Positions 1-64,000 of a stretch of DNA of 64,000 bases are shown here, in pieces. The stretch spans positions 32,599 through 96,598 of the forward strand of contig NZ_AULK01000006.1 of NCBI RefSeq assembly GCF_000419445.1, read 5' to 3'. The DNA comes from Gryllotalpicola ginsengisoli DSM 22003. GTDB taxonomy: Bacteria > Actinomycetota > Actinomycetes > Actinomycetales > Microbacteriaceae. The stretch's first letter is position 1, and the number at the start of each line of letters is the position of its first letter. The notes beneath the pieces were generated by a model that was not told the DNA's origin, did no database searches, and saw nothing but the letters and a program-made list of their open reading frames with translations. Both the position numbers and the translations under genes were made by a program.

Positions 1-113
1 GCCGCTGCGCGGCTGAGTCGACCAGCGGAGGGGTGGGCCGCTGCGCGGCTGAGTCGACCAGCGGAGGGGTGGCACCCCGCCGGTCGACTCACGCGGAGCG
101 TGAATGGAGACCC
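1..113. repeat. Hairpin repeats, class A (two direct units plus one inverted unit)
   Basis: Two near-identical 36-nt units (1-36 and 37-72) carry a GCCGCTGCGCGGC stem-loop followed by TGAGTCGACCAGCGG. An inverted unit with a CACGC/GCGTG stem follows at about 80-113 and ends in GAATGGAGACC. The array lies just downstream of the stop codon of the minus-strand gene ending at 119. It matches the class A repeats at 4040-4293, 13984-14014 and 60983-61076. It may act as a transcript-end hairpin, but that is inferred. Confidence 0.8.
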
Positions 114-118
114 GGGGG

Positions 119-1834
119 TCAGGTGGCGGGCGGCATCGTGACGGGGCCCGCCGAGGCGGTGGCCAGCGTCAGCGTCAGGGTCTGGGCCTGATCGACGACG
201 CCGATGCGCAAGGCCGACACCTCGTACTCGGCCGTCGCGTCGTCGGTGGCGGCGACGAACGTCGATCTCGCGGGCGCGCCGGGCTGGTCGGGCTGCACGT
301 TCACCATCAGAGTGAGCAGGTGATCCTCGCTCAGCGGCGCGAGCACCGTGGCGAGGGTCGAGACCACGGGCGCGGTGATACCCGACAGCGTGGTGCCGAG
401 TGTGTCCACCTGATCGAGGAGCCCCTGCAGCAGTGGGGCGACGGTCGTGCTCAACCCGCTGATCAGCCCGCTCACCAGGGTGCCCGCGTCGAGGCTGATC
501 CCGAGGGGGAGGGAGAACGTCGCCGTCACCGCGCTGGTCGGCACAGTGCCGGCGATGATGTCGCCGACGGATGCGTTCAGCCCGATCTCGACGCTGCCCA
601 CGTTGCCGAGCACGGAGGTGAGCGCCACGCTGACGTGCGCCACGAGGGTCGCGTTCTTGATCGCCGTCGTGAGCGCATCGGTCACGCTGGTGGTCCAGGT
701 GTTGAGCAGCGACTCGACGCGCCCGACGAGCGCATTGACCACGTCTGCGTCGAGCGCGAGCTCCGTGTTGGGATCCAGATCGTTCAGCCCGTCCGGGTGG
801 TCCATGAGCGCCGCCAGGTCGGCGTAGATGTGCCCGGTGGAGAGGTCGATGGTGACGACGCCGTCGCTCAGCGGCTCCGTCAGCAGCGGATCCACGGCGC
901 CTGCCAAGTCGAGGTTCGAGATCGACACGGTGGTGGAACTCACCTTCACGCCCAGGGTGGACAACAACGAGCCCAAAACGCTCGTGGTCAGGCCGTTCAA
1001 CGCCGTGGCGATCGCTCCGTTCGAGCCGACCAGCCCGTTCACGGTGGCGTTCAGGCCGTCCACGGCCGAGTCGACGGTGGGCACCAATGTCGCGAGCGGC
1101 GGCGCATCGACTCCGAGACCCAGGCTCGCGATGCCGTAGTCGCGCTGCGCCGTGGCCGAACCGTCGCCCCACAGAGCGGACTCCAGCACGTCGCATCCGT
1201 CGACGATCGAGCTCGCCGCGACCGCGCCGATCTCGAGCTCGACGTTCGCCACGGTGTCGGCGACGACGGGAAGCAGCGTGCCGAGGCCGATCGTCGCGAC
1301 GTCGGGCGGCTCGGCGGAGCCCGTGGTCGGGGTCACTCCGATGCCGCCGGAGTTGTCGACCAGCCCGGAGGCCCCGGCCGCCGTTCCCGTGGTCGACGCC
1401 TGCACCCACTGGTTGAGCGCGCCGGCCTTCCCGGCCTCGAGGCCCGTGTTGAGGCCGCTGAGATCGACCGCGACGACCCCGTCGAGCGCGGTGACGTTCA
1501 GCGGATTCGCGTACGTCGGCGGGTCGTCGACGAGCTGCTGCGCCGTGGCGGGGTCGACCGTCGCCGTTCCCGACGAGTCGAGGTCGAGGGTGACGCCGGA
1601 GACCTCGGCGGCCTGGTCGAGGTCGCCGCCGAGCAGCGAGCCGGAGACGAACCGGCCCGACGCCGTCGAGGTGTACCCGGTGTCGGTGCCGCAGTCGAAC
1701 GACGACGTCGAAACGCCGGAGCCGCTCACCCACTCGCCGTCGGTCCAGGACGCCTGGGACGGGACGATCAGCAGCGGCGCCGCCACCGCTGCGGCGGCGG
1801 CGACGGCGGTGACGACGCGGCGGCGGATTTTCAT
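119..1834 (-). CDS. Exported choice-of-anchor G-type surface protein with SipW-type signal peptide
   Basis: 571 residues. The N-terminus MKIRRRV is followed by an Ala-rich hydrophobic stretch, then QASWTDGEWV. This A-W-T-D-x-E-W motif also follows the leader of the protein at 3192-3890 and is typical of actinobacterial SipW-dependent substrates. The mature part is rich in Thr, Ser, Val, Leu and Asp, with few Lys, and looks like an extended secreted wall protein of the choice-of-anchor G type. No C-terminal LPXTG-like signal or membrane anchor is seen; it ends AGPVTMPPAT. The ATG at 1834 overlaps the upstream stop by 4 nt, so it is the last gene of the signal-peptidase operon. The family call is from recalled sequence style, not a search. 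Confidence 0.75.
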   Translation of the reverse strand: MKIRRRVVTAVAAAAAVAAPLLIVPSQASWTDGEWVSGSGVSTSSFDCGTDTGYTSTASGRFVSGSLLGGDLDQAAEVSGVTLDLDSSGTATVDPATAQQLVDDPPTYANPLNVTALDGVVAVDLSGLNTGLEAGKAGALNQWVQASTTGTAAGASGLVDNSGGIGVTPTTGSAEPPDVATIGLGTLLPVVADTVANVELEIGAVAASSIVDGCDVLESALWGDGSATAQRDYGIASLGLGVDAPPLATLVPTVDSAVDGLNATVNGLVGSNGAIATALNGLTTSVLGSLLSTLGVKVSSTTVSISNLDLAGAVDPLLTEPLSDGVVTIDLSTGHIYADLAALMDHPDGLNDLDPNTELALDADVVNALVGRVESLLNTWTTSVTDALTTAIKNATLVAHVSVALTSVLGNVGSVEIGLNASVGDIIAGTVPTSAVTATFSLPLGISLDAGTLVSGLISGLSTTVAPLLQGLLDQVDTLGTTLSGITAPVVSTLATVLAPLSEDHLLTLMVNVQPDQPGAPARSTFVAATDDATAEYEVSALRIGVVDQAQTLTLTLATASAGPVTMPPAT

Positions 1835-2625
1835 CGTCGGGCCTCGTCGACGCGGCGGGCGGGCAGCGCGCCGCCGTCGGGCAGTGCGCTGCCGGCGGGC
1901 GCACGGCGGGCGCGCGCCACGAACCCGGCGCCGAGCAGCACCGCCGTCAGAGCCACGAACAGGGCGAGGCGCGGCAGGTCGCGGCCGGTGGATGCGAGAG
2001 CATCCGACCTCGCCGCGCCGTTCTCCTGCGGCGCACCGCCCGAGCCGTCGCCGAAGGCGACCTCGAGCGGCTCGTCGTCGGCGGTGGCCGTCAGCCCGAC
2101 TCCGAAACGTGCCGTGAGGCCCGCCGGCAACGCATCCGCCGCCGCAGGCAAGGCGAGCGTGACCAGCAGGTTCTCGGACCGCGCCGGCGTCAGTGGCCGG
2201 AACTCGAATGACGAGGTGATCGTCTGCCCCGCTGTCGCCGGGGTGCCGGTGCCGACCTGGCGCGCACCCGTGGCGCACTGCGGGGTCGCCTCGCCCGTCC
2301 AGCTCGCGTCGCATTCCCGCACCGTCATGGTGAGGCCGAGCGGATGCTGCGCCAGCGCTCCCTCCGTGCGCAGCTGCAGGCTCAGCCGCGCTTCGTCGAC
2401 GCCCTCGAGCCGGGCGGTCACCCGCCAGTAGCTCGGCTCGCCCGCCGTCAGAGTGAAGTCCGCCGGATCGGGGTCTGCCGACACCACGAGGCGGCGCGGA
2501 TCATCCGAAGACGCCGCCGTGAGCGCGGCAGCCGGCACGTGAGCCGACGCCGCGGGGGCGGCGGCGAGCACAGCGGCGCCCACGACGGTCAGAGCCGCCG
2601 TCGCCAGCACCGCTCGCCGGAGCAC
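1831..2625 (-). CDS. Secreted protein with C-terminal LAXTG-type sorting signal
   Basis: 264 residues from a GTG at 2625, preceded by GGAGGAG. The frame stays open up to 2673, but that longer start would overlap the signal peptidase gene. A Sec signal peptide (residues 1-30, hydrophobic core, ending near ASA-HVPA) leads a beta-rich domain with two cysteines (RECDASW, PQCATG). The C-terminus reads LASTG, a hydrophobic helix, then an Arg-rich tail. That is the layout of an actinobacterial class E (LAXTG) sortase substrate, so the protein should be wall-anchored. No sortase gene lies in this window. The internal domain is not recognised. It sits between the signal peptidase and the choice-of-anchor G gene and probably serves the same surface structure. 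Confidence 0.7.
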   Translation of the reverse strand: MLRRAVLATAALTVVGAAVLAAAPAASAHVPAAALTAASSDDPRRLVVSADPDPADFTLTAGEPSYWRVTARLEGVDEARLSLQLRTEGALAQHPLGLTMTVRECDASWTGEATPQCATGARQVGTGTPATAGQTITSSFEFRPLTPARSENLLVTLALPAAADALPAGLTARFGVGLTATADDEPLEVAFGDGSGGAPQENGAARSDALASTGRDLPRLALFVALTAVLLGAGFVARARRAPAGSALPDGGALPARRVDEARR

Positions 2626-2635
2626 GGCTCCTCCG

Positions 2636-3181
2636 CTAGCCACGAGCGAGGACCCGCGCCGGCGCGCGACCACGGCGCGGTGCGGTCGGCCACAACCCCC
2701 ACGCGACGATCAGCGCCAGCAGCACGACGCCCGTCACGCTCACGACCGGAGTGCGCGCCCACAGCAGCACCGCTCCGACCCCGGGCACCGACGCCACGAC
2801 GCGCGGAGTCTCGTGCACGACATACGTCTGGGTGTCACGGGATGCGTTGTCGTCGCCCTTCAGGCGCAGCATCCGTTCGTCGGCCGTCGCACCTGCCTCG
2901 ATCTCGACGATGCGGTGCGTGACCGGTGCGCCGTCGTGCGCGCGGGGCACGGTCACGACGTCGCCGACGCGCAACTGCTGCGCCGGCACGACGTGGGTCA
3001 CCGCGAGGGTGCCGGTGGGCATGGTCGGGGCCATCGAACCGGTGACCAGCACCGTGAGGTGCAGCGCGAAGATCCACGACGCCACCAGCCAGAGCACGGT
3101 CGCCGCGCCGAGCACGCCGATCGTGGTGACCGCGACTTCGCGCAGCACCGCGACCGCCGCGGTGGCGGGCCGAGTCGTCAC
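2636..3181 (-). CDS. sipW: Signal peptidase I, SipW/ER type
   Basis: 181 residues from a GTG at 3181, 10 nt after the stop of the TasA-like gene. The longer open frame to 3382 overlaps that gene and is low-complexity, so it is rejected. A first membrane helix (about residues 12-35) precedes VTGSMAPTM, which holds the nucleophile Ser. Further on, APVTHRIVEI supplies His in place of the bacterial general-base Lys, giving the Ser-His dyad of ER/archaeal-type signal peptidases such as Bacillus SipW. A second hydrophobic helix near residues 145-170 anchors the C-terminus. It is flanked on both sides by proteins with SipW-type leaders, which are its likely substrates. Confidence 0.9.
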   Translation of the reverse strand: MTTRPATAAVAVLREVAVTTIGVLGAATVLWLVASWIFALHLTVLVTGSMAPTMPTGTLAVTHVVPAQQLRVGDVVTVPRAHDGAPVTHRIVEIEAGATADERMLRLKGDDNASRDTQTYVVHETPRVVASVPGVGAVLLWARTPVVSVTGVVLLALIVAWGLWPTAPRRGRAPARVLARG

Positions 3182-3191
3182 GGCGCCGCCC

Positions 3192-3890
3192 CTAGGACGC
3201 GGAGCTGACGGACGTGAACTCCCACTCGGGCTCGACGCCAAGGCCCATGTAGTCCTGCTCGGTGTACCCCGTCGCCGGGGTGAAGTCGGCCGGCAGCGTG
3301 ATGGCGAAGCAGTAGTACTGGGTCGAGCCGCTCGCGGCCTCGAGGTGCTGCGAGGCCGTCGCGCCCGGGCCGGCGAGCGCACCGCTGACGATCGAGGTCG
3401 TCGTCGTTGACGTGAGGGCGGCCTTGTTGCAGGTGAACTCGGCGGAGCTCGTCACGACCTGCAACTGCAGCGCGTTGAACAGGAGGCCGTCGGGGTCGCT
3501 CGAGGTGTCGTGCTCCTCCGCGGCACCCAGGGTCACGTCGCCGGCGATGGAGTCCGAAGTGGTCTGCAGCGCGACGGATGCGTACGCGGTGGAGCCCGGC
3601 GCGAGCGCGCCGGTGTCGGCGGTGAAGGTGATGCTGCCGGGGTCGTCCTCCGACTCCCTGTCAGTCCACGCGCCGTCTGTGCCGGTGTTCTGCTGCACCT
3701 CGAACGTCGAGGTGCTGATCGGTCCGAGGCCATCGCCGTTCTGCGCCTGGCCGAACACCCACTCGTTGTCGGTCCACGCCGCGAGCGACGCCGTCAGCCC
3801 GACTCCGAGCGCTGCCAGTGCACCGACGATGGCGAACGTGCGCCGCCGCCGAGTCTTGCGCTGAATCGCGCCCTCTACCATCTCGGACAT
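3192..3890 (-). CDS. TasA-like SipW-dependent exported protein
   Basis: 232 residues. A basic N-terminus (QRKTRRRRT) and a hydrophobic stretch ending LAAWTDNEWVFG form a SipW-dependent leader. The rest is a Ser/Thr/Asp-rich, Lys-poor beta domain with two cysteines (FTCNK, QYYCFA) that may form a disulfide. Size and layout resemble TasA/CalY-type fibre subunits processed by SipW, although overall similarity could not be tested. It is first in a four-gene operon with the dedicated peptidase directly downstream. The upstream region carries a structured leader and a G/C-tract palindrome. A role in an extracellular fibre or biofilm matrix is inferred from context. Confidence 0.8.
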   Translation of the reverse strand: MSEMVEGAIQRKTRRRRTFAIVGALAALGVGLTASLAAWTDNEWVFGQAQNGDGLGPISTSTFEVQQNTGTDGAWTDRESEDDPGSITFTADTGALAPGSTAYASVALQTTSDSIAGDVTLGAAEEHDTSSDPDGLLFNALQLQVVTSSAEFTCNKAALTSTTTTSIVSGALAGPGATASQHLEAASGSTQYYCFAITLPADFTPATGYTEQDYMGLGVEPEWEFTSVSSAS

Positions 3891-3914
3891 TCGTCCTCCC
3901 CCTTGGCCGGGGCT

Positions 3915-4029
3915 GAGGCTCTGAGCCTCGACGGGTCCCCCGCACCCCTCAGGGGAAGCGTTATCGACGGCCTATGAAGCGTCAATGAGCCGGCAGTTTT
4001 TCACCCCCATATTGGGGGAGAAACCGGCT
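3915..4029 (-). promoter_or_regulatory. Leader and palindromic operator upstream of the SipW-fibre operon
   Basis: On the minus strand, TTGACG (3985-3980) and a TAACGC-like -10 (3963-3958) form a plausible promoter. Just upstream lies a nested inverted repeat: outer arms AGCCGG/CCGGCT (3988-3993 and 4024-4029) and inner arms CCCCCA/TGGGGG with a TAT loop (4004-4018). The transcribed leader contains the perfect hairpin GAGGCTCTGAGCCTC (3915-3929) and CCCCTCAGGGG (3945-3955). The position suggests control of the fibre operon. No known riboswitch consensus was recognised. Confidence 0.5.
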
Positions 4030-4039
4030 TCTAGAGGCT

Positions 4040-4293
4040 CGGTTGGTCGGCTCACGAGCAGCGTGAATGGAGCGCTGCGCGCGCATCGCTGGAGCGGATT
4101 CGTGCCCGGCGGAACGCCGGATCGGGCTTTCGGGGTGCCCCTTGTGATTAAGAGTGCCCCTCGTGATCACGCAGGCCTCCATTCAGCCACTGTGCGGCTG
4201 AGTCGACCAGCGGAGGGCGTGGGCCGCTGCGCGGCTGAGTCGACCAGCGGAGGCGGCCCGCCGGTCGACTCGCGCAATGCGCGAATGGAGACC
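4040..4293. repeat. Class A hairpin repeats in the recR/fibre-operon gap
   Basis: Four units fall in this otherwise gene-free stretch between the fibre operon and recR: an inverted unit at 4040-4073 (CACG/CGTG stem, GAATGGAG end), direct units at 4174-4217 and 4223-4254, and an inverted unit at 4261-4293 (CGCGC/GCGCG stem). The last ends 18 nt from the recR stop. The short open frames here are not gene-like. Nothing else was seen between 4074 and 4173. Confidence 0.75.
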
Positions 4294-4310
4294 AGCGGCC
4301 GGCTGCCGCG

Positions 4311-4910
4311 TCAGCCGACGACGACGCGGCGGCCCTCGAAGGCGCGGCCGAGGGTGACCTCGTCGGCGTACTCCAGGTCGCCGCCGACCGGCAGCCCCGA
4401 GGCCAGCCGGCTGACCTTGATCTCGAGGGTCTTCAGCAGGCGGCTCAAGTACGTCGCGGTCGCCTCGCCCTCGAGGTTCGGATCGGTGGCGATGATGACC
4501 TCCTCGACGGTGCCGTCGGCGAGCCGCTGCATGAGCTGGCGGATGCGCAGGTCGTCAGGCCCGATGCCGTCGATCGGGCTGATCGCCCCGCCGAGCACGT
4601 GGTACAGGCCGCGGAACTCGCGGGTGCGCTCGATCGCCACGACGTCCTTCGCTTCTTCGACGACGCAGATCAGGCTCTGGTTGCGGCGCGGGTCGCGGCA
4701 GATCGAGCAGCGGTCCTGCTCGCTGACGTTGCCGCAGATCTCGCAGAATTTCACCTTGTCGCGCACCGCCAGCAGCGTCTCGGCGAGCTTCGTGACGTCG
4801 AACGACTCGGTCTGCAGGATGTGGAACGCGATGCGCTGCGCCGACTTCGGACCGATGCCCGGCAGCCGACCCAGCTCGTCGATCAGGTCCTGGACGATGC
4901 CCTCGTACAT
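4311..4910 (-). CDS. recR: Recombination protein RecR
   Basis: 199 residues, the normal RecR length. It has the N-terminal helix-hairpin-helix ([20 protein letters not shown]), a four-cysteine zinc finger (CEIC...CSIC, about residues 57-72), a Toprim domain ([14 protein letters not shown] and [15 protein letters not shown]) and the conserved C-terminal Walker-like end. RecR acts with RecF and RecO to load RecA on gapped DNA. The ATG overlaps the dnaX stop by one base (TGATG), the usual dnaX-recR pairing, so translation is likely coupled. No YbaB/EbfC gene lies between them here. The gene is intact. Confidence 0.98.
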
Positions 4911-7558
4911 CAGCGGCCCCCGCTCTCAGGCAGCTGCTGCTCCTCGATGAAGCGCGCGTTCAGGATCTCGCGCACCACGGCCTCCCCGTAGCGCTTGGGC
5001 TGCTCGCTCGAGAACGTCGGGCCCCTGCGCGGGGCGGGCCGATTGTCGACGGATGCCTCGGGGGCGGGGCTCTTCGCGGGTGTCCCGGTCTCGATACGCG
5101 CCTGCGGCGCTACTCGACCAGCGGGGGTCGGCTGCTGCGGCGCTACTCGACCAGCGGGGGCGGGGGGTGCGGCGGGCGGCGCAATCCGTCCGGCGGGGGC
5201 CGCGGGAACCGCGTCGGGGTCGTCCTCGAAGGACGGCGCGTCGTCATCGCCCGGCACGTACTCGTCATCGGCGGGCGCGACGGTCGACCAGCCGTCGTCA
5301 TCGGTGGCGGCCGCGGCGACGGGTGCCGCCTCGCCCTCGACGCGGGCCGGAGCGGCCTCGGCCTCGACGAGCCGGGGGACCGCCTGCAGCTTCGGTCGCG
5401 GGGCCGGCTCGGGTTCGACCTCGGGCTTCGCCGCCGCGGCCGCTCCCCCGCTGCCCGGGATCGCCGCGACCGCCCAGCTCGTCACCGGGGTCGACGGTGC
5501 ACCGCTCTTCGGCGCCGGAACCGCGGCCACGCTCGCCGACGACGGATGCGACTCACCCTGCCCCTCGCGGACGGGAGCCTGCGAAGCGGGCGTCGGACCG
5601 CTCGCATTCGGGCGCGCCCCACTTCCCGACCCGACCGTAGGCCGCTCGTCATCGGCCGGAGACCGGGGCGCCGTCGGCGCCGCGGGCATGGCCTGAGGCG
5701 CTTCGGCCGCGGCCGGCCGCGCCGGCGGCGTCACCCCGAAACCCTCGCCCTTGAGGCTCTGCGCGAAGTCGGCCGCGGTCTTCGCCACGAACTTCACCCG
5801 CACGCCCAGCACCTTCTGGATCGCCTCGCGCAGCACATCGCTCACGTTCTGCGTCGCACCCGGCTGCGGCCGGAAGCTCGCGATGTCGTTCTCGCTCGGG
5901 AAGGTCAGCGTCAACACGTCGTTCTCGAACTTGCGCACCGTCGCCGTGACCACGACCATCCAGGCCGTCATCTTCACCGACTTCACCGTGTCGAGGATCT
6001 GCGGCCACGAATCCTTGATCTGCTGCACCGTGAGCGGACCGACCGGCTGCGGCGAGGCGGGCGCGGCCGGTTGCGCCGGCTTCGAACCCTGCTGCGCGGG
6101 CACGGATGCGCCGGGCGCCGGCTCGTCGTCGTATCCGGTGACCCCCGGGGTCGCCCAGCCGGCGGTGGCCGGGGGCTTCGAGACGGCGCTGCGCGCCTCC
6201 TCAGCCGACGGGGTGCGAGCGCTACGCGCCTCCTCAGCCGACGGGGTGGCTGGCACGGCGGGCTTCGAGACGGCGCTGGGCGCCTCCTCAGCCGACGGGG
6301 TGCGAGGGACGGCTGGCTTCGAGACGCCGCTGCGCGCCTCCTCAGCCAGCGGGGCGGGAGCGGCCGACCGCGGTGAGGCGGCGGCGGGTGAGGCATCCGT
6401 CACGCCGACGCGGCGCTCGAGCCGCTCGACGCGCGCCAGCGAACCCGCCTCGTCGGCGGACGGCACGAGGGCGCGGGCGATCATCAGCTCGAGGTGCAGG
6501 CGCGGCGACGTCGCGCCGGACATCTCGGTGAGAGCGTCATTGACGATGTCTGCGATGCGGGAGAGCTCGGCCGCGCCGAAGGAGCGCGCCTCGAGGCCCA
6601 TCCGCTCGAGCTCGTCGGCGGGGGTGCCGCGCAGCACGGTGGCCGCCCGCTCGGGACCGGCCGCCGCGATGATGATGAGGTCGCGCAGGCGCTCGAGCAG
6701 GTCTTCGACGAAGCGGCGGGGGTCTTGCCCGGTCTGGATGACCCGGTCGACCTGCTCGAACGCGCTCGATGCGTCGCGGGCGGCGAGCGCCTCGACCACG
6801 TCGTCGAGAAGCGCCGAGTGCGTGTACCCGAGCAGGGCGACGGCCCGCTCATAGCTGATCTCGTCACCCTCGGAGCCGGCGATGAGCTGGTCGAGGAGCG
6901 ACAGCGTGTCGCGCGGCGACCCGCCGCCGGCGCGCACCACGAGGGGCAGCACGCCGGGGGCGACGCGCATGCCCTCCTCCTCGGTCAGCTTCTGCACGTA
7001 GTCGAGCATCAGCGCCGGCGGCACCAGCCGGAACGGGTAGTGGTGGGTGCGCGAGCGGATCGTGCCGATGACCTTCTCGGGCTCGGTCGTCGCGAAGATG
7101 AACATGACGTGCTCGGGCGGCTCTTCGACGATCTTGAGCAGGGCGTTGAAGCCCTGCGGCGTCACCATGTGCGCCTCGTCGAGGATGAAGATCTTGTAGC
7201 GGTCGCGCGCGGGCGCGAAAATCGCCCGCTCGCGGATGTCGCGGGCGTCGTCGACGCCGTTGTGGCTCGCCGCGTCGATCTCGACGACGTCGAGCGAGCC
7301 CTGACCCCCGCGGCCCAGCTCGATGCAGCTGGGGCACTTGCCGCACGGGGTGTCGGTGGGGCCCTCGGCGCAGTTGAGGCAGCGCGCCAGGATGCGGGCG
7401 CTCGTGGTCTTGCCGCAGCCGCGCGGACCGGAGAAGAGGTAGGCGTGGTTCACCCTGTCGGTGCGCAGCGCCGTCATCAGCGGCTCGGTCACCTGAGACT
7501 GGCCGATCATCTCGGCGAAGGTCTCAGGCCGGTAGCGGCGATAGAGGGCGGTTACCAC
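4910..7558 (-). CDS. dnaX: DNA polymerase III subunits gamma and tau
   Basis: 882 residues from a GTG. The N-terminal AAA+ clamp-loader domain has Walker [10 protein letters not shown] (44-52), a four-cysteine zinc module (Cys63, 72, 75, 78), the DEAH Walker B and the expected lid and collar domains to about residue 370. A long Pro/Ala-rich linker and a tau-like tail follow. The linker contains repeated peptides of the type [13 protein letters not shown] (about residues 402-461), and the tail contains twin AGRVAPQ units (about 800-824). Both match hairpin repeats of classes B and A/D read in frame. Loads the beta clamp and couples the polymerase to helicase. Whether a shorter gamma form is made is not evident. 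Confidence 0.97.
5087..5160. repeat. Class A/D hairpin repeats inside dnaX (two units)
   Basis: One full unit (GGTCTCGATACG, stem CGCC-TGC-GGCG, then CTACTCGACCAGCGG) at 5087-5126 and a partial unit at 5131-5160. They lie in frame in the C-terminal part of dnaX, where they encode the paired AGRVAPQ peptides. The unit combines the left arm of class D with the right arm of class A, which links the two classes. Confidence 0.75.
6175..6354. repeat. Class B hairpin repeats inside dnaX (four units)
   Basis: Units at 6175-6213, 6219-6246 (5' part missing), 6262-6300 and 6316-6354 share GCTTCGAGACG, a GGCGC-TGC-GCGCC-like stem, then CTCCTCAGCC and a G tract. They match the intergenic class B units at 8879-9004, 16701-16771 and 46880-46948. 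In dnaX they are read in frame as EEARSAVSK-type peptides in the disordered linker. Confidence 0.8.
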
Positions 7559-7670
7559 TCGTCAATGCTAACGGCGGGGTGCGACATCCCGGCCCGCCCG
7601 CGCAGGGGTGTGGAATCGGCGCGCGGCGGGGTGTGGAAACGGCCGCAGACGGGACTCAGCGCGCGCCCGC

Positions 7671-8858
7671 TCAGAGACCGGAGATCACGGAGAGGGTCTG
7701 CCGGGCGATCTCCAGCTCCTCGTTCGTCGGCACGACGAGCACGGTGACGGGCGAGGCATCCGTCGAAATCACCCGCGTCTCGTGCGAGCGCACCGCGTTG
7801 CGGGCCGGGTCGAGCTCGATGCCCAGCCGCTCCAGTCCGGCGACCGAGAGGGCACGCAGCTCGGCGCTGTTCTCCCCCACTCCCGCTGTGAAGGAGAGCA
7901 CGTCGAGGCCGCCCAGCACCGCCAGATAGGCGCCGATGTAGAACCGGATGCGGTGGGCGTAGACGCGCTGCGCCAACTCGGCGCGCTCGTCCCCCTCCGC
8001 CGCGGCCTGCTGCATGTCGCGCGAATCCGCGTGGCCCGACAGCCCGAGCAGGCCGCTCCTCCTGTTCAGCAGGTCGTCGAGCTCGCGGAAGTCGAGGTGG
8101 CCGCGCCGGGCGAGGTGCAGCAGCACCGACGGATCCACGTCGCCGGAGCGCGTGCCCATCACGAGCCCCGCGAGCGGCGTCATGCCCATGCTCGTCTCGA
8201 CGGACTTGCCGCCGTCGATCGCGCAGGCGCTCGCCCCGTTGCCGAGGTGCAGCACGATCTGCTTCAGCTCCGCAAGCGGCCGGTCGAGGAACGCCGCCGC
8301 CTGCTCGGAGACGTACTTGTGCGAGGTGCCGTGGAAGCCGTAGCGCCGCACCCGGTAGCGCTGCGCCACCTCGGTGTCGATCGCGTAGGTATATGCCTCC
8401 GGCGGCATGGTCTGGTGGAACGCGGTGTCGAAGACGGCCACCTGCGGCAGCCCGGGGAACGCCTTCTCAGTCGCCTCGATGCCCTGCACCGCCCCGGGGT
8501 TGTGCAGCGGCGCGAGCTCGGACAGGTCGGAGATGTTGATCTTCACCAGGTGGTCGATCAGCGTCGGCTCGAAGAACCGCGCCCCGCCGTGCACCACGCG
8601 GTGGCCGACCGCGGCGAGCGCGTCCAGCGACGGCCCGTGCTCGCCGAATGCGTCGCGCATCACCGCCGAAGCCGCCTCGTGGTCGGCGACGTCGACGTCG
8701 CGCTCGAAGGTCTCGCCGCCCGCCGTGTGCTTCGCGTGGCCGTCGGGCAGGCCGATGCGCTCGATGAGGCCGCTCGCCTGCGTCTGCTCGCTGTCGGTGT
8801 CGATCAGCTGGTACTTCAGCGAGGACGAACCGCTGTTGACGACGAGGATCATGGGCAT
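7671..8858 (-). CDS. ackA: Acetate kinase
   Basis: 395 residues, full length. Family signatures are present: ILVVNSGSSSLKY at the N-terminus, VVHGG, the substrate region NPGAVQGI, FDTAFHQTMP, YGFHGTSH, HLGNGASACA, GTRSGDVDPSV and FTAGVGENS near the C-terminus. It converts acetyl-phosphate and ADP to acetate and ATP in the cytoplasm. It is the last gene of the minus-strand set xfp-pta-ackA and is separated from pta by three class B hairpin units. Context points to ATP recovery from acetyl-phosphate made by the phosphoketolase. The gap below it (7559-7670), before dnaX, shows nothing notable. Confidence 0.98.
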   Translation of the reverse strand: MPMILVVNSGSSSLKYQLIDTDSEQTQASGLIERIGLPDGHAKHTAGGETFERDVDVADHEAASAVMRDAFGEHGPSLDALAAVGHRVVHGGARFFEPTLIDHLVKINISDLSELAPLHNPGAVQGIEATEKAFPGLPQVAVFDTAFHQTMPPEAYTYAIDTEVAQRYRVRRYGFHGTSHKYVSEQAAAFLDRPLAELKQIVLHLGNGASACAIDGGKSVETSMGMTPLAGLVMGTRSGDVDPSVLLHLARRGHLDFRELDDLLNRRSGLLGLSGHADSRDMQQAAAEGDERAELAQRVYAHRIRFYIGAYLAVLGGLDVLSFTAGVGENSAELRALSVAGLERLGIELDPARNAVRSHETRVISTDASPVTVLVVPTNEELEIARQTLSVISGL

Positions 8859-8878
8859 CGGATGCTCCGTTCCGTCGC

Positions 8879-9004
8879 GGCTTCGAGACGCGCTGCGCGC
8901 TCCTCAGCTATCGGGGGCGTCACGGCTTCGAGACGCGCTGCGCGCTCCTCAGCCACCGGGGGTGCGCCGGCTTCGAGACGCGCTGCGCGCTCCTCAGCCA
9001 TCGG
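8879..9004. repeat. Class B hairpin repeats between pta and ackA (three units)
   Basis: Three units (8879-8916, 8924-8962, 8969-9004), each GGCTTCGAGACG, stem GCGC-TGC-GCGC, CTCCTCAGC, then a G-rich end. They are spaced about 45 nt apart. The third reaches into the 3' end of pta and supplies its TGA stop. Three consecutive hairpins between cotranscribed genes could tune mRNA decay or termination; this is inferred. Confidence 0.85.
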
Positions 9005-11129
9005 CGCCGACCGCCTGCGCCTGGATCGCGGTGATCGCGATGGTGTTCACGATGTCGTCGACGAGCGCCCCGCGGGAGAGGTCGTTCACCGGCTTGCGCA
9101 GCCCCTGCAGCACCGGTCCGATCGCCACGGCGCCCGCCGAGCGCTGCACTGCTTTATAGGTGTTGTTGCCGGTGTTGAGGTCGGGGAAGATGAACACGGT
9201 CGCGCGGCCGGCGACCTTCGAGCCGGGCATCTTCGCCGCCGCCACGACCGCGTCGGCGGCGGCGTCGTACTGCAGCGGCCCCTCCACGAGCAGTTCCGGC
9301 GCGCGCTCGCGCACCAGCTCGGTCGCCGCCCGCACCTTCTCGACGTCGGCCCCCGAGCCCGACTCGCCGGTCGAGTACGACAGCATCGCCACGCGCGGTT
9401 CGATGCCGAACTGCTCGGCGGTCGCGGCCGAGGAGACGGCGATGTCGGCGAGCTGCTCGGCGGTCGGGTCGGGGATCACCGCGCAGTCGCCGTAGACGAG
9501 CACCCGGTCGGCAAGCGCCATCAGGAACACGGAGGAGACGACCGACACGCCTGGCTTCGTCTTGATGATCTCGAACGCCGGCCGGATCGTGTGCGCGGTC
9601 GTGTGCGCGGCACCCGAGACCATGCCGTCGGCGAGGCCGAGCTGCACCATCATGGTGCCGAAGTACGAGACATCCGTCACCGTGTCGAGGGCGCGCTCGA
9701 GCGTCATACCCTTGCTCGCGCGCAGCCGCGTGTACTCCTCGCCGAAGCGCTGCCGCAGCTCGGAGCTCACCGGGTCGATCACCGCCGCGGCGTCGAGGTC
9801 GAGGCCGAGCGCCGAGGCACGCCCGCGCACCGCGTGCTCGTCGCCGAGGATGGTCAGCTGCGCGATGTCCCGCTCGATCACCCGCGACGCGGCGTGCAGG
9901 ATGCGGTCGTCGCCGCCCTCGGGCAGCACGATGTGCCGGCGCTGCGCCCGAGCCCGCTCGATCAGCCGGTACTCGAACATCAGCGGGGTGACCACCGGCG
10001 AGGCCTCGACCTCGAGGGCGTCGAGCAGCTCGATGTGGTTCACGCTGCGGTCGAACAGGTCGATCGCGCGCTGCTGCTTGCGCGGCGAGTCGGCGCCGAG
10101 CCGCGTGCGCGACTGGTTCACCCGCACGGTCGTGTCGTAGGTGCCCCACGGCGCCTCGATGATCGGCAGCGGCGATCCGATGCCGGCCAGCAGCCGGCGC
10201 ATCGCCTCGCTGAGCGCGAAGCCGCCGTTCATCACGATCGCGCTCACGGAAGGGAAGGTGCCCGCCTGGTAGGCCGATAGCACCGCGAGCAGCACCTCGC
10301 TGCGATCGCCGGGGACGACGACCACGGCGCCCTCGATGAGCCGGGTGAGCACGTTCTCCATCGACATGCCCGCGACCACGACGCCGAGCACCTCGCGCTC
10401 GAGCAGCTGCGGGTCGCCCGAGATGAGCCGGCCGCCCACCGAGGCGAGCACGGCCTGCACCGTCGGGGCGACCAGCAGCGGGTCCTCTGGCAGCACCCAC
10501 ACGGGCCGCGCGGGCAGGCCGGCCGCGTCCGGCGACGAGCCGACGGATGCCTGCACGGCGGCTCGGATCTGCGTCAGCTGCTCGGGGTCGGCCCGGTTCA
10601 CGACGAGCCCGAGCAGCGCGGCGTGCTCCTGCTTGAGCTCCCCCATCGCCACCTCGGCCAGCTGCCGCACCTGCGCGGGCGTGCGCGCCGACGACGTGCC
10701 GAGCAGGTCGCCCTCGGCGGCGCGGCCGCCGACGACGAGCAGCACCGGGGCACCGAGATTGGCGGCGATGCGGGCGTTGTAGCTGAGCTCGGTCGGCGCC
10801 CCGACATCCGTGTAGTCGCTGCCCACGATCACGACCGCGTCGCAGCGCGCCTCGACCGCTTTGTAGCGCGCGACGATGCGGGAGAGCGCCGACTCGGGGT
10901 CGGCGTGCACCTCGTCATAGGAGACCCCGACCGCCTCGTCGTAGCCGAGCTCGGCCGTCTGATTGGCGAGCAGCCACTCTAGCACGTAGTCGCGCTCCGC
11001 GGTCGAGCGGGCGATGGGGCGGAACACCCCGACCCGCGCGACCTGCCGGGTCAGGGCGCGCAGCACTCCGAGCGCGACGGTGGACTTGCCCGTGTGGCCC
11101 TCCGCCGAGGTGATGTAGACCTGCTTCAT
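8994..11129 (-). CDS. pta: Phosphate acetyltransferase, long type
   Basis: 711 residues. Domains in order: an N-terminal P-loop domain of BioD/CobB type (ITSAEGHTGKSTVALG, residues 7-22), a middle DRTGG domain, and the C-terminal PTA/PTB catalytic domain from about residue 390 (HIVLPEGGDDRIL, GLADGMVSGAAHTTAHT, VFIFPDLNTGN, GPVLQGLRKPVNDLSRG). It interconverts acetyl-CoA and acetyl-phosphate. It starts 13 nt after the xfp stop with only a weak ribosome-binding site, so coupling to xfp is likely. The final codons and the stop lie inside a class B hairpin repeat, so the C-terminal ADG residues are repeat-derived. Confidence 0.97.
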   Translation of the reverse strand: MKQVYITSAEGHTGKSTVALGVLRALTRQVARVGVFRPIARSTAERDYVLEWLLANQTAELGYDEAVGVSYDEVHADPESALSRIVARYKAVEARCDAVVIVGSDYTDVGAPTELSYNARIAANLGAPVLLVVGGRAAEGDLLGTSSARTPAQVRQLAEVAMGELKQEHAALLGLVVNRADPEQLTQIRAAVQASVGSSPDAAGLPARPVWVLPEDPLLVAPTVQAVLASVGGRLISGDPQLLEREVLGVVVAGMSMENVLTRLIEGAVVVVPGDRSEVLLAVLSAYQAGTFPSVSAIVMNGGFALSEAMRRLLAGIGSPLPIIEAPWGTYDTTVRVNQSRTRLGADSPRKQQRAIDLFDRSVNHIELLDALEVEASPVVTPLMFEYRLIERARAQRRHIVLPEGGDDRILHAASRVIERDIAQLTILGDEHAVRGRASALGLDLDAAAVIDPVSSELRQRFGEEYTRLRASKGMTLERALDTVTDVSYFGTMMVQLGLADGMVSGAAHTTAHTIRPAFEIIKTKPGVSVVSSVFLMALADRVLVYGDCAVIPDPTAEQLADIAVSSAATAEQFGIEPRVAMLSYSTGESGSGADVEKVRAATELVRERAPELLVEGPLQYDAAADAVVAAAKMPGSKVAGRATVFIFPDLNTGNNTYKAVQRSAGAVAIGPVLQGLRKPVNDLSRGALVDDIVNTIAITAIQAQAVGADG

Positions 11130-11142
11130 CCGGCGGTGCGGC

Positions 11143-13584
11143 CTACTCGTTGTCGCCGCCGGTGTCGTTGGTCGCCGCCTTCGTGCTGCCCTTCCACGAC
11201 CAGGTCGCGACCTCCGGGATGTCCTCGCCGTGCTCGCGCGTGTACAGCCGGGCCTTGAGGCGCGTGTCGATCATCTCCTGCCGCAGCGCGCCGTAGCGGC
11301 CCGCGAGGCCCGGCACCCGATCGATCACGTCGATCACCAGGTGGTAGCGGTCGAGGTCGTTGAGCATCACCATGTCGAACGGGGTCGTGGTGGTGCCGTT
11401 CTCCTTGTATCCGCGCACGTGCAGGTTGACGTGGCCGCGCCGACGGTAGGTGAGCCGGTGGATCAGCCACGGGTAGCCGTGGTAGGCGAAGATGACCGGT
11501 TTGTCGGTGGTGAACAGCGCGTCGAAGTCGGCGTCGGAGAGCCCGTGCGGGTGCTCGTGCTCGGGCTGCAGCTTCATCAGGTCGACCACGTTGATCACGC
11601 GGATCTTCAGCTCGGGGATGCGCTGCTGCAGCAGCTCGCTGGCCGCGAGCACCTCGAGGGTCGGGATGTCGCCGGCCGCGGCGAGCACCACGTCGGGCTC
11701 CTCGCCGGGCACCTCGGTGCCGGCCCACTCGAAGATGCCGAGGCCGCGCGTCATGTGCGCCACGGTCTCCTCGACGGTGAGCAGGTTGGGCTGCGGCTGC
11801 TTTCCGGCGACCACCACGTTGACGTAGTTCACCGACCTCAGGCAGTGGTCGTAGGTCGACAGCAGCGTGTTCGCGTCGAACGGCAGGTACACGCGCACCA
11901 CGTCGGCCGACTTGTTCACGACGTGGTCGATGAAGCCCGGATCCTGGTGGCTGAAGCCGTTGTGGTCCTGCCGCCAGACGTGGCTGGAGAGCAGGTAGTT
12001 GAGGCTCGCGATCGGCCGGCGCCACGGGATGTGCCGGGTGACCTTCAGCCACTTGGCGTGCTGGTTGAACATCGAGTCGATGATGTGGATGAACGCCTCG
12101 TAGCTCGTGAACAGCCCGTGCCGGCCGGTGAGCAGGTAGCCCTCGAGCCACCCCTCGCACTGGTGCTCGGAGAGCACCTCCATCACCCGCCCCACCCGGG
12201 CCAGGTGCTCGTCGATGGGGCGGATCTCGCCCGCGAACTGCTTGTCGGTGACCGAGTAGACCGGCGGCGCGAGCCGGTTCGAGGCGGTCTCGTCGGGGCC
12301 GAAGATGCGGAAGTTGTGCGGGTTGTCCTCGATCACCGTGGCCAGCCACTCGCCGAGCACGCGCGTTGCCTCGCTGTTCGTCGCGCCCGGGCTCGGCACG
12401 TCGACGCCGAACTCGCGCCAGTCGCGCAGTTTGAGATCCTTGCGCAGCAGGCCGCCGTTGGTGATCGGATTCGCGGACATGCGGCGCGTGCCGGAGGGGG
12501 CGATCGCCGTGGCATCCGCCACCGGCTTGCCGGCCTCGTCGAACAGTTCCTCCGGCTTGTACGAGCGCAGCCACGCCTCGAGCAGCGCGGTGTGCTCGGC
12601 CGTGTCACGCGCGTTGGCGAGCGGCACCTGGTGCGCGCGCCAGGTGTTCTCCACCGGCAGGCCGTCGATCTCGGGCGGGCAGGTCCAGCCCTTGGGGGTG
12701 CGGAAGATGATCATCGGCCACTTCGGGCGGCCCTCGAGCGTGCCATCCGCCGCCTGCTGTTTGATCTCGGCGATCTCGTTCAGCACCTGGTCGAGCACCT
12801 CGGCGAACCGCTTGTGCACCGCGATCGGGTCTTCGCCGTCGAAGCCGCCCTCGACGAGGTACGGGTGGTGCCCGTAGCCGCGCATCAGGTCGAACAGCTC
12901 CTCCTGCGGGATGCGGTCGAGCACGGTCGGGTTGGCGATCTTGTAGCCGTTCAGGTGCAGGATCGGCAGCACCACCCCGTCTTGCAGCGGGTCGACGAAC
13001 TTGTTCGAGTGCCAGCTGGTCGCCAGCGGCCCCGTCTCGGCCTCGCCGTCGCCGACGATCGCGGCGACGAGCAGGTCGGGGTTGTCGAAGGCGGCGCCGT
13101 AGGCGTGGCTGAGCGAGTAGCCGAGCTCGCCGCCCTCGTGGATGGAGCCGGGGGTCTCGGGCGCCACGTGGCTCGGGATGCCGCCGGGGAAGGAGAACTG
13201 CTTGAAGAGCTTCTTGAGGCCCGCCTCCGACTGGTCGATGTCGGAGTACACCTCGGAGTAGGTGCCGTCGAGGTAGGCGCTCGCCACCAGGCCCGGGCCG
13301 CCGTGGCCGGGGCCGGTGACGTAGATGGTGTTCAGATCGCGCTCCTGGATGGCGCGGTTCAGGTGCGCGTAGAGGAAGTTCAGACCGGGCGTGGTGCCCC
13401 AGTGGCCGAGCAGCCGGGGCTTGATGTCGTCGATCGAGAGGGGGCGGCGCAGCAGGGGGTTGTCCAGCAGGTAGATCTGGCCGACGCTCAGGTAGTTCGC
13501 CGCCCGCCACCACGTGTCGATCAGGCGGATCGTCTCATCCGAGACGGGAGCCGGCTCGCGAAGCTTCCAGGCTGATTCAGACAT
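11143..13584 (-). CDS. xfp: Xylulose 5-phosphate/fructose 6-phosphate phosphoketolase
   Basis: 813 residues from an ATG at 13584 with GGGGAGG just upstream. The frame is open to 13941, but that extension runs through the SRP RNA and is rejected. Thiamine-diphosphate enzyme signatures are [61 protein letters not shown] and [11 protein letters not shown]. It splits xylulose 5-phosphate (and often fructose 6-phosphate) with phosphate to acetyl-phosphate plus glyceraldehyde 3-phosphate (or erythrose 4-phosphate). With pta and ackA downstream it forms a complete carbon-saving route from pentose phosphates to acetyl-CoA or acetate plus ATP. Dual-substrate use cannot be read from sequence. Confidence 0.97.
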
Positions 13585-13769
13585 TGACGTCCTCCCCTTG
13601 AGGAAGGCACCGTCGACCGGCGGCACCATCGCCAGCCTAGGGAGGCGCGAGAGGCGGGCGCTAGTGATTTCTGGCCCGCCCGACCCGGGCTCGAATGTGA
13701 TAACGGATGCCTCGTGCCGGGGTTCCTGGGCGCGGTCAGCGCTGCGGTCGCGCAGCGGCCGGCGCAAAG

Positions 13770-13862
13770 AAAAGACCCCTCGCGCACCCGCCAGAGCCCG
13801 GTTACCCTTGCTGCGTTTCCGCCCTGGGGGAGTTGGCCTGGATGGCGCCACGCGAGGAGCCG
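13770..13862 (-). ncRNA. ffs: Signal recognition particle RNA, bacterial small type
   Basis: The minus strand contains the conserved 4.5S hairpin core CAGGGCGGAAACGCAGCAAG, continuing GGTAACCGGGCTCTGG, which is the Ffh-binding internal loop and tetraloop region of actinobacterial SRP RNA. Outer strands CTCCTCGCG and GCGCGAGGGG close the helix. A TACAAT -10 box lies at 13874-13869, about 7 nt before the start. The end is T-rich (GTCTTTTCTTT). The transcript ends are estimates within a few bases. Confidence 0.92.
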
Positions 13863-13907
13863 AAGACCATTGTACGGGACGTGCGGCGGGCTGCACGCTT
13901 GGGGCGA

Positions 13908-13973
13908 TTGCGCTACTCGCACCGACACCCGCTACCGCCACAGCAGTCGCGCGTGTCCGAATGAGTAGCGCAA
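13908..13973. repeat. 11-bp inverted repeat upstream of ffs
   Basis: Arms TTGCGCTACTC (13908-13918) and GAGTAGCGCAA (13963-13973) are perfect complements separated by 44 nt. They sit 35-100 nt upstream of the ffs promoter and before the tRNA-Ser promoter, between divergent RNA genes. The arms resemble the CTACTC part of class D hairpins, but the rest does not match. Function unknown. Confidence 0.5.
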
Positions 13974-13983
13974 CGTCTCCGCG

Positions 13984-14014
13984 GGTCGACTCGCGCGCAG
14001 CGCGAAGGGAGACC
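13984..14014. repeat. Class A hairpin repeat, single unit
   Basis: One inverted class A unit: GGTCGAC, stem TCGCGC-GCA-GCGCGA, then AGGGAGACC. It lies between the ffs upstream region and tRNA-Ser. The stem sequence differs from other class A units but stays self-complementary. Confidence 0.65.
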
Positions 14015-14086
14015 GCGACCGGGGGCGGGCGGGAGCATTCGAATCGTCCGGTAGAATCGTCGGGTTGCCCGCCGCGGCGGGTGCAC

Positions 14087-14171
14087 GGAGGATTCGCCTA
14101 GTGGCCTATGGCGCACGCTTGGAAAGCGTGTTGGGTGAAAGCCCTCGGGGGTTCGAATCCCCCATCCTCCG
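14087..14171 (+). tRNA. tRNA-Ser (anticodon GGA)
   Basis: 85 nt. Acceptor stem GGAGGAT (14087-14093) pairs with ATCCTCC (14164-14170), and the discriminator is G. The anticodon stem CACGC/GCGTG encloses loop TTGGAAA with anticodon GGA. A long variable arm follows, as expected for tRNA-Ser, then the T arm GGGGG-TTCGAAT-CCCCC. The 3' CCA is only partly encoded. A TAGAAT-like -10 lies at 14052-14057. It reads UCC and UCU codons. Confidence 0.97.
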
Positions 14172-14381
14172 CCGAATACTTCTTTGACCGCCTGCGCGCT
14201 ACATCGACCCGTGCGGCCGCGAGAAGCGCGGCCCCGACAGCGGCGCTACTTCAGACAGTGGCTGCTTGGGCAGGGCACAGTTCCCACCTTGCGCCTCGCG
14301 ATCGCTTCGCGTCTCCCCCGCACCGCGCACGCCTCGTACTGGGGCTACAACCGCAATGTTGCACGGCGCTACAAACGTTAG

Positions 14382-14576
14382 TTGGGGCTCGACAGAGCAC
14401 CCGGCACCCCCGCGCTCGCCACCGCACTGGCAGCACTCGTCGACCCGGACGTCCACATCGTCGCCGGCTTGGTCGATGCGCGCGAACGCGCCGCGCTCGG
14501 CAACGGCCCTCGCGTGGACAAGGCGTGCCGATTTCGCCAACGGACCACGCACAGCCTGGAGAAAACACGCACATGA
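14382..14576 (+). pseudogene. Possible gene remnant downstream of tRNA-Ser
   Basis: Between the tRNA and the lipoprotein gene there are 401 bases without a recognisable gene. Within them, the frame from 14382 to about 14530 has strongly GC-rich third positions and a protein-like composition (RAPGTPALATALAALVDPDV, then HIVAGLVDARERAALG). It begins only at a TTG without a ribosome-binding site and degrades after position 14530. It may be the broken tail of a lost gene. No family was recognised. Bases 14172-14381 show nothing definite. Confidence 0.25.
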
Positions 14577-15088
14577 GCAAGCCGCTTCCCACCCTCGCCG
14601 CAGTTCTGCTGGCATCCCTCGCTCTGACGGGCTGCACCGTAAACGTCAACGAGGCGTCCGCCGCGAAACACAGCGCAACAGCGACGGCGGAGCAGACACG
14701 CCAGGCGAGCCCAACCCAAACGGCGACATCCGACGCCGACACAGACACCGACACCGAGACGGATGCGGGCGCGACGACGTCCGACGACAGCGCGAGCAGC
14801 GCTTCGAAAGATGCTGCGTTTGACGCAGCGCTCACCACGGCGGTCGACGGCATCGATGCCACGAACTACGTCGACCTCACTCAAATGACCAGCTACCAGT
14901 CCGCGGCGAAGTTGCTATGCGTCAAGCTCAACGACGGAGTCTCAATCGATTCACTCATCGGCACGGCTTCGCAGTCGAACGAGACGGAGGTGTTGATGCT
15001 GCTGCTGCTTGCTTCGGCCACCGCCGACGATTCCTACTGCCCCGGTTACCAAGACGCCGTTCGGGCTTACGCAGACGCCAACAACTGA
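14573..15088 (+). CDS. Putative lipoprotein, DUF732-like
   Basis: 171 residues. A signal peptide with lipobox LALTGC (Cys near residue 20) is followed by a low-complexity Thr/Asp/Ala/Ser linker (TSDADTDTDTETDAG) and a small C-terminal domain of about 85 residues with two cysteines (LLCVKL, DSYCPGY). Size and paired cysteines resemble DUF732-type actinobacterial lipoproteins, but this is a weak match. The frame is open further upstream through the tRNA, so the ATG at 14573 (after GGAGAAAAC) is chosen. Codon use is less GC-rich than its neighbours. It lies in a tRNA-flanking patch that may be acquired. Confidence 0.65.
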   Translation: MSKPLPTLAAVLLASLALTGCTVNVNEASAAKHSATATAEQTRQASPTQTATSDADTDTDTETDAGATTSDDSASSASKDAAFDAALTTAVDGIDATNYVDLTQMTSYQSAAKLLCVKLNDGVSIDSLIGTASQSNETEVLMLLLLASATADDSYCPGYQDAVRAYADANN

Positions 15089-15268
15089 CGTACCAGGAGT
15101 CGGTGCCGGGCATCGACGATTCGGCCGCGCACAGGAGGCGCTCGAAGACCGGCGCGGCTCCAATACGATCGGCGGTCGGTGTCCACGTGTCGCCCGGGCA
15201 CAGACGGTGCGATCGGGCACAACTGCTGCAGCATCCGTATGCCCGATCGCAACACCTACCGCGAATCG

Positions 15269-15475
15269 CTACGGCAGCTTCTCGAAGACCATCGTCGCCT
15301 GGATCCGGTCGCCACCGCCGAAGCCCTTGCTGCCCGACGCCACCGTCGAGATGGTGTGCAGTCGGTAGCCGCGATCCGCCTGCGCGTTGATCGCCTTCTC
15401 GAGCTCCGTCAAATTGCCGGATCCCGTGCCCCACAGCTTCTCCTTGAGAATCACTTGAAGCACCACGTAATTCAT
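15269..15475 (-). CDS. DUF4177-like small protein
   Basis: 68 residues from an ATG at 15475 preceded by AGGGGTGG. The longer open frame to 15577 has no good start signal. The sequence MNYVVLQVILKEKLWG, then LEKAINAQADRGYRLHTIST and ATMVFEK, follows the DUF4177 pattern: a short alpha-beta fold with the conserved N-x-x-G-x-x-L-H/V strand and a final V-F-E-K strand. Function is unknown for the family. It is alone between the plus-strand lipoprotein and acyP. The 180 nt between it and the lipoprotein gene show nothing clear. Confidence 0.7.
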   Translation of the reverse strand: MNYVVLQVILKEKLWGTGSGNLTELEKAINAQADRGYRLHTISTVASGSKGFGGGDRIQATMVFEKLP

Positions 15476-15581
15476 GCCGTCCACCCCTGACCTTCCTCGT
15501 TGAGATTCCTGCCACGGTACGTGGGCCGGGCGATCCGGCTCTCGGCCGAGTTCGGGGGACACGCGAAGCAGGCGCACGCCG

Positions 15582-15857
15582 TCAGGGGCGGATGTCGAAG
15601 CGGCCGTGGTCGAGGTCGTGGGTCGGCACCTCGGTGGTGTCGACCGAGGCGACGGCGGCGCCGGCCGGCCCGCGGTCGAGCCAGGCGAGCATCCGTTCGA
15701 CGGCGATCTCGTCGCCCTGCACCTCGGCCTCGACGGCGCCGTCGGGGCGGTTGCGGACCCAGCCCGTGACTCCGAGTTCGCGGGCCCGGTCGCGCGCCGC
15801 CATGCGGAACCCGACCCCCTGAACCTGCCCGGTCACCACCGCGTGCACGCGTCTCAT
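15582..15857 (-). CDS. acyP: Acylphosphatase
   Basis: 91 residues, typical length. The active-site loop GQVQGVGFR supplies the phosphate-binding Arg (residue 18), and WVRNRPDGAVEAEVQG holds the catalytic Asn. It hydrolyses acyl phosphates such as acetyl-phosphate or carbamoyl-phosphate in the cytoplasm. It is a single gene on the minus strand, downstream of a lipoprotein gene with an 84-nt gap. Given the acetyl-phosphate-producing operon nearby, a role in limiting acyl-phosphate levels is possible but not shown. Confidence 0.95.
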   Translation of the reverse strand: MRRVHAVVTGQVQGVGFRMAARDRARELGVTGWVRNRPDGAVEAEVQGDEIAVERMLAWLDRGPAGAAVASVDTTEVPTHDLDHGRFDIRP

Positions 15858-15941
15858 GCCCTCGATTCTGCCGCGTGCACCGGGCGCCCGCGCTACCCCG
15901 GGCGCGCCGCGGTGGCCCGGCCGCCCGCCTGCACCGAGCCC

Positions 15942-16463
15942 CTACCCCGCCGGCGCCTGCTTCGCGCACAGGCCGGAGAGCGTGAGGGTCGCCGTCGCGC
16001 TCGTCCACACCGCGTCCACCTGCTTGTCGGAGCCGACCAGCGGAATCTGCCCGCGCCCCGGCCGCTCCGGCGCGACCTCGAGGCCGAGCTTGCGCCACGC
16101 GGCGCCGATGCGCGACTCGACCCTGCGACCCGCGTCGGCGGAGAGCCCCGAGTTCCCCGCCACGTGCAGCGTGAGCGTGGGCCGCTGCCCCACCGTCTGC
16201 ACCGGCGCGCCGAGCTGCGTGGCCGAGCAGTCCGCGGTGTCGGCGAACGACTCCTGCGCTCCCCCGCTGAACGCGACGCCCGAGCCATAGCTCCACGAGC
16301 CGAAGCCCGACGCCGTCATGGCGGCGTCGGCCACGACGATCATGCGGTCGAGCGACGCCTGCGACTCACTGGCGGTGGCGAGCGACGGATGCTGCGTGCA
16401 TCCGCTCACCGCGACGGCCACGGCACACGCGACGGCGGCGAGCGCCGGCCGCCGCCCGCGCAT
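15942..16463 (-). CDS. Putative lipoprotein of unknown function
   Basis: 173 residues. An Arg-rich N-terminus and hydrophobic core lead to lipobox VAVSGC (Cys near residue 22), so it should be a membrane-anchored lipoprotein. The mature domain contains a likely disulfide pair (TADCSATQ, LSGLCAKQ) and an alternating beta pattern. No family was recognised. It starts 3 nt after the stop of the small membrane protein gene upstream (16466-16633), suggesting cotranscription. The gene looks intact and has neighbour-like codon use. Confidence 0.75.
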   Translation of the reverse strand: MRGRRPALAAVACAVAVAVSGCTQHPSLATASESQASLDRMIVVADAAMTASGFGSWSYGSGVAFSGGAQESFADTADCSATQLGAPVQTVGQRPTLTLHVAGNSGLSADAGRRVESRIGAAWRKLGLEVAPERPGRGQIPLVGSDKQVDAVWTSATATLTLSGLCAKQAPAG

Positions 16464-16465
16464 CG

Positions 16466-16633
16466 TCAGCTCTTGCTGAAGACGTGGATCGGCAGCGCGA
16501 ACGAGAGCGCGATCGCCAGGATGCCGCAGAAGAACAGCAGCGACTCGACGCCCTGCACCTCGGGGGCGATGGCGAACAGCACGAAGCCGCCGACGAAGAA
16601 GATTCCGGCGATGACGAGCTTGATGACGGTCAT
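16466..16633 (-). CDS. Small two-helix membrane protein (55 residues)
   Basis: An ATG at 16633 follows a very strong GGAAGGAGG site. The translation begins MTVIKLVIAGIFFVGGFVLF and continues through a short loop (APEVQGVES) to a second hydrophobic stretch LLFFCGILAIALSFALPI, ending FSKS. Two transmembrane helices fill almost the whole protein. No family was recognised. It lies just upstream of the lipoprotein gene in the same direction with a 2-nt gap, so the two are probably one transcript. Confidence 0.75.
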   Translation of the reverse strand: MTVIKLVIAGIFFVGGFVLFAIAPEVQGVESLLFFCGILAIALSFALPIHVFSKS

Positions 16634-16700
16634 GGATCCTCCTTCCGCCAGCCTACCGGCCCGGCGGCGGGCCGGCCGACGAGGGATCCGCAGGGACCAC

Positions 16701-16771
16701 CCTTCGAGACGCGCCCTGCGGGCGCTCCTCAGGGACCACCCTTCGAGACGCGCCGTGCGGGCGCTCCTCAG
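16701..16771. repeat. Class B hairpin repeats downstream of the MFS gene (two units)
   Basis: Two tandem units at 16701-16734 and 16740-16771: CCTTCGAGACG, stem GCGCCC-TGC-GGGCGC (one arm base changed in the second), then CTCCTCAG. They lie 10 nt beyond the MFS stop on the minus strand, a position fitting a transcript-end hairpin. Confidence 0.8.
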
Positions 16772-16780
16772 TGAGCGAGG

Positions 16781-18046
16781 CTAATGCGCGAGCTCGGGGA
16801 CGGTCTTGGGGCGCACCACGAACCAGAACGCGACGACCGAGACGACGGAGGTGCAGATCATCACCTCGCCCATCGGTGCGCCGGACGAGACGCCGAGCAG
16901 GCCGACGATCGGCGAGATGAGCCCGGCGAGCACGAACTGGCCGGCGCCGAGCAGCGAGGCGGCCGTGCCGGCCTCGTGCGGGTGCGAGTTCATCGCGAGC
17001 ACTCCGACGCAGGGGAACCCGAAGCCGCAGGCGCAGATGAAGAACCACAGCGGCACCATCACGCCCCACTCGCCGAGGCCGAGCGCACTGTCGACGTAGA
17101 TGGCGGCGGATGCGAGCAGCATCGCCGCCGTCGAGAACGCGAGGATCCACTGCGGGCCGACCCAGCGGGTGATCCGGCCGGCGGTCTGCACGCCGATGAT
17201 GATGCCGATCGAGTTGACGGCGAAGAGCAGGCCGTACTGCTGGGCGGAGAATCCGTAGACGTCCTGGAACAGGAAGGTGCTGGAGGACAGGTAGCAGAAC
17301 AAACCGGAGAAGTTCATCGCGCCGACGAGCACGATGCCGACGTAGACCCGGTCGGAGAGCACGGCCTTGTAGCGCTGGCTCGTGGTGGAGTGGCCGGAGT
17401 CGTGGCGGCGCTCGACGGGCAGGGTCTCGACGATCCAGAGCCACACGCACAGGACGACGAAGGCGCCGTAGGCGGCGAGCACCCAGAAGATTCCGCGCCA
17501 CGGCATGATCAGCAGGAACTGCGAGCCGAGCACCGGCGCGAGGACAGGGGCGAGGCCGTTGACGAGCGCCAGGTTCGAGAGCATCTTGACCAGCGGCCGG
17601 CCGCCGAACAGGTCGCGCACCATGGCCTGCGCGACGACGCCGCCGGCCGCGGCGCCGAAGCCCTGCAGGAAGCGGAAGGCGCCGAGCACCTCGACGTTCG
17701 GCGCGAGCGCCGCACCCAGGCACGCGGCGATGTGCAAGGCGGTGGCGAGGAGGAGCGGCAGGCGGCGGCCGACCCGGTCGCTCCACGGGCCGACGAGCAG
17801 CTGGCCGACGCCGAAGCCCACCGTCGTCGCGGTGAGGGTCAGCTGCACGATCGCCGTCGTCGTGTCGAAGTCGGTCTGCAGCGTCGGCAGCGACGGCAGG
17901 TACATGTCCATCGTGAACGGCCCGAGCGCGGTCAGCGCGCCGAGGATCAGGATGTACGAGAGCCGCTGGCGCCCGGTGAGCGAGTCGCCCGGGTGGACGA
18001 TCTTGATGGAACCGGTGGGCGTGAGGGGTGCGGTGGCGGTGGTCAA
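16781..18046 (-). CDS. MFS multidrug exporter, Bcr/CflA family
   Basis: 421 residues with 12 predicted membrane helices. The first helix region ILGALTALGPFTMDMYLPSLP and the loop PWSDRVGRRLPLL (motif A-like) fit the Bcr/CflA drug-proton antiporter family. The start is a TTG at 18046 (TTGACCACCGCC) with GAGGA upstream; no ATG is available without losing helix 1 context. It should expel hydrophobic drugs or other small molecules from the cytoplasm. A 12-bp palindrome and a tandem-repeat block lie upstream. Substrate cannot be told from sequence. Confidence 0.93.
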   Translation of the reverse strand: MTTATAPLTPTGSIKIVHPGDSLTGRQRLSYILILGALTALGPFTMDMYLPSLPTLQTDFDTTTAIVQLTLTATTVGFGVGQLLVGPWSDRVGRRLPLLLATALHIAACLGAALAPNVEVLGAFRFLQGFGAAAGGVVAQAMVRDLFGGRPLVKMLSNLALVNGLAPVLAPVLGSQFLLIMPWRGIFWVLAAYGAFVVLCVWLWIVETLPVERRHDSGHSTTSQRYKAVLSDRVYVGIVLVGAMNFSGLFCYLSSSTFLFQDVYGFSAQQYGLLFAVNSIGIIIGVQTAGRITRWVGPQWILAFSTAAMLLASAAIYVDSALGLGEWGVMVPLWFFICACGFGFPCVGVLAMNSHPHEAGTAASLLGAGQFVLAGLISPIVGLLGVSSGAPMGEVMICTSVVSVVAFWFVVRPKTVPELAH

Positions 18047-18108
18047 CGAAAGGTCCTCGAAGCGTGCGTGAGTGAGCGTTGTGCGTAGCGCCCCGACGCA
18101 TTCTCCTT

Positions 18109-18138
18109 CGAATCGATTCGACGGCGTGCTTCTATGCT
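18109..18138 (-). promoter_or_regulatory. Promoter and palindrome upstream of the MFS exporter
   Basis: On the minus strand a TAGCAT -10 box (18138-18133) is followed about 13 nt later by the perfect palindrome CGAATCGATTCG (18109-18120). A repressor bound here would cover the likely transcription start. The regulator is not identified. Confidence 0.4.
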
Positions 18139-18157
18139 ACCGGTGCCGCCGGGCGGT

Positions 18158-18311
18158 TCGTCACGAAGTGCTCATTGCTATCGGCAATAGGTGCATTGCC
18201 GACGATTGGGGCGGGGCGGCCCCGACGACTCGTCACGAAGTGCTCGCCGGATCGAGAAACGCGTCGAAAAGCGACGAATGCAAAAGCGACGAATGCAAAA
18301 GTGACGAATGG
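18158..18311. repeat. TCGTCAC motif cluster and 15-bp tandem repeat
   Basis: The 16-mer TCGTCACGAAGTGCTC occurs twice (18158-18173 and 18230-18245), each with the palindrome TCGT-C-ACGA. Downstream, the 15-mer AAAAGCGACGAATGC is repeated exactly (18267-18281, 18282-18296), with a third variant copy at 18297-18311. The reverse of the tandem unit carries TCGTCGC/TCGTCAC, so all five copies share one core. The block lies between the ROK gene and the MFS promoter and is more A-rich than its surroundings. Confidence 0.6.
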
Positions 18312-18322
18312 GCGCGAGGGCG

Positions 18323-19501
18323 TCAGGCGAGAACGGATGCCGGGTCGGTCAGCACCGGCTCGAAGGCGAGCTCCGCGGCGCCGATCAGCAGGATGTCGCT
18401 GCCGAGGCGCGTGCGGGTGATCTGCACCCCTTCGAGGGTCTCGGGGAGGGTGCCGGCGGCGACGGCGCGGTCCAGCAGCGGGGCATCCGCTTGATACAGG
18501 GTCGCGAGGAAGCCGCCGAGCACCACGAGCCTGGGGTTCAGCAGTGTGAGCGCGGTGCCGAGCGCAGTGCCGAGCAGCCCGAGCTGGCGGCGCACCTCGG
18601 CCCGCAGCTCGGGATCGGTGGAGCCGAGCACCGCCGCCGTGAGCCCGTCGGCATCGATCGAGTCGATGCCGAGCAGGGCGAGCAGCCGAGCGCGGCTGAC
18701 CTCGGCCTCCAATGTGCCGGCGAGGCCGCCGGAGTCGGTGGCGCCGCCGGGCGAGACGCGCACGTGGCCGAGCTCGCCGGCGTGGCCGGCCGCGCCGGTG
18801 AACGCGGCGCCGCCCGCAATGACGCCGCCGCCGATGCCGCTGGAGCCGCCGTTGACGTAGATCAGGTCGTCGACCCCGACGCCGGCGCCGAAGACGTGCT
18901 CGGCGTAGGCGCCCAGCTGCGCGTCGTTGGCGGTGCGGGTGGGCAGGCCCGTGGCATCCGTCAGCATGTCGGCCAGCGGCACGTCGACCCAGCCGAGGTG
19001 GGGGGCGCGGCGCACGAGGCCGTCGGAGCCGCGGACGAGGCCGGGCACGGCCACGCCGATTCCGACGATGCGGTCGACGGATGCGGTCTCCCGCAGCCCC
19101 TCGATCGCGTCGGCCGCGGCCGCGACGGCCTCCTCGGGGCTCGGCACGTGGTCGAGTTCGACGCGGCGGTGCTGCTGCACCCGGCCGTCGAGCCCGACCA
19201 GTCCCACGGTGACGGCGTCGATCTCGGGGTTGACCGCGAGCGCGGCCACGCGCGGGTTCGGCGAGATCACCGGGCTCGGGCGGCCGACGCGGAAGTTCGC
19301 GTTGGGGCCGGACTCGGAGACGAGCCCGAGCTCGACCAGTTCGGCGACGAGCGCGCCGATGGTGGAGCGGTTGAGGCCGGTCTCGCGCGTCACGTCGGAG
19401 CGCGAGACGGGGCCGACGTGGTGGGCGATGGTGAGCACGGTGGAGAGGTTGTGCCGGCGCACGCTGTCGAGGTTGTTGCCCCGTCCGGTCGGTTTCGCCA
19501 C
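18323..19501 (-). CDS. ROK-family transcriptional regulator
   Basis: 392 residues. An N-terminal winged helix-turn-helix (about residues 15-70, SRSDVTRETGLNRSTIGALV) is joined to a ROK sugar-kinase-like domain (GLVGLDGRV, GIGVAVPGLV, YVNGGSSGIGGGV). The region HAGELGHVRVSPGG is followed by ATDSGGLAGTLEAE where ROK proteins usually carry the zinc CxCGxxGCxE motif, so the cysteines are missing. It lies 23 nt downstream of the GH1 beta-glucosidase stop in the same direction. It probably represses the glucosidase and the facing ABC importer, responding to a beta-glucoside or glucose derivative. The ligand is inferred. Confidence 0.92.
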   Translation of the reverse strand: MAKPTGRGNNLDSVRRHNLSTVLTIAHHVGPVSRSDVTRETGLNRSTIGALVAELVELGLVSESGPNANFRVGRPSPVISPNPRVAALAVNPEIDAVTVGLVGLDGRVQQHRRVELDHVPSPEEAVAAAADAIEGLRETASVDRIVGIGVAVPGLVRGSDGLVRRAPHLGWVDVPLADMLTDATGLPTRTANDAQLGAYAEHVFGAGVGVDDLIYVNGGSSGIGGGVIAGGAAFTGAAGHAGELGHVRVSPGGATDSGGLAGTLEAEVSRARLLALLGIDSIDADGLTAAVLGSTDPELRAEVRRQLGLLGTALGTALTLLNPRLVVLGGFLATLYQADAPLLDRAVAAGTLPETLEGVQITRTRLGSDILLIGAAELAFEPVLTDPASVLA

Positions 19502-19524
19502 CCGCTACTCCGCGTCGATTCGCC

Positions 19525-20934
<1,410 letters not shown>

Positions 20935-20977
20935 GACGGTGCTGCTACCTCTCCATCGATGGCGACCGGTGCGAAGC

Positions 20978-20994
20978 TGAACCGGTTAGGTTCA
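20978..20994. promoter_or_regulatory. Candidate operator between GH1 gene and ABC importer
   Basis: Perfect inverted repeat TGAACC-GGTTA-GGTTCA, 44 nt upstream of the GH1 start and 155 nt upstream of the divergent solute-binding protein gene. It also contains AACCGGTT. It is placed to control both directions. The adjacent ROK protein is the obvious candidate binder, by position only. No second copy was noticed. Confidence 0.5.
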
Positions 20995-21149
20995 CTCTAG
21001 CGTGCGCCGCCCGACGCCCCGCGGTTCGGGCGCGCCGGTCAGGTCGCCGGAGCCGAAACGCACCCGCCCTGGGATCGAAACGGGGGTGTAACAGCTCGCT
21101 GCTTTGCTCGGTGCACAGGGTCTGGGATAGACCCGCCGAAGGAGGCCTC

Positions 21150-22748
21150 GTGAGTGTGAAGAAGCGCGGCATCGCCGCCGTCGTTCTCGGTTCCATCGCC
21201 GTGCTGACGCTCGCCGCCTGCGGCTCCGGCGGCTCGGGCAGCGCATCCAGCGCGAAGTCCCTCGTCGTCGACACGAACTACGACCTGGTCACGCTCGACC
21301 CCGGTCGCGACTTCGAGTTCACCGGCAACCTGATCGACGCGCAGATCTACGAGACCGCGCTCACCTACAAGGGTGACGACCTGTCCAAGCCGGTTCCCGA
21401 GCTCACCACCTACCAGGTGTCGTCGGACGACAAGACGGTCACGCTCAAGCTCAACGGCAAGCACTACTTCTCGGACGGCAAGCCGGTCACGGTCGACGAC
21501 ATCGTGTACTCGTATCAGCGGATGCAGGGCATCGCCGGCAACCCGTCGTTCCTGCTCCTCGACCCGGCCGGGAAGCCGATCACGATCACGAAGGTGGACG
21601 ACTCCACCCTGACGCTGACCAGCTCGACGGCCAACCCGGCGCTCCCCTTCATTCTGCCGAACCCGTCGCTCGGCATCGTGGAGAAGGCGACGGTCACCGC
21701 CCACGGCGGCACGACCGACGAGAAGGACGGCGCCCAGTCCTGGCTCGACACCCACTCGATCGGCTCCGGGCCGTACATGATCTCCTCCTCCGACATCAAG
21801 TCGCGGGTGGTGCTCACGGCCAACCCGCACTACGCGGGCACGAAGCCGAGCTACACGAAGGTGGTGGTCAAGAACGCGACGAGCGCCACGCAGAAGGTCG
21901 ACCTGCAGTCCGGGCAGGCGCAGCTGGCCGACGGCATCTCCCCGCAGGACGCCACGAGCCTGAAGTCGTCGGGCAAGGCCGGCGTCACCTCGGGCGCGTC
22001 CCTGTACACCCTGTACGCCTGGTTCAACCAGATGCCCGACTTGGGCGGTCCGGTCGCGAACGAGGACTTCCTGAACGCCGTGCGGCACGGCATCGACTAC
22101 GACGCGATCCTGAAGCTCGTCGGCGCCGGCTCCGTGCAACCCGGCGGCGTCGTGCCGCAGGGCCTGTTCGGTGCGCTGAAGTCGGATCCGAGCAACACCT
22201 ACGACCTCTCGGAAGCCAAGGCCGACCTCGCGAAGTCCGGCTATTCGGGCCAGACCGTCAAGTTCCTCGTCGACAGCGAGGCTCAGGCGGGCAACGCCTC
22301 CTTCTCGAACATCGCGCAGACGCTGCAGGCGCAGCTGAAGAAGGTCGGCATCAACCTCCAGCTCGTGCCGCAGCCGAGCGCCACTGCGCTCGACACCTTC
22401 CGCTCCGGGAAGTTCCAGGCGGGCATGGCGCAGTGGGGGGCCGACTACCCCGACGCATCCGATTACATCGCCTTCGCGCCGGATCAGAACGTCGGCCTGC
22501 GCGCCGGCTGGGCCACGGGCAAGGGGATCTCGAGCGCGGAGCAGCTGAAGCCGCTGTTCACCAAGGCGATGACCACGACCGACGACACCGCTCGTGAGAA
22601 GGCGTGGCAGGAGGTGCAGACCGAGATGAACAAGGTCGGCCCGTTCATTCCGATCGTGCAGCCGGGCGCGCAGCTCGTGTACGCGACGTCGGTGAAGGGT
22701 GCGGTGTACAACCCGCTGTGGACCGTCTCCTTCGCCGACCTGAAGTAG
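21150..22748 (+). CDS. ABC importer solute-binding lipoprotein, peptide/nickel (family 5) type
   Basis: 532 residues from a GTG at 21150 after AAGGAGG. The lipobox is LTLAACGSG (Cys near residue 24). The mature domain has the family 5 signature region (VVDTNYDLVTLDPGRDFEF, PELTTYQVSSDDKTVTLKL, VTVDDIVYSY) and a late domain with GIDYDAIL. It binds the substrate outside the membrane for the two permeases and two ATPases encoded next. Family 5 members bind peptides, nickel or, in several organisms, beta-gluco-oligosaccharides. The divergent beta-glucosidase favours sugars here. The stop codon shares a base with the next start. Confidence 0.93.
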   Translation: MSVKKRGIAAVVLGSIAVLTLAACGSGGSGSASSAKSLVVDTNYDLVTLDPGRDFEFTGNLIDAQIYETALTYKGDDLSKPVPELTTYQVSSDDKTVTLKLNGKHYFSDGKPVTVDDIVYSYQRMQGIAGNPSFLLLDPAGKPITITKVDDSTLTLTSSTANPALPFILPNPSLGIVEKATVTAHGGTTDEKDGAQSWLDTHSIGSGPYMISSSDIKSRVVLTANPHYAGTKPSYTKVVVKNATSATQKVDLQSGQAQLADGISPQDATSLKSSGKAGVTSGASLYTLYAWFNQMPDLGGPVANEDFLNAVRHGIDYDAILKLVGAGSVQPGGVVPQGLFGALKSDPSNTYDLSEAKADLAKSGYSGQTVKFLVDSEAQAGNASFSNIAQTLQAQLKKVGINLQLVPQPSATALDTFRSGKFQAGMAQWGADYPDASDYIAFAPDQNVGLRAGWATGKGISSAEQLKPLFTKAMTTTDDTAREKAWQEVQTEMNKVGPFIPIVQPGAQLVYATSVKGAVYNPLWTVSFADLK

Positions 22749-23845
22749 TGACGGCGAGCGGCACCGCCCCGACGAGGCGCAGACTCGGGTACCCGTCCGG
22801 CACCGCCGGCCGGGCGGGCGCCCACCCCCTGCTGCGCTACATCGCGGTGCGGTTCGGAATCAGCGTGCTGCTGCTGTGGGGCGTGACGCTGATCACCTTC
22901 ATCCTGACCAACCTGGTGCCGGCGAACCCGGTCGCGGCGGTGCTCGGCGAGACGGCCATGAACAACCCGCGGATCGTGGCCGCCACTGAGCACCGGCTCG
23001 GCCTCGATAAACCGCTGCCCGTGCAGTACGGGCTCTACCTGTGGCGCCTGCTGCACCTCGACTTCGGCACCTCGAACCAGACCCAGCAGCCGATCCTCGA
23101 CGACCTCAAGGTCGCGTTCCCGGCCACGATCGAGCTGGCCCTGTACGTCATGATCCTCTCGGTGGTCATCGGCCTGGGCCTCGCGATCTGGGCCGCCCTC
23201 ACCCGCGGCTCCGTCACCGATCTGGTGATCCGCCTCGGCAGCCTGGCCGGCATCTCGGTGCCGCTGTTCTGGCTGGCGATGGTGCTGTTCTACCTGCTCT
23301 CGGTCGTGCTCGGAGTGCTGCCCGGCTCCGGGCGCCTCGACCCCACCCTGGAGCCGCCGCCGCAGGTCACCGGCCTGTACACGATCGACGCCGCCATCGC
23401 CGGGCAGTGGGACGTGCTGGCGAGCGCGTTCGAGCACCTCGCGCTGCCCGTCCTCGTGCTCACCCTGTACACCCTCGCCACCCTGGTGAAGTTCTTCCGC
23501 TCCGCGCTGCTCGACGTCGTGAACCAGGAGTACGTGGTCGCCGCCCGGGCCAAGGGCCTGCCGGGCCGGCAGGTGGTCTTCGGCTACATCCTGCGCGGGG
23601 CGCTGCTGCCCATCCTCACCATGACCGGCCTCGCCTTCGGCTCGCTGCTTTCCGGGGCGGTGATGACCGAGACCGTGTTCTCCTGGCAGGGGCTCGGGCA
23701 GTACGCGCTGCAGGCCTCGACCCACCTCGACATGCCCGCGATCATGGGCGTCGGCATCGTGATCGGAGCGGTCTACATCGCCATCAACTTCGTCATCGAC
23801 CTGCTCTACGGCGTCATCGACCCGCGGGTGAGGAGGCGCGCATGA
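22748..23845 (+). CDS. ABC importer permease, DppB/OppB type
   Basis: 365 residues from a GTG overlapping the previous TAG by one base. About six membrane helices, the first at residues 30-50 (ISVLLLWGVTLITFILTNLVP). The N-terminal FxxxxLxPGDP-like part reads NLVPANPVAAVLGE, and the EAA-like loop near the end has AARAKGLPGRQVVFGYILRGALLP, which contacts the ATPase. It forms the transmembrane channel with the next gene product. Translational coupling throughout the operon is shown by overlapping stop/start codons. Confidence 0.93.
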   Translation: MTASGTAPTRRRLGYPSGTAGRAGAHPLLRYIAVRFGISVLLLWGVTLITFILTNLVPANPVAAVLGETAMNNPRIVAATEHRLGLDKPLPVQYGLYLWRLLHLDFGTSNQTQQPILDDLKVAFPATIELALYVMILSVVIGLGLAIWAALTRGSVTDLVIRLGSLAGISVPLFWLAMVLFYLLSVVLGVLPGSGRLDPTLEPPPQVTGLYTIDAAIAGQWDVLASAFEHLALPVLVLTLYTLATLVKFFRSALLDVVNQEYVVAARAKGLPGRQVVFGYILRGALLPILTMTGLAFGSLLSGAVMTETVFSWQGLGQYALQASTHLDMPAIMGVGIVIGAVYIAINFVIDLLYGVIDPRVRRRA

Positions 23846-24768
23846 GCGAGAGCCTCTCGCCGGAGGCATCCGTCGCCGCCCCGCCGCCCGGCACGAGCGC
23901 GTTCGACGCGCTGCCCCGCCGGCGGCGCACGCTGCCGCGCGCCTGGCGCAGCCCGTTCGCGATCGTCGGCGCGGCGGTGATCGTGCTGTGGGCGATCGTG
24001 GCCGTCTTCGCGCCGCTGATCGAGCCGCACGACCCGCTCGGGCAGGTCGCCCAGGCCGTGCAGCCGCCGAGCGCCGCGCATCCGTTCGGCACCGACCTGC
24101 TCGGGCGCGACATCCTCTCCCGTGTGATCGCCGGCTCGCGCATCTCACTGCCCGCGCCGGTCATGCTGGTCGTCGCCTCGCTCGTGATCGGCGTCGTGCT
24201 CGGGCTGATCGCCGGCTACTTCGGCCGGGTCGTCGACGAGGTGATCATGCGGATCACCGACCTCGTCCTCGCGTTCCCGTCGATCATCCTGGCCATGATC
24301 ATCGTGGCGGCGACCGGGCCCGGCATCCAGCACGCGATGATCGCCATCATCATCGTCAACTGGCCGCAGTACACCCGCGTCACCCGCTCGCTCGTGCTCG
24401 GCGCCCGGTCGAGCGAATACGTGGTCGCCGGGCGGCTGATGGGGGCGAACTGGTTCACGAGCCTGACCCGCGACATCCTGCCCAACATCGCCTCCCCGGT
24501 GCTGGTGCTCGCGACGCTCGACTTCGGCAACCAGATCCTCGCCCTCGCGGGGCTGTCCTTCCTCGGGCTCGGCGCGGTGCCGCCGCAGGCCGAGTGGGGC
24601 TCGATGGTCTACGACGGGCTGCAGAACTTCTCCGCCTGGTGGATCGCCGCCTTCCCGGCGCTCGCGATCTTCACGCTGGTCATCGCCTTCAATCTGCTCG
24701 GCGACGCGCTGCGCGACGCGCTCGACCCGCGCATGCAGGAACGGCTGCAGGAAGGCGGGGCGCTGTGA
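23842..24768 (+). CDS. ABC importer permease, DppC/OppC type
   Basis: 308 residues. The ATG overlaps the previous stop (ATGA). A cytoplasmic N-terminus (residues 1-40) precedes a first helix and the DppC-type motif HPFGTDLLGRDILSRVIAGSRISL. The ATPase-contacting loop is SEYVVAGRLMGANWFTSLTRDILPN. About six helices in total. It pairs with the preceding permease to make the channel of the peptide-type importer. The C-terminus DPRMQERLQEG is typical for the subfamily. Confidence 0.94.
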   Translation: MSESLSPEASVAAPPPGTSAFDALPRRRRTLPRAWRSPFAIVGAAVIVLWAIVAVFAPLIEPHDPLGQVAQAVQPPSAAHPFGTDLLGRDILSRVIAGSRISLPAPVMLVVASLVIGVVLGLIAGYFGRVVDEVIMRITDLVLAFPSIILAMIIVAATGPGIQHAMIAIIIVNWPQYTRVTRSLVLGARSSEYVVAGRLMGANWFTSLTRDILPNIASPVLVLATLDFGNQILALAGLSFLGLGAVPPQAEWGSMVYDGLQNFSAWWIAAFPALAIFTLVIAFNLLGDALRDALDPRMQERLQEGGAL

Positions 24769-25616
24769 GCGACGACCTGACGACGACGGATGCCGCGGCC
24801 GGCGCCGCCCCCGCGGTGCGAATCCGCGACCTGCGGCTCACGATCGACGGCCGGCAGATCCTGCGCGGCCTGGACCTCACCCTGCCGAAGGGCAAGGTCA
24901 CCGGGCTCGCCGGCGAGTCCGGCTCGGGCAAGACGATGACGGGCATGGCGCTGATCGGGCTGCAGCCCGAGGGCGCCGTCGTGGAGGGCGCCATCGACTT
25001 CGGCGGCCTGAACCTGCTGGCGCTGTCGCGGCGCGAGTTCAACCGGCTGCGCGGCGCCCGGATCGCCATGGTGTTCCAGGACCCCACCTCGAGCCTGCAT
25101 CCCATGCTCTCGATCGGGCGGCAGCTGACCGACCACCTGCGCCACCACCTGCGCATGTCCCGAAGGGAGGCGCTCGACCGGGCCGCCGAGCTGCTCGCGC
25201 GCGTCGGCGTGCCCGACCCGCGCGGCGCCCTGCGCAAGTACCCGCACGAGTTCTCGGGCGGGCAGCTGCAGCGCATCGCGATCGCCGGGGCGATCGCCTG
25301 CGAGCCCGAGCTGCTCATCGCCGATGAGCCGACGACCGCCCTCGACGTCACCGTGCAGGCCGGCATCCTGCGCCTGTTGCGGGAACTGTGCGACGAGCTC
25401 GGCCTGACCGTCGTGCTGATCACGCACGACTTCGGCGTGCTCTCCTCGCTCGCCGACGAGATCGCGGTGATGCGCCGCGGCGAGATCGTCGAGCAGGGGC
25501 ACCGCTACGAGGTGATCCGCAACCCGCGGCATCCGTACACGCGCGAACTGATCGAGTCGCTGCCCATGCACGAGCTCGCGCCCGCTGAGGGGCCCGCCGA
25601 GGGAGGCGAGGGCTGA
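24765..25616 (+). CDS. ABC importer ATPase, DppD/OppD type
   Basis: 283 residues from a GTG overlapping the previous TGA. It has Walker A GESGSGKT, Q-loop MVFQDPTSSLHPM, signature SGGQLQR, Walker B LLIADEPTTALDV and H-loop THDFGVL. It powers uptake through the two permeases. DppD-type ATPases usually carry a C-terminal cysteine cluster for an iron-sulfur centre. This one ends soon after RNPRHPYTRELIESLP with an acidic tail, and no cysteine cluster is seen. Confidence 0.94.
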   Translation: MSDDLTTTDAAAGAAPAVRIRDLRLTIDGRQILRGLDLTLPKGKVTGLAGESGSGKTMTGMALIGLQPEGAVVEGAIDFGGLNLLALSRREFNRLRGARIAMVFQDPTSSLHPMLSIGRQLTDHLRHHLRMSRREALDRAAELLARVGVPDPRGALRKYPHEFSGGQLQRIAIAGAIACEPELLIADEPTTALDVTVQAGILRLLRELCDELGLTVVLITHDFGVLSSLADEIAVMRRGEIVEQGHRYEVIRNPRHPYTRELIESLPMHELAPAEGPAEGGEG

Positions 25617-26404
25617 TGGGGCGCGAACTCGTCGTCGACGACGCCCGGGTCACGTACTCGGTCGCCGGGCGCGGGCAGCTGAATGCGGTCGACGGGGTGT
25701 CGTTCACGCTCGAGCCGGGCACCGTGCTGGGGCTGGTCGGCGAGTCGGGGTGCGGCAAGTCGACGCTCGCCCGGGCGCTGTGCGGTCTGACGCCGCTGTC
25801 CGGCGGCGGCATCCGCTTCGGCGACAAGCCGGTCGCGCCCATGCGGCTGTCCCGGCGCGAGCCCGAGCTGCTGCGGGTGCAGATGGTCTTCCAGAACCCG
25901 TACGCGTCGCTGAATCCCCGGCGCCGCATCGGCAAGCAGCTCGAGGACGCCCGGCGGATCCACCCCGGGCAGGCGCCCACCGTCGGCGAGCTGCTCGATG
26001 AGGTCGAGCTGCCGCGCAGCACCGCGGCCGGGTTCCCGTACCAGTTCTCCGGCGGCCAGCGGCAGCGCATCGCCATCGCCCGCGCGATGGCCACCGGGCC
26101 CGAGGTGCTGATCGGCGACGAGCCGATCGCCTCGCTCGACGCCTCGCTGCAGTCGAAGGTGGCGCAGCTGATGCGCCGCGTGGCCCTCGACTCGGGCGCC
26201 GCGCTGCTGTTCATCAGCCACGACCTCGCGATCGTGCGCACCATCGCCGATCGGGTGCTCGTGATGAGCGCGGGGAAGATCGTGGAGTCGGGGCCGACGC
26301 AGCGGGTGTGGCAGCAACCGGAGCATCCGTACACCAAGCGGCTGCTCGGGGCGATCCCGGCCGTGGACGGGCTTGGGCGCATCCCGCTCGTCGAACCGCG
26401 CTAG
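25616..26404 (+). CDS. ABC importer ATPase, DppF/OppF type
   Basis: 262 residues. The ATG overlaps the previous TGA by one base. It has Walker A GESGCGKST, Q-loop MVFQNPYASLNPR, signature SGGQRQR, Walker B VLIGDEPIASLD and H-loop SHDLAIV, then the DppF-type end PEHPYTKRLL. It is the second ATPase of the heterodimer. It is somewhat short at both ends compared with many DppF proteins (often 300+ residues). Its TAG overlaps the TAG of the convergent gene through the palindrome CTAG. Confidence 0.93.
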   Translation: MGRELVVDDARVTYSVAGRGQLNAVDGVSFTLEPGTVLGLVGESGCGKSTLARALCGLTPLSGGGIRFGDKPVAPMRLSRREPELLRVQMVFQNPYASLNPRRRIGKQLEDARRIHPGQAPTVGELLDEVELPRSTAAGFPYQFSGGQRQRIAIARAMATGPEVLIGDEPIASLDASLQSKVAQLMRRVALDSGAALLFISHDLAIVRTIADRVLVMSAGKIVESGPTQRVWQQPEHPYTKRLLGAIPAVDGLGRIPLVEPR

Positions 26405-27111
26405 GCGACCGTCGCCGCCACCACCCGGGCGAAGCCGTCGGCGAGGGCCCGCGCGACGGATGCCGCGCGCGGCTCGGCGGCGTCGGCCTCGCGCCGCAGC
26501 CGGTCGAGGTCGAGGCCGCCCGCGGCGAGTTCCGCGGCGTTCCAGCGGGCGAGCTCGGCGGCGGCCACCTCGGGGTGGAACTGCAGCCCCCACGCGTGCT
26601 CCCCCACCCGGAACGCCTGGTGCGGGTGATCCCGGCTCGAGGCCAGCAGCACCGCGCCGGCGGGCAGCGCCGTGATCGAGTCCTCGTGGTTCTCGATCAT
26701 GCGGACGGTGCGCGGCAGGCCGGCGAAGAGAGGGTCATCGGATGCCGCATCCGTCAGCCCGATCGTCGTGGAGCCGCGCTCGGGCCGCCCGTGCCGCGCG
26801 GTCACCCGGCCGCCGGCGACCTCGGCGAGCAGCTGGCCGCCCAGGCAGATGCCGAGCGTCGGCAGCCCTCGCTCGAGCGCAGCGGCGGTCAGGGCCCGCT
26901 CGGCCGGCAGCCACGGCGCCCGCTCGTCGTCGGAGGGCAGCAGGCCGCCGCCGAGGAGCACGAGGCCGTCGTATCCGTCGGGCGTGCCGGGCAGCCCGTC
27001 GGCGCCCTGCCGCACGTCGAGCCGGAGGCCGGACTGCCGCCACCACGTCTCGAAGCGGCGCAGCCCGCTCGTCGCGGAGTTCTGCACGACGAGGACGGCC
27101 GGTGCGCTCAT
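26401..27111 (-). CDS. Class I glutamine amidotransferase-like protein
   Basis: 236 residues from an ATG at 27111 (MSAPAVLVV). The triad elements are visible: nucleophile Cys in GICLGGQLLA and His-x-Glu in GLQFHPEVAA. The fold is the GATase1 domain alone, as in GuaA-like stand-alone amidotransferases and gamma-glutamyl hydrolases of actinobacteria. The partner or substrate is unknown. It converges with the ABC operon, sharing a CTAG at the stops, and is divergent from the CE7 esterase with a 64-nt gap, so its link to sugar metabolism may be accidental. Confidence 0.88.
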   Translation of the reverse strand: MSAPAVLVVQNSATSGLRRFETWWRQSGLRLDVRQGADGLPGTPDGYDGLVLLGGGLLPSDDERAPWLPAERALTAAALERGLPTLGICLGGQLLAEVAGGRVTARHGRPERGSTTIGLTDAASDDPLFAGLPRTVRMIENHEDSITALPAGAVLLASSRDHPHQAFRVGEHAWGLQFHPEVAAAELARWNAAELAAGGLDLDRLRREADAAEPRAASVARALADGFARVVAATVA

Positions 27112-27175
27112 CTGCTCAGTCTGCCGCCCCCGATAGGGTCGAAGGGACGCCGTCGTCTTTTCCCGAAAGAGAGCC

Positions 27176-28159
27176 ATGCCGTTCACCGACCTTCCCCTGG
27201 CCGAGCTTCAGACCTTCTCCCCCGCGGTGCGCGAGCCGGCCGACTTCGACGGGTTCTGGCGCGAGACCGTCGCCGAGGCACGGGCCGCCGCCGACCTGAG
27301 CGGCGCCGAGGCGGTGCGGGTTCCCGCCGAGACGCCGATCACCGAGTTGATCGTGGAAGACCTGACCTTCCCCGGCTTCAATGCCGAGCCGGTCAAAGGC
27401 TGGGTGATCCGCCCGAAGGGCCGTGACGGCGAGCGGCTGCCGACGGTGGTCGAGTTCAACGGCTACAACGGCGGCCGCGGCATCGCCGGCGAGCGCGTGG
27501 GCTGGGCACTCGCCGGGTACGTGCACGTGTTCATGGACACCCGCGGGCAGGGCTCCGGCTGGGGCACGGGCGGCGAGACACCTGACCCGCACGGCTCGGG
27601 ACCCGCTGTGGCCGGGTGGATGACCCGCGGCATCCTCGACCCGCGCGAGCACTACTACCGCCGCGTCTACACGGATGCGGCCCGGCTGCTCGACGCGGTC
27701 AAGCGCTGGGAGTTCGTCGATCCCGCGCGCCTCGCCGTCACCGGCGGCAGCCAGGGCGGCGGCATCGCGATCGCCGCGGCCGGCCTCGACCCGGAGGTCA
27801 AGGCTCTGATGCCCGACGTCGCGTTCCTGTGCGCGTGGGAGCACGGGGCATCGGTCGCCCTCAGCGACCCGTACCAGGAGCTGGTGCGCTACCTCGCCGC
27901 GCACCGGGAGCACGTCGAGACCGTGTGGAACACGGCCGCGTACTTCGACGGCGTCAACTTCGCCAAGCAGATCGCCGCGCCGGCGCTGTTCTCGGTGGCG
28001 CTGATGGACGACATCGTGCCGCCGTCGACCACTTTCGCCGCGTTCAACGCGCTCGCATCAGCGGATAAGCACATCGAGGTCTACCCCTACAACGGCCATG
28101 AGGGTGGGCAGACCTACCAGTGGCTGAAGCAGGTCGCGTTCCTGCGGCACCGCTTCTGA
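27176..28159 (+). CDS. CE7 acetyl xylan esterase / cephalosporin-C deacetylase
   Basis: 327 residues, the normal CE7 length. The nucleophile Ser lies in TGGSQGGGIA, the Asp in LMDDIVPPST and the His in YNGHEGGQTY. An oxyanion-related RGQG motif is at DTRGQGSGWG. No signal peptide is present, so it is cytoplasmic, as is usual for CE7 enzymes that deacetylate imported xylo-oligosaccharides. AAAGAGAGCC lies just upstream. Transcribed with the NAD-dependent epimerase gene that follows after 38 nt. Context supports hemicellulose deacetylation. Confidence 0.95.
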   Translation: MPFTDLPLAELQTFSPAVREPADFDGFWRETVAEARAAADLSGAEAVRVPAETPITELIVEDLTFPGFNAEPVKGWVIRPKGRDGERLPTVVEFNGYNGGRGIAGERVGWALAGYVHVFMDTRGQGSGWGTGGETPDPHGSGPAVAGWMTRGILDPREHYYRRVYTDAARLLDAVKRWEFVDPARLAVTGGSQGGGIAIAAAGLDPEVKALMPDVAFLCAWEHGASVALSDPYQELVRYLAAHREHVETVWNTAAYFDGVNFAKQIAAPALFSVALMDDIVPPSTTFAAFNALASADKHIEVYPYNGHEGGQTYQWLKQVAFLRHRF

Positions 28160-28197
28160 GCATCCGTCTCACTCATCGCCGACAAGGGAGGCACACC

Positions 28198-29178
28198 ATG
28201 CGCATCGTCGTGATCGGGGCGACCGGGCACGTCGGCGGCTACCTGGTGCCGCGACTCGTGAATGCGGGCCACGAGGTCGTCGCCCTCAGTCGTGGCGGAA
28301 CTCCGCGCTACCGGGACGACCCGGCCTGGCAGCGGGTGACGAGCGTGCAGGTCGATCGCGCCGCAGAGGAGGCGGCCGGCGCCTTCGGCTCTCGCGTCGC
28401 CGAGCTCGGCGCCGACGTCGTCATCGACATGATCTGCTTCACGCGCGAGTCGGCGGCACAGCTCGTCGACGCGATCCGCGGCCGGGTCGGCCTGCTCGTG
28501 ATGTGCAGCACCATCTGGGTGCACGGCACACTGACCGCGCTGCCCGCCGAGGAAGACGACGACCTGGCGCCGTGGGGCGAGTACGGCACCGGCAAGCTCG
28601 CGATCGAACGGATGCTGGCGCAGGAGTCCGCCGCACCCGGCGGCCTGCCCGCCCTCAGCCTGCGGCCAGGGCACATCAGCGGGCCCGGCTGGCCCGTGAT
28701 CAACCCCGCGGGCAACCTCGACCCGGCGGTGTGGCGGAAGCTCGCCCGCGGCGAGCGGCTGGTGCTGCCCGACTTCGGCCTCGGGCTGCTGCACCATGTG
28801 CACGCCGACGACGTGGCGCAGGCGTTCCAGCTGGCGGCCGAACTGAGCCCGGACCGCCGCCGCGAGCTCGCGGGCCGCAGTTACCACGTCACGTCGGAGC
28901 GGGCGTTGACGCTGCGGGGTTTCGCCGCCGCCGTGGCCGGCTGGTTCGGGCAGGAGCCGCAACTCGGCTTCGCCCCATGGGACGAGTTCGCCGCGTCGAC
29001 CACCCCGGAGTTCGCGCAGACCACCCTCGAGCACATCTCGCGCAGCCATGCGGTGTCGATCGAACGAGCCCGCGCGGAGCTCGGCTACCGGCCGGGCCAC
29101 ACCTCGCTCGAGGCGACCCGCGAGGCGCTCGCCTGGCTGATCGAGCACGGCCGCGTCGACGCCCCGCCGCTTCCGTGA
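28198..29178 (+). CDS. NAD(P)-dependent epimerase/dehydratase family protein
   Basis: 326 residues from an ATG at 28198 with AAGGGAGG upstream. The N-terminal Rossmann motif is VVIGATGHVGGYL. The usual catalytic YxxxK is present as YGTGKLAIE (Tyr-x-x-x-Lys) in the extended SDR position. The substrate domain contains LRPGHISGPGWPVINPAGN. Enzymes of this type act on sugar nucleotides, lactones or related compounds; the substrate here cannot be assigned. It follows the CE7 esterase in the same direction, so it may act on a hemicellulose-derived product. Confidence 0.85.
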   Translation: MRIVVIGATGHVGGYLVPRLVNAGHEVVALSRGGTPRYRDDPAWQRVTSVQVDRAAEEAAGAFGSRVAELGADVVIDMICFTRESAAQLVDAIRGRVGLLVMCSTIWVHGTLTALPAEEDDDLAPWGEYGTGKLAIERMLAQESAAPGGLPALSLRPGHISGPGWPVINPAGNLDPAVWRKLARGERLVLPDFGLGLLHHVHADDVAQAFQLAAELSPDRRRELAGRSYHVTSERALTLRGFAAAVAGWFGQEPQLGFAPWDEFAASTTPEFAQTTLEHISRSHAVSIERARAELGYRPGHTSLEATREALAWLIEHGRVDAPPLP

Positions 29179-29219
29179 GAGTCCGGCGACGCGGGCCCTC
29201 GGATGCCCGGCCAGGCGGA

Positions 29220-30737
29220 CTAGATTCCGGAGGCGAGCCTCCAGTAGGCCTGGTTCCAGCGCACCTCGTTCTCGACGTCGCGGGCGCGGGTGTGCTCATT
29301 GATGACGAACAGCTCGATGCCGACCATGCGGGCGAGGTCCTCGAACGCCTCGAGGCCCACGGCGGTCGACATCACCGTGTGGTGCGCGCCGCCGGCGGTG
29401 AGCCAGGCGGTCGCCGAGGTCTCGAAGTCGGGGCGCGGATGCCACACCGCACGGCCCACCGGAAGGTGCGGCAGCGGCGCACGGGGCTCGATCACGTCGA
29501 CCACGTTGGCGGTGAGGCGGAACCGGTCGCGCAGGTCGGCCAGCGACACCACCACGGCGGGGCCGGGGTCGGCCGTGAAGACGAGGCGCACCGGGTCGTC
29601 CTTGCCGCCGATGCCGAGCGGGTGGATCTCGAGGCTCGGCTTCGCCGAGGTCAGCGCGGGCGAGACCTCGAGCATGTGTGCCCCGAGGATCGCCTCCTTC
29701 CCCTCGACGAGGTCGTAGGTGTAGTCCTCCATCAGGCTCGCCCCGCCCGGCAGCCCCGCGCCCATGGCGTTCGCGGCGCGCACCAGCACCGCGGTCTTCC
29801 AGTCGCCCTCGGCGCCGAAGCCGTAGCCGTCGGCCATCAGCCGCTGCACCGCCAGGCCCGGCAGCTGTTTGAGGCCGCCGAGGTCTTCGAAGGTGTCGGT
29901 GAAGGCGCCGAAGCCGCCCTGCTCGAGGAACGCCCGCAGGCCGACCTCGATCGCGGCGCCGTCTCGCAGCGATTGGTGGCGCTCGCCGCCGGGCCGCAGC
30001 TCGGGCACCACGTCGTAGCGCTCCAGGTACTCGTCGACGAGCTCCGAGACCTGCGCATCCGTCGCCTGGTCGACCAGGGCGACCAGCTCGTTCACCGCCC
30101 AGGTGTTCACCTCGACGCCCAACTTGGCCTGCGCCTCGGTCTTGTCGCCCTCGGTGACGGCGACCTGCCGCATGTTGTCGCCGAAGCGCGCCACCTTGAG
30201 CGTCGCGAGCGCGTGCCGGCCGACCGCGGCGCGCACCCACGTGCCCACCCGCTGCTGCACGCGCGGGTTGGTCACGTGGCCGACGACCGTCTTGCGACGG
30301 ATGCCGAGGCGGGTGAGCGCGTAGCCGAATTCCCGGTCGCCGTGGGCCGCCTGGTTGAGGTTCATGAAGTCGAAGTCGATCTCGCCGTAGGGCAGTTCCA
30401 CGTTCGCCTGCGTGTGCAGGTGCAGCAGCGGCTTGGCGAGCTCCTGCAGGCCGGCGATCCACATCTTCGCCGGGCTGAAGGTGTGCATCCAGGTGATCAC
30501 GCCGATCACCCGGTCGTCGGAGTTGGCGTCGAGCACCGCGCGGCGGATCGCCTCGGCGTCGGTGAGCACGGGCTTCCAGACGATCCTCACCGGCACGGCG
30601 TCGGCCGCGTCGAGCGTGGAGACGAGGCGCTGGGACTGCTCGGCGACCTGCCGCAGCGTCTCCTCGCCGTACAGGCCCTGGCTGCCGGTGAAGAACCAGA
30701 TCTCGAACTCGGAGTAGTCGGTGAAGGGGGTCGTCAT
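29220..30737 (-). CDS. araA: L-arabinose isomerase
   Basis: 505 residues from an ATG that overlaps the araD stop. The N-terminus [18 protein letters not shown] is diagnostic. Metal ligands fit [19 protein letters not shown] (Glu), [11 protein letters not shown] (His) and GGAHHTV (His). It converts L-arabinose to L-ribulose. It is the last gene of araB-araD-araA on the minus strand. All three are linked by 4-nt ATGA overlaps, so they form one operon. Nothing terminator-like was seen after the stop. Confidence 0.98.
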
Positions 30738-31423
30738 TTGTCTGCCTGCTTCTGTCCGTAGACGTTCTGATAGCGGTCGAAGAGCGCGTCGATCTTGTCG
30801 GCGGCGATGGGAAGGGGCTCGCCCAGCTGGCGCGAGATGTGCACGGTGCGGGCGACGTCTTCGGCCATGACGGCGGCCTTGACGGCGTCGCGCGCGTCCT
30901 TTCCGATGGTGAAGACGCCGTGGTTCTGCATCAGCACCGCCCGGGAGCGATGGCCGGAGAGCGTGGCGACGATGCCGCGGCCGATGGAGTCGTCGCCGAT
31001 GATCGCGAACGGCCCGACCGGGATCTCGCCGCCGAACTCGTCGGCCATCGCCGTCAGCACGCACGGGATCGCCTCGCCGCGCGCCGCCCACGCGGTCGCG
31101 TAGGTGGAGTGGGTGTGCACCACCCCGCCCACCTCCGGCATGTTGCGGTACACGTAGGCGTGTGCCGCGGTGTCGCTCGACGGAGCGCGCTCCGAGCCGG
31201 GGGTGCCGGGCACGACGCGGCCGTCGAGGTCGCACAGGATCATGTTGTCGGGTGCGAGCTCGTCGTAGGAGACGCCGCTCGGCTTGATGACGAACAGCTC
31301 CTCCCCCGGCACGCGGCCCGACACGTTGCCGCCCGTCCACACGACGAGCCCGTATCGCACGAGCTCCGCATGCAGCGACGCCACCTGTTCGCGGATGGCC
31401 CGGATCGTCTCATCCGTCGTCAT
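30734..31423 (-). CDS. araD: L-ribulose-5-phosphate 4-epimerase
   Basis: 229 residues, class II aldolase fold. Metal-binding His residues lie in [14 protein letters not shown] and in [12 protein letters not shown]. The N-terminal [13 protein letters not shown] and IKPSGV match the AraD signature. It converts L-ribulose 5-phosphate to D-xylulose 5-phosphate, which feeds the pentose phosphate pathway or the phosphoketolase encoded at 11143-13584. It sits between araB and araA with 4-nt overlaps on both sides. Confidence 0.97.
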
Positions 31424-33033
31424 GCCTGTCCTTTCTCTGAGGTCTGGAGCGCGCCCGCCGCGGCGCGCTCGATGTCGAGGCCCGCGGTGAAGCGCTCGAG
31501 GAACGCCGTGAAGCCCGCGACGTCGGCGGGGTCCGGGTCGACGACGCTCTGCGCGTCGCCCCGGAAGACGCGGGCGCCGAGGAACTCGGCGAGGCTCTGC
31601 TCGGGCGCGGCCTCGAGGTAGGCGGCCAGCAGCGCCATGCCCCAGGAGCCGCCTTCGCCGGCGGTGCGCTCCACGGCGACGGGCACCTCGAGCGCGGCGG
31701 CGAGCAGGCGCTGCGCCACGCCGGCGGTGCGGAAGATGCCGCCGTGGCCGACGAGCCGGTCGACGCGCACGCCTTCGCCGTCGAGCACGCGCATGCCGAG
31801 CGCCAGGGTCGCGAACACCGCGTAGAGCTGCGTGCGCATCAGGTTGGCGAGGGTGAAGCTGCTGTCGGGGGTGCGCACGACGAGCGGCCGACCCTCTTCG
31901 AGCCCGGCGACCGGTTCGCCGGAGAGGTAGTTGTAGGCGAGCAGCCCGCCGCCGTCGGCGTCGCCCGCGAGCGCCTCGTCGAGCAGCGCGCGGTAGACCG
32001 TGTCGCCGTCGGCGCCCGCGCCGATCGTCTCCGCGAAGCGCGTGAACACGCCCGCCCAGGCGGCCAGCTCGCTGGCGCCGTTGTTGCAGTGCACCATCGC
32101 CACCGGATCGCCGGCCGGCGTGGTGACGACGTCGATCTCGGGGTGGATCGCGGCGAGCGGCTGCTCGAGCACGACCATCGCGAACACGCTCGTACCGACG
32201 CTGACGTTGCCGGTGCGCGGCGCGACCGCGTTCGTGGCGACCATGCCGGTGCCGGCGTCGCCCTCGGGCGGGCAGAACGGGATGCCCGGTCGCAGCTCAC
32301 CGCGCGGGTCGAGCAGCGCCGCGCCCTCGGCGGTGAGTTCTCCCGCCTGGGCGCCCGCGGGCAGCACCTCGGGCAGCAGGCCGCGCAGCGAGAGCCCGGG
32401 CGCCCGCCGGCCGACGAGCCGCTCGGCCGTCTCGAGCTTGCCCTGGTCGTAGTCGCCGGTGGCGGGGTCGATGGGGAACATGCCGGACGCGTCGCCGACG
32501 CCGGCGACGAAGCGACCGGTGAGCCGGCGGTGCACATGCACGGCGAGCGTCTCCAGCGAGGCGAGGCGCTGCACGTGCTCCTCGCCGTCGAGCACCGCCT
32601 GGTAGAGATGCGCGATCGACCAGCGCAGCGGCACGTTGAAACCGAGCGCCTCGGTCAGCTCCGCCGCCGCAGGGCCGGTCGAGGTGTTGCGCCAGGTGCG
32701 GAACGGCACGAGCAGTTCGCCGCGCTCGTCGAAGGCGAGGTAGCCGTGCATCATCGCCGACACCCCGATGGCGCGGAACGAGGCGGGCCGCACCCCGTGC
32801 TCCCGCTCGGCGTTCGCCGCGAGGTCGGCGTAGCAGGCCTGCAGCCCCGACCACACGGCCTTGAGCGGGTAGGTCCAGCGCCCGTCGACGTACTCGTTCT
32901 GCCACTCGTGGCTGCCGTCGGCGAGCGGGGTGAAATCGGGCCCGATCAGGCTCGCCTTGATGCGTGTGGATCCCAGTTCGATGCCCAGCACCGCCTGGCC
33001 GCTCGCGATCACCTCGGCCGCTTCAGTCGCCAT
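31420..33033 (-). CDS. araB: L-ribulokinase, FGGY family
   Basis: 537 residues. FGGY-kinase elements: N-terminal phosphate loop LGIELGSTRIKASLIG, ISAM-like segment GVSAMMHGYLAF, MFPIDPATGDYD, the ATP loop GTGMVATNAVAPRTGNVSVGTS and GHGGIFRTAGVAQRLL. It phosphorylates L-ribulose. Sequence style is closer to the xylulokinase-like AraB of Gram-positive bacteria than to E. coli AraB, so assignment relies partly on being first in araB-araD-araA. A perfect palindromic operator (33057-33070) lies 24 nt upstream of the start, beside a LacI-type regulator gene. Confidence 0.93.
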   Translation of the reverse strand: MATEAAEVIASGQAVLGIELGSTRIKASLIGPDFTPLADGSHEWQNEYVDGRWTYPLKAVWSGLQACYADLAANAEREHGVRPASFRAIGVSAMMHGYLAFDERGELLVPFRTWRNTSTGPAAAELTEALGFNVPLRWSIAHLYQAVLDGEEHVQRLASLETLAVHVHRRLTGRFVAGVGDASGMFPIDPATGDYDQGKLETAERLVGRRAPGLSLRGLLPEVLPAGAQAGELTAEGAALLDPRGELRPGIPFCPPEGDAGTGMVATNAVAPRTGNVSVGTSVFAMVVLEQPLAAIHPEIDVVTTPAGDPVAMVHCNNGASELAAWAGVFTRFAETIGAGADGDTVYRALLDEALAGDADGGGLLAYNYLSGEPVAGLEEGRPLVVRTPDSSFTLANLMRTQLYAVFATLALGMRVLDGEGVRVDRLVGHGGIFRTAGVAQRLLAAALEVPVAVERTAGEGGSWGMALLAAYLEAAPEQSLAEFLGARVFRGDAQSVVDPDPADVAGFTAFLERFTAGLDIERAAAGALQTSEKGQA

Positions 33034-33056
33034 CGACTGCTCTCCCTCGCTCGCTT

Positions 33057-33070
33057 TGTTACCGGTAACA
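33057..33070. promoter_or_regulatory. LacI-type operator before araBDA
   Basis: Perfect 14-bp palindrome TGTTACCGGTAACA with a central CpG, the form typical of LacI-family operators. It lies between the LacI regulator gene (33106-34125) and araB, 24 nt from the araB start. The regulator next door is the likely binder, with L-arabinose or a metabolite as inducer (inferred). Confidence 0.75.
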
Positions 33071-33105
33071 GCGTAGTGGCCCGCCGCCGCGGCGCAAATC
33101 CCGGG

Positions 33106-34125
33106 TTATCGGATGCCGCGCGTCGACGCCCTCACGATCAGCTGCGGCGCAGGCGCCGGTCCGGGCTGCGCCGCCACACCCAACCGCGCGAGCAGGGTGG
33201 CGATCGCCCGCCGCCCGAGGTCGGGGAAGTCCTGCCGCAGGGTGGTCAGCGCCGGCGCGTAGTGCACGGCCTCGGGCACGTCGTCGAAGCCGACCACGCT
33301 GAGCTCCTCGGGCACGGCGATACCCGCCTCGCGTGCGGCGTGCAGCAGCCCGAGCGCCATCTGGTCGTTCGCGCAGAAGACGGCGGTGAACCCGCCGCCG
33401 GCGAGCATGCGTTTGCCGGCGGCGTAGCCGGAGTCGGGCGTCCAATCCCCCGCCTCCACGCGCACGGGTTCGAGGCCGGCCCGGGCGAGCTCCGCGGCGA
33501 AGCCCTGCGCCCGCGCCTCCGCCTCGAGCCAGCCGGACGGCCCCGCCAGGTGTGCGATCGCCGTGTGACCGAGGTCGAGCAGGTGCCGCGCGGCGCTCCG
33601 GCCCCCGGCGGCCTGGTCGGCGGAGACGGACTCGGCGCCGCGGGCGGCGTGCATCGCGACGAAGGGGACGCCGGGTGCGGCATCCGTCATCACCTCGCCC
33701 GCCCGCGCGCCCGGCCCGACCACGATGATGCCCACGGCCCCCTGGTCGAGCAGGTGCTCCACGGCGGCGACGGCGTCCTCACGCCCGCCGTCGCCCACCG
33801 CGATCATCACCGAATACCCCTGCGAGCGCGCCGCGTCCTCGATGGCCGCGATCGTCGAGGCCGGCCCGTAGAGCCGCCCGCCGCTCGCCTCGAGCACGCC
33901 GATCACCCGCGAACTGCCGTGCGCGAGCGCCCGCGCGGTGCGGCTCGGGCGGAAATTGAGGCGCGAGATGGCCGCCTCCACCCGTTCTCGGGTGGCCGGG
34001 CTCACGTTCGGGTGCTGGTTGAGCACGCGCGACACCGTCATGTGCGAGACCCCGGCGATCCGCGCCACGTCACGGATGCTCGCGCCGGCGCGCCCCGGCT
34101 GCATCTGCTCCTCGGCCGGCGGCAT
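33106..34125 (-). CDS. LacI-family repressor, likely of arabinose genes
   Basis: 339 residues from an ATG at 34125; a second ATG at 34104, better spaced from GAGGAG, would shorten it by 7. The helix-turn-helix SIRDVARIAGVSHMTVSRVLN (about residues 17-37) is followed by the hinge helix (TARALAHGSSRVIGV) and a periplasmic-binding-like ligand domain (FCANDQMALGLLHAA, VVGFDDVPEAVHY). It is placed between araBDA and the GH51 arabinofuranosidase, all on the minus strand. The operator TGTTACCGGTAACA just downstream suggests control of araBDA. Confidence 0.93.
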   Translation of the reverse strand: MPPAEEQMQPGRAGASIRDVARIAGVSHMTVSRVLNQHPNVSPATRERVEAAISRLNFRPSRTARALAHGSSRVIGVLEASGGRLYGPASTIAAIEDAARSQGYSVMIAVGDGGREDAVAAVEHLLDQGAVGIIVVGPGARAGEVMTDAAPGVPFVAMHAARGAESVSADQAAGGRSAARHLLDLGHTAIAHLAGPSGWLEAEARAQGFAAELARAGLEPVRVEAGDWTPDSGYAAGKRMLAGGGFTAVFCANDQMALGLLHAAREAGIAVPEELSVVGFDDVPEAVHYAPALTTLRQDFPDLGRRAIATLLARLGVAAQPGPAPAPQLIVRASTRGIR

Positions 34126-34145
34126 GCCCCCATTATCCCGGGGGC

Positions 34146-35687
34146 TCAGGACTCGGTGACGGCGAGCTCGACGAACGCCCAGGAGAGGGCCGGCAGCACG
34201 AGGCGCACCTGACCGGACTCGTCGATGTGCACGTTCTCGAGCCGCCTCATGCCGACCGCGTCCTGCGACTCGAGGGTGTTGGCCGTGAAGCGGTCGCCGC
34301 CCTCGGGCACCGTGAGCACCTCGGCGCGCGTGACGGAGCCCGCCGCGAGACCGCGCAGGGCGAAGGTCACGTCGGCCTCCTCGTCGAGTCCGCGGTTGGC
34401 GAGGAACAGCACGAGGCGCCCGCGGTCGGCGTCGTAGGTCGAGCTCGCGTCGACGAACTCGGCGTCGCCGTATTCCTTCGACTCGAACTTGTCGCCGACG
34501 GCGGCCACCCGCAGGATCTCGCCGCTGGCGAGCTCGGCCATGCGGGCGAACGGCCAGTAGATGGTCTGCCGCCAGGCGGGGCCGCCCTCCTCGCTGCGGA
34601 TAGGGGCGATCACGTTGACGAGCTGGGCCTGGTTGGCGATCGTCACCCGATCGCCGTGGCGCAGCAGCGAGTTCAGGTAGGTGCCGACGACCACGGCATC
34701 CGTCACGTTGTAGGTGTCTTCGATCAGCCTCGGGTGCTCGCGCCACGGCTGCTGCTCGACGACGTGCGGCTGGTCCTCGGTCTCGAGCCCGCGCTGGTAC
34801 CAGACGTTCCACTCGTCGAAGGAGAGGTTGATCGTCTTGGAGGTCTGGCGCTTGGCCTTCACCGCGTCGACGGTCGCGATGACCGACTCGATGAAGTAAT
34901 CCATGTCGTTGGCGCTCGCGAGGAAGGACAGCGCATCGCCGTCGTGCTCCTGGTAGTAGGCGTGCAGCGAGACGTAGTCGACCTCGTCGTAGGCGTGGGA
35001 GAGCACGGTGTACTCCCACTGCCCGAAGGTCGGCATGTGCGCGCCCGAGGAGCCCACGGCGACGAGCTCGATGGTCGGGTCGACGAGCTTCATCGCCTTG
35101 CCGGCCTCCTGGGCGAGGCGGCCGTACTCGTCGGGGGTCTTGTGCCCGATCTGCCAGGGGCCGTCGAGCTCGTTGCCGAGGTTCCACACCTTGATGCCGA
35201 ACGGCTCCTTCGCGCCGTTGGCGATGCGCAGGTCGGACCAGGCCGTGCCGCCCGGGTGGTTCGCGTACTCGACGAGCGCGCGGGCCTCGTCGACGCCGCG
35301 GGTGCCGAGGTTGATCGCCTCCATGATCTCGACGCCCGCTTTCTTGGCCCAGCCGGCGAACTCGTGCAGGCCGAAGGCGTTGGTCTCGATGGTGTGCCAG
35401 GCGCCGTCGAGGCGGCGGGGCCGCTGCTCGACCGGGCCGACGCCGTCCTCCCAGCGGTAGCCGGAGACGAAGTTGCCGCCCGGGTAGCGCACGATCGAGA
35501 CGCCCAGCTCCCGGGTGAGCTCGAGCACGTCGGTGCGGTATCCGTTCTCGTCAGCCGTCGCGTGGCCGGGCTCGAAGATGCCGGTGTAGACACAACGGCC
35601 CATGTGCTCGACGAAGGAACCGAAGAGGCGGCGCGGGACGGGCGCGATCGTGAAGTCGCGATCAACCGTGATGCGCGCTGAGGTCAT
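34146..35687 (-). CDS. GH51 alpha-L-arabinofuranosidase
   Basis: 513 residues from an ATG at 35687 with AAAGGAGC upstream. The frame opens earlier (35750), but that part overlaps an operator. The acid/base is Glu173 in WNLGNELDG and the nucleophile is Glu292 in SFDEWNVWY, with the N-terminal GSFVEHMGRCVYTGI and RYPGGNFVSGYRW typical of GH51. No signal peptide, so it acts in the cytoplasm, removing arabinose from imported arabino- or arabinoxylo-oligosaccharides. It feeds the araBDA operon next door. A palindromic operator lies 37 nt upstream of the start. Confidence 0.96.
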   Translation of the reverse strand: MTSARITVDRDFTIAPVPRRLFGSFVEHMGRCVYTGIFEPGHATADENGYRTDVLELTRELGVSIVRYPGGNFVSGYRWEDGVGPVEQRPRRLDGAWHTIETNAFGLHEFAGWAKKAGVEIMEAINLGTRGVDEARALVEYANHPGGTAWSDLRIANGAKEPFGIKVWNLGNELDGPWQIGHKTPDEYGRLAQEAGKAMKLVDPTIELVAVGSSGAHMPTFGQWEYTVLSHAYDEVDYVSLHAYYQEHDGDALSFLASANDMDYFIESVIATVDAVKAKRQTSKTINLSFDEWNVWYQRGLETEDQPHVVEQQPWREHPRLIEDTYNVTDAVVVGTYLNSLLRHGDRVTIANQAQLVNVIAPIRSEEGGPAWRQTIYWPFARMAELASGEILRVAAVGDKFESKEYGDAEFVDASSTYDADRGRLVLFLANRGLDEEADVTFALRGLAAGSVTRAEVLTVPEGGDRFTANTLESQDAVGMRRLENVHIDESGQVRLVLPALSWAFVELAVTES

Positions 35688-35723
35688 GGGGCGCTCCTTT
35701 GCGACGGATGGGTTCCCCGCAAG

Positions 35724-35741
35724 CGTTACATCGTTGTAACG
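35724..35741. promoter_or_regulatory. LacI-type operator before the GH51 gene
   Basis: Inverted repeat CGTTACA-TCGT-TGTAACG, 37 nt upstream of the arabinofuranosidase start and 37 nt beyond the stop of the second LacI gene. Its reverse carries AACGATGTAA, a 10-mer found again at 36889-36898 upstream of the divergent ABC importer. The two sites therefore may bind the same LacI protein. Confidence 0.65.
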
Positions 35742-35777
35742 GTGGCGCAAGTCCCCCGTCGCGCCGACCGCGCCGGC

Positions 35778-36791
35778 TCAGCCGCGCACCGCCACGCTCT
35801 CGCGGTGCACGATCTCGCACGGCACCACGGTGACGGTCTCGGGCGCGGCCCGGTCGGCGATGCGCCGCTCGAGGGCGGTGAGGGCGGCATCGGCGATGGC
35901 GCGCTTGTCGATGCGCATGGTCGTCAGCGGCGGGATCGAGAACGACGCCTCGGCGATGTCGTCGAAGCCGACGACCGACACCTCGGCGGGCACACGGATG
36001 CCTCGGGCCGCCAGCACGTGCAACACGCCGAGCGCCATGGAGTCGGTGAAGCAGAACACCGCGTCGGGCAGCGCCTCTCTGCGGTCGAGGAACGCGGCGA
36101 ACTCGGCCGCGGCGGCCGCGGGGGTCCACTCGTCGACGACGAGCTGCAGAGCCGGGTCGACCGGAAGGCCGGCCGCCTCGAGCGCGTCGTGATAGCCGTC
36201 CTCGCGCAGCATGCTCGTGGCCGAGCGGAAACGCTCGTCCGAGGCGCCGACGATGGCGATCCGGCGGTGGCCGGTGGCGATCAGGTGCCCCGTCATCGCC
36301 CGCCCGGCACCGCGGCTGTCGATGTGCACCTGGTCGACGCCGCGCGGCTCTACCTCGCCGATCACGACCGTCGGCGGCAGGTCGGTCGCGCCGGCGACGG
36401 CACTGCTGTCGAGCAGCACGGGGTTCAGCACGAGCCCGTCGACGAGGTGGGTGCGGGCACGGGAGAGCAGCTCGGCCTCGCGCTGGGGGTCGTGGCCGCT
36501 CTGCTCGATCTGCACCGCCCAGCCGCGGTCGTGCGCGAGCTCGACGAACCAGCGCGCGAGCTCGGCCGAATACGCCGTGCCGAGGTCGGGCAGGGCGAGC
36601 GCGATGTTGCCCGAGCGGCCGTTGCGCAGCCCGCGCGCCGACAGGTTGGGGACGTAGTCGAGCTCGGCGAGCGCCGCCTCGACCCGGCGCCGGGTCTCGG
36701 GGCGCACGGGCACGCCGCCGTTGACCACGTTCGAGACGGTCTTGGGTGACACCCCGGCGAGGATGGCCACGTCCCGCACCGTTGCACGCAT
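35778..36791 (-). CDS. LacI-family repressor beside the arabino-oligosaccharide importer
   Basis: 337 residues from an ATG at 36791. The helix-turn-helix TVRDVAILAGVSPKTVSNVVNGG starts at residue 4, followed by the hinge LSARGLRNGRSGNIAL and a ligand domain (FCFTDSMALGVLHVL, VVGFDDIAEASF). It is divergent from the CUT1 importer at 36954 and upstream of the GH51 gene in the same direction. Shared operator half-sites on both sides (35724-35741 and 36889-36898) suggest that it controls importer, glycosidase and itself. Confidence 0.93.
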   Translation of the reverse strand: MRATVRDVAILAGVSPKTVSNVVNGGVPVRPETRRRVEAALAELDYVPNLSARGLRNGRSGNIALALPDLGTAYSAELARWFVELAHDRGWAVQIEQSGHDPQREAELLSRARTHLVDGLVLNPVLLDSSAVAGATDLPPTVVIGEVEPRGVDQVHIDSRGAGRAMTGHLIATGHRRIAIVGASDERFRSATSMLREDGYHDALEAAGLPVDPALQLVVDEWTPAAAAAEFAAFLDRREALPDAVFCFTDSMALGVLHVLAARGIRVPAEVSVVGFDDIAEASFSIPPLTTMRIDKRAIADAALTALERRIADRAAPETVTVVPCEIVHRESVAVRG

Positions 36792-36880
36792 CGTGCGCAG
36801 AGCATATCGCCGCGCGCATCCGTCACGCCGCCGGCTGTGGAAAGCGGGCGCAGAACACGTCGCGCGAGGGGTGTTGCGAA

Positions 36881-36899
36881 ACGATTCCAACGATGTAAA
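36881..36899. promoter_or_regulatory. Putative operator before the CUT1 importer
   Basis: ACGATTCCAACGATGTAAA, 55 nt upstream of the solute-binding protein start. It includes the 10-mer AACGATGTAA (36889-36898) shared with the operator at 35724-35741, in reverse orientation. The other half is degenerate, so it is a weaker palindrome. Position between divergent LacI and importer genes supports regulation of both. Confidence 0.45.
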
Positions 36900-36953
36900 G
36901 TGCGGCAGCAGGTGGCGCGAAGAGGCGCCGCGCGCACGACGAGGAGGTCGACC

Positions 36954-38294
36954 ATGGCGACGGCAACCGGGCTGACCAGACGCGGGTTCCTGACTGCGGG
37001 TCTCGTGGGGCTCACCCTTCCGGCGCTCGCCGGCTGCGCCGACACGGTGAGCGCGGGTCTGGTGGGATCGCAGCTGAACCCGAAGACGCTCGTGTACTGG
37101 AATCTCTTCGGCGGCGGCGACGGCACGCGCATGCAGACGATGGAGGCCGGCTACCAGAAGACCCACGGCGGCGCCGCCTCTCTGCAATCCACGACGTTCG
37201 CCTGGGGCAATCCGTACTACTCGAAGCTGACCCTCGCGACCGTCGGGCACAAGCCGCCCGATGTCGCGATCTCCCACCTCACCCGCGCCAAGCCGCTGTA
37301 CGACGGCGGCATCCTCGAGCCCATCACCGAGGAGCACCTCGCGCTGGTGGGCCTCAAGGCCTCCGACTTCAATCCCACGCCGTGGAACGCGCAGAAGACG
37401 GACGGGAACAACATCGCGGTGCCGCTCGACACGCATCCGCTCGTCATGTTCTACAACGTCGCGGTGCTCAAGAAAGCCGGGCTGATCGGCGGCGACGGGC
37501 AGGTCGTGAACCTCGACTCGATGGACACCTTCGAGGCGGCGCTGGCCGAGATCAGCAAGGTCACCAAGGGGCCGGCGATCACGAGCGCCAACGTCGGCGG
37601 CGAGACGGCTACCGAGTGGCGCGTGTTCTGGACCCTCTACAACCAGAACTCCGCGGCGACGCCGTTCCTCTCCCACGACGGCGCGGACCTCACGGTGAAC
37701 TGGGACGTCTTCGAGGACGTCACCTCGCGCCTCCAGCGCTGGGTCAAGCAGGGCTGGCTGAACAGCGGGCTCGACTATGCGACCGCCCAGTCGTACATGT
37801 TCACGGGGAAGGCCGGGATGTACCTCGAGGGCGAATGGGAGCTCACGACGGCGCAGCTGATCAAGGGCCTCGACTTCGACATGGCGCCGCTGCCGACCCT
37901 GTACGACCGGCCCGCGGCCCAGGCCGACTCACACACCTTCGTGCTGCCGAAGAAGGACCGCACGCCCGAGCAGCTCGAGCAGGTGATGGGCTTCATCAAG
38001 TCGATGCTCGAGCAGAGCATGACCTGGGCGAAGGGCGGTCACATCCCCGCCTACCTTCCCATCGCGAACAGCGCGGCGTACCACAAGCTGCTGCCGCAGG
38101 CGCACTACGCCTCGGCCGCCCAGCATGCGGTGTACGACGACCCGGCCTGGTACGGCGGTTCCGGCTCGACCTTCGAGGGCATCGTGGGCGCCCAGCTCGG
38201 CCTCGTGCAACAGCGGGCGATCACGCCGGCCCAGGCACGGCAGGCCATCACCGACCAGCTCAAGGTGTACCTGAACACCCCGAGCCCGCTCTGA
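36954..38294 (+). CDS. CUT1 sugar ABC importer, solute-binding Tat-type lipoprotein
   Basis: 446 residues from an ATG at 36954 after GAGGAGG. The N-terminus has a twin-arginine motif (TRRGFLT) followed by a hydrophobic stretch and lipobox ALAGC (Cys near residue 26), so it is probably exported folded by Tat and then lipidated. The mature domain is a family 1 extracellular sugar-binding protein (TLVYWNLFGGGDG, GKAGMYLEGEWEL). The two permeases follow. No ATPase is encoded. Substrate is probably an arabinose-containing oligosaccharide, from the flanking GH51 and araBDA genes. Confidence 0.93.
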   Translation: MATATGLTRRGFLTAGLVGLTLPALAGCADTVSAGLVGSQLNPKTLVYWNLFGGGDGTRMQTMEAGYQKTHGGAASLQSTTFAWGNPYYSKLTLATVGHKPPDVAISHLTRAKPLYDGGILEPITEEHLALVGLKASDFNPTPWNAQKTDGNNIAVPLDTHPLVMFYNVAVLKKAGLIGGDGQVVNLDSMDTFEAALAEISKVTKGPAITSANVGGETATEWRVFWTLYNQNSAATPFLSHDGADLTVNWDVFEDVTSRLQRWVKQGWLNSGLDYATAQSYMFTGKAGMYLEGEWELTTAQLIKGLDFDMAPLPTLYDRPAAQADSHTFVLPKKDRTPEQLEQVMGFIKSMLEQSMTWAKGGHIPAYLPIANSAAYHKLLPQAHYASAAQHAVYDDPAWYGGSGSTFEGIVGAQLGLVQQRAITPAQARQAITDQLKVYLNTPSPL

Positions 38295-38346
38295 TCCTCA
38301 CCTCACTCGCCCAAGCGACGACTCGCCACCTCGGAGGGACAACGAC

Positions 38347-39306
38347 GTGACCACCGCAGCACCGCCCATCGTCCGAGAACGCCCCCGCCCCGCGCCTGCG
38401 CCGGGCGGGCCCTCCCGCTCGCCGTTGCGGCGCGGCGACCCGGGGCCCGCGTGGCTCTTCCTCGCCCCGTTCGGCATCTTCTACCTGGCGTTCCTGATCG
38501 GCCCGACGATCTTCATGATCGTCGCGAGCTTCTTCAACACCTCGCTCGTGCACACCGACCTCGGATCGTTCGCCGGGTTCAAGAACTACGCCGAGATGCT
38601 CACCCGGGCGGACTTCTGGAGCGCCATGTGGCACACGCTCCAGTTCACGATCTACACGACCCCGCCGCTGGTCATCCTGGCGTTCATCTTCGCCGTACTC
38701 ACCAACCGGGTCCGCCGCGGGCAGTGGTTCTTCCGGCTGGCGTTCTTCATGCCCTACGTGCTGCCGAGCGCGACGATCTCGCTGATCTGGGTGTTCGTGT
38801 TCACCCCGGCGACCGGGCTGTGGGCGCTCGTGGAGAGCTGGTTCGGCATCACGCCCGGCAACGGGGTGCTCGCGAACCCGAACACCGCCATGATCGGCAT
38901 AGCGATCGCGACCGTGTGGTGGACGCTCGGCTTCAACTTCGTGCTCTACCTCGCCGGATTGCAGGAGATCCCCCGCGAGCTGTACGAGGCGGCGGCCGTC
39001 GACGGGGCGTCGAACTGGGCGCAGATCCGCTACATCACGCTGCCGCTGCTGAGCCGCACCACGACGCTCGTGATCCTGCTGCAGATCATCGCCAGCCTGA
39101 AGATCTTCGACCAGGTCTACCTGATGACCGGCGGCGGACCGGGCATCTCGACCCAGGTGGCTCTCGGCCTGATCACCGGCACCGCATTCACCGACGACCG
39201 CGTCGGGGCCGCGTCCGCGGCATCCGTGCTGCTCTTCATCGTCATCGTCGCCGTGGCGGTCGTGCGCCAACTGTTCGACCGCTCGGCGGCCCGGAAGGAG
39301 GCCTGA
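38347..39306 (+). CDS. CUT1 sugar ABC importer permease, MalF/UgpA type
   Basis: 319 residues from a GTG at 38347 preceded by CGGAGGGAC. A proline/arginine-rich cytoplasmic N-terminus is followed by six membrane helices. The EAA loop that docks the ATPase is ELYEAAAVDGASNWAQIRYITLPLL. It forms the channel with the next gene product. The gap of 52 nt after the solute-binding gene holds only the ribosome-binding site, so the three genes form one operon. Confidence 0.94.
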   Translation: MTTAAPPIVRERPRPAPAPGGPSRSPLRRGDPGPAWLFLAPFGIFYLAFLIGPTIFMIVASFFNTSLVHTDLGSFAGFKNYAEMLTRADFWSAMWHTLQFTIYTTPPLVILAFIFAVLTNRVRRGQWFFRLAFFMPYVLPSATISLIWVFVFTPATGLWALVESWFGITPGNGVLANPNTAMIGIAIATVWWTLGFNFVLYLAGLQEIPRELYEAAAVDGASNWAQIRYITLPLLSRTTTLVILLQIIASLKIFDQVYLMTGGGPGISTQVALGLITGTAFTDDRVGAASAASVLLFIVIVAVAVVRQLFDRSAARKEA

Positions 39307-39307
39307 G

Positions 39308-40222
39308 ATGACCACCGTGACCGACTCGACCGACGTGCGGCGGCCGCAGCGCGTCGTGACGGGCGCGGCGCCCGCGGCGAACGGCGCCCGCATCGGCACC
39401 AGCGGGAGGGGCTTCCAGATCGTCTCGGCGATCGTGCTCATCGTGTTCGCGATCATCTGGCTGATCCCGAGTCTGTTCGCGCTGAAGACCTCGCTCACCG
39501 ACAACGGGGTGGCGGCGCTCGGCGCCGGCTCGATCCTCAAGGACTGGAACCCGACGCTGCACTCGTACGCGTCGTTCTTCCACGCGGGAGACATCTGGAA
39601 CTGGTACATCGCGAGCGCCATCACCTCGGTCATCACGGCGGTGCTGACCGTGTTCTTCGCTTCGATGGCGGCGTTCGCGCTCTCGCGGTTGCGCTTCCGA
39701 GGGCGCAACTTCACGCTTCTGCTGATCGTGCTGGGGATCATGATCCCGACGCAGGTGCTGATCGTGCCGATCTTCCAGGAGCTCAACGCGATGAACCTGC
39801 TGAACACCTACTGGTCGGTGATCTTCCCGCAGGTGCCCGCCGTGATCGCGGTGTTCATCTTCAAGCAGTTCTTCGACGGCATCCCCGCCGATCTGGAGGA
39901 GGCGGCGCGCATCGACGGCGCCGGGCGGTGGCGGGTGTACTGGTCCGTCATCCTGCCGCTGTCGCGGCCGGTGCTCGCGGCGGTCACGATCCTCACCTTC
40001 GTCGGGGTGTGGAACAACCTGCTGCTGCCGCTGTTCGTGCTGACGAACCCAGACCTGATGACGATTCCGGTCGGCCTCGCCACGGTGCAGAGCAGCTACG
40101 GGCAGCGCTACGCCGACATCCAGGCGGGCGCGATCCTCGCCGCGCTGCCGCTGATCATCCTGTACCTGGTGTTCCAGCGGCAGATCGTGGAGGGGGTCAC
40201 CGGCAGCGGGCTGAAGGGCTGA
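39308..40222 (+). CDS. CUT1 sugar ABC importer permease, MalG type
   Basis: 304 residues; the ATG follows the previous stop after a single base (TGAGATG). Six membrane helices, first at residues 40-60 (IVSAIVLIVFAIIWLIPSLF). The EAA loop is DLEEAARIDGAGRWRVYWSVILPLS. The C-terminus QRQIVEGVTGSGLKG is typical of MalG-type permeases. It is the last gene of the importer; an IS30 element begins 23 nt after its stop. The missing ATPase must be supplied from elsewhere, as with MsiK in other actinobacteria. Confidence 0.94.
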   Translation: MTTVTDSTDVRRPQRVVTGAAPAANGARIGTSGRGFQIVSAIVLIVFAIIWLIPSLFALKTSLTDNGVAALGAGSILKDWNPTLHSYASFFHAGDIWNWYIASAITSVITAVLTVFFASMAAFALSRLRFRGRNFTLLLIVLGIMIPTQVLIVPIFQELNAMNLLNTYWSVIFPQVPAVIAVFIFKQFFDGIPADLEEAARIDGAGRWRVYWSVILPLSRPVLAAVTILTFVGVWNNLLLPLFVLTNPDLMTIPVGLATVQSSYGQRYADIQAGAILAALPLIILYLVFQRQIVEGVTGSGLKG

Positions 40223-40245
40223 GGGCCCGGCTCGGTGGGGCGAAA

Positions 40246-41577
40246 GGTGCGAATTCACCGTTCAATCGCAGGCGGTTTCAGCCGGTGAGTGCAACACCGG
40301 ACTTGATGTGTTCGTCGAGTCTTTCGGCTGGGGTGGCGTAGTTCAAGGTCATGCGGGGTCGCATGTTCAGGAGCCGCTGCATCTCGGCGATCTCGGCATC
40401 GGTGATCGTGTTGAAGTTGGTGCCTTTGGGGTAGAAGTCGCGGATGAGGCCGTTGAGGTTCTCGTTCGATCCGCGCTGCCAGGGTGAGTGCGGGTCGGCG
40501 AAGTAGACCGCGCAGCCGGTGGCGATGGTGAATTTCGCGTGCTGGGCCATCTCGGAGCCCTGGTCCCAGGTGAGCGTCTCGAACAGTGCGTGCGGCAACT
40601 GCTGGATCATGCGGGTCAGGCCATCGATGACGGTCTCGGAGTCCCGCATCCCCGGCAGCCGGCTGATGAGCGCGAACCGGCTGGAGCGCTCGACCAGGGT
40701 GATCAGCCCCGAGTTGCCGGGACCGACGACCAGGTCGCCTTCCCAGTGCCCGGGCACGGCACGGTCTTCGGCTCGGGCCGGCCGGTCGCTGATTCGGGCT
40801 CCGTCCAGCCAGGGTCGGCTGGAGCGGGGCGGCAGCTTCGATTGCGGCACCCGCCCGGTACGGCCGGATCTGAGTGCTTTGTGCACAGTCAGCTCGTGCC
40901 GTAAGGCGCCTTTGCCCTGCACGTACAGGGATTGGTAGATCGCCTCGTGAGACACCCGCATATCCTCCCGCGCCGCAAACAGCAGCGGCAGGCGCCCGGC
41001 GACCTGCTGCGGAGAGAACTTCTGGTTCAACTGCCGCACGACCGCGGCCCGCAGCTCGGGGTGCCCGTCGAGCTTGCGGGCCTTCGGGCGCCGGCGCCGA
41101 TCCGCGGCGATCTGGTGGGCGATGCCCGCGTCGTAACGGGACTCGGACCGGTACACCAGCTGCGCGGCGGCGATCTCCCTGGAGACCGTCGATGGTGCGA
41201 CCCCGATCAGCGCGGCGATCGCCCGCCTCGACTTGCCCTCGGCCAGCCCAAGCTGGATCACCGCCCGATCACCGAGAGAGAGCCTGCGGCCGTGACCGGA
41301 GACCGCGCCGAGCACGGCCGGCGGGTCCGGGTCAAGCAGGCCGGGCGCGGAGCCGGGAGCGAACTTCATGCCAGCCAGCCTCGCCCACTTCTCGACCGTG
41401 TTGCGCGACAACCCGAAGTGCTCACGAACCCGAACCGCTGACACCCCGGTCAGCAGCATCCTCAACGCCTCAACACGGGTATCCAACGACGCATGCGACC
41501 CCACGACAACCTCCCGAAAACCGGGGCGTTGCACTCACCGGCTGAAACCGCCGCATCCTGAAGGGTGAATTCGCACC
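40246..41577 (-). mobile_element. IS30-family insertion sequence
   Basis: About 1332 bp. Imperfect terminal inverted repeats of roughly 50 bp: the left end begins GGTGCGAATTCACCGTTCA and the right end, reversed, begins GGTGCGAATTCACCCTTCA. Both continue with GGCGGTTTCAGCCGGTGAGT. One intact transposase gene fills the element. It lies between the end of a sugar importer operon and a convergently oriented glyoxalase-fold gene, disrupting neither. No short target duplication is obvious, but an 11-bp direct repeat (GCCCGGCTCGG) lies at 40225-40235 and 41585-41595. Confidence 0.92.
40278..41534 (-). CDS. IS30-family transposase
   Basis: 418 residues from a GTG lying inside the right inverted repeat. 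Two N-terminal helix-turn-helix segments: SAVRVREHFGLSRNTVEKWA, and the IS30-type SLGDRAVIQLGLAEGKSRRA with IAALIGVAPSTVSREI. The DDE catalytic residues are in HWEGDLVVG (Asp), TWDQGSEMAQH (Asp) and GSNENLNGLIRDFYPKG (Glu), with the usual spacing. The reading frame is intact, so the enzyme may be active. The stop lies in the left inverted repeat region. Codon use is close to that of the host, compatible with transfer between related actinobacteria. Confidence 0.96.
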   Translation of the reverse strand: MQRPGFREVVVGSHASLDTRVEALRMLLTGVSAVRVREHFGLSRNTVEKWARLAGMKFAPGSAPGLLDPDPPAVLGAVSGHGRRLSLGDRAVIQLGLAEGKSRRAIAALIGVAPSTVSREIAAAQLVYRSESRYDAGIAHQIAADRRRRPKARKLDGHPELRAAVVRQLNQKFSPQQVAGRLPLLFAAREDMRVSHEAIYQSLYVQGKGALRHELTVHKALRSGRTGRVPQSKLPPRSSRPWLDGARISDRPARAEDRAVPGHWEGDLVVGPGNSGLITLVERSSRFALISRLPGMRDSETVIDGLTRMIQQLPHALFETLTWDQGSEMAQHAKFTIATGCAVYFADPHSPWQRGSNENLNGLIRDFYPKGTNFNTITDAEIAEMQRLLNMRPRMTLNYATPAERLDEHIKSGVALTG

Positions 41578-41596
41578 CCTCGATGCCCGGCTCGGG

Positions 41597-41965
41597 TCAG
41601 GCGCGGTCGTGCAGGGTGATCTGGTAGCCGTCGGGGTCGGCGAAGGTGAAGGTGCGGCCGAAGGGTCCGTCGATCGGGGCCGCGACGATCGTGTGGCCGT
41701 CGGCGGCCAGCTCGTCGTGAATGGACTGGACGTCGGTGGCGTGCAGCCAGACGGCGACGCCGAGGCCGGGCTGGGGCGCCGCGTCGAGGTCGGTGCCGGG
41801 AACGAGGTCGCGGAGCGCGAAGGCGATGGGCGTGGTGTCGAAGACGACGGCGTGCGGCGGCCCTGCCGGCGAGCGGACGAGGCCGAGGTAGTGCTCGTAG
41901 AACGCCTGGGAAGCGTCGAGATCGCGCACTTGGAGGGAGACGAAGTCGGGACCGGTGACGGGCAT
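41597..41965 (-). CDS. VOC (glyoxalase-fold) family protein
   Basis: 122 residues. Paired beta-alpha-beta-beta-beta halves: SLQVRDLDASQAFYEHYLGL and GVAVWLHATDVQSIHDELAADG, ending FADPDGYQITLHD. It could be a dioxygenase-like or resistance-type enzyme (quinone, bleomycin or lactoylglutathione-related). The substrate is not readable from sequence. It is divergent from a MarR-type regulator with only 62 nt between starts, where two perfect-match operators lie, so it is almost certainly MarR-controlled. Confidence 0.9.
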   Translation of the reverse strand: MPVTGPDFVSLQVRDLDASQAFYEHYLGLVRSPAGPPHAVVFDTTPIAFALRDLVPGTDLDAAPQPGLGVAVWLHATDVQSIHDELAADGHTIVAAPIDGPFGRTFTFADPDGYQITLHDRA

Positions 41966-41984
41966 GGGGTGCTCCTTAATCGCG

Positions 41985-42045
41985 TGTCAGGTTTCTGACA
42001 TCCGTCACCATATGTCAGACTTCTGACATGAGTCAAGGTTCTGAC
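41985..42045. promoter_or_regulatory. MarR operator cluster
   Basis: Two 16-bp near-palindromes TGTCAGGTTTCTGACA (41985-42000) and TGTCAGACTTCTGACA (42013-42028) share the form TGTCAG-NNTT-CTGACA, 28 bp centre to centre. A weaker third, GTCAAGGTTCTGAC, lies at 42032-42045 inside the marR-like gene. The second overlaps the ATG at 42028. This supports autoregulation plus control of the divergent glyoxalase-fold gene. Confidence 0.85.
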
Positions 42046-42486
42046 GCCATCGATCTGCAGACCTCGCTGGGCTACCTGCTGAAGGAGGCCTCCAGCGCGC
42101 TGCGCGCGGCGATGGAGGAGGTGCTGCGGCCCCTCGGCATGACGATCACGCACTACTCCTGCCTCGAACTGCTGGCGCAGCGGCCCGGCCTGTCGAACTC
42201 CGAGCTCGCGCGCGGAGCATTCGTGACGCGGCAGTCGATGAGCGTGCTGCTGCAGGCCCTCGAGCGGGACGGCTACGTGACCCGGGCGGCGCAGCCGTCC
42301 GTCGGCAAGGCGCTCCCCACCCGGCTGACCCCCCGCGGCCGCCGGTCGCTCGAGAAGGCGAGCAAGGCCGTGCGCGCCGTCGAGCTCCGGATGCTCGCGG
42401 GCCTGAGCGAAGACGAACAGGCGGCGGCGTTCCGCATCCTCACGAGCATGACGCACTCGCTGCGCGACGGCGGCGCGCAGGATTGA
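42028..42486 (+). CDS. MarR-family transcriptional regulator
   Basis: 152 residues. Winged helix-turn-helix with GLSNSELARGAFVTRQSMSVLLQALERDGYV and the wing RAAQPSVGKALPTRLTPRG, with dimerisation helices at both ends. The ATG at 42028 has no ribosome-binding site; instead an operator palindrome occupies the upstream bases, so the message may be leaderless. It probably represses itself and the divergent glyoxalase-fold gene, and is released by a phenolic or reactive compound (inferred from family). Confidence 0.93.
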   Translation: MSQGSDAIDLQTSLGYLLKEASSALRAAMEEVLRPLGMTITHYSCLELLAQRPGLSNSELARGAFVTRQSMSVLLQALERDGYVTRAAQPSVGKALPTRLTPRGRRSLEKASKAVRAVELRMLAGLSEDEQAAAFRILTSMTHSLRDGGAQD

Positions 42487-42507
42487 AGGTGAGCGCGAAG
42501 TGGCGCG

Positions 42508-42598
42508 CAAAACTCCGGTGGAAACGGCGAATCAGTGGCACGTCGGCCCGAAAAGCCGGGGTCCGGAGCGGGATCACCCGAAAATCACCGGAGTTTTG
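42508..42598. repeat. Class C 91-bp inverted-terminus element, copy 1
   Basis: The termini CAAAACTCCGGTG (42508-42520) and CACCGGAGTTTTG (42586-42598) are perfect inverted repeats. The immediate flanks GCG before and AAC-G after match those of copy 2 at 49966-50057. The inside contains GGCCCGAAAAGCCGG. It lies between the convergent ends of the marR-like gene and the APC permease gene. Confidence 0.7.
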
Positions 42599-42645
42599 AA
42601 CGAGGAGGCTGGGCGGGAAGCTGGGCCGGAGGCTGGCCGGGGCGG

Positions 42646-44172
42646 CTAGATCGAGATCCAGCCGGCCGCGAGGGCGACGACCCCGGCGACCGCCGCGGCG
42701 GTGACGAAGGCGGCGAGCGCCGCCTCCCACGGGCGGAAGACCCGCAGACCCCGCGCGCGACGGGCCCGGGCGAACAGCAGCGACGCCGGCGCGTAGACGA
42801 TCGCCGAGATGAGCAGGTAGGTCACCCCGGTCGCGTAGACGAGGAACAGGGTGTAGACCAGCGCGAGCAGCGCGAGCACGACCGGACGAACGGATGCCTG
42901 CGCCGACGCCCGGGCCGCCACCGCCTCGCGCACCGCGAAGCCCGCCGTCAGCACATACGGCACCACGGCGAGCGAGGCGCACAGCAGCAGGCAGAACTGG
43001 AAGGCGTCCTGCGAGAAGAGCGAGACCACGACGAGCGCCTGCACGGCGAGGGTCGTGAGCAGCAGCGCGTGGTGCGGCACACCGGCCCGGTTGGTGCGGG
43101 CGAACACGGCGGGGGCGTCCCCGCCCTTGGCGGCATTGAAGAACACCTCGGCGGCCATCAGCGTCCAAGCGAGGAAGGCGCCGAGCACCGACACCAGCAG
43201 CCCGACCGAGACGAACACGCCGCCCCACGGGCCGACGACGACCGAGAGCACTCCGGCCATCGAGGGCTGGTGCTCGCCCGCGAGCGTCGCGACGGGCAGC
43301 GCCGCGTAGGCGACCAGCGTGACGAGCATCAGGATGACCAGCACGCTTCCGAAGCCGAGCATGGTCGCGCGGCCGACGTCGCTGCGGCGGCGGGCATAGC
43401 GGGAGTAGACCGACGCGCCCTCGACCCCGAGGAACACGAACACCGCCACGAGCATGGTCGAGCGCACCTGGCCGAAGAGCGCCCCGGCCGAGGGGGCACC
43501 GCCCGAGGCATCCGTGCCCGACGCCCACAGATTGTCGGCGAACAGCTGCCAGTGCATGCCGAGCAGCACGAGCAGCACGATGAAGACGACGATCGGCACA
43601 ATCTTCGCGATCGTGACGACGGTGTTGACGAGGGCGGCCTGGCGCACTCCGCGCACGATCAGCAGGTGGAACGCCCACAGGATCGCCGTGGACAGCACCG
43701 CCGAGGCCGGCGTGTTGCCCTCGCCGAGGATCGGGAACGCCTGACCGAGGGTCGAGCCGATCAGCACCACATAGGTGCCGTTGCCGGCCACCGCGCTCGC
43801 CCAGTAGCCGAACGCCGAGAAGAACCCGACGTAGTCGCCGAAGCCCGCCTTGGCATAGGCGAAGATGCCCGAGTCGAGCTCGGGGCGCGTGACGGCGAGT
43901 CGCTGGAACACGAGCGCGAGCATGAGGGTGCCGAGCCCCGAGACGATCCATGCGATGAGCGTGCCGACGACGCCCGTCGAGGCGGCGAAGTTGGCCGGCA
44001 GCGAGTAGACGCCCGCCCCGACCATGGTGCCGACGACCAGGGTCGCGAGCGCGACGACCGGAAGGGTGCGGGCCGGGCCGCCGGGAGCGGAGGTCGCCGG
44101 GCTTGCGGCGGTCGACGGTGCGGAGGATGCGGCGGATGGGGCAGAGGGTTGCACGACCGAACATTCTCCCAT
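42646..44172 (-). CDS. APC-family basic amino acid/polyamine transporter
   Basis: 508 residues from an ATG at 44172. An Ala/Pro/Ser-rich cytoplasmic N-terminus (residues 1-38) precedes about 12 membrane helices. The first holds the APC substrate motif GTMVGAGVYSLPANFA, and later VVPYVLTAGFAVREAVAAR fits the APA (arginine/ornithine, lysine or polyamine antiporter) group. The exact substrate is not determinable. It is divergent from the aldehyde dehydrogenase at 44254, with an 81-nt gap. A class C element lies beyond its 3' end. Confidence 0.9.
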   Translation of the reverse strand: MGECSVVQPSAPSAASSAPSTAASPATSAPGGPARTLPVVALATLVVGTMVGAGVYSLPANFAASTGVVGTLIAWIVSGLGTLMLALVFQRLAVTRPELDSGIFAYAKAGFGDYVGFFSAFGYWASAVAGNGTYVVLIGSTLGQAFPILGEGNTPASAVLSTAILWAFHLLIVRGVRQAALVNTVVTIAKIVPIVVFIVLLVLLGMHWQLFADNLWASGTDASGGAPSAGALFGQVRSTMLVAVFVFLGVEGASVYSRYARRRSDVGRATMLGFGSVLVILMLVTLVAYAALPVATLAGEHQPSMAGVLSVVVGPWGGVFVSVGLLVSVLGAFLAWTLMAAEVFFNAAKGGDAPAVFARTNRAGVPHHALLLTTLAVQALVVVSLFSQDAFQFCLLLCASLAVVPYVLTAGFAVREAVAARASAQASVRPVVLALLALVYTLFLVYATGVTYLLISAIVYAPASLLFARARRARGLRVFRPWEAALAAFVTAAAVAGVVALAAGWISI

Positions 44173-44253
44173 GCGCGCCTGGGAACCCCTGCCGCGGGGC
44201 GCCCCGGGCGAGCAGACTGGGTACGGCAACCGCGACGGCTGAGAGGTGACCAG

Positions 44254-45735
44254 ATGACGGACACGACCGAGAACACCCACGTGGCGACCGACCTCGAGAC
44301 GGCGATGACGGATGCCGCGGCGGCGGCCCCCGCGCTCGCGGCCTCCCTCCCCGCCGACCGCGCCGCCTGGCTGCGCGCGATCGCCGACCGGCTCGACGCC
44401 GACGCCGACTCCCTCGTCGAGCTGGCGGTGCGCGAGAGCCACCTGACCGGGCCGCGGCTCTCCGGCGAGCTGGTGCGCACGACCTTCCAACTGCGGCTCT
44501 TCGCGCGGCTGGTCGAGGAGGGGCGCTACCTGGAGGCGACCATCGACCACGCCGACCCGGACTGGCCGATGGGCGCCCGCCCCGACCTGCGCCGCATGCT
44601 GCGACCGCTGGGCCCCGCGGCCGTGTACGCGGCCAGCAACTTCCCCTTCGCCTTCTCCGTGGCCGGGGGTGACACGGCCGCGGCCATCGCGGCGGGTGCC
44701 CCGGTGGTCGTCAAGGCGCACCCCGCGCACCCCGAGCTCAGCCGGGCGGTCGCCCGCCACGTGCAGGCCGCGCTCGAGGCATCCGATGCCCCGCGCGGCG
44801 TGTTCGCGCTCGTCGAGGGCCACGAGACGGGGCGCGAGCTCGTGCTCGACCCGCGCCTGACGGTCGCGACCTTCACCGGGTCGCTCACCGGCGGCCGCGC
44901 GCTGTTCGACCTCGCCGCGTCCAGGCCGGTGCCGATCCCGTTCTACGGCGAGCTCGGCAGCGTGAACCCCGTCTTCGTCACGCGCGCGGCCGCCGAGGCC
45001 CGCGCGCAGGAGATCGCCGACGGGTTCGCCGCGTCGATGACGCTCGGCGTCGGCCAGTTCTGCACCAAGCCGGGCGTGCTGCTCGTGCCCGACGGCTCGG
45101 AGCTCGGCGAGCGCGTCGCCGCCGCCGTGGCGGGGGCGTCGGGCGGCACGATGCTGTACGACGCGATCCGCGACGGATACTTCGCGAGCCTCGCCCCACT
45201 CGCCGAACGGTCGGACGTCGAGCTGCTGGCCGGTTCGCCCGAGCCGGCCGACACGCCCACGCCGACGCTGTACGGCACGGATGCCGCGACCTTCGCCGCC
45301 CACATCGACGAGCTGCTCGAGGAGCACTTCGGCCCGGCCGCGCTGCTCGTGCGCTACCGCTCCGACGCCGAGCTGCTCGAGGTCGCCCGCGCACTCGACG
45401 GGCAGCTGACCGCGACCATCCACGGCGAGGAGTCGGACGCCGCGGACGGCCCGGCGGCGCGGCTCGCCGAGGTGCTGGCCGACAAGGCGGGCCGGGTGCT
45501 GTGGAACGGCTGGCCGACCGGCGTCTCGGTGACCTACGCGCAGCAGCACGGCGGGCCGTACCCGGCGACCACCGCGCCGCACTTCACCTCGGTGGGCACC
45601 GCGTCGATCGGCCGGTTCCTGCGCCCGGTCGCCTACCAGGACACCCCGGACGCGCTGCTGCCGCCCGCGCTGCAGGAGGCGAACCCGTGGCGCATCCCGC
45701 GCCTCGTCGACGGCGAGTTGGTTCTCCCCGCCTAG
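44254..45735 (+). CDS. Aldehyde dehydrogenase, 2,5-dioxopentanoate (alpha-ketoglutarate semialdehyde) type
   Basis: 493 residues from an ATG at 44254 with GAGAGG upstream. Aldehyde dehydrogenase elements: FTGSLTGGRALF, general base Glu in YGELGSVNPVF and nucleophile Cys in GQFCTKPGV. The pattern SNFPFAFSVAGGDTAAAIAAG with VVKAHPAHP matches alpha-ketoglutarate semialdehyde dehydrogenases of non-phosphorylative pentose or aldaric acid breakdown. No upstream dehydratase of that pathway lies in this window, so its supply route is unknown. It is a single gene, divergent from the APC permease. Confidence 0.88.
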   Translation: MTDTTENTHVATDLETAMTDAAAAAPALAASLPADRAAWLRAIADRLDADADSLVELAVRESHLTGPRLSGELVRTTFQLRLFARLVEEGRYLEATIDHADPDWPMGARPDLRRMLRPLGPAAVYAASNFPFAFSVAGGDTAAAIAAGAPVVVKAHPAHPELSRAVARHVQAALEASDAPRGVFALVEGHETGRELVLDPRLTVATFTGSLTGGRALFDLAASRPVPIPFYGELGSVNPVFVTRAAAEARAQEIADGFAASMTLGVGQFCTKPGVLLVPDGSELGERVAAAVAGASGGTMLYDAIRDGYFASLAPLAERSDVELLAGSPEPADTPTPTLYGTDAATFAAHIDELLEEHFGPAALLVRYRSDAELLEVARALDGQLTATIHGEESDAADGPAARLAEVLADKAGRVLWNGWPTGVSVTYAQQHGGPYPATTAPHFTSVGTASIGRFLRPVAYQDTPDALLPPALQEANPWRIPRLVDGELVLPA

Positions 45736-45775
45736 CGCTGCGCGGCCAGGCGGAAGGTCGCACATACCTGCCCCG

Positions 45776-46870
45776 TCACGGCGTGTCGGCGAGCGGCACC
45801 GGGGCGGGGCGCGGCGCCGTGCTGGCGAGCGTCACCGTCGAGCGGGAGGCCGAGGCGGAGAGCACCGCCTCCATGATCTCCAGCACGTGGAACGCCAGCT
45901 CAGCCGAGGCGCGGTGCGGGGTGCCGGCCGCGATCGCCGCCGCCATGTCGGCCAGCCCGTACCCGCGGCCGGCGTCGCGGTAGCCCGCCGACTCGGGCAC
46001 GGTGCGCCACGCTTCCGACCCCGCCGCGAACACCTCGACCGGGTCCGAGAAGCGGTTCGGGTCGGGCACCGCCAGCGTGCCCTCCGTGCCGTACAGCTCG
46101 AACAGCGGCGCGCGGGACGCCCACACCTCGAAGCTCACGGTGACCGTCGAGATCGCGCCGCCCTCGTGCTCAAGCAGGGCGGTGACGTGCGTGTCGACGT
46201 CGACGGGCAGCACGGTGCCGGCGAGGGGGCCCTTTCCGACGACCCGCTCGCGCCCCGAGCGCGAGGCGAGCCCCGACACCTTGACGACCGGCCCGAGCAG
46301 GGTCACGAGGCTGGTCAGGTAGTACGGCCCCATGTCGAACAGCGGGCCGCCGCCGGGCTGGTAGTAGAACCCGGGCGCCGGGTGCCAGCTCTCGTGGCCG
46401 GGCGACGACCAGTGCACGGATGCGCCGACCGGCTGCCCGATCACCCCGTCATCCACCAGCTTGCGGGCGGTCTGGATGCCGGTGCCGAGCACGGTGTCGG
46501 GCGCGCTGCCGACCCGCAGCCCGCCGGTCTGTGCGTCGAGCAGCGGCCGCGCCTCGGCCGTGGAGAGCCCGAGCGGCTTCTCTGCGAAGACGTGCTTGCC
46601 GGCCGCGAGTGCCCGCAGCCCGATCTCGACGTGGGCGGCCGGGATGGTCAGGTTGATCACCGCGTCGACGTCGTCGGAGGCGAGCAGCTCGTCGACCGTG
46701 CGCGCGTCGACGCCGTGCTCGGCGGCCACCGTGGCCGCCCGCGCCTGGTCGAGGTCGGCGACCGCCGTGAGCTTCAGCTTGGGCAGCTTCTCCAGGCTCG
46801 CGAAGTACTGGGCGCTGATGACGCCCACCCCGATCATGCCGACGCGGAAGGGGCGCTGCGGCTCAGGCAT
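45776..46870 (-). CDS. Gfo/Idh/MocA-family oxidoreductase (first)
   Basis: 364 residues. N-terminal Rossmann motif VGMIGVGVISAQYF, then the family's EKPLG with the catalytic-site Lys, and the C-terminal beta-sheet domain (GGPLFDMGPYYLTSLVTLLGPV). It should oxidise or reduce a sugar or cyclitol hydroxyl with NAD(P). The gene starts with an 8-nt overlap inside the end of the thuA-like gene, making it the last gene of a four-gene minus-strand set with the TIM-barrel protein and a second dehydrogenase. The substrate is unknown. The context suggests keto-sugar chemistry. Confidence 0.92.
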   Translation of the reverse strand: MPEPQRPFRVGMIGVGVISAQYFASLEKLPKLKLTAVADLDQARAATVAAEHGVDARTVDELLASDDVDAVINLTIPAAHVEIGLRALAAGKHVFAEKPLGLSTAEARPLLDAQTGGLRVGSAPDTVLGTGIQTARKLVDDGVIGQPVGASVHWSSPGHESWHPAPGFYYQPGGGPLFDMGPYYLTSLVTLLGPVVKVSGLASRSGRERVVGKGPLAGTVLPVDVDTHVTALLEHEGGAISTVTVSFEVWASRAPLFELYGTEGTLAVPDPNRFSDPVEVFAAGSEAWRTVPESAGYRDAGRGYGLADMAAAIAAGTPHRASAELAFHVLEIMEAVLSASASRSTVTLASTAPRPAPVPLADTP

Positions 46871-47693
46871 ACGTCGCCCCCTTCGAGACGCCGCCACGCG
46901 GCTCCTCAGGGAACGCCTTCGAGACGCCGCCACGCGGCTCCTCAGGGGACGTGGCGCGCGCGGCCCAGAGCATGCCGCGCTCGATGATGGCGCGCACGTG
47001 CGGCTCCTGCACGATCTCGAGCCGGTGGCCCGGGGCCGAGACGAAGATGCGGCCCTTGCCCCACTGCCGGGTCCAGATCGCGGGCGAGGTGACCGGGCGG
47101 TTCCACGCATCCCACGGCCGCACCGCCTGGGTCGTGGTCGCCAGCACGTCGTTGTATTCGTCGGAGAGCACCCAGTACTGCTCGGTGACCAGGTCGAAGT
47201 CGCGGACGCCCTGCGTGATCGGATGCGTCTTGCCGAGCTCGGTGATGTGCACCGTGTACGGCAGGTAGTTGTCGGACTGCTCGCCCTTCCGCAGCTCGGG
47301 GGCGATGCCGGCGTGGTGGGCGAACTGGCCGCCGATCATGTGCAGGTAGTCGGCGTTGTCGCGGTACGAGTCGGCGATGCCGCCGTGCCATCCGGCCATG
47401 CCGGTGCCGTTCAGCACCGCGCGCTGCAGGCCCGCGAACTCGTCGCTGCCGATGGTGCTCATGGTGTTCACCTGCACGATCAGGTCGACCGTGTGCATGA
47501 ACGTCTCGTCGGCGTAGATCGCGGTGCCCTCCTCGACGCGCACCTCGAAGCCGTGCTCGGTCAGGAACGGGATGAAGAACTCGGTCGTCTCGACCGGCTG
47601 GTGGCCGTCCCAGCCGCCGCGCACGATCAGGGCCTGGCGCGTGGGCTCGGTGGCGCCGGTGGGCACGGATGCCGGCGTCGTCGGCTCACTCAT
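46863..47693 (-). CDS. ThuA-like protein with repeat-encoded tail
   Basis: 276 residues. The ThuA domain (residues 18-245) has the GATase1-like fold with [55 protein letters not shown] and [14 protein letters not shown]. ThuA proteins work with sugar 3-dehydrogenases in trehalose and related disaccharide use. The last 27 residues are twin [10 protein letters not shown] peptides encoded by two class B hairpin repeats (46880-46948), so the tail is repeat-derived. It overlaps the neighbours on both sides by 8 nt and is clearly in one operon with the dehydrogenases. Confidence 0.9.
46880..46948. repeat. Class B hairpin repeats inside the thuA-like gene (two units)
   Basis: Units at 46880-46911 and 46916-46948: CCTTCGAGACG, stem GCCGC-CAC-GCGGC, CTCCTCAGGG. 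They form the 3' end of the thuA-like reading frame and are read as [10 protein letters not shown] twice. The same frame of class B units is used in dnaX. Confidence 0.85.
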
Positions 47694-48702
47694 TCGGCTG
47701 CGCCTTCGTGCTGAAGGCCGCGTCGAAGGCCGCGGCGGGGGCGTCGAACGCGAAGCGGCGCACGAAGGCGAGCGCCTCCGGCGCGCCGACGAGGCGGTCC
47801 ATGCCGGCGTCCTCCCACTCGACCGAGAGCGGGCCCTGGTAGTCGATGGCGTTGAGCATCCGGAAGGCGTCCTCCCACGGCACGTCGCCGTGCCCGGTGT
47901 TGATGAAGTCCCACCCGCGGCGCGGGTCGGCCCACGGCAGATGCGAGGAGAGCCGGCCGTTGCGGCCGTTCAGCCGGCGCTTCGTGTCCTTGCAGTGCAC
48001 GTGGTAGATGCGGTCGCGGAAGTCCCAGAGGAAGCCGACCGGGTCGAGGTCCTGCCAGACCATGTGCGACGGGTCCCAGTTCAGGCCGAACGACTCGCGG
48101 TGGCCGATCGCCTCGAGGGTGCGCTGGGTCGTCCAGTAGTCGTAGGCGATCTCGCTGGGGTGCGGCTCGAGCGCGAACTTCACGCCGACCTCGTCGAAGA
48201 CGTCCATGATCGGGTTCCACCGGTCGGCGAAGTCGCGGTAGCCGGCCTCGATCAGCTCCTCCGACACGGGCGGGAACATGGCGACGTACTTCCAGATCGA
48301 CGAGCCGGTGAAGCCGGTGACGACCTTCGCCCCGAGGCGCGCCGCGGTGCGGGCCGTGTTCTTCAGCTCTTCGGCGGCGCGCTGCCGCACCCCCTCGGGG
48401 TCGCCGTCGCCCCACACCGTGTCGGGCAGCATGTCGCGGTGCCGCTGGTCGATCGGGTCGTCGCAGACCGCCTGCCCCTTCAGGTGGTTCGAGATCGCGT
48501 AGACCTTCAGCCCGTTCTTCTCGAGAACGGCGAGCTTCTCCGCGATGTAGTCGTCGTCGGTGGCGCCGCGGTTCGGGTCGAGGTGGTCACCCCACGCGGC
48601 GATCTCGAGGCCGTCGTAGCCCCACTCGCCCGCGAGCCGGGCCACCTCCTCGAAGGGCAGATCGGCCCACTGGCCGGTGAACAGGGTGACGGGCCTCGTC
48701 AT
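47686..48702 (-). CDS. Sugar phosphate isomerase/epimerase-like TIM-barrel protein
   Basis: 338 residues, AP-endonuclease-2 (xylose isomerase-like) TIM barrel. Likely metal ligands: Glu in [14 protein letters not shown], Asp and His in [11 protein letters not shown], His in YHVHCKD and Glu in [11 protein letters not shown]. Proteins of this type include sugar isomerases, inosose dehydratase-like enzymes and the lyases/hydrolases that cleave 3-keto-glycosides. The ATG at 48702 overlaps the upstream dehydrogenase stop by 4 nt, and its end overlaps the thuA-like start by 8 nt. The exact reaction is not assigned. Confidence 0.9.
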
Positions 48703-49883
48703 GCGCGTGTCTCCTCGGTGACGGTGATCCAGGTGGAGTCTGCGGCGGCCGAGCGTTCGACGGCGTCGAGCACGCGCTGCACGTGCAGCCCCTCGTCGAA
48801 GCCCGGCTCGGGGTCGCGGCCGGCGGCGATGTCGTTCAGCAGGTCGACGACCTGATGCGAGAACGGATGCTCGTAGCCCAGCCCGTGCCCGGTCGGCCAC
48901 CAGGCGGCGGCGTACGGGTGCTCGGGCTCGGTGACGAGGATGCGCCGGAAGCCCTGCTCGCCCGCGGCATCCGTGCCGTCGTAGAACTCGAGCTCGTTCA
49001 TCCGCTCGAGGTCGAAGACCACCGCCCCGCGCGAGCCGAAGATCTCGAGCTTGAGCCCGTTCTTGCGCCCGGTCGCGTATCGGGTGGCCTCGAAGCTCGC
49101 GACGGCGCCGTCCGAGAGCTGCCCGGTGAACCAGGCCGCGTCGTCGACGGTGACGGTGCCGCGCTCGCTCGACGCGGTGCCCGACAGGCCGACGGTCTCG
49201 GCCAGCAGCGGCCGCTCGGTGACGAAGGTGCGCAGGTAGCCGGACACCTTCTCGACCCGCTGCCCCGTGATGAACTGAGTCGCGTCGACCGCGTGGGCGC
49301 CGATGTCGCCGAGCGCGCCCGAGCCGGCGAGCTTCTTGTCCAGCCGCCAGGTCATGGGGCCGTTCTCGTCGACGAGCCAGTCCTGCAGGTACGCGGCGCG
49401 GATCTGCCGCACCTCGCCGATGCGGCCGTCGCGCACGAGGTCGCGGGCGAGGCTCAGCGCGGGAACGCGGCGGTACGAGAACCCGACCATGGCACGGATG
49501 CCCCGGGCGGCCGCCGCCCTGGCCGCATCCGCCATCGCCTCCGCCTCGGCCACAGTGTTGGCGAGCGGCTTCTCGCACAGCACGTGCTTGCCGGCCTCGA
49601 GGGCGGCGATCGCGACCTCGGCGTGGCTGTCGCCGGGCGAGCAGATGTCGACGAGGTCGATGTCGTCGCGGGCGACGACCTCGCGCCAGTCAGTCGCCGC
49701 CTCGGCCCAGCCGTACTTCTCGGCGGCGGCGCGGGTCTTCTCGGCGTTGCGGCCGACGACGACCGTCATCTCGGGGGCGAACGGCAGGTCGAAGAACCGG
49801 GGGGCGACGCGCCAGGCCTGGCTGTGGGCGGCGCCCATGAAGCCGTAGCCGATCATCGCGACGCGCAGGGGCTGTGCTATCAC
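48699..49883 (-). CDS. Gfo/Idh/MocA-family oxidoreductase (second)
   Basis: 394 residues from a GTG at 49883 with AAGGAG at a good distance; an ATG 18-20 nt upstream lacks a site. Rossmann motif [17 protein letters not shown], catalytic-site Lys in CEKPLANTV and the domain [21 protein letters not shown]. It is longer than the other copy (364 residues) and only distantly similar, so they are not a recent duplication. It is first in the four-gene set. A sugar or glycoside dehydrogenase role is inferred. Confidence 0.92.
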
Positions 49884-49965
49884 GAGGACTCCTTCGTCTC
49901 TCATCCGAACGTATCGCACCCGTGCGCAGCACGGGCACCCTCGGCCTCACCCGGCGCCGTCTGCG

Positions 49966-50057
49966 CAGAACTCCGGTGATTTCAGCCGCCACGCACCGGC
50001 GGGGCCCGGGATTCCGCGGGTGCGGATCAGAGCGAAGCCGAAATCACCGGAGTTCTG
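49966..50057. repeat. Class C inverted-terminus element, copy 2
   Basis: 92 bp with perfect 18-bp inverted ends CAGAACTCCGGTGATTTC (49966-49983) and GAAATCACCGGAGTTCTG (50040-50057). Outer 13 bp match copy 1 (42508-42598) apart from one compensated base change (A to G in the left arm, T to C in the right). It lies in the 234-nt gap between GH3 and the second dehydrogenase gene, both on the minus strand. A candidate promoter for the dehydrogenase set was not recognised in the rest of the gap. Confidence 0.75.
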
Positions 50058-50089
50058 AACGCGTCAGGGGTGTTCTGAAGGCGGGAGGT

Positions 50090-50115
50090 GCGGGCAGCTC
50101 ACGAGAGCTGCCCGC
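50090..50115 (-). terminator. Strong hairpin after the GH3 gene
   Basis: Perfect 11-bp stem GCGGGCAGCTC / GAGCTGCCCGC with an ACGA loop, 2 nt beyond the GH3 stop codon on the minus strand. No U tract follows, as is common in actinobacterial terminators. Confidence 0.7.
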
Positions 50116-50117
50116 GC

Positions 50118-52562
50118 TCAGCCGGCGACCGACTCGGCCGGCTCGGCCTCGCGCACCTGCGCCGTCACGAGACGCGGGTCGGCCGACGTCACCTCGTACA
50201 CAGGCCCGGTGAGTGCCACGATCGCGCGCGGCGTCGTCGATCCGGGCAGTTCCCGGCGGGCCGCGCGCTTGTCGCTGACGATCGCGCCGCCGGTGCTCTC
50301 CGTCGTGTCGGCCGCCTGCGTCATGCCGGCGTGCGAGGCGACCCACACCTCGACGTCGCCGGGCTCGACCACCTTGCGCATCCGCCGGTCGCTGAACGCG
50401 AAACGCGTGGCCGGCACGGTGAACTCGACCCGCTTCGACTCGCCGGCGGCGAGCTCGACGCGCTGGTAGCCGAGCAGCTGCACGACCGGCCGGGTGATGC
50501 TCGCGTGCACGTCGTGCCCGTAGAGCTGCACGACGTCGGCGCCGGCGACCTCGCCCGTGTTGGTCACGGTGACCGCCGCGGTGAACGCGCCGCCGGTGGC
50601 GGCCTCCGAGTCGACCGCGAGGTCGGAGTAGGCGAATCCGGCGTAGCCCAGGCCGAAGCCGAACGGGCGCAGCGGCGTCGAGTCGGTCGAGGTCACGTCG
50701 CTCGGGCCCCCGAGGATCGGGTGCAGGTAGCTGTACGGCTGCGCACCGGCCCCTCGGGGCAGCGACACGGGCAGTCGGCCGGACGGGTTCACCCGGCCGG
50801 TGAGCACGTCGGCGATCGCGAGCCCGCCGCCCTCGCCCGGGAAGAACGCCTGCAGCACCGCAGCCGGCGCTGAACGACCGATCCCCGAGGCATCGAGCGC
50901 CCACCCGATCGCGTACGGCCGCCCGGTCAGCAGCACCATCACGGTGGGGGTCCCGGTCGCGACGACGGCCTCGACGAGCGCGCGCTGCACGCCGGGCAGC
51001 TCGAGCGACTCGGCGTCGTTGCCCTCGCCGACCGTGCCGCGGCCGAACAGTCCGGCCTGGTCCCCGACGACCACGATGGCGACATCGGATGCCGCGGCGG
51101 CGGCCGCAGCATCCGCGATGCCCGACGTGTCGTCGCCCTCGACCGTGCACCCTTCGGCGTAGACGAGCTCGGGCTGCGGCATGCCCGCCGCCTCGAACGC
51201 CCCGCCCAGCGCCTCGTACACGGTGGGGATCTCGAAGCCGAGCGGCACGCCGGGGTGGTGCGCCAGCACGTGGTTCGCGAAGGAGTAGCAGCCCTGCAGC
51301 GCCTCGGCCCGGTGCGCGTTCGGCCCGATCACGGCCACCTTGCCGGGCGAGGCGAGCGGCAGCACGCCGTCGTTGGCCAGCAGCACGACCGACTCCTCGG
51401 CCAGGCGCCGCGCCAGCTCGCGGTGGTGCGGCGAGTCGAGGTCGATCTCGGTCGGCGGCTCGTCCTCGTAGGCGTCGGGCTCGAGCAGGCCGAGCTCCTC
51501 CTTCTGCCGCAGCACGCGCAGCACGGCGCGGTCGACGTACGCCTCGTCGAACTCGCCCGAGCGGATGCGCTCGGCCAGCGGCTCGAGGTACGCGTCGCCC
51601 GTGGGCAGCTCGACGTCGATGCCGGCCTCGAGGGCGAGCGCGGCGGCCTCGCCGCGGTCGGCGGCGACGGCGTGCATGACCTCGAGGAACGCGACCGCGA
51701 AGTAGTCGGCGACCACGACGCCGTCGAAGCCGAGCCGCTCGCGCAGCACCCCGGTCAGGTACTCGGTGTTGGCGGCCATCGGCACGCCGTCGAGGTCGAC
51801 GTAGGCGTTCATGACCGACTTGGCGCCGCCCTCGGCGATGGCCATCTCGAACGGCGGCAGGAACACGTCGGCGATCTCGCGGGGGCCGGCGTACACGGGC
51901 GCGTGGTTGCGGCCGGCGCGGGAGCGGGAGTAGGCGAGGAAGTGCTTCAGGGTGGCGTGGATGCCGGCGTCCTGCAGCCCGCGCACATAGGCGCTGCCGA
52001 CGGTGCCGACGAGGTAGGGGTCTTCGCCGATGCACTCGTCGACGCGGCCCCAGCGCGGGTCGCTGATCACGTCGAGCACGGGCGCGAGGCCCTGGTGCAC
52101 GCCGAGCTGCCGCATCGAGTCGCCGATGGCGCGGCCGATCTGCTCGACCAGCTCCGGGTCGAACGCGGCGCCCCAGGCCAGGGGCGTCGGGAAGGTCGCG
52201 GCCTGCCAGGCGGCCAGCCCGGTCAGGCACTCCTCGTGCACGAGCGCGGGGATGCCGAGGCGGGTCTCGCGCTTCAGCCGGCGCTGCTCGTTCCACAGCC
52301 AGGCGGCCCGCTCGGCCGGCTCGACCGGGCGGGTGCCGTACACGCGGGTGTAGTGGCCGAGGCCGTGCCGGGTGACCTCGGAGAGCGCATCCGAGCCCTT
52401 CTGGCCCGCGGCCATCTCGCTCTGCATCGGCGCGACGACGCCGTTCTGGTCGAGCCAGTAGCCGACCAGCTGGGCGAGCTTCTCCTCCAGCGTCATCTGC
52501 GCGAGCAGCTCGCGCACCCGCTCGGAGGCGCGGGCGAACTCCTGGTCCGCGACGCCGCTCAT
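50118..52562 (-). CDS. GH3 beta-glycosidase (beta-glucosidase/beta-xylosidase type)
   Basis: 814 residues. The N-terminal (alpha/beta)8 domain has SDPRWGRVDECIGEDP, LKHFLAYSRSRAGRNHAPV and the nucleophile Asp286 in GVVVADYFAV. The second alpha/beta sandwich has KVAVIGPNAHRAEALQG and VVVGDQAGLFGRGTVGEGND, and a C-terminal fibronectin III-like domain covers about residues 640-740. No signal peptide, so it is cytoplasmic. The start overlaps the permease stop (ATGA), placing it at the end of an importer operon controlled by a LacI regulator. The substrate is an imported beta-linked oligosaccharide; xylose versus glucose preference is undecided. Confidence 0.94.
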   Translation of the reverse strand: MSGVADQEFARASERVRELLAQMTLEEKLAQLVGYWLDQNGVVAPMQSEMAAGQKGSDALSEVTRHGLGHYTRVYGTRPVEPAERAAWLWNEQRRLKRETRLGIPALVHEECLTGLAAWQAATFPTPLAWGAAFDPELVEQIGRAIGDSMRQLGVHQGLAPVLDVISDPRWGRVDECIGEDPYLVGTVGSAYVRGLQDAGIHATLKHFLAYSRSRAGRNHAPVYAGPREIADVFLPPFEMAIAEGGAKSVMNAYVDLDGVPMAANTEYLTGVLRERLGFDGVVVADYFAVAFLEVMHAVAADRGEAAALALEAGIDVELPTGDAYLEPLAERIRSGEFDEAYVDRAVLRVLRQKEELGLLEPDAYEDEPPTEIDLDSPHHRELARRLAEESVVLLANDGVLPLASPGKVAVIGPNAHRAEALQGCYSFANHVLAHHPGVPLGFEIPTVYEALGGAFEAAGMPQPELVYAEGCTVEGDDTSGIADAAAAAAASDVAIVVVGDQAGLFGRGTVGEGNDAESLELPGVQRALVEAVVATGTPTVMVLLTGRPYAIGWALDASGIGRSAPAAVLQAFFPGEGGGLAIADVLTGRVNPSGRLPVSLPRGAGAQPYSYLHPILGGPSDVTSTDSTPLRPFGFGLGYAGFAYSDLAVDSEAATGGAFTAAVTVTNTGEVAGADVVQLYGHDVHASITRPVVQLLGYQRVELAAGESKRVEFTVPATRFAFSDRRMRKVVEPGDVEVWVASHAGMTQAADTTESTGGAIVSDKRAARRELPGSTTPRAIVALTGPVYEVTSADPRLVTAQVREAEPAESVAG

Positions 52563-53440
52563 CCCTTCACCGCTCCGGTCAGGCCGCCGACGATCCGCCG
52601 CTCGAAGAGCGAGAAGAAGATCAGGGCGGGCAGCATCGACAGCGAGGTGAAGGCGAGCACCTTGGCGGTGTCGACCGAGTACTGCGAGGAGAACGCCTGC
52701 ACGCCGAGCGGCAGGGTGAACGTGGACTGGTCGTTCAGGATGAACAGCGGCAGCAGGTAGCTGTTCCAGCTGGCGACGAAGGCGAGGATGCCGACCGTCA
52801 CGACGCCGGGCAGCGACAGCGGGATCACCATGCGCCAGAAGAAGCCGAGACGGCTGGCGCCGTCGATCGACGCGGCCTCCTCGATCTCCTCCGGGATCGC
52901 CTTGAGGAACGGCACCAGGATGATGACGGTCGTCGGCAGGGAGAAGGCGATCTGCGGCACGATGACGCCGGCCAGGCTGTTCATCATGCCGAGGTCCTTC
53001 ACCAGGATGTACAGCGGCGTGATCGCCACGGTCATCGGGAACATCAGGCCCGCGGCGAACAGGGAGTACAGCGCGCCCTTGCCCGCGAAGTCGTAGCGGG
53101 CCAGCACGAAGCTCACCATGACGCCGAGCACGACGACGCCGATGGTGGTCGCGAGGGAGACCACGGTGGAGTTCGCGAACTCGCCCCAGAAGGTGGCCGA
53201 CTTCAGCACGTCGAGGTAGTTGCCGAACTCCCACGGGCTGGGGAAGGCGGCCGGATGCTTGGTGATCTGCGAGTTGGTGCGGAATCCGCCGAGCACGATG
53301 TAGACGACGGGGGCGAGGCAGATCGCGATGAACACCAGCGCGATGAAGTAGGTCAGCGGGTTGCCCCAGCTCACCTCGCGGCTGCGGCGCGGCTTGACCG
53401 GCTTGCCGCCGGGGGCCGCTTCGACGGCGATTGCGGACAT
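52559..53440 (-). CDS. CUT1 sugar ABC importer permease, MalG type
   Basis: 293 residues from an ATG at 53440 sharing one base with the upstream TGA-side gene end. Six membrane helices; the EAA loop is EIEEAASIDGASRLGFFWRMVIPLS. The C-terminus FERRIVGGLTGAVKG is typical. With the next upstream permease and the binding protein it forms an importer for the GH3 substrate. No ATPase gene is present. Confidence 0.94.
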   Translation of the reverse strand: MSAIAVEAAPGGKPVKPRRSREVSWGNPLTYFIALVFIAICLAPVVYIVLGGFRTNSQITKHPAAFPSPWEFGNYLDVLKSATFWGEFANSTVVSLATTIGVVVLGVMVSFVLARYDFAGKGALYSLFAAGLMFPMTVAITPLYILVKDLGMMNSLAGVIVPQIAFSLPTTVIILVPFLKAIPEEIEEAASIDGASRLGFFWRMVIPLSLPGVVTVGILAFVASWNSYLLPLFILNDQSTFTLPLGVQAFSSQYSVDTAKVLAFTSLSMLPALIFFSLFERRIVGGLTGAVKG

Positions 53441-54456
53441 CACTTGCGTCCTTCCGTGACGGCGCCCTGCATGTCGCGGCGCAGAACGAAACGCTGATAG
53501 ATCAGCGCGATGATCAGCGAGATGAGGAACATCACGACGGCGACGGCGTTGCCGTAGCCGTAGTTGCCGGCGCCGCGGCCCTCCTGCACCATGTAGGTCG
53601 CCATCGTCGAGGTGCCCGCGGTGGACGCCACGTACTGGCCCCAGATGATGTAGACGAGGTCGAACAGCTGCAGCGATCCGATGATCGACAGGAACGCCCA
53701 GATGCGGATGGTGGGGCCGAGCAGCGGCAGGGTGATGCGGCGCTGGATCTGCCAGTAGGAGGCGCCGTCGATGGCGGCCGCCTCGAACAGCTCCTCGGGG
53801 ATCGACTGCAGGCCGGCCAGCATGAGGATGACCGCGAAGCCGATGTACTTCCACGAGATGATGCCCATCAGGGTCCACAGCGCGATGTGCGGATCGGACA
53901 GCCAGCTGGCCTTGAGCGCGCCGAGGCCGATGTGCTGCAGCAGGTCGTTGACCGCGCCGCTGTCCTGCAGCATCAGGCTCCAGCCCGTGCCGACGATGAC
54001 CTCGGAGATGACGTAGGGGACGAAGATCAGCACGCGGATGACCGAGCGTCCGCGGATCTTCTGGTTCAGCAGCAGGGCGAGCGCGACAGCGATCGGGCCC
54101 TGGATGATCAGGGACAGCACCACGATGAAGAGGTTGTGGTACAGCACCTGGTGGAACTGCGGGTCGGCCAGGATCAGCTTGTAGTTGGTCAGGCCGATGA
54201 AGTCGGTGGGGGCTCCGTATCCCTTCCAGCGGAAAAAGCCGTAGTACGCGGCCAGGATGACCGGGAAGATCACGAAGGCCAGGAAGACGATGACCGCGGG
54301 ACCCGCCAGCAGGAGGATCTCGAGCCGCAGGCGCGCCCGGCCGGCCCGGCGCCGGGCCGGCCGCGGCGAGGCCGGGGACGCGGTCCGCGCATCCCCGGCC
54401 TCGGACGTGCCCTGCAGCGTCCGGCCGGCGTGGTCGGTGCTCAGGGTTTCGCTCAT
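53440..54456 (-). CDS. CUT1 sugar ABC importer permease, MalF/UgpA type
   Basis: 338 residues. A 45-residue cytoplasmic N-terminus rich in Ser, Thr and Arg precedes six helices (first ILLLAGPAVIVFLAFVIFPVIL). The EAA loop is ELFEAAAIDGASYWQIQRRITLPLL. Starts 9 nt after the stop of the binding-protein gene. It pairs with the MalG-type permease encoded downstream. Confidence 0.94.
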   Translation of the reverse strand: MSETLSTDHAGRTLQGTSEAGDARTASPASPRPARRRAGRARLRLEILLLAGPAVIVFLAFVIFPVILAAYYGFFRWKGYGAPTDFIGLTNYKLILADPQFHQVLYHNLFIVVLSLIIQGPIAVALALLLNQKIRGRSVIRVLIFVPYVISEVIVGTGWSLMLQDSGAVNDLLQHIGLGALKASWLSDPHIALWTLMGIISWKYIGFAVILMLAGLQSIPEELFEAAAIDGASYWQIQRRITLPLLGPTIRIWAFLSIIGSLQLFDLVYIIWGQYVASTAGTSTMATYMVQEGRGAGNYGYGNAVAVVMFLISLIIALIYQRFVLRRDMQGAVTEGRK

Positions 54457-54465
54457 GATGCTCTA

Positions 54466-55758
54466 TCAGCCCTTCGCTGCGGCGTCGTTCGCGGCCTTGA
54501 CGATGTCCTTCGCGGTGCCCTTGCCCGCGAGCAGGTTGACGACCGCGGTGTTCATCGCGTTGCCGACGTTGGAGCCGTACAGGGTGTCGAGGTACTGCGA
54601 CACGAAGCCGGCCTTATTGAAGGCGTCGAGCGCCGACTTGTTGTACGACGCAGTCACGACCTCCTGCGCATCCTTGTTCACCGGGATCGAGTCGAACGCC
54701 TTGGCGTAGGCCTCCTGCTCGTCCTTGGTGAGCAGGAACTCGAGGAAGTCGGTGGCCTGCTTCGGCGCGTCCTTCGACAGGGAGTAGCCGTCGATGCCGC
54801 CGAGCAGCGCCGTCGGGTCGCCCTGGCCGCCGTCGATGGTCGGGAATGGGAACCAGCCGAGGTCGGACAGCGGCTTCTGGTCGGGGGTCAGCGACGCGAT
54901 CACGCCCGGGTCCCAGCCGCCCATGAGCTCCATGGCCGCCTTGTGGTTGGCCAGCAGGCCGGCGGAGGAGCCGGCGCCCTGCTGGGCCGGGGTGGTGAGG
55001 AATCCGTCGTTGAACGGCTTGGTCTTGATGAAGTCGGCCACGTCCTGACCGGCCTTCGTCCAGCAGGAGTCGTCGAACTTGAGGTCCTTCGCGGTCGACT
55101 GCATGGTGTCGGCGCTGCACTCGCGCAGGGCGAAGTTGTAGTACCAGTGCGCCGCGGGCCAGGCGTCCTTGGCGCCGACGGCGACCGGCGCGATGCCGGC
55201 GTCCTTCAGCTTCTGGATGTCGGCCTCGAGCTCGTCCAGGGTGGTCGGCGTCTGCGTGATGCCGGCCTTCTTGAACAGGTCCTTGCTGTAGTAGATGCCC
55301 TCGGGCAGGAAGTCGAGCGGCACGGCGTAGACCTTGCCGTCGATGGACTCGCCCTCGAGGGCGGCGTCGCCGGCGTTGGCCTTGGCGGTGTCGGACAGCT
55401 TGATCTCCTGCAGCTGGCCGGCGTCGACCATGTCCTGCATCTTGCCGCCGCCGCGCTGCAGGAAGATGTCGGGCGCCGAGCCGGAGTTCAGTGCCGTCTG
55501 CAGCTTGCCGTCGAGGTCCTCGTTCTGCACCGACTGGATGTCGATGGTCACGTTGGGGTGGTCGGCCTCGTAGCTCTTGGCCGCGTCCTTGAAGAACTTC
55601 AGCCCCGGGCCCGTGGTGGAGTTGGTCCAGAGGCTCAGGGTGACTTTGCCACCATCCGAACCGCCGGCGTCGTTGCTGCTGGGGGCGCAGCCCGCAGCTG
55701 CGAGCGCGATCCCCGCGCCGAGCGCGAGCACTGCCGCGCCGCGCAATTTCCTCGTCAT
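54466..55758 (-). CDS. CUT1 sugar ABC importer, solute-binding lipoprotein
   Basis: 430 residues. Sec signal peptide with lipobox LAAAGC (Cys near residue 24), then a family 1 extracellular sugar-binding domain (KVTLSLWTNSTTGPG, SAPDIFLQRGGGKMQ, AAMELMGGWDPGVI). It captures oligosaccharide outside the membrane for the two permeases and the GH3 enzyme in the same operon. Unlike the binding protein at 36954 it has no twin-arginine motif. The gene is divergent from a LacI regulator, with a perfect-core operator between them. Confidence 0.94.
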   Translation of the reverse strand: MTRKLRGAAVLALGAGIALAAAGCAPSSNDAGGSDGGKVTLSLWTNSTTGPGLKFFKDAAKSYEADHPNVTIDIQSVQNEDLDGKLQTALNSGSAPDIFLQRGGGKMQDMVDAGQLQEIKLSDTAKANAGDAALEGESIDGKVYAVPLDFLPEGIYYSKDLFKKAGITQTPTTLDELEADIQKLKDAGIAPVAVGAKDAWPAAHWYYNFALRECSADTMQSTAKDLKFDDSCWTKAGQDVADFIKTKPFNDGFLTTPAQQGAGSSAGLLANHKAAMELMGGWDPGVIASLTPDQKPLSDLGWFPFPTIDGGQGDPTALLGGIDGYSLSKDAPKQATDFLEFLLTKDEQEAYAKAFDSIPVNKDAQEVVTASYNKSALDAFNKAGFVSQYLDTLYGSNVGNAMNTAVVNLLAGKGTAKDIVKAANDAAAKG

Positions 55759-55840
55759 CGTGGAAACTCCTTGGTCGTCATTGACGGGTATGGCAGGTGC
55801 CTGCCGACAGGAACCCTGTCACGCCGCCGACCGGGTTGTC

Positions 55841-55860
55841 AAACGATATCGATAACGTTT
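55841..55860. promoter_or_regulatory. LacI-type operator between importer operon and LacI gene
   Basis: AAACGATATCGATAACGTTT, a 20-bp palindrome with one mismatched pair and a central TATCGATA-like core. It lies 83 nt upstream of the binding-protein start and 47 nt upstream of the divergent LacI-type gene, placed to control both. Confidence 0.8.
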
Positions 55861-55906
55861 TAGTCGCGCACCCCCAGGGGCGCCGCATTCCGGTACGGTT
55901 GCCGTC

Positions 55907-56935
55907 ATGGGGACCGACGCCGACCTCTCCGCGCCCACCGCGCGCTCGACCATCACCGACGTCGCCCGCGCGGCCGGAGTCTCGGTCGCCACCGTGTCCA
56001 AGGTCATCAACGGCCGCGACGGCGTCGCCCCGGCCACCTTCCAGAAGGTGATGCGCGTCGTCTCCGAGCTCGGCTACGAGACCTCGCTGGTGGCCAGCAG
56101 CCTGCGCCGGCGCCGCACCGGCGTCATCGGCATCCTGGTCGCCGAGTTCGAGCCGTACTCCTCCGAGCTGCTGAAGGGCATCTCCGCAGCGGCCCACGGC
56201 ACGGGCTACGAGCTGCTGGCCTACTCCGGGCCGCTCGCGGCCGAGCCGCCCGCCGGCTGGGAGCGCCGCTCGCTCTCCCGACTGGCCGGCACCCTCGTCG
56301 ACGGCGCGATCGTGGTGACCCCGACGGTGCTGATGCCCGACACCTCGATCCCGGTGGTCGCCATCGACCCGCACACCGGCCGCGGCGGGCCCAGCACGAT
56401 CGACTCCGACAACGTCGCCGGCTCGCACCTGGCCATGCGCCACCTGCTCGAGCTCGGCCACCGCCGCATCGCGCACATCAGCGGCCGCGGCGACCTCGAA
56501 TCCTCGCACCTGCGCGAGCGCGGCTACCGCGAGGCGCTCGAGCAGGCCGGCCTCCCCTTCGACCCGGACCTCGTGCGCGACGGCGAGTACCGCAGGCAGG
56601 AGGCCGCCGCAGCGGCCCGCGAGCTGCTCGCCCGCCCCGATCGGCCCACCGCGGTCTTCGCGGCCAACGACCTGTCGGCCTTCGGCGTGATCGAGGTCGC
56701 CCACGAGCTCGGCCTGCGCGTGCCCGAGGACCTGTCGGTGATCGGCTTCGACGACATCCCCGACGCCTCGCGCTCGACCCCGCGGCTGACGACGGTCGCC
56801 CAGCCGCTCGGCGAGATGGGCGCCGAGGCGCTGCGCATGCTGCTCGCCCTGCTCGACGGCAACGAGGCGGAGCGGCACATCCGCCTCGACGCCTCGCTCG
56901 TGGTGCGCGACAGCACCGCGCCGGCGCCCGCCTGA
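55907..56935 (+). CDS. LacI-family repressor of the GH3-linked importer
   Basis: 342 residues. Helix-turn-helix TITDVARAAGVSVATVSKVIN at about residues 15-35, hinge SLVASSLRRRRTGVIGI and a ligand-binding domain with VFAANDLSAFGVIEV and VIGFDDIPDASRS. It is divergent from the CUT1 importer plus GH3 operon and upstream of the xylanase-xylA-xylB genes in the same direction. The operator at 55841-55860 suggests it represses the importer operon and itself; a xylo-oligosaccharide inducer is inferred from the flanking xylanase. Confidence 0.94.
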   Translation: MGTDADLSAPTARSTITDVARAAGVSVATVSKVINGRDGVAPATFQKVMRVVSELGYETSLVASSLRRRRTGVIGILVAEFEPYSSELLKGISAAAHGTGYELLAYSGPLAAEPPAGWERRSLSRLAGTLVDGAIVVTPTVLMPDTSIPVVAIDPHTGRGGPSTIDSDNVAGSHLAMRHLLELGHRRIAHISGRGDLESSHLRERGYREALEQAGLPFDPDLVRDGEYRRQEAAAAARELLARPDRPTAVFAANDLSAFGVIEVAHELGLRVPEDLSVIGFDDIPDASRSTPRLTTVAQPLGEMGAEALRMLLALLDGNEAERHIRLDASLVVRDSTAPAPA

Positions 56936-57013
56936 GCCCCGCGCCCCTTCCGGACCGGACCCGCGGCTGATAAGTTCCGAACCGCAACAATTCCCCGAGC
57001 GAGGTCGACGACG

Positions 57014-58279
57014 ATGCACCACGTTTCCGGCGCCCCTGCGGCGCCCGCGCACCGACTCGGCGAAGCCGTCATCACGGTCACGGATGCCTCGGGCCGCCCG
57101 CTCCCCGACACCGACGTCGCCGTCCGCCAGACGAGCCACGCCTTCACCTTCGGCAACATCGGCTTCGACTTCATCGGCCCGGCGAACGGCGAGGACGCCG
57201 ACGGGTCGGGCGAGCGCCTCGCCGGGCTCTACGGCGAGCTGTTCAACACGGCGACCCTGCCGTTCTACTGGGGCCGCTTCGAGCCCGAGCGCGGCCGGCC
57301 CGACACGGAGCGGCTGCGGCGCACGGCCGAGTGGCTTCGGGCACGCGGCATCCGTCTCAAAGGCCACCCGCTGGTCTGGCACACCGTGCAGCCGGAGTGG
57401 CTGCTGGGTCTGCCGCTCGAGGAGGTCGAGCGGCTGCTGCGCGCGCGCATCCGCCGCGAGGTCGAGGGATTCGCCGGACTGATCGACACCTGGGACGCGA
57501 TCAACGAGGTCGTGATCATGCCCGTGTTCGACAACGGCGAGAACGCGATCACGCCGCTGGCCCGGGCGAAGGGGCGCATCCCGATGATCCGCCTGGCCTT
57601 CGAGGAGGCCCGGGCCGCGAACCCGAGCGCGACGCTGCTGCTGAACGACTTCGACCTCTCCAGCGCCTACGAATGCCTCATCGAAGGCGTGCTCGAGGCG
57701 GGCATCCGCATCGACGCGATCGGGCTGCAGACGCACATGCACCAGGGCTACTGGGGCGAAGAGGTGATGCTCGCCATGGTCGAGCGCTTCGCCCGCTACG
57801 GCCTGCCGCTGCACCTCACCGAGACCTCGCTCGTCTCCGGCCACCTGATGCCGCCCGAGATCGTGGACCTGAACGACTACCGGGTCGACGAGTGGCCGTC
57901 CACGCCCGAGGGCGAGGCGCGGCAGGCGGAGGAGATCGTGCGGCACTACCGCTCGCTCGTCTCGCACCCGGCCGTCGAGGCGATCACCTACTGGGGGCTG
58001 ACGGATGCCGGGGCCTGGCTCGGCGCCCCGATCGGCCTCGTGCGCGCCGACGGCTCCCCCAAGCCGTCGTACTCGGCGCTGCACGCCCTGATCAAGGGCG
58101 AGTGGTGGCTCGACGAGACGGTCGTCCGTACGGACGCGGACGGCCGGATCGCCGTGCGCGGCTTCGCCGGCGGCTACGAGGCGCGCTCGGGCGACGCATC
58201 CGTTCGTTTTGATATAAGTTTGTTGAACCAACAAAATCCCATCCGCCTCATCAAGGAAGCTGAAGGACTACCACGATGA
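57014..58279 (+). CDS. GH10 endo-beta-1,4-xylanase, cytoplasmic
   Basis: 421 residues, no signal peptide. A short N-terminal beta segment ([20 protein letters not shown]) leads the GH10 barrel. The acid/base is Glu165 in WDAINEVV and the nucleophile is Glu270 in [18 protein letters not shown] and ITYWGLTD are family hallmarks. It probably cuts imported xylo-oligosaccharides rather than polymer. The last 25 or so residues (after [10 protein letters not shown]) are encoded by an AT-rich stretch carrying the xylA operator and overlap the xylA start by 4 nt, so this tail may be non-functional read-through. Preceded by a 78-nt gap after the LacI gene. Confidence 0.93.
58211..58235 (+). promoter_or_regulatory. 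xylA promoter-operator inside the xylanase gene end
   Basis: An AT-rich stretch with GATATAAG (58211-58218) and the perfect inverted repeat TTTGTTG-AAC-CAACAAA (58219-58235), 41 nt upstream of xylA. This resembles the XylR (ROK family) operators in front of xylA in Gram-positive bacteria. The surrounding GC content drops sharply. The likely ROK-type XylR gene is not adjacent. Confidence 0.75.
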
Positions 58280-59466
58280 CTGTCACCCCCACCAAGGCCG
58301 ACCGCTTCTCGTTCGGTCTCTGGACCGTCGGCTACACCGGCAACGACCCGTTCGGCGGCCCGACCCGCCCCGCCCTCGACGTCGTGCACGTCGTCGAGAA
58401 GCTGAACGAGCTCGGCGCCTACGGCCTGACCTTCCACGACGACGACCTGTTCGCCTTCGGCTCCACCGAGGCCGAGCGCCAGAAGCAGATCGACCGCCTG
58501 AAGCAGGCGCTCGCCGACACCGGCCTGATCGTGCCGATGGTCACCACCAACCTCTTCTCGGCCCCCGTCTTCAAGGACGGCGGCTTCACCTCCAACGACC
58601 GCCAGGTGCGCCGCTTCGCGCTGCGCAAGGTGATCCGCCAGCTCGAGCTCGGCGTCGAGCTCGGCGCCAAGACCTTCGTCATGTGGGGCGGCCGCGAGGG
58701 TGCCGAGTACGACTCGGCCAAGGACATCCAGGCCGCGCTCGAGCGCTACCGCGAGGCCGTGAACCTGCTCGCGCAGTACGTCACCGACAAGGGCTACGAC
58801 ATCAAGTTCGCCATCGAGCCGAAGCCGAACGAGCCGCGCGGCGACATCCTGCTGCCGACCGTGGGCCACGCGCTCGCCTTCATCGACTCGCTCGAGAAGC
58901 CCGAGCTGTTCGGCCTCAACCCCGAGGTCGGCCACGAGACCATGGCGGGCCTCAACTTCGCCGCCGGCATCGCCCAGGCGCTGTACCACGGCAAGCTCTT
59001 CCACATCGACCTGAACGGGCAGCGCTCGATCAAGTACGACCAGGACCTGGTCTTCGGCCACGGCGACCTGCACAACGCCTTCGCGCTCGTCGACCTGCTC
59101 GAGCACGGCGGCCCCGCCGGCGGCCCGGCCTACGAGGGTCCGCGCCACTTCGACTACAAGCCGAGCCGCACCGAGGACGAGGACGGCATCTGGGAGTCGG
59201 CCAAGGCCAACATGGCCAACTACCTGCTGCTCAAGGAGCGCGCCGACGCCTTCCGCGCCGACCCCGAGGTGCAGGAGGCGCTCGAGGCCGCGAAGGTCGC
59301 CGAGCTGTCCGTGCCGACGCTGGGCGAGGGCGAGAGCTACGAGCAGCTGCTGGCCGACACCTCGGCGTACGAGGAGTTCGACGCCGACGCGTACTTCGGC
59401 GGCAAGGGCTTCGGCTTCGTTCGCCTGCAGCAGCTGGCCACCGAGCACCTCATGGGCGCGCGCTGA
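58276..59466 (+). CDS. xylA: Xylose isomerase
   Basis: 396 residues, class I (actinobacterial) length. Active-site elements: [12 protein letters not shown] (His and Asp), [25 protein letters not shown] (metal Glu), [11 protein letters not shown] (Glu and His), [20 protein letters not shown] (Asp cluster) and [12 protein letters not shown]. It converts D-xylose to D-xylulose in the cytoplasm. GAAGGAC precedes the ATG. The start overlaps the xylanase stop, but xylA also has its own promoter-operator. Two class D hairpins separate it from xylB. Confidence 0.98.
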
Positions 59467-59467
59467 A

Positions 59468-59549
59468 CCCCGTTGGTTGAGTAGCCCGCGCAGCGGGCGT
59501 ATCGAAACCCCGTTGGTTGAGTAGCCCGCTCCGCGGGCGTATCGAAACC
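59468..59549. repeat. Class D hairpin repeats between xylA and xylB (two units)
   Basis: Two tandem 42-nt units: CCCCGTTGGTTGAGTA, stem GCCCGC-GCA-GCGGGC (first) or GCCCGC-TCC-GCGGGC (second), then GTATCGAAACC. The stem is kept while the loop changes. They lie between cotranscribed genes, like the class B units between pta and ackA, and may adjust xylB expression. Confidence 0.85.
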
Positions 59550-59560
59550 GAAAGGCAACA

Positions 59561-60973
59561 ATGACTCTGGTCGCCGGCGTCGACTCGTCAACGCAGTCCT
59601 GCAAGGTCGTCATCCGCGACCTCGAGACCGGGGCGCTCGTGCGCTCCGGCCGGGCCGCGCACCCCGACGGCACCGAGGTCGACCCCGCCGCGTGGTGGAC
59701 TGCTCTGCAGCAGGCCATCGCCGAGGCGGGCGGCCTCGACGACGTCGCCGCGATCTCGATCGCGGGCCAGCAGCACGGCATGGTCGCGCTCGACGCCGAC
59801 GGCCGGGTCATCCGCCCCGCTCTGCTCTGGAACGACACCCGCTCCGCCGCCGCCGCGGCCGACCTGACCGCCGAGGTCGGGGCGGACGAGTACGCGCGGC
59901 GGGCGGGGCTCGTTCCGGTGGCGAGCTTCACCGCCACCAAGCTGCGCTGGCTCAAGGACAACGAGCCCGAGAACGCGGCCCGGGTGGCGGCCGTGGCGCT
60001 GCCGCACGACTGGCTCACCTGGCGCCTGCTCGGCTACGGCCCTGCGGGCGAGTCGCCGCTGGGCCCGGTGCTCGAGGCGCTCACGACCGACCGATCGGAT
60101 GCCTCGGGCACCGCCTACTGGTCGCCGTTCTCCGATGACTACGATCTCGAGCTGCTCGAGCGGGCGCTCGGCCGCCGGGACGTGGTGCTGCCGCGGGTGC
60201 TCGGCCCGGGCGAGTCGGCCGGGAAGACGCCGGAGGGAGTGCTGGTCGGCCCGGGCGCGGGCGACAACGCGGGCGCCGCGCTCGGCCTCGGCGCCGCGGC
60301 GGGCGACGTCGTCGTCTCGCTCGGCACCTCCGGCACGGTGTTCGCCGTCGCGGAGGACCCCGTCGCCGATCCGACGGGCACGGTCGCGGGCTTCGCCGAC
60401 GCATCCGGTCTTTACCTGCCCATCGTCGTCACGCTCAACGCGGCGCGCGTGCTCGGCTCGATCGCCGGCGTGCTCGGCGTCGACTTCGACGAGCTGGCCC
60501 GGCTGGCGCTGGCCGCCGAGCCCGGCTCGGGCGGGGTCGTGCTGGTGCCGTACTTCGAGGGCGAGCGCACGCCCAACCTGCCCGACGCCAAGGCGAGCCT
60601 GCACGGGCTTACCCTCGCCTCCACCACCCGCGAGAACCTCGCGCGGGCCGCGATCGAGGGGATGCTCTCCGGGCTCGGCGCGGGCCTCGACGCCGTGCGC
60701 GCCGTCGGCGTGGAGGACACGCGCGTGCTGCTCATCGGCGGCGCCGCGCAGAACCCCGCCGTGCAGGCGGTGGCGGCCCAGATCTTCGACGCGCCCGTAG
60801 TGGTGCCCGAGCCCGGCGAGTACGTCGCCGACGGCGGCGCGGTGCAGGCGGCGTGGGCGCTGACCGGGTCGCGGCCCTCCTGGCAGGTGTCGCTCGCGGC
60901 GTCGCCGGGGCCGGACTTCCGCCCTGAGATCCGCGAGCAGTACCTGCGCTACGCCTCCCAGGCGCTGGCGTAG
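59561..60973 (+). CDS. xylB: Xylulokinase
   Basis: 470 residues, FGGY kinase. [15 protein letters not shown] phosphate loop, [38 protein letters not shown] with the catalytic Asp, [12 protein letters not shown] and [13 protein letters not shown]. It phosphorylates D-xylulose to xylulose 5-phosphate, the substrate of the phosphoketolase encoded at 11143-13584. Follows xylA after two class D hairpins; GAAAGGC precedes the ATG. Confidence 0.97.
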
Positions 60974-60982
60974 CGGGCCGCG

Positions 60983-61076
60983 GGTCTCCATTCAGCCGCT
61001 GCCGCGGCTGAGTCGACCAGCGGGAGCGGCAGCGTCAGCCGTCGGTCGACTCACGGCGCAGCCGTGAATGGAGACC
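60983..61076. repeat. Class A hairpin repeat pair at a convergent gene junction
   Basis: One direct unit (GGTCTCCATTCA, stem GCCGC-TGCC-GCGGC, TGAGTCGACCAGCGG) and one inverted unit (CGGTCGACTCA, stem CGGC-GCA-GCCG, TGAATGGAGACC) form a 94-bp large palindrome. It lies between the convergent ends of xylB and the VOC gene, a natural place for a bidirectional terminator. Confidence 0.85.
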
Positions 61077-61093
61077 TGCGAGCGGCGGGGGCG

Positions 61094-61738
61094 CTAGCCC
61101 TCGAGCCGCACCGCCACCCCGTCGGGGTCGGTGAGCGCACTGCCGGCCCGGTCGCCGCGCACCGCGAGCGCCAGCCCCGCGAACGGCCCCTGCCCGGGGC
61201 CCAGCTCGAGCGTGTCGGCGCCGAGGCCGAGGTAGACCAGCTCGCCGTCGCGCCCGCGCTCCTCCAGGCCGATCACCTCGCGGTAGAACCGCTCCGCCGC
61301 CGCCGCGTCGGGCGCGCGCAGCGCGTAGCACGCCAGCGCCTCGACCTCGGTGTGCGGCACGGGCGCCTGCCGCCACACCTCGTCGCGCTGCAGCAGTTCG
61401 ATCGACTCGCCCGCGGGCCCGGTCACGAACCCGAGCCGGCCGAAGCCCGTCGCCGCAGGGTGCGGCTCCTCGGTCGGCGTGCATCCGGCATCGACGAGCC
61501 GGCGGAAGTCCGCCTCGAGTTCGTCGACGAGGAACGCGAGGTGCGAGGCGCCGAGAGGGCGCTCCCCCGCCCCGATCAGCTCGATCAGCCCCTGCCCGAG
61601 CTGCAGGTAGCACAGGTCCGTGCCGTGCTCGGGCGGCCGCCGTTCGAAGACGACCCGGCCGCCGAGCTCCGTGTAGAACGCGACCGACGCGTCGTAGTCG
61701 CGCACGAGGATGCCGAGGTGGTTCAGCTCGCGGATCAT
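61094..61738 (-). CDS. Two-domain VOC (glyoxalase-fold) protein
   Basis: 214 residues from an ATG at 61738. Two VOC modules: residues 1-120 (LNHLGILVRDYDASVAFYTELGG, LGASHLAFLVDELEADFRRL, TGPAGESIELLQRD) and 130-214 (LACYALRAPDAAAAERFYREVIGL, LTDPDGVAVRLEG). The first half resembles methylmalonyl-CoA epimerase or lactoylglutathione lyase patterns. The reaction is not assigned. Its ATG overlaps the stop of the glycerate kinase gene (ATGA), so the two are cotranscribed with the importer upstream. Confidence 0.88.
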   Translation of the reverse strand: MIRELNHLGILVRDYDASVAFYTELGGRVVFERRPPEHGTDLCYLQLGQGLIELIGAGERPLGASHLAFLVDELEADFRRLVDAGCTPTEEPHPAATGFGRLGFVTGPAGESIELLQRDEVWRQAPVPHTEVEALACYALRAPDAAAAERFYREVIGLEERGRDGELVYLGLGADTLELGPGQGPFAGLALAVRGDRAGSALTDPDGVAVRLEG

Positions 61739-62856
61739 GCCGGCACCCCCGCGGCGGCGAGGTGCGCCCCCGCCTCCCGCGCCCAGTGGGCCGGCTCGGC
61801 GAGCGCGGCCTGCCCCGATCCGGCGAGCTCGCTGAGCGACGCGACGGCCGCGAAGCGCTCGACGGATGCCTCGACGGCACCCGCCGCGAGCGCCACCGGC
61901 ACCCCCGCCTCGGCCGCGAGGGCGGCCACGTGGGCGGGGGCCTTGCCGCCCGCCGACTGCCCGTCGTACTTCCCCTCGCCGGTGACGACCAGGTCGGCGT
62001 CGGCGATCAGCTCGGGCAGCCGCAGCGCGTCTGCCACCGCGACGGCGCCGGGGGCCACGCTCGCCCCCCACAGGGTGAGCCCGAAGACGGTGCCGCCCGC
62101 CGCGCCCGCGCCGGGGCGTTCGGCGAGCTCGGCACCGCCGGGAACCGCCTGCACGAGGTGCGCGAGGTTCGCCTCGAGGGCACGCACCGCGGCATCCGTC
62201 GATGCGCCCTTCTGCGGCCCGAAGACGGCGGCGGCCCCGCGCGGGCCGAGCAGCGGGTTGTCGACGTCGGTCAGCACGACCGCGCCGCCGGGCGGCAGCG
62301 GCACGACGCCGGAGAGGTCGAGGCGCTCGACGCGCCCGAGGCCGCTGTTGCCGAGCGGCACGGGCACGCCGCGGCCGTCGGTGAACCGGGCGCCCATCGC
62401 GGTGAGCGCGCCGGCTCCGGCGTCGGTGGAGGCGCTGCCGCCGACCGCGATGAGCAGCCGCGTGACCCCGAGGGTGACGGCGGAGGCGATCGCCTGCCCG
62501 AGCCCGAAGGTGTGCGCGTCGAACGGTCTGAGCGGCCCGTCGACGAGGATCAGCCCGCTCGTGGCGGCGAGCTCGACGACGCCGGTTCCGCCGGGGGTGT
62601 CCGGCCCGGGCGGCAGCAGCAGCCAGTCGGCGCGCACCGGGGCCCCGGTGGGGCCGACGGCCATGAGCGGCTGCCGGCGGGCGGCCGGCACCGCGGCGGC
62701 GAAGGCGTCGAGGGTGCCCTCGCCGCCGTCGGCCACGGGGGCGAGGATCAGCTCGTCGTCGGGCCGGCGGCTGAGCCATCCGTCTCTGATCGCCTCGGCC
62801 GCGGCGCGCGCGCTCAGGGTGCCCTTGAACGAGTCGGGAGCTACGACGATCCGCAT
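61735..62856 (-). CDS. Glycerate kinase, GlxK/GarK family
   Basis: 373 residues, normal length. Signatures: VVAPDSFKGTLSA at the N-terminus, LAPVADGGEGTLDA, ELAATSGL, AVGGSASTDAGAGALTAMGARF, LTDVDNPLLGPRGAAAVFGPQKGA and VVTGEGKYDGQSAGGKAP. It phosphorylates D-glycerate to 2-phosphoglycerate (usual for this family), linking glyoxylate or sugar-acid breakdown to glycolysis. It lies downstream of a CUT1 importer on the minus strand, 53 nt after the permease stop. The source of glycerate is not evident in the window. Confidence 0.95.
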   Translation of the reverse strand: MRIVVAPDSFKGTLSARAAAEAIRDGWLSRRPDDELILAPVADGGEGTLDAFAAAVPAARRQPLMAVGPTGAPVRADWLLLPPGPDTPGGTGVVELAATSGLILVDGPLRPFDAHTFGLGQAIASAVTLGVTRLLIAVGGSASTDAGAGALTAMGARFTDGRGVPVPLGNSGLGRVERLDLSGVVPLPPGGAVVLTDVDNPLLGPRGAAAVFGPQKGASTDAAVRALEANLAHLVQAVPGGAELAERPGAGAAGGTVFGLTLWGASVAPGAVAVADALRLPELIADADLVVTGEGKYDGQSAGGKAPAHVAALAAEAGVPVALAAGAVEASVERFAAVASLSELAGSGQAALAEPAHWAREAGAHLAAAGVPA

Positions 62857-62909
62857 GCAGTCAGTCTGCCGCACCCGCGGGCCGGCGCCCGGTGCACCGG
62901 GCGGCGCGC

Positions 62910-63803
62910 TCAGCGGAAGGTGCCGCTCGAGACCGAGCCCTCGAGCCGGCGCTGGAAGATGATGTAGATCACCAGCACGGGGATCACGGTCATCACCACG
63001 CCGGCGAAGAGCGCGCCGAAGTCGACCGAGTACCCGGCCTGCGACGCGAACGACGCCATGCCCTGGGTCAGCACGTAGCGGCTCTCGTCGGTGTTCAGCG
63101 CGACGGGCAGCAGGAACTGGTTCCACAGGCCGAGGAAGTTGAAGATCGCCACGCTCGCCATGCCGGGCTGGGCCATGGGCAGCATCACCTGGAAGAACGC
63201 GCGCCACTCCCCCGCCCCGTCGATCAGCGCCGCCTCGTACACGTCGTCGGGCAGCGACTTGAAGAAGGAGTAGAGGAAGAACACGGTGAACGGCAGCGCG
63301 AACGCCACGTAGGTGAGGATCAGGCCGGGCAGCGTGTTCAGCAGCCCCGAGTTCCGCAGGATGAAGAACAGCGGCACGATCGCGAGGAACACCGGGAAGG
63401 TGAGCCCGGCGAGCATCAGGTAGTAGATGGCCCGGTTGCCCGGGAACTGGAAGCGCGCCAGCACGTAGGCGCACATGGCGCCGAGCAGCATGACGATCAC
63501 GAGCGCGCAGGCCACCACGATCACCGTGTTCAGGAAGTACCGGCCGATGCCGGCATCCGTCCACGCGTGCGCGTAGTTCTCGAACTGCCAGTGCGCAGGA
63601 AGCGAGAACGGGTTGGCGAGGATCTCCTTGGTCGTCTTGAACGACGACAGGATCACCCACAGGAACGGCACGATCACGACGATCGACCAGATCACGAGCA
63701 GCACATGAGAGACGGATGCGACGGCCGCATCGCCCCCGGAGCCGGAGACCCTGCTGCGGGCCGGAGCGGACGACAGCGCCTTGTCGGTGGTGACCGCGGT
63801 CAT
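62910..63803 (-). CDS. CUT1 sugar ABC importer permease, MalG type (third importer)
   Basis: 297 residues. About six helices (first HVLLVIWSIVVIVPFLWVILSSF). The EAA loop is DVYEAALIDGAGEWRAFFQVMLPMA. The C-terminus RRLEGSVSSGTFR fits MalG-type permeases. The ATG overlaps the stop of the partial permease upstream by 4 nt. The substrate is unknown; the glycerate kinase and VOC genes that follow do not define it. Confidence 0.93.
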   Translation of the reverse strand: MTAVTTDKALSSAPARSRVSGSGGDAAVASVSHVLLVIWSIVVIVPFLWVILSSFKTTKEILANPFSLPAHWQFENYAHAWTDAGIGRYFLNTVIVVACALVIVMLLGAMCAYVLARFQFPGNRAIYYLMLAGLTFPVFLAIVPLFFILRNSGLLNTLPGLILTYVAFALPFTVFFLYSFFKSLPDDVYEAALIDGAGEWRAFFQVMLPMAQPGMASVAIFNFLGLWNQFLLPVALNTDESRYVLTQGMASFASQAGYSVDFGALFAGVVMTVIPVLVIYIIFQRRLEGSVSSGTFR

Positions 63804-64000
63804 GCTCGGGACTCCTTCGCGAGCGGTGCGGCGGCCTCGGCGCGGCGCACGGAGGCGGCCCGCGGCACGTCGCGCCCGGCGGTGAGGCGGCTGACGGTGA
63901 AGACGACCGCGGCGAACAGCAGCGTCACGGCCGCGAGCACCACGCCCATGGCGGTCGCGTAGCCGAACTGGCCCTTGCGGAAGGCGACGGTGAACAGCTC
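63800..64000 (-). CDS. CUT1 sugar ABC importer permease, MalF/UgpA type (3' part only)
   Basis: The last 66 codons of a minus-strand gene that continues beyond the right edge. The visible part reads ELFTVAFRKGQFGYATAMGV, a final hydrophobic helix (VLAAVTLLFAAVVFTVS) and a basic/Ala-rich tail ending AKESRA. The sequence before the last helix (FGYATAMG) is the usual end of UgpA/MalF-type permeases. It overlaps the next permease start (ATGA), confirming the pairing. Confidence 0.88.
   Translation of the reverse strand, partial: ELFTVAFRKGQFGYATAMGVVLAAVTLLFAAVVFTVSRLTAGRDVPRAASVRRAEAAAPLAKESRA

Follow-up and report, generated by a model that had tools for sequence, protein, structure and literature searches.

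The analysed window, a 64,000-nucleotide stretch of the genome of Gryllotalpicola ginsengisoli DSM 22003, contains dnaX (DNA polymerase III gamma/tau; 4910..7558, reverse strand), which encodes 882 aa and was identified from its open reading frame and family matches (TIGR02397, E = 7e-117). The AAA, lid and gamma3 (domain III) matches stop at residue 365, and a weak match to DnaX_C, the C-terminal domain of DnaX, covers residues 507–620. The linker in between (365 to 507) holds four in-frame copies of a hairpin unit, designated class B, all on the forward strand and antisense to dnaX. In coding order they start at codon 404 (~6317..6354), codon 422 (~6263..6300), codon 440 (~6219..6246) and codon 451 (~6176..6213); three are complete, while the one at codon 440 is truncated, lacks the TTCGAGACG box and is read as SAEEARSAR. 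The first-pass annotation had described four in-frame units here and the type of peptide that they encode, and both observations hold, with nearly identical peptides from the four copies and the described type at codons 404, 422 and 451. The spacing of the copies (54, 54 and 33 bp) makes joint duplication of a unit and its spacer the most likely way in which the array expanded. That annotation had overlooked units of a second class, A, in the dnaX tail (~5088-5160): a complete one in the disordered C-terminal tail (5088..5127, forward), with a diverged counterpart in the congener G001, and a truncated one (5133..5160, forward) with the peptide PAGRVAP.

An AlphaFold model of DnaX was built with 24 DnaX sequences. 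It gives confident domains at residues ~181-384 and 511-604, and the ATPase region is poorly modelled. Residues 388-499 and most of 608-882 mostly have pLDDT values below 50 and no secondary structure, and the linker 388-499 is thus predicted to be unstructured.

Further units lie elsewhere in the window. The two intergenic occurrences of class B DNA that had been noted earlier are real: three tandem forward-strand copies with a period of 45 in the gap between an ackA-like and a pta-like gene (~8880..9005), and two with a period of 39 behind an MFS-like gene (16702..16772, forward). Two more class B units (46881..46949, forward) contribute in-frame codons to the C-terminal end of the gene predicted at 46863-47666 (reverse), two class A units stand in tandem between genes (59466..59549, reverse), and hairpin copies of a third class, C, occupy the window start (1-118), class C units often having AGCGG after them. 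A 15-bp tandem repeat, AAAAGCGACGAATGC, present in 2.9 copies at 18267-18310, is unrelated to the hairpins.

Across the host genome (71% GC, 23 contigs), of which 2.81 of 2.94 Mb (95.5%) was examined, 165 class A and B units (32 A, 133 B) were found in the examined portion, and none in the shuffled genome. A looser scan of two contigs returned 71-89 units, against 0-1 in shuffles. At least 74 further copies belong to class C, whose layout is TCCATTCACG-stem-CGTGAGTCGACC, and all classes together give more than 230 hairpin copies. Every class is a hairpin in which fixed boxes flank a variable, self-complementary stem; in class B, the boxes are TTCGAGACG and CTCCTCAG and the unit is ~40 bp long. 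Rfam 15 covariance models gave no match on the units in window positions 4900-17000 or at eight other loci.

The stems vary while remaining paired. At the four variable stem positions of 30-nt class B units, Watson-Crick pairs occupy 108 of 112 cells in coding copies and 82 of 84 in intergenic ones, and the covariation consists of G-C/C-G swaps at a level that no shuffle of the 3' letters reached. Since coding copies pair as well as intergenic ones, the nucleic acid hairpin appears to be the thing that is copied or kept, and the coding copies are probably young.

Neighbouring units within 120 bp share an orientation in 71 cases and are opposed in 12. Two units of one cluster have the same stem in 35% of pairs, as compared with 2.4% for units of different clusters. 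Intergenic units prefer spacers between convergent genes, occupying 25 of 239 of these versus 30 of 1241 other spacers (p = 1.7e-7).

Our own gene finder, based on codon usage, predicted 2562 genes at 91% coding, so some of the N- or C-terminal in-gene cases may be mis-called. With these predictions, 57 units fall within ~27 genes in both orientations, making dnaX one case within a genome-wide pattern. Class A and B account for 44 units lying wholly within 20 genes, among them dnaX, carA, rlmC and genes for a metallophosphoesterase, an M20 peptidase, a SNF2 helicase, a GH3 glucosidase, an anthranilate synthase-like protein, a type III polyketide synthase and a LuxR-type response regulator; the other 13 are class C units in ten genes, three of which also host class A or B. 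The rlmC gene (L069:13220-14608, reverse strand) carries five tandem in-frame copies of the class C tail part, with the peptide EAGPRWSTHG. Translation of the units is suggested by the open frames and the family matches around them.

Where family matches delimit the domains of the host proteins, the units often fall between them. In the GH3 protein, the N domain ends at residue 271, the C domain begins at 354 and the units run from 277 to ~330; in the response regulator, the receiver ends at 123, GerE begins at 192 and the units run from 154 to ~180; and in the anthranilate synthase-like protein, the chorismate-binding domain ends at 397, GATase begins at 516 and four units run from 420 to ~472. 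The structure model of the M20 peptidase is poor (pLDDT 54.5) and lends weak support to an unstructured insert.

Inside genes, all 17 array periods are divisible by three; for arrays between genes, this is true of 15 of 54 (p = 5e-8). Class B units in genes use five reading frames over the two orientations, and the sixth, which contains TGA, is never used. The first-pass annotation had held that the units in dnaX always adopt the frame avoiding this TGA. The dnaX frame is indeed free of it, but reflects no special choice: of the three antisense frames, one contains TGA, dnaX is read in one of the remaining two, and the rest of the open frames are all used in other genes. Genes contain 23 of 82 class A and B clusters, a strong depletion given that 91% of the genome is coding.

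Comparison with three congeners (G001, G002 and G003) bears directly on the proposal that a copied intergenic repeat had entered dnaX at a disordered region. Over the N-terminal 386 aa of DnaX they are 88-94% identical to the host, and the array is absent: DnaX of G001 combines class A units with a remnant of class B in sense orientation, both units of G002 are class A (one is intact, the other decayed), and no units were found in DnaX of G003. This is the pattern that had been predicted in advance, with conserved flanks and repeats that are missing or different in relatives, and together with the predicted disorder of the linker it supports the proposal. In the fragmented G003 genome (L024), the DnaX frame continues into an unrelated-looking Ig-like C-terminal sequence in place of the usual tail, possibly because the contig is chimeric.

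Other host genes show similar differences. Two congeners lack the stretch of about 50 residues that three units encode in the M20 peptidase, and a short stretch in the third may be a unit remnant. G001 is also without the four-unit linker of the anthranilate synthase. In the loop where RlmC of the host carries units, G001 has an independent class B unit read in another frame, and the unit-bearing loop of the metallophosphoesterase contains an independent class A unit in G002 and none in G001.

We surveyed 84 dnaX loci, four from the genus and 80 named ones (G002 and L113 are one record). Units occur in the dnaX linker or tail of at least five Microbacteriaceae lineages, namely the host, G001, G002, Herbiconiux sp. 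SYSU D00978 and the MAG RYN_99; Cryobacterium sp. BB307 is a weaker case, and in genera further removed this region of dnaX holds other units. The scan gave 17 matches in 206 kb of dnaX frames versus 11 in 674 kb of flanks, and none in shuffled loci. Because the units differ in class, orientation and frame, the DnaX linker peptides differ among relatives, and we did not see one peptide preserved over diverged DNA in many genera, the result named in advance as favouring a protein-level origin. The dnaX gene of Cryobacterium sp. Y50 (L176:5001-7689) has four in-frame stops and an open frame of 761 aa, a disruption that may be a frameshift or an assembly error.

Class B is expanded in the host genome and scarce elsewhere in the family, with 122 exact copies in the host, 22 in G077, 10 in G001 and 0-8 in the others of 150 genomes. 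In G077, a member of another Microbacteriaceae genus and the genome outside Gryllotalpicola in which coding copies were examined, the genes trmD, ileS, hrpA and pheT (L268, L269, L273, L278) hold in-frame class B units, which make up 4 of the 21 in that genome. Class A occurs in 27 of 120 family genomes with up to 57 copies. Beyond the family, 45 and 27 copies are present in two genomes that belong to one other family of the same taxonomic class. Many IMG/VR contigs of varied GC (L282-L314, L315-L394; 37-74% GC) carry related hairpins in which the two box pairs are unchanged but the inner and outer stems differ; CATCC/GGATG is an example of the outer arms in class B-like copies, and 7-nt loops of the kind AAAAGCA are frequent among class A-like ones. 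These appear to form a broad hairpin superfamily for which Rfam has no model.

The closest known parallel is with Rickettsia palindromic elements (RPEs), for which in-frame palindromes in protein genes are established (PMC10969869). Like RPEs, the units described here are palindromes that lie between genes and also in frame within many unrelated protein genes, where RPEs are translated as extra segments (PMC10969869), and orthologues in close relatives lack the inserts of the M20 peptidase, anthranilate synthase and metallophosphoesterase. The main RPE families differ in being ~150 bp long and alphaproteobacterial, whereas our units are ~40 bp, have other boxes, form head-to-tail arrays and come from a GC-rich actinobacterium. 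The main text of Di Nocera et al. 2013 describes intragenic GTAG and CGTC REPs in many species, including in replication and repair genes, suggests location in linkers and loops as a reason why they are tolerated, and mentions the CGTC end of the RPE-4/6 type (PMC3733652). As characterised there, REPs resemble our units: they are hairpins of 20-40 bp, found for the most part in the gaps between convergent genes or 3' of genes, and some lie in frame within genes (PMC3733652). That main text names neither Actinobacteria nor dnaX, and its supplementary list could include the latter (PMC3733652). Our literature searches for actinobacterial REPs found nothing relevant, and queries with the unit sequences gave unrelated work only.

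Several of the features tested set the units apart from both REP superfamilies. Beside the stem, class A has CTAC/GTAG at 96-100%, class B has GGAG, and class C is without GTAG. CGTC REPs are described in the same main text as having an unpaired CGTC at one end and a stem of 8-9 bp starting with A-T pairs (PMC3733652), whereas classes B and C lack both tags and class B stems of the 26- and 30-nt units begin with a G-C pair in 100% of cases, as do those of 23 of 25 intergenic 28-nt units, the next class B positions being G-C/C-G. By the tags of classes B and C, array orientation and the lack of a RAYT, the family is a member of neither the GTAG nor the CGTC superfamily, although it works like RPEs and intragenic REPs. 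The many dispersed hairpins with variable yet paired stems also recall REPIN/RAYT systems, from which they differ in forming tandem same-orientation arrays, not inverted pairs, and in having no Y1 transposase in the host and almost none in the family. MITEs are recognised by terminal inverted repeats shared with an insertion sequence and by target-site duplications. The units resemble non-autonomous repeats able to fuse to host reading frames (PMC10969869), but they are ~40 bp long and lack long terminal inverted repeats, and no related insertion sequence was identified in a non-exhaustive search.

These comparisons bear on how the units came to be in dnaX. If they were ordinary GTAG-type REPs moved in trans by a RAYT (Y1 tyrosine transposase), the GTAG of class A and the preference for convergent intergenic sites, which REPs share according to the main text of PMC3733652, would be accounted for. 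The GGAG of class B does not fit, nor does the head-to-tail arrangement (71 of 83 pairs), given the prevailing head-to-head dimers that the same text reports for GTAG REPs (PMC3733652). Moreover, the Y1_Tnp family (PF01797) was detected in 5 of 14 control genomes, in 1 of 120 family genomes and not in the host, which disfavours RAYT mobilisation and makes this reading distinctly unlikely. An origin at the protein level, in which a useful repeat peptide arose in DnaX and its DNA came to resemble intergenic units secondarily, would agree with the single peptide that the four dnaX copies almost encode. It is barely credible in view of the unrelated peptides that class B DNA yields in unrelated genes, the different peptides of related DnaX linkers and the stem pairing maintained at the DNA level. 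A compositional accident of a proline/alanine-rich, low-complexity linker in a 71% GC genome can be practically discounted from the near-absence of units in shuffled sequence.

The position of the array at the gamma/tau junction raises a functional reading, in which the hairpins are kept for mRNA pausing or frameshifting that yields a short gamma-like product. Past codon 366, the -1 frame meets its first five stops at codons 405, 423, 441, 445 and 452 (window 6174-6347), all at or beside units, so a -1 slip would terminate within the linker and give a gamma-type product. Nevertheless, no slippery site was identified in dnaX, congeners and most relatives are without such an array there, the same units occupy genes with no such need, and the TGA comes with the unit in any case; retention for this function is therefore very improbable. 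We also think unlikely, if somewhat less so, a broader scenario in which the hairpin superfamily spreads in actinobacteria, and perhaps several other phyla, without a Y1 transposase, repeatedly rebuilding the linkers of essential proteins, with the -1-frame TGAs of dnaX also helping to set the gamma/tau boundary.

We favour, with a probability of about 0.86, the reading that the dnaX repeats are copies of a genome-wide palindromic family that spreads at the DNA level, grows locally in tandem and is filtered by frame within genes. In the proposed pathway, a process acting on DNA would place copies of the units at new loci, most frequently in the gaps between convergent genes, and the units would then multiply at a locus through local tandem duplication, a step supported by the matching of stems within clusters and the excess of head-to-tail neighbours. 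Inside genes, units would persist only if they keep the frame, contain no stop and lie mostly in a disordered linker or loop; the frame rule, the depletion in genes and the linker positions show such a selective filter. The surviving units would be translated as spacer peptides, probably with a neutral role since no peptide is conserved, and would later decay through point mutation; unit decay is seen in the congeners.

Intragenic palindromes are already known in other phyla; the present family differs in its occurrence in Actinobacteria, its head-to-tail arrays, the absence of a Y1/RAYT transposase and its failure to fit either named REP superfamily. The findings extend protein-coding palindromes to a GC-rich actinobacterium in which more than a quarter of the class A and B insertion loci are in genes and essential proteins gain linker length. 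Related genera offer empty, fresh and decayed sites, a series in which the passage from intergenic DNA to protein can be measured.
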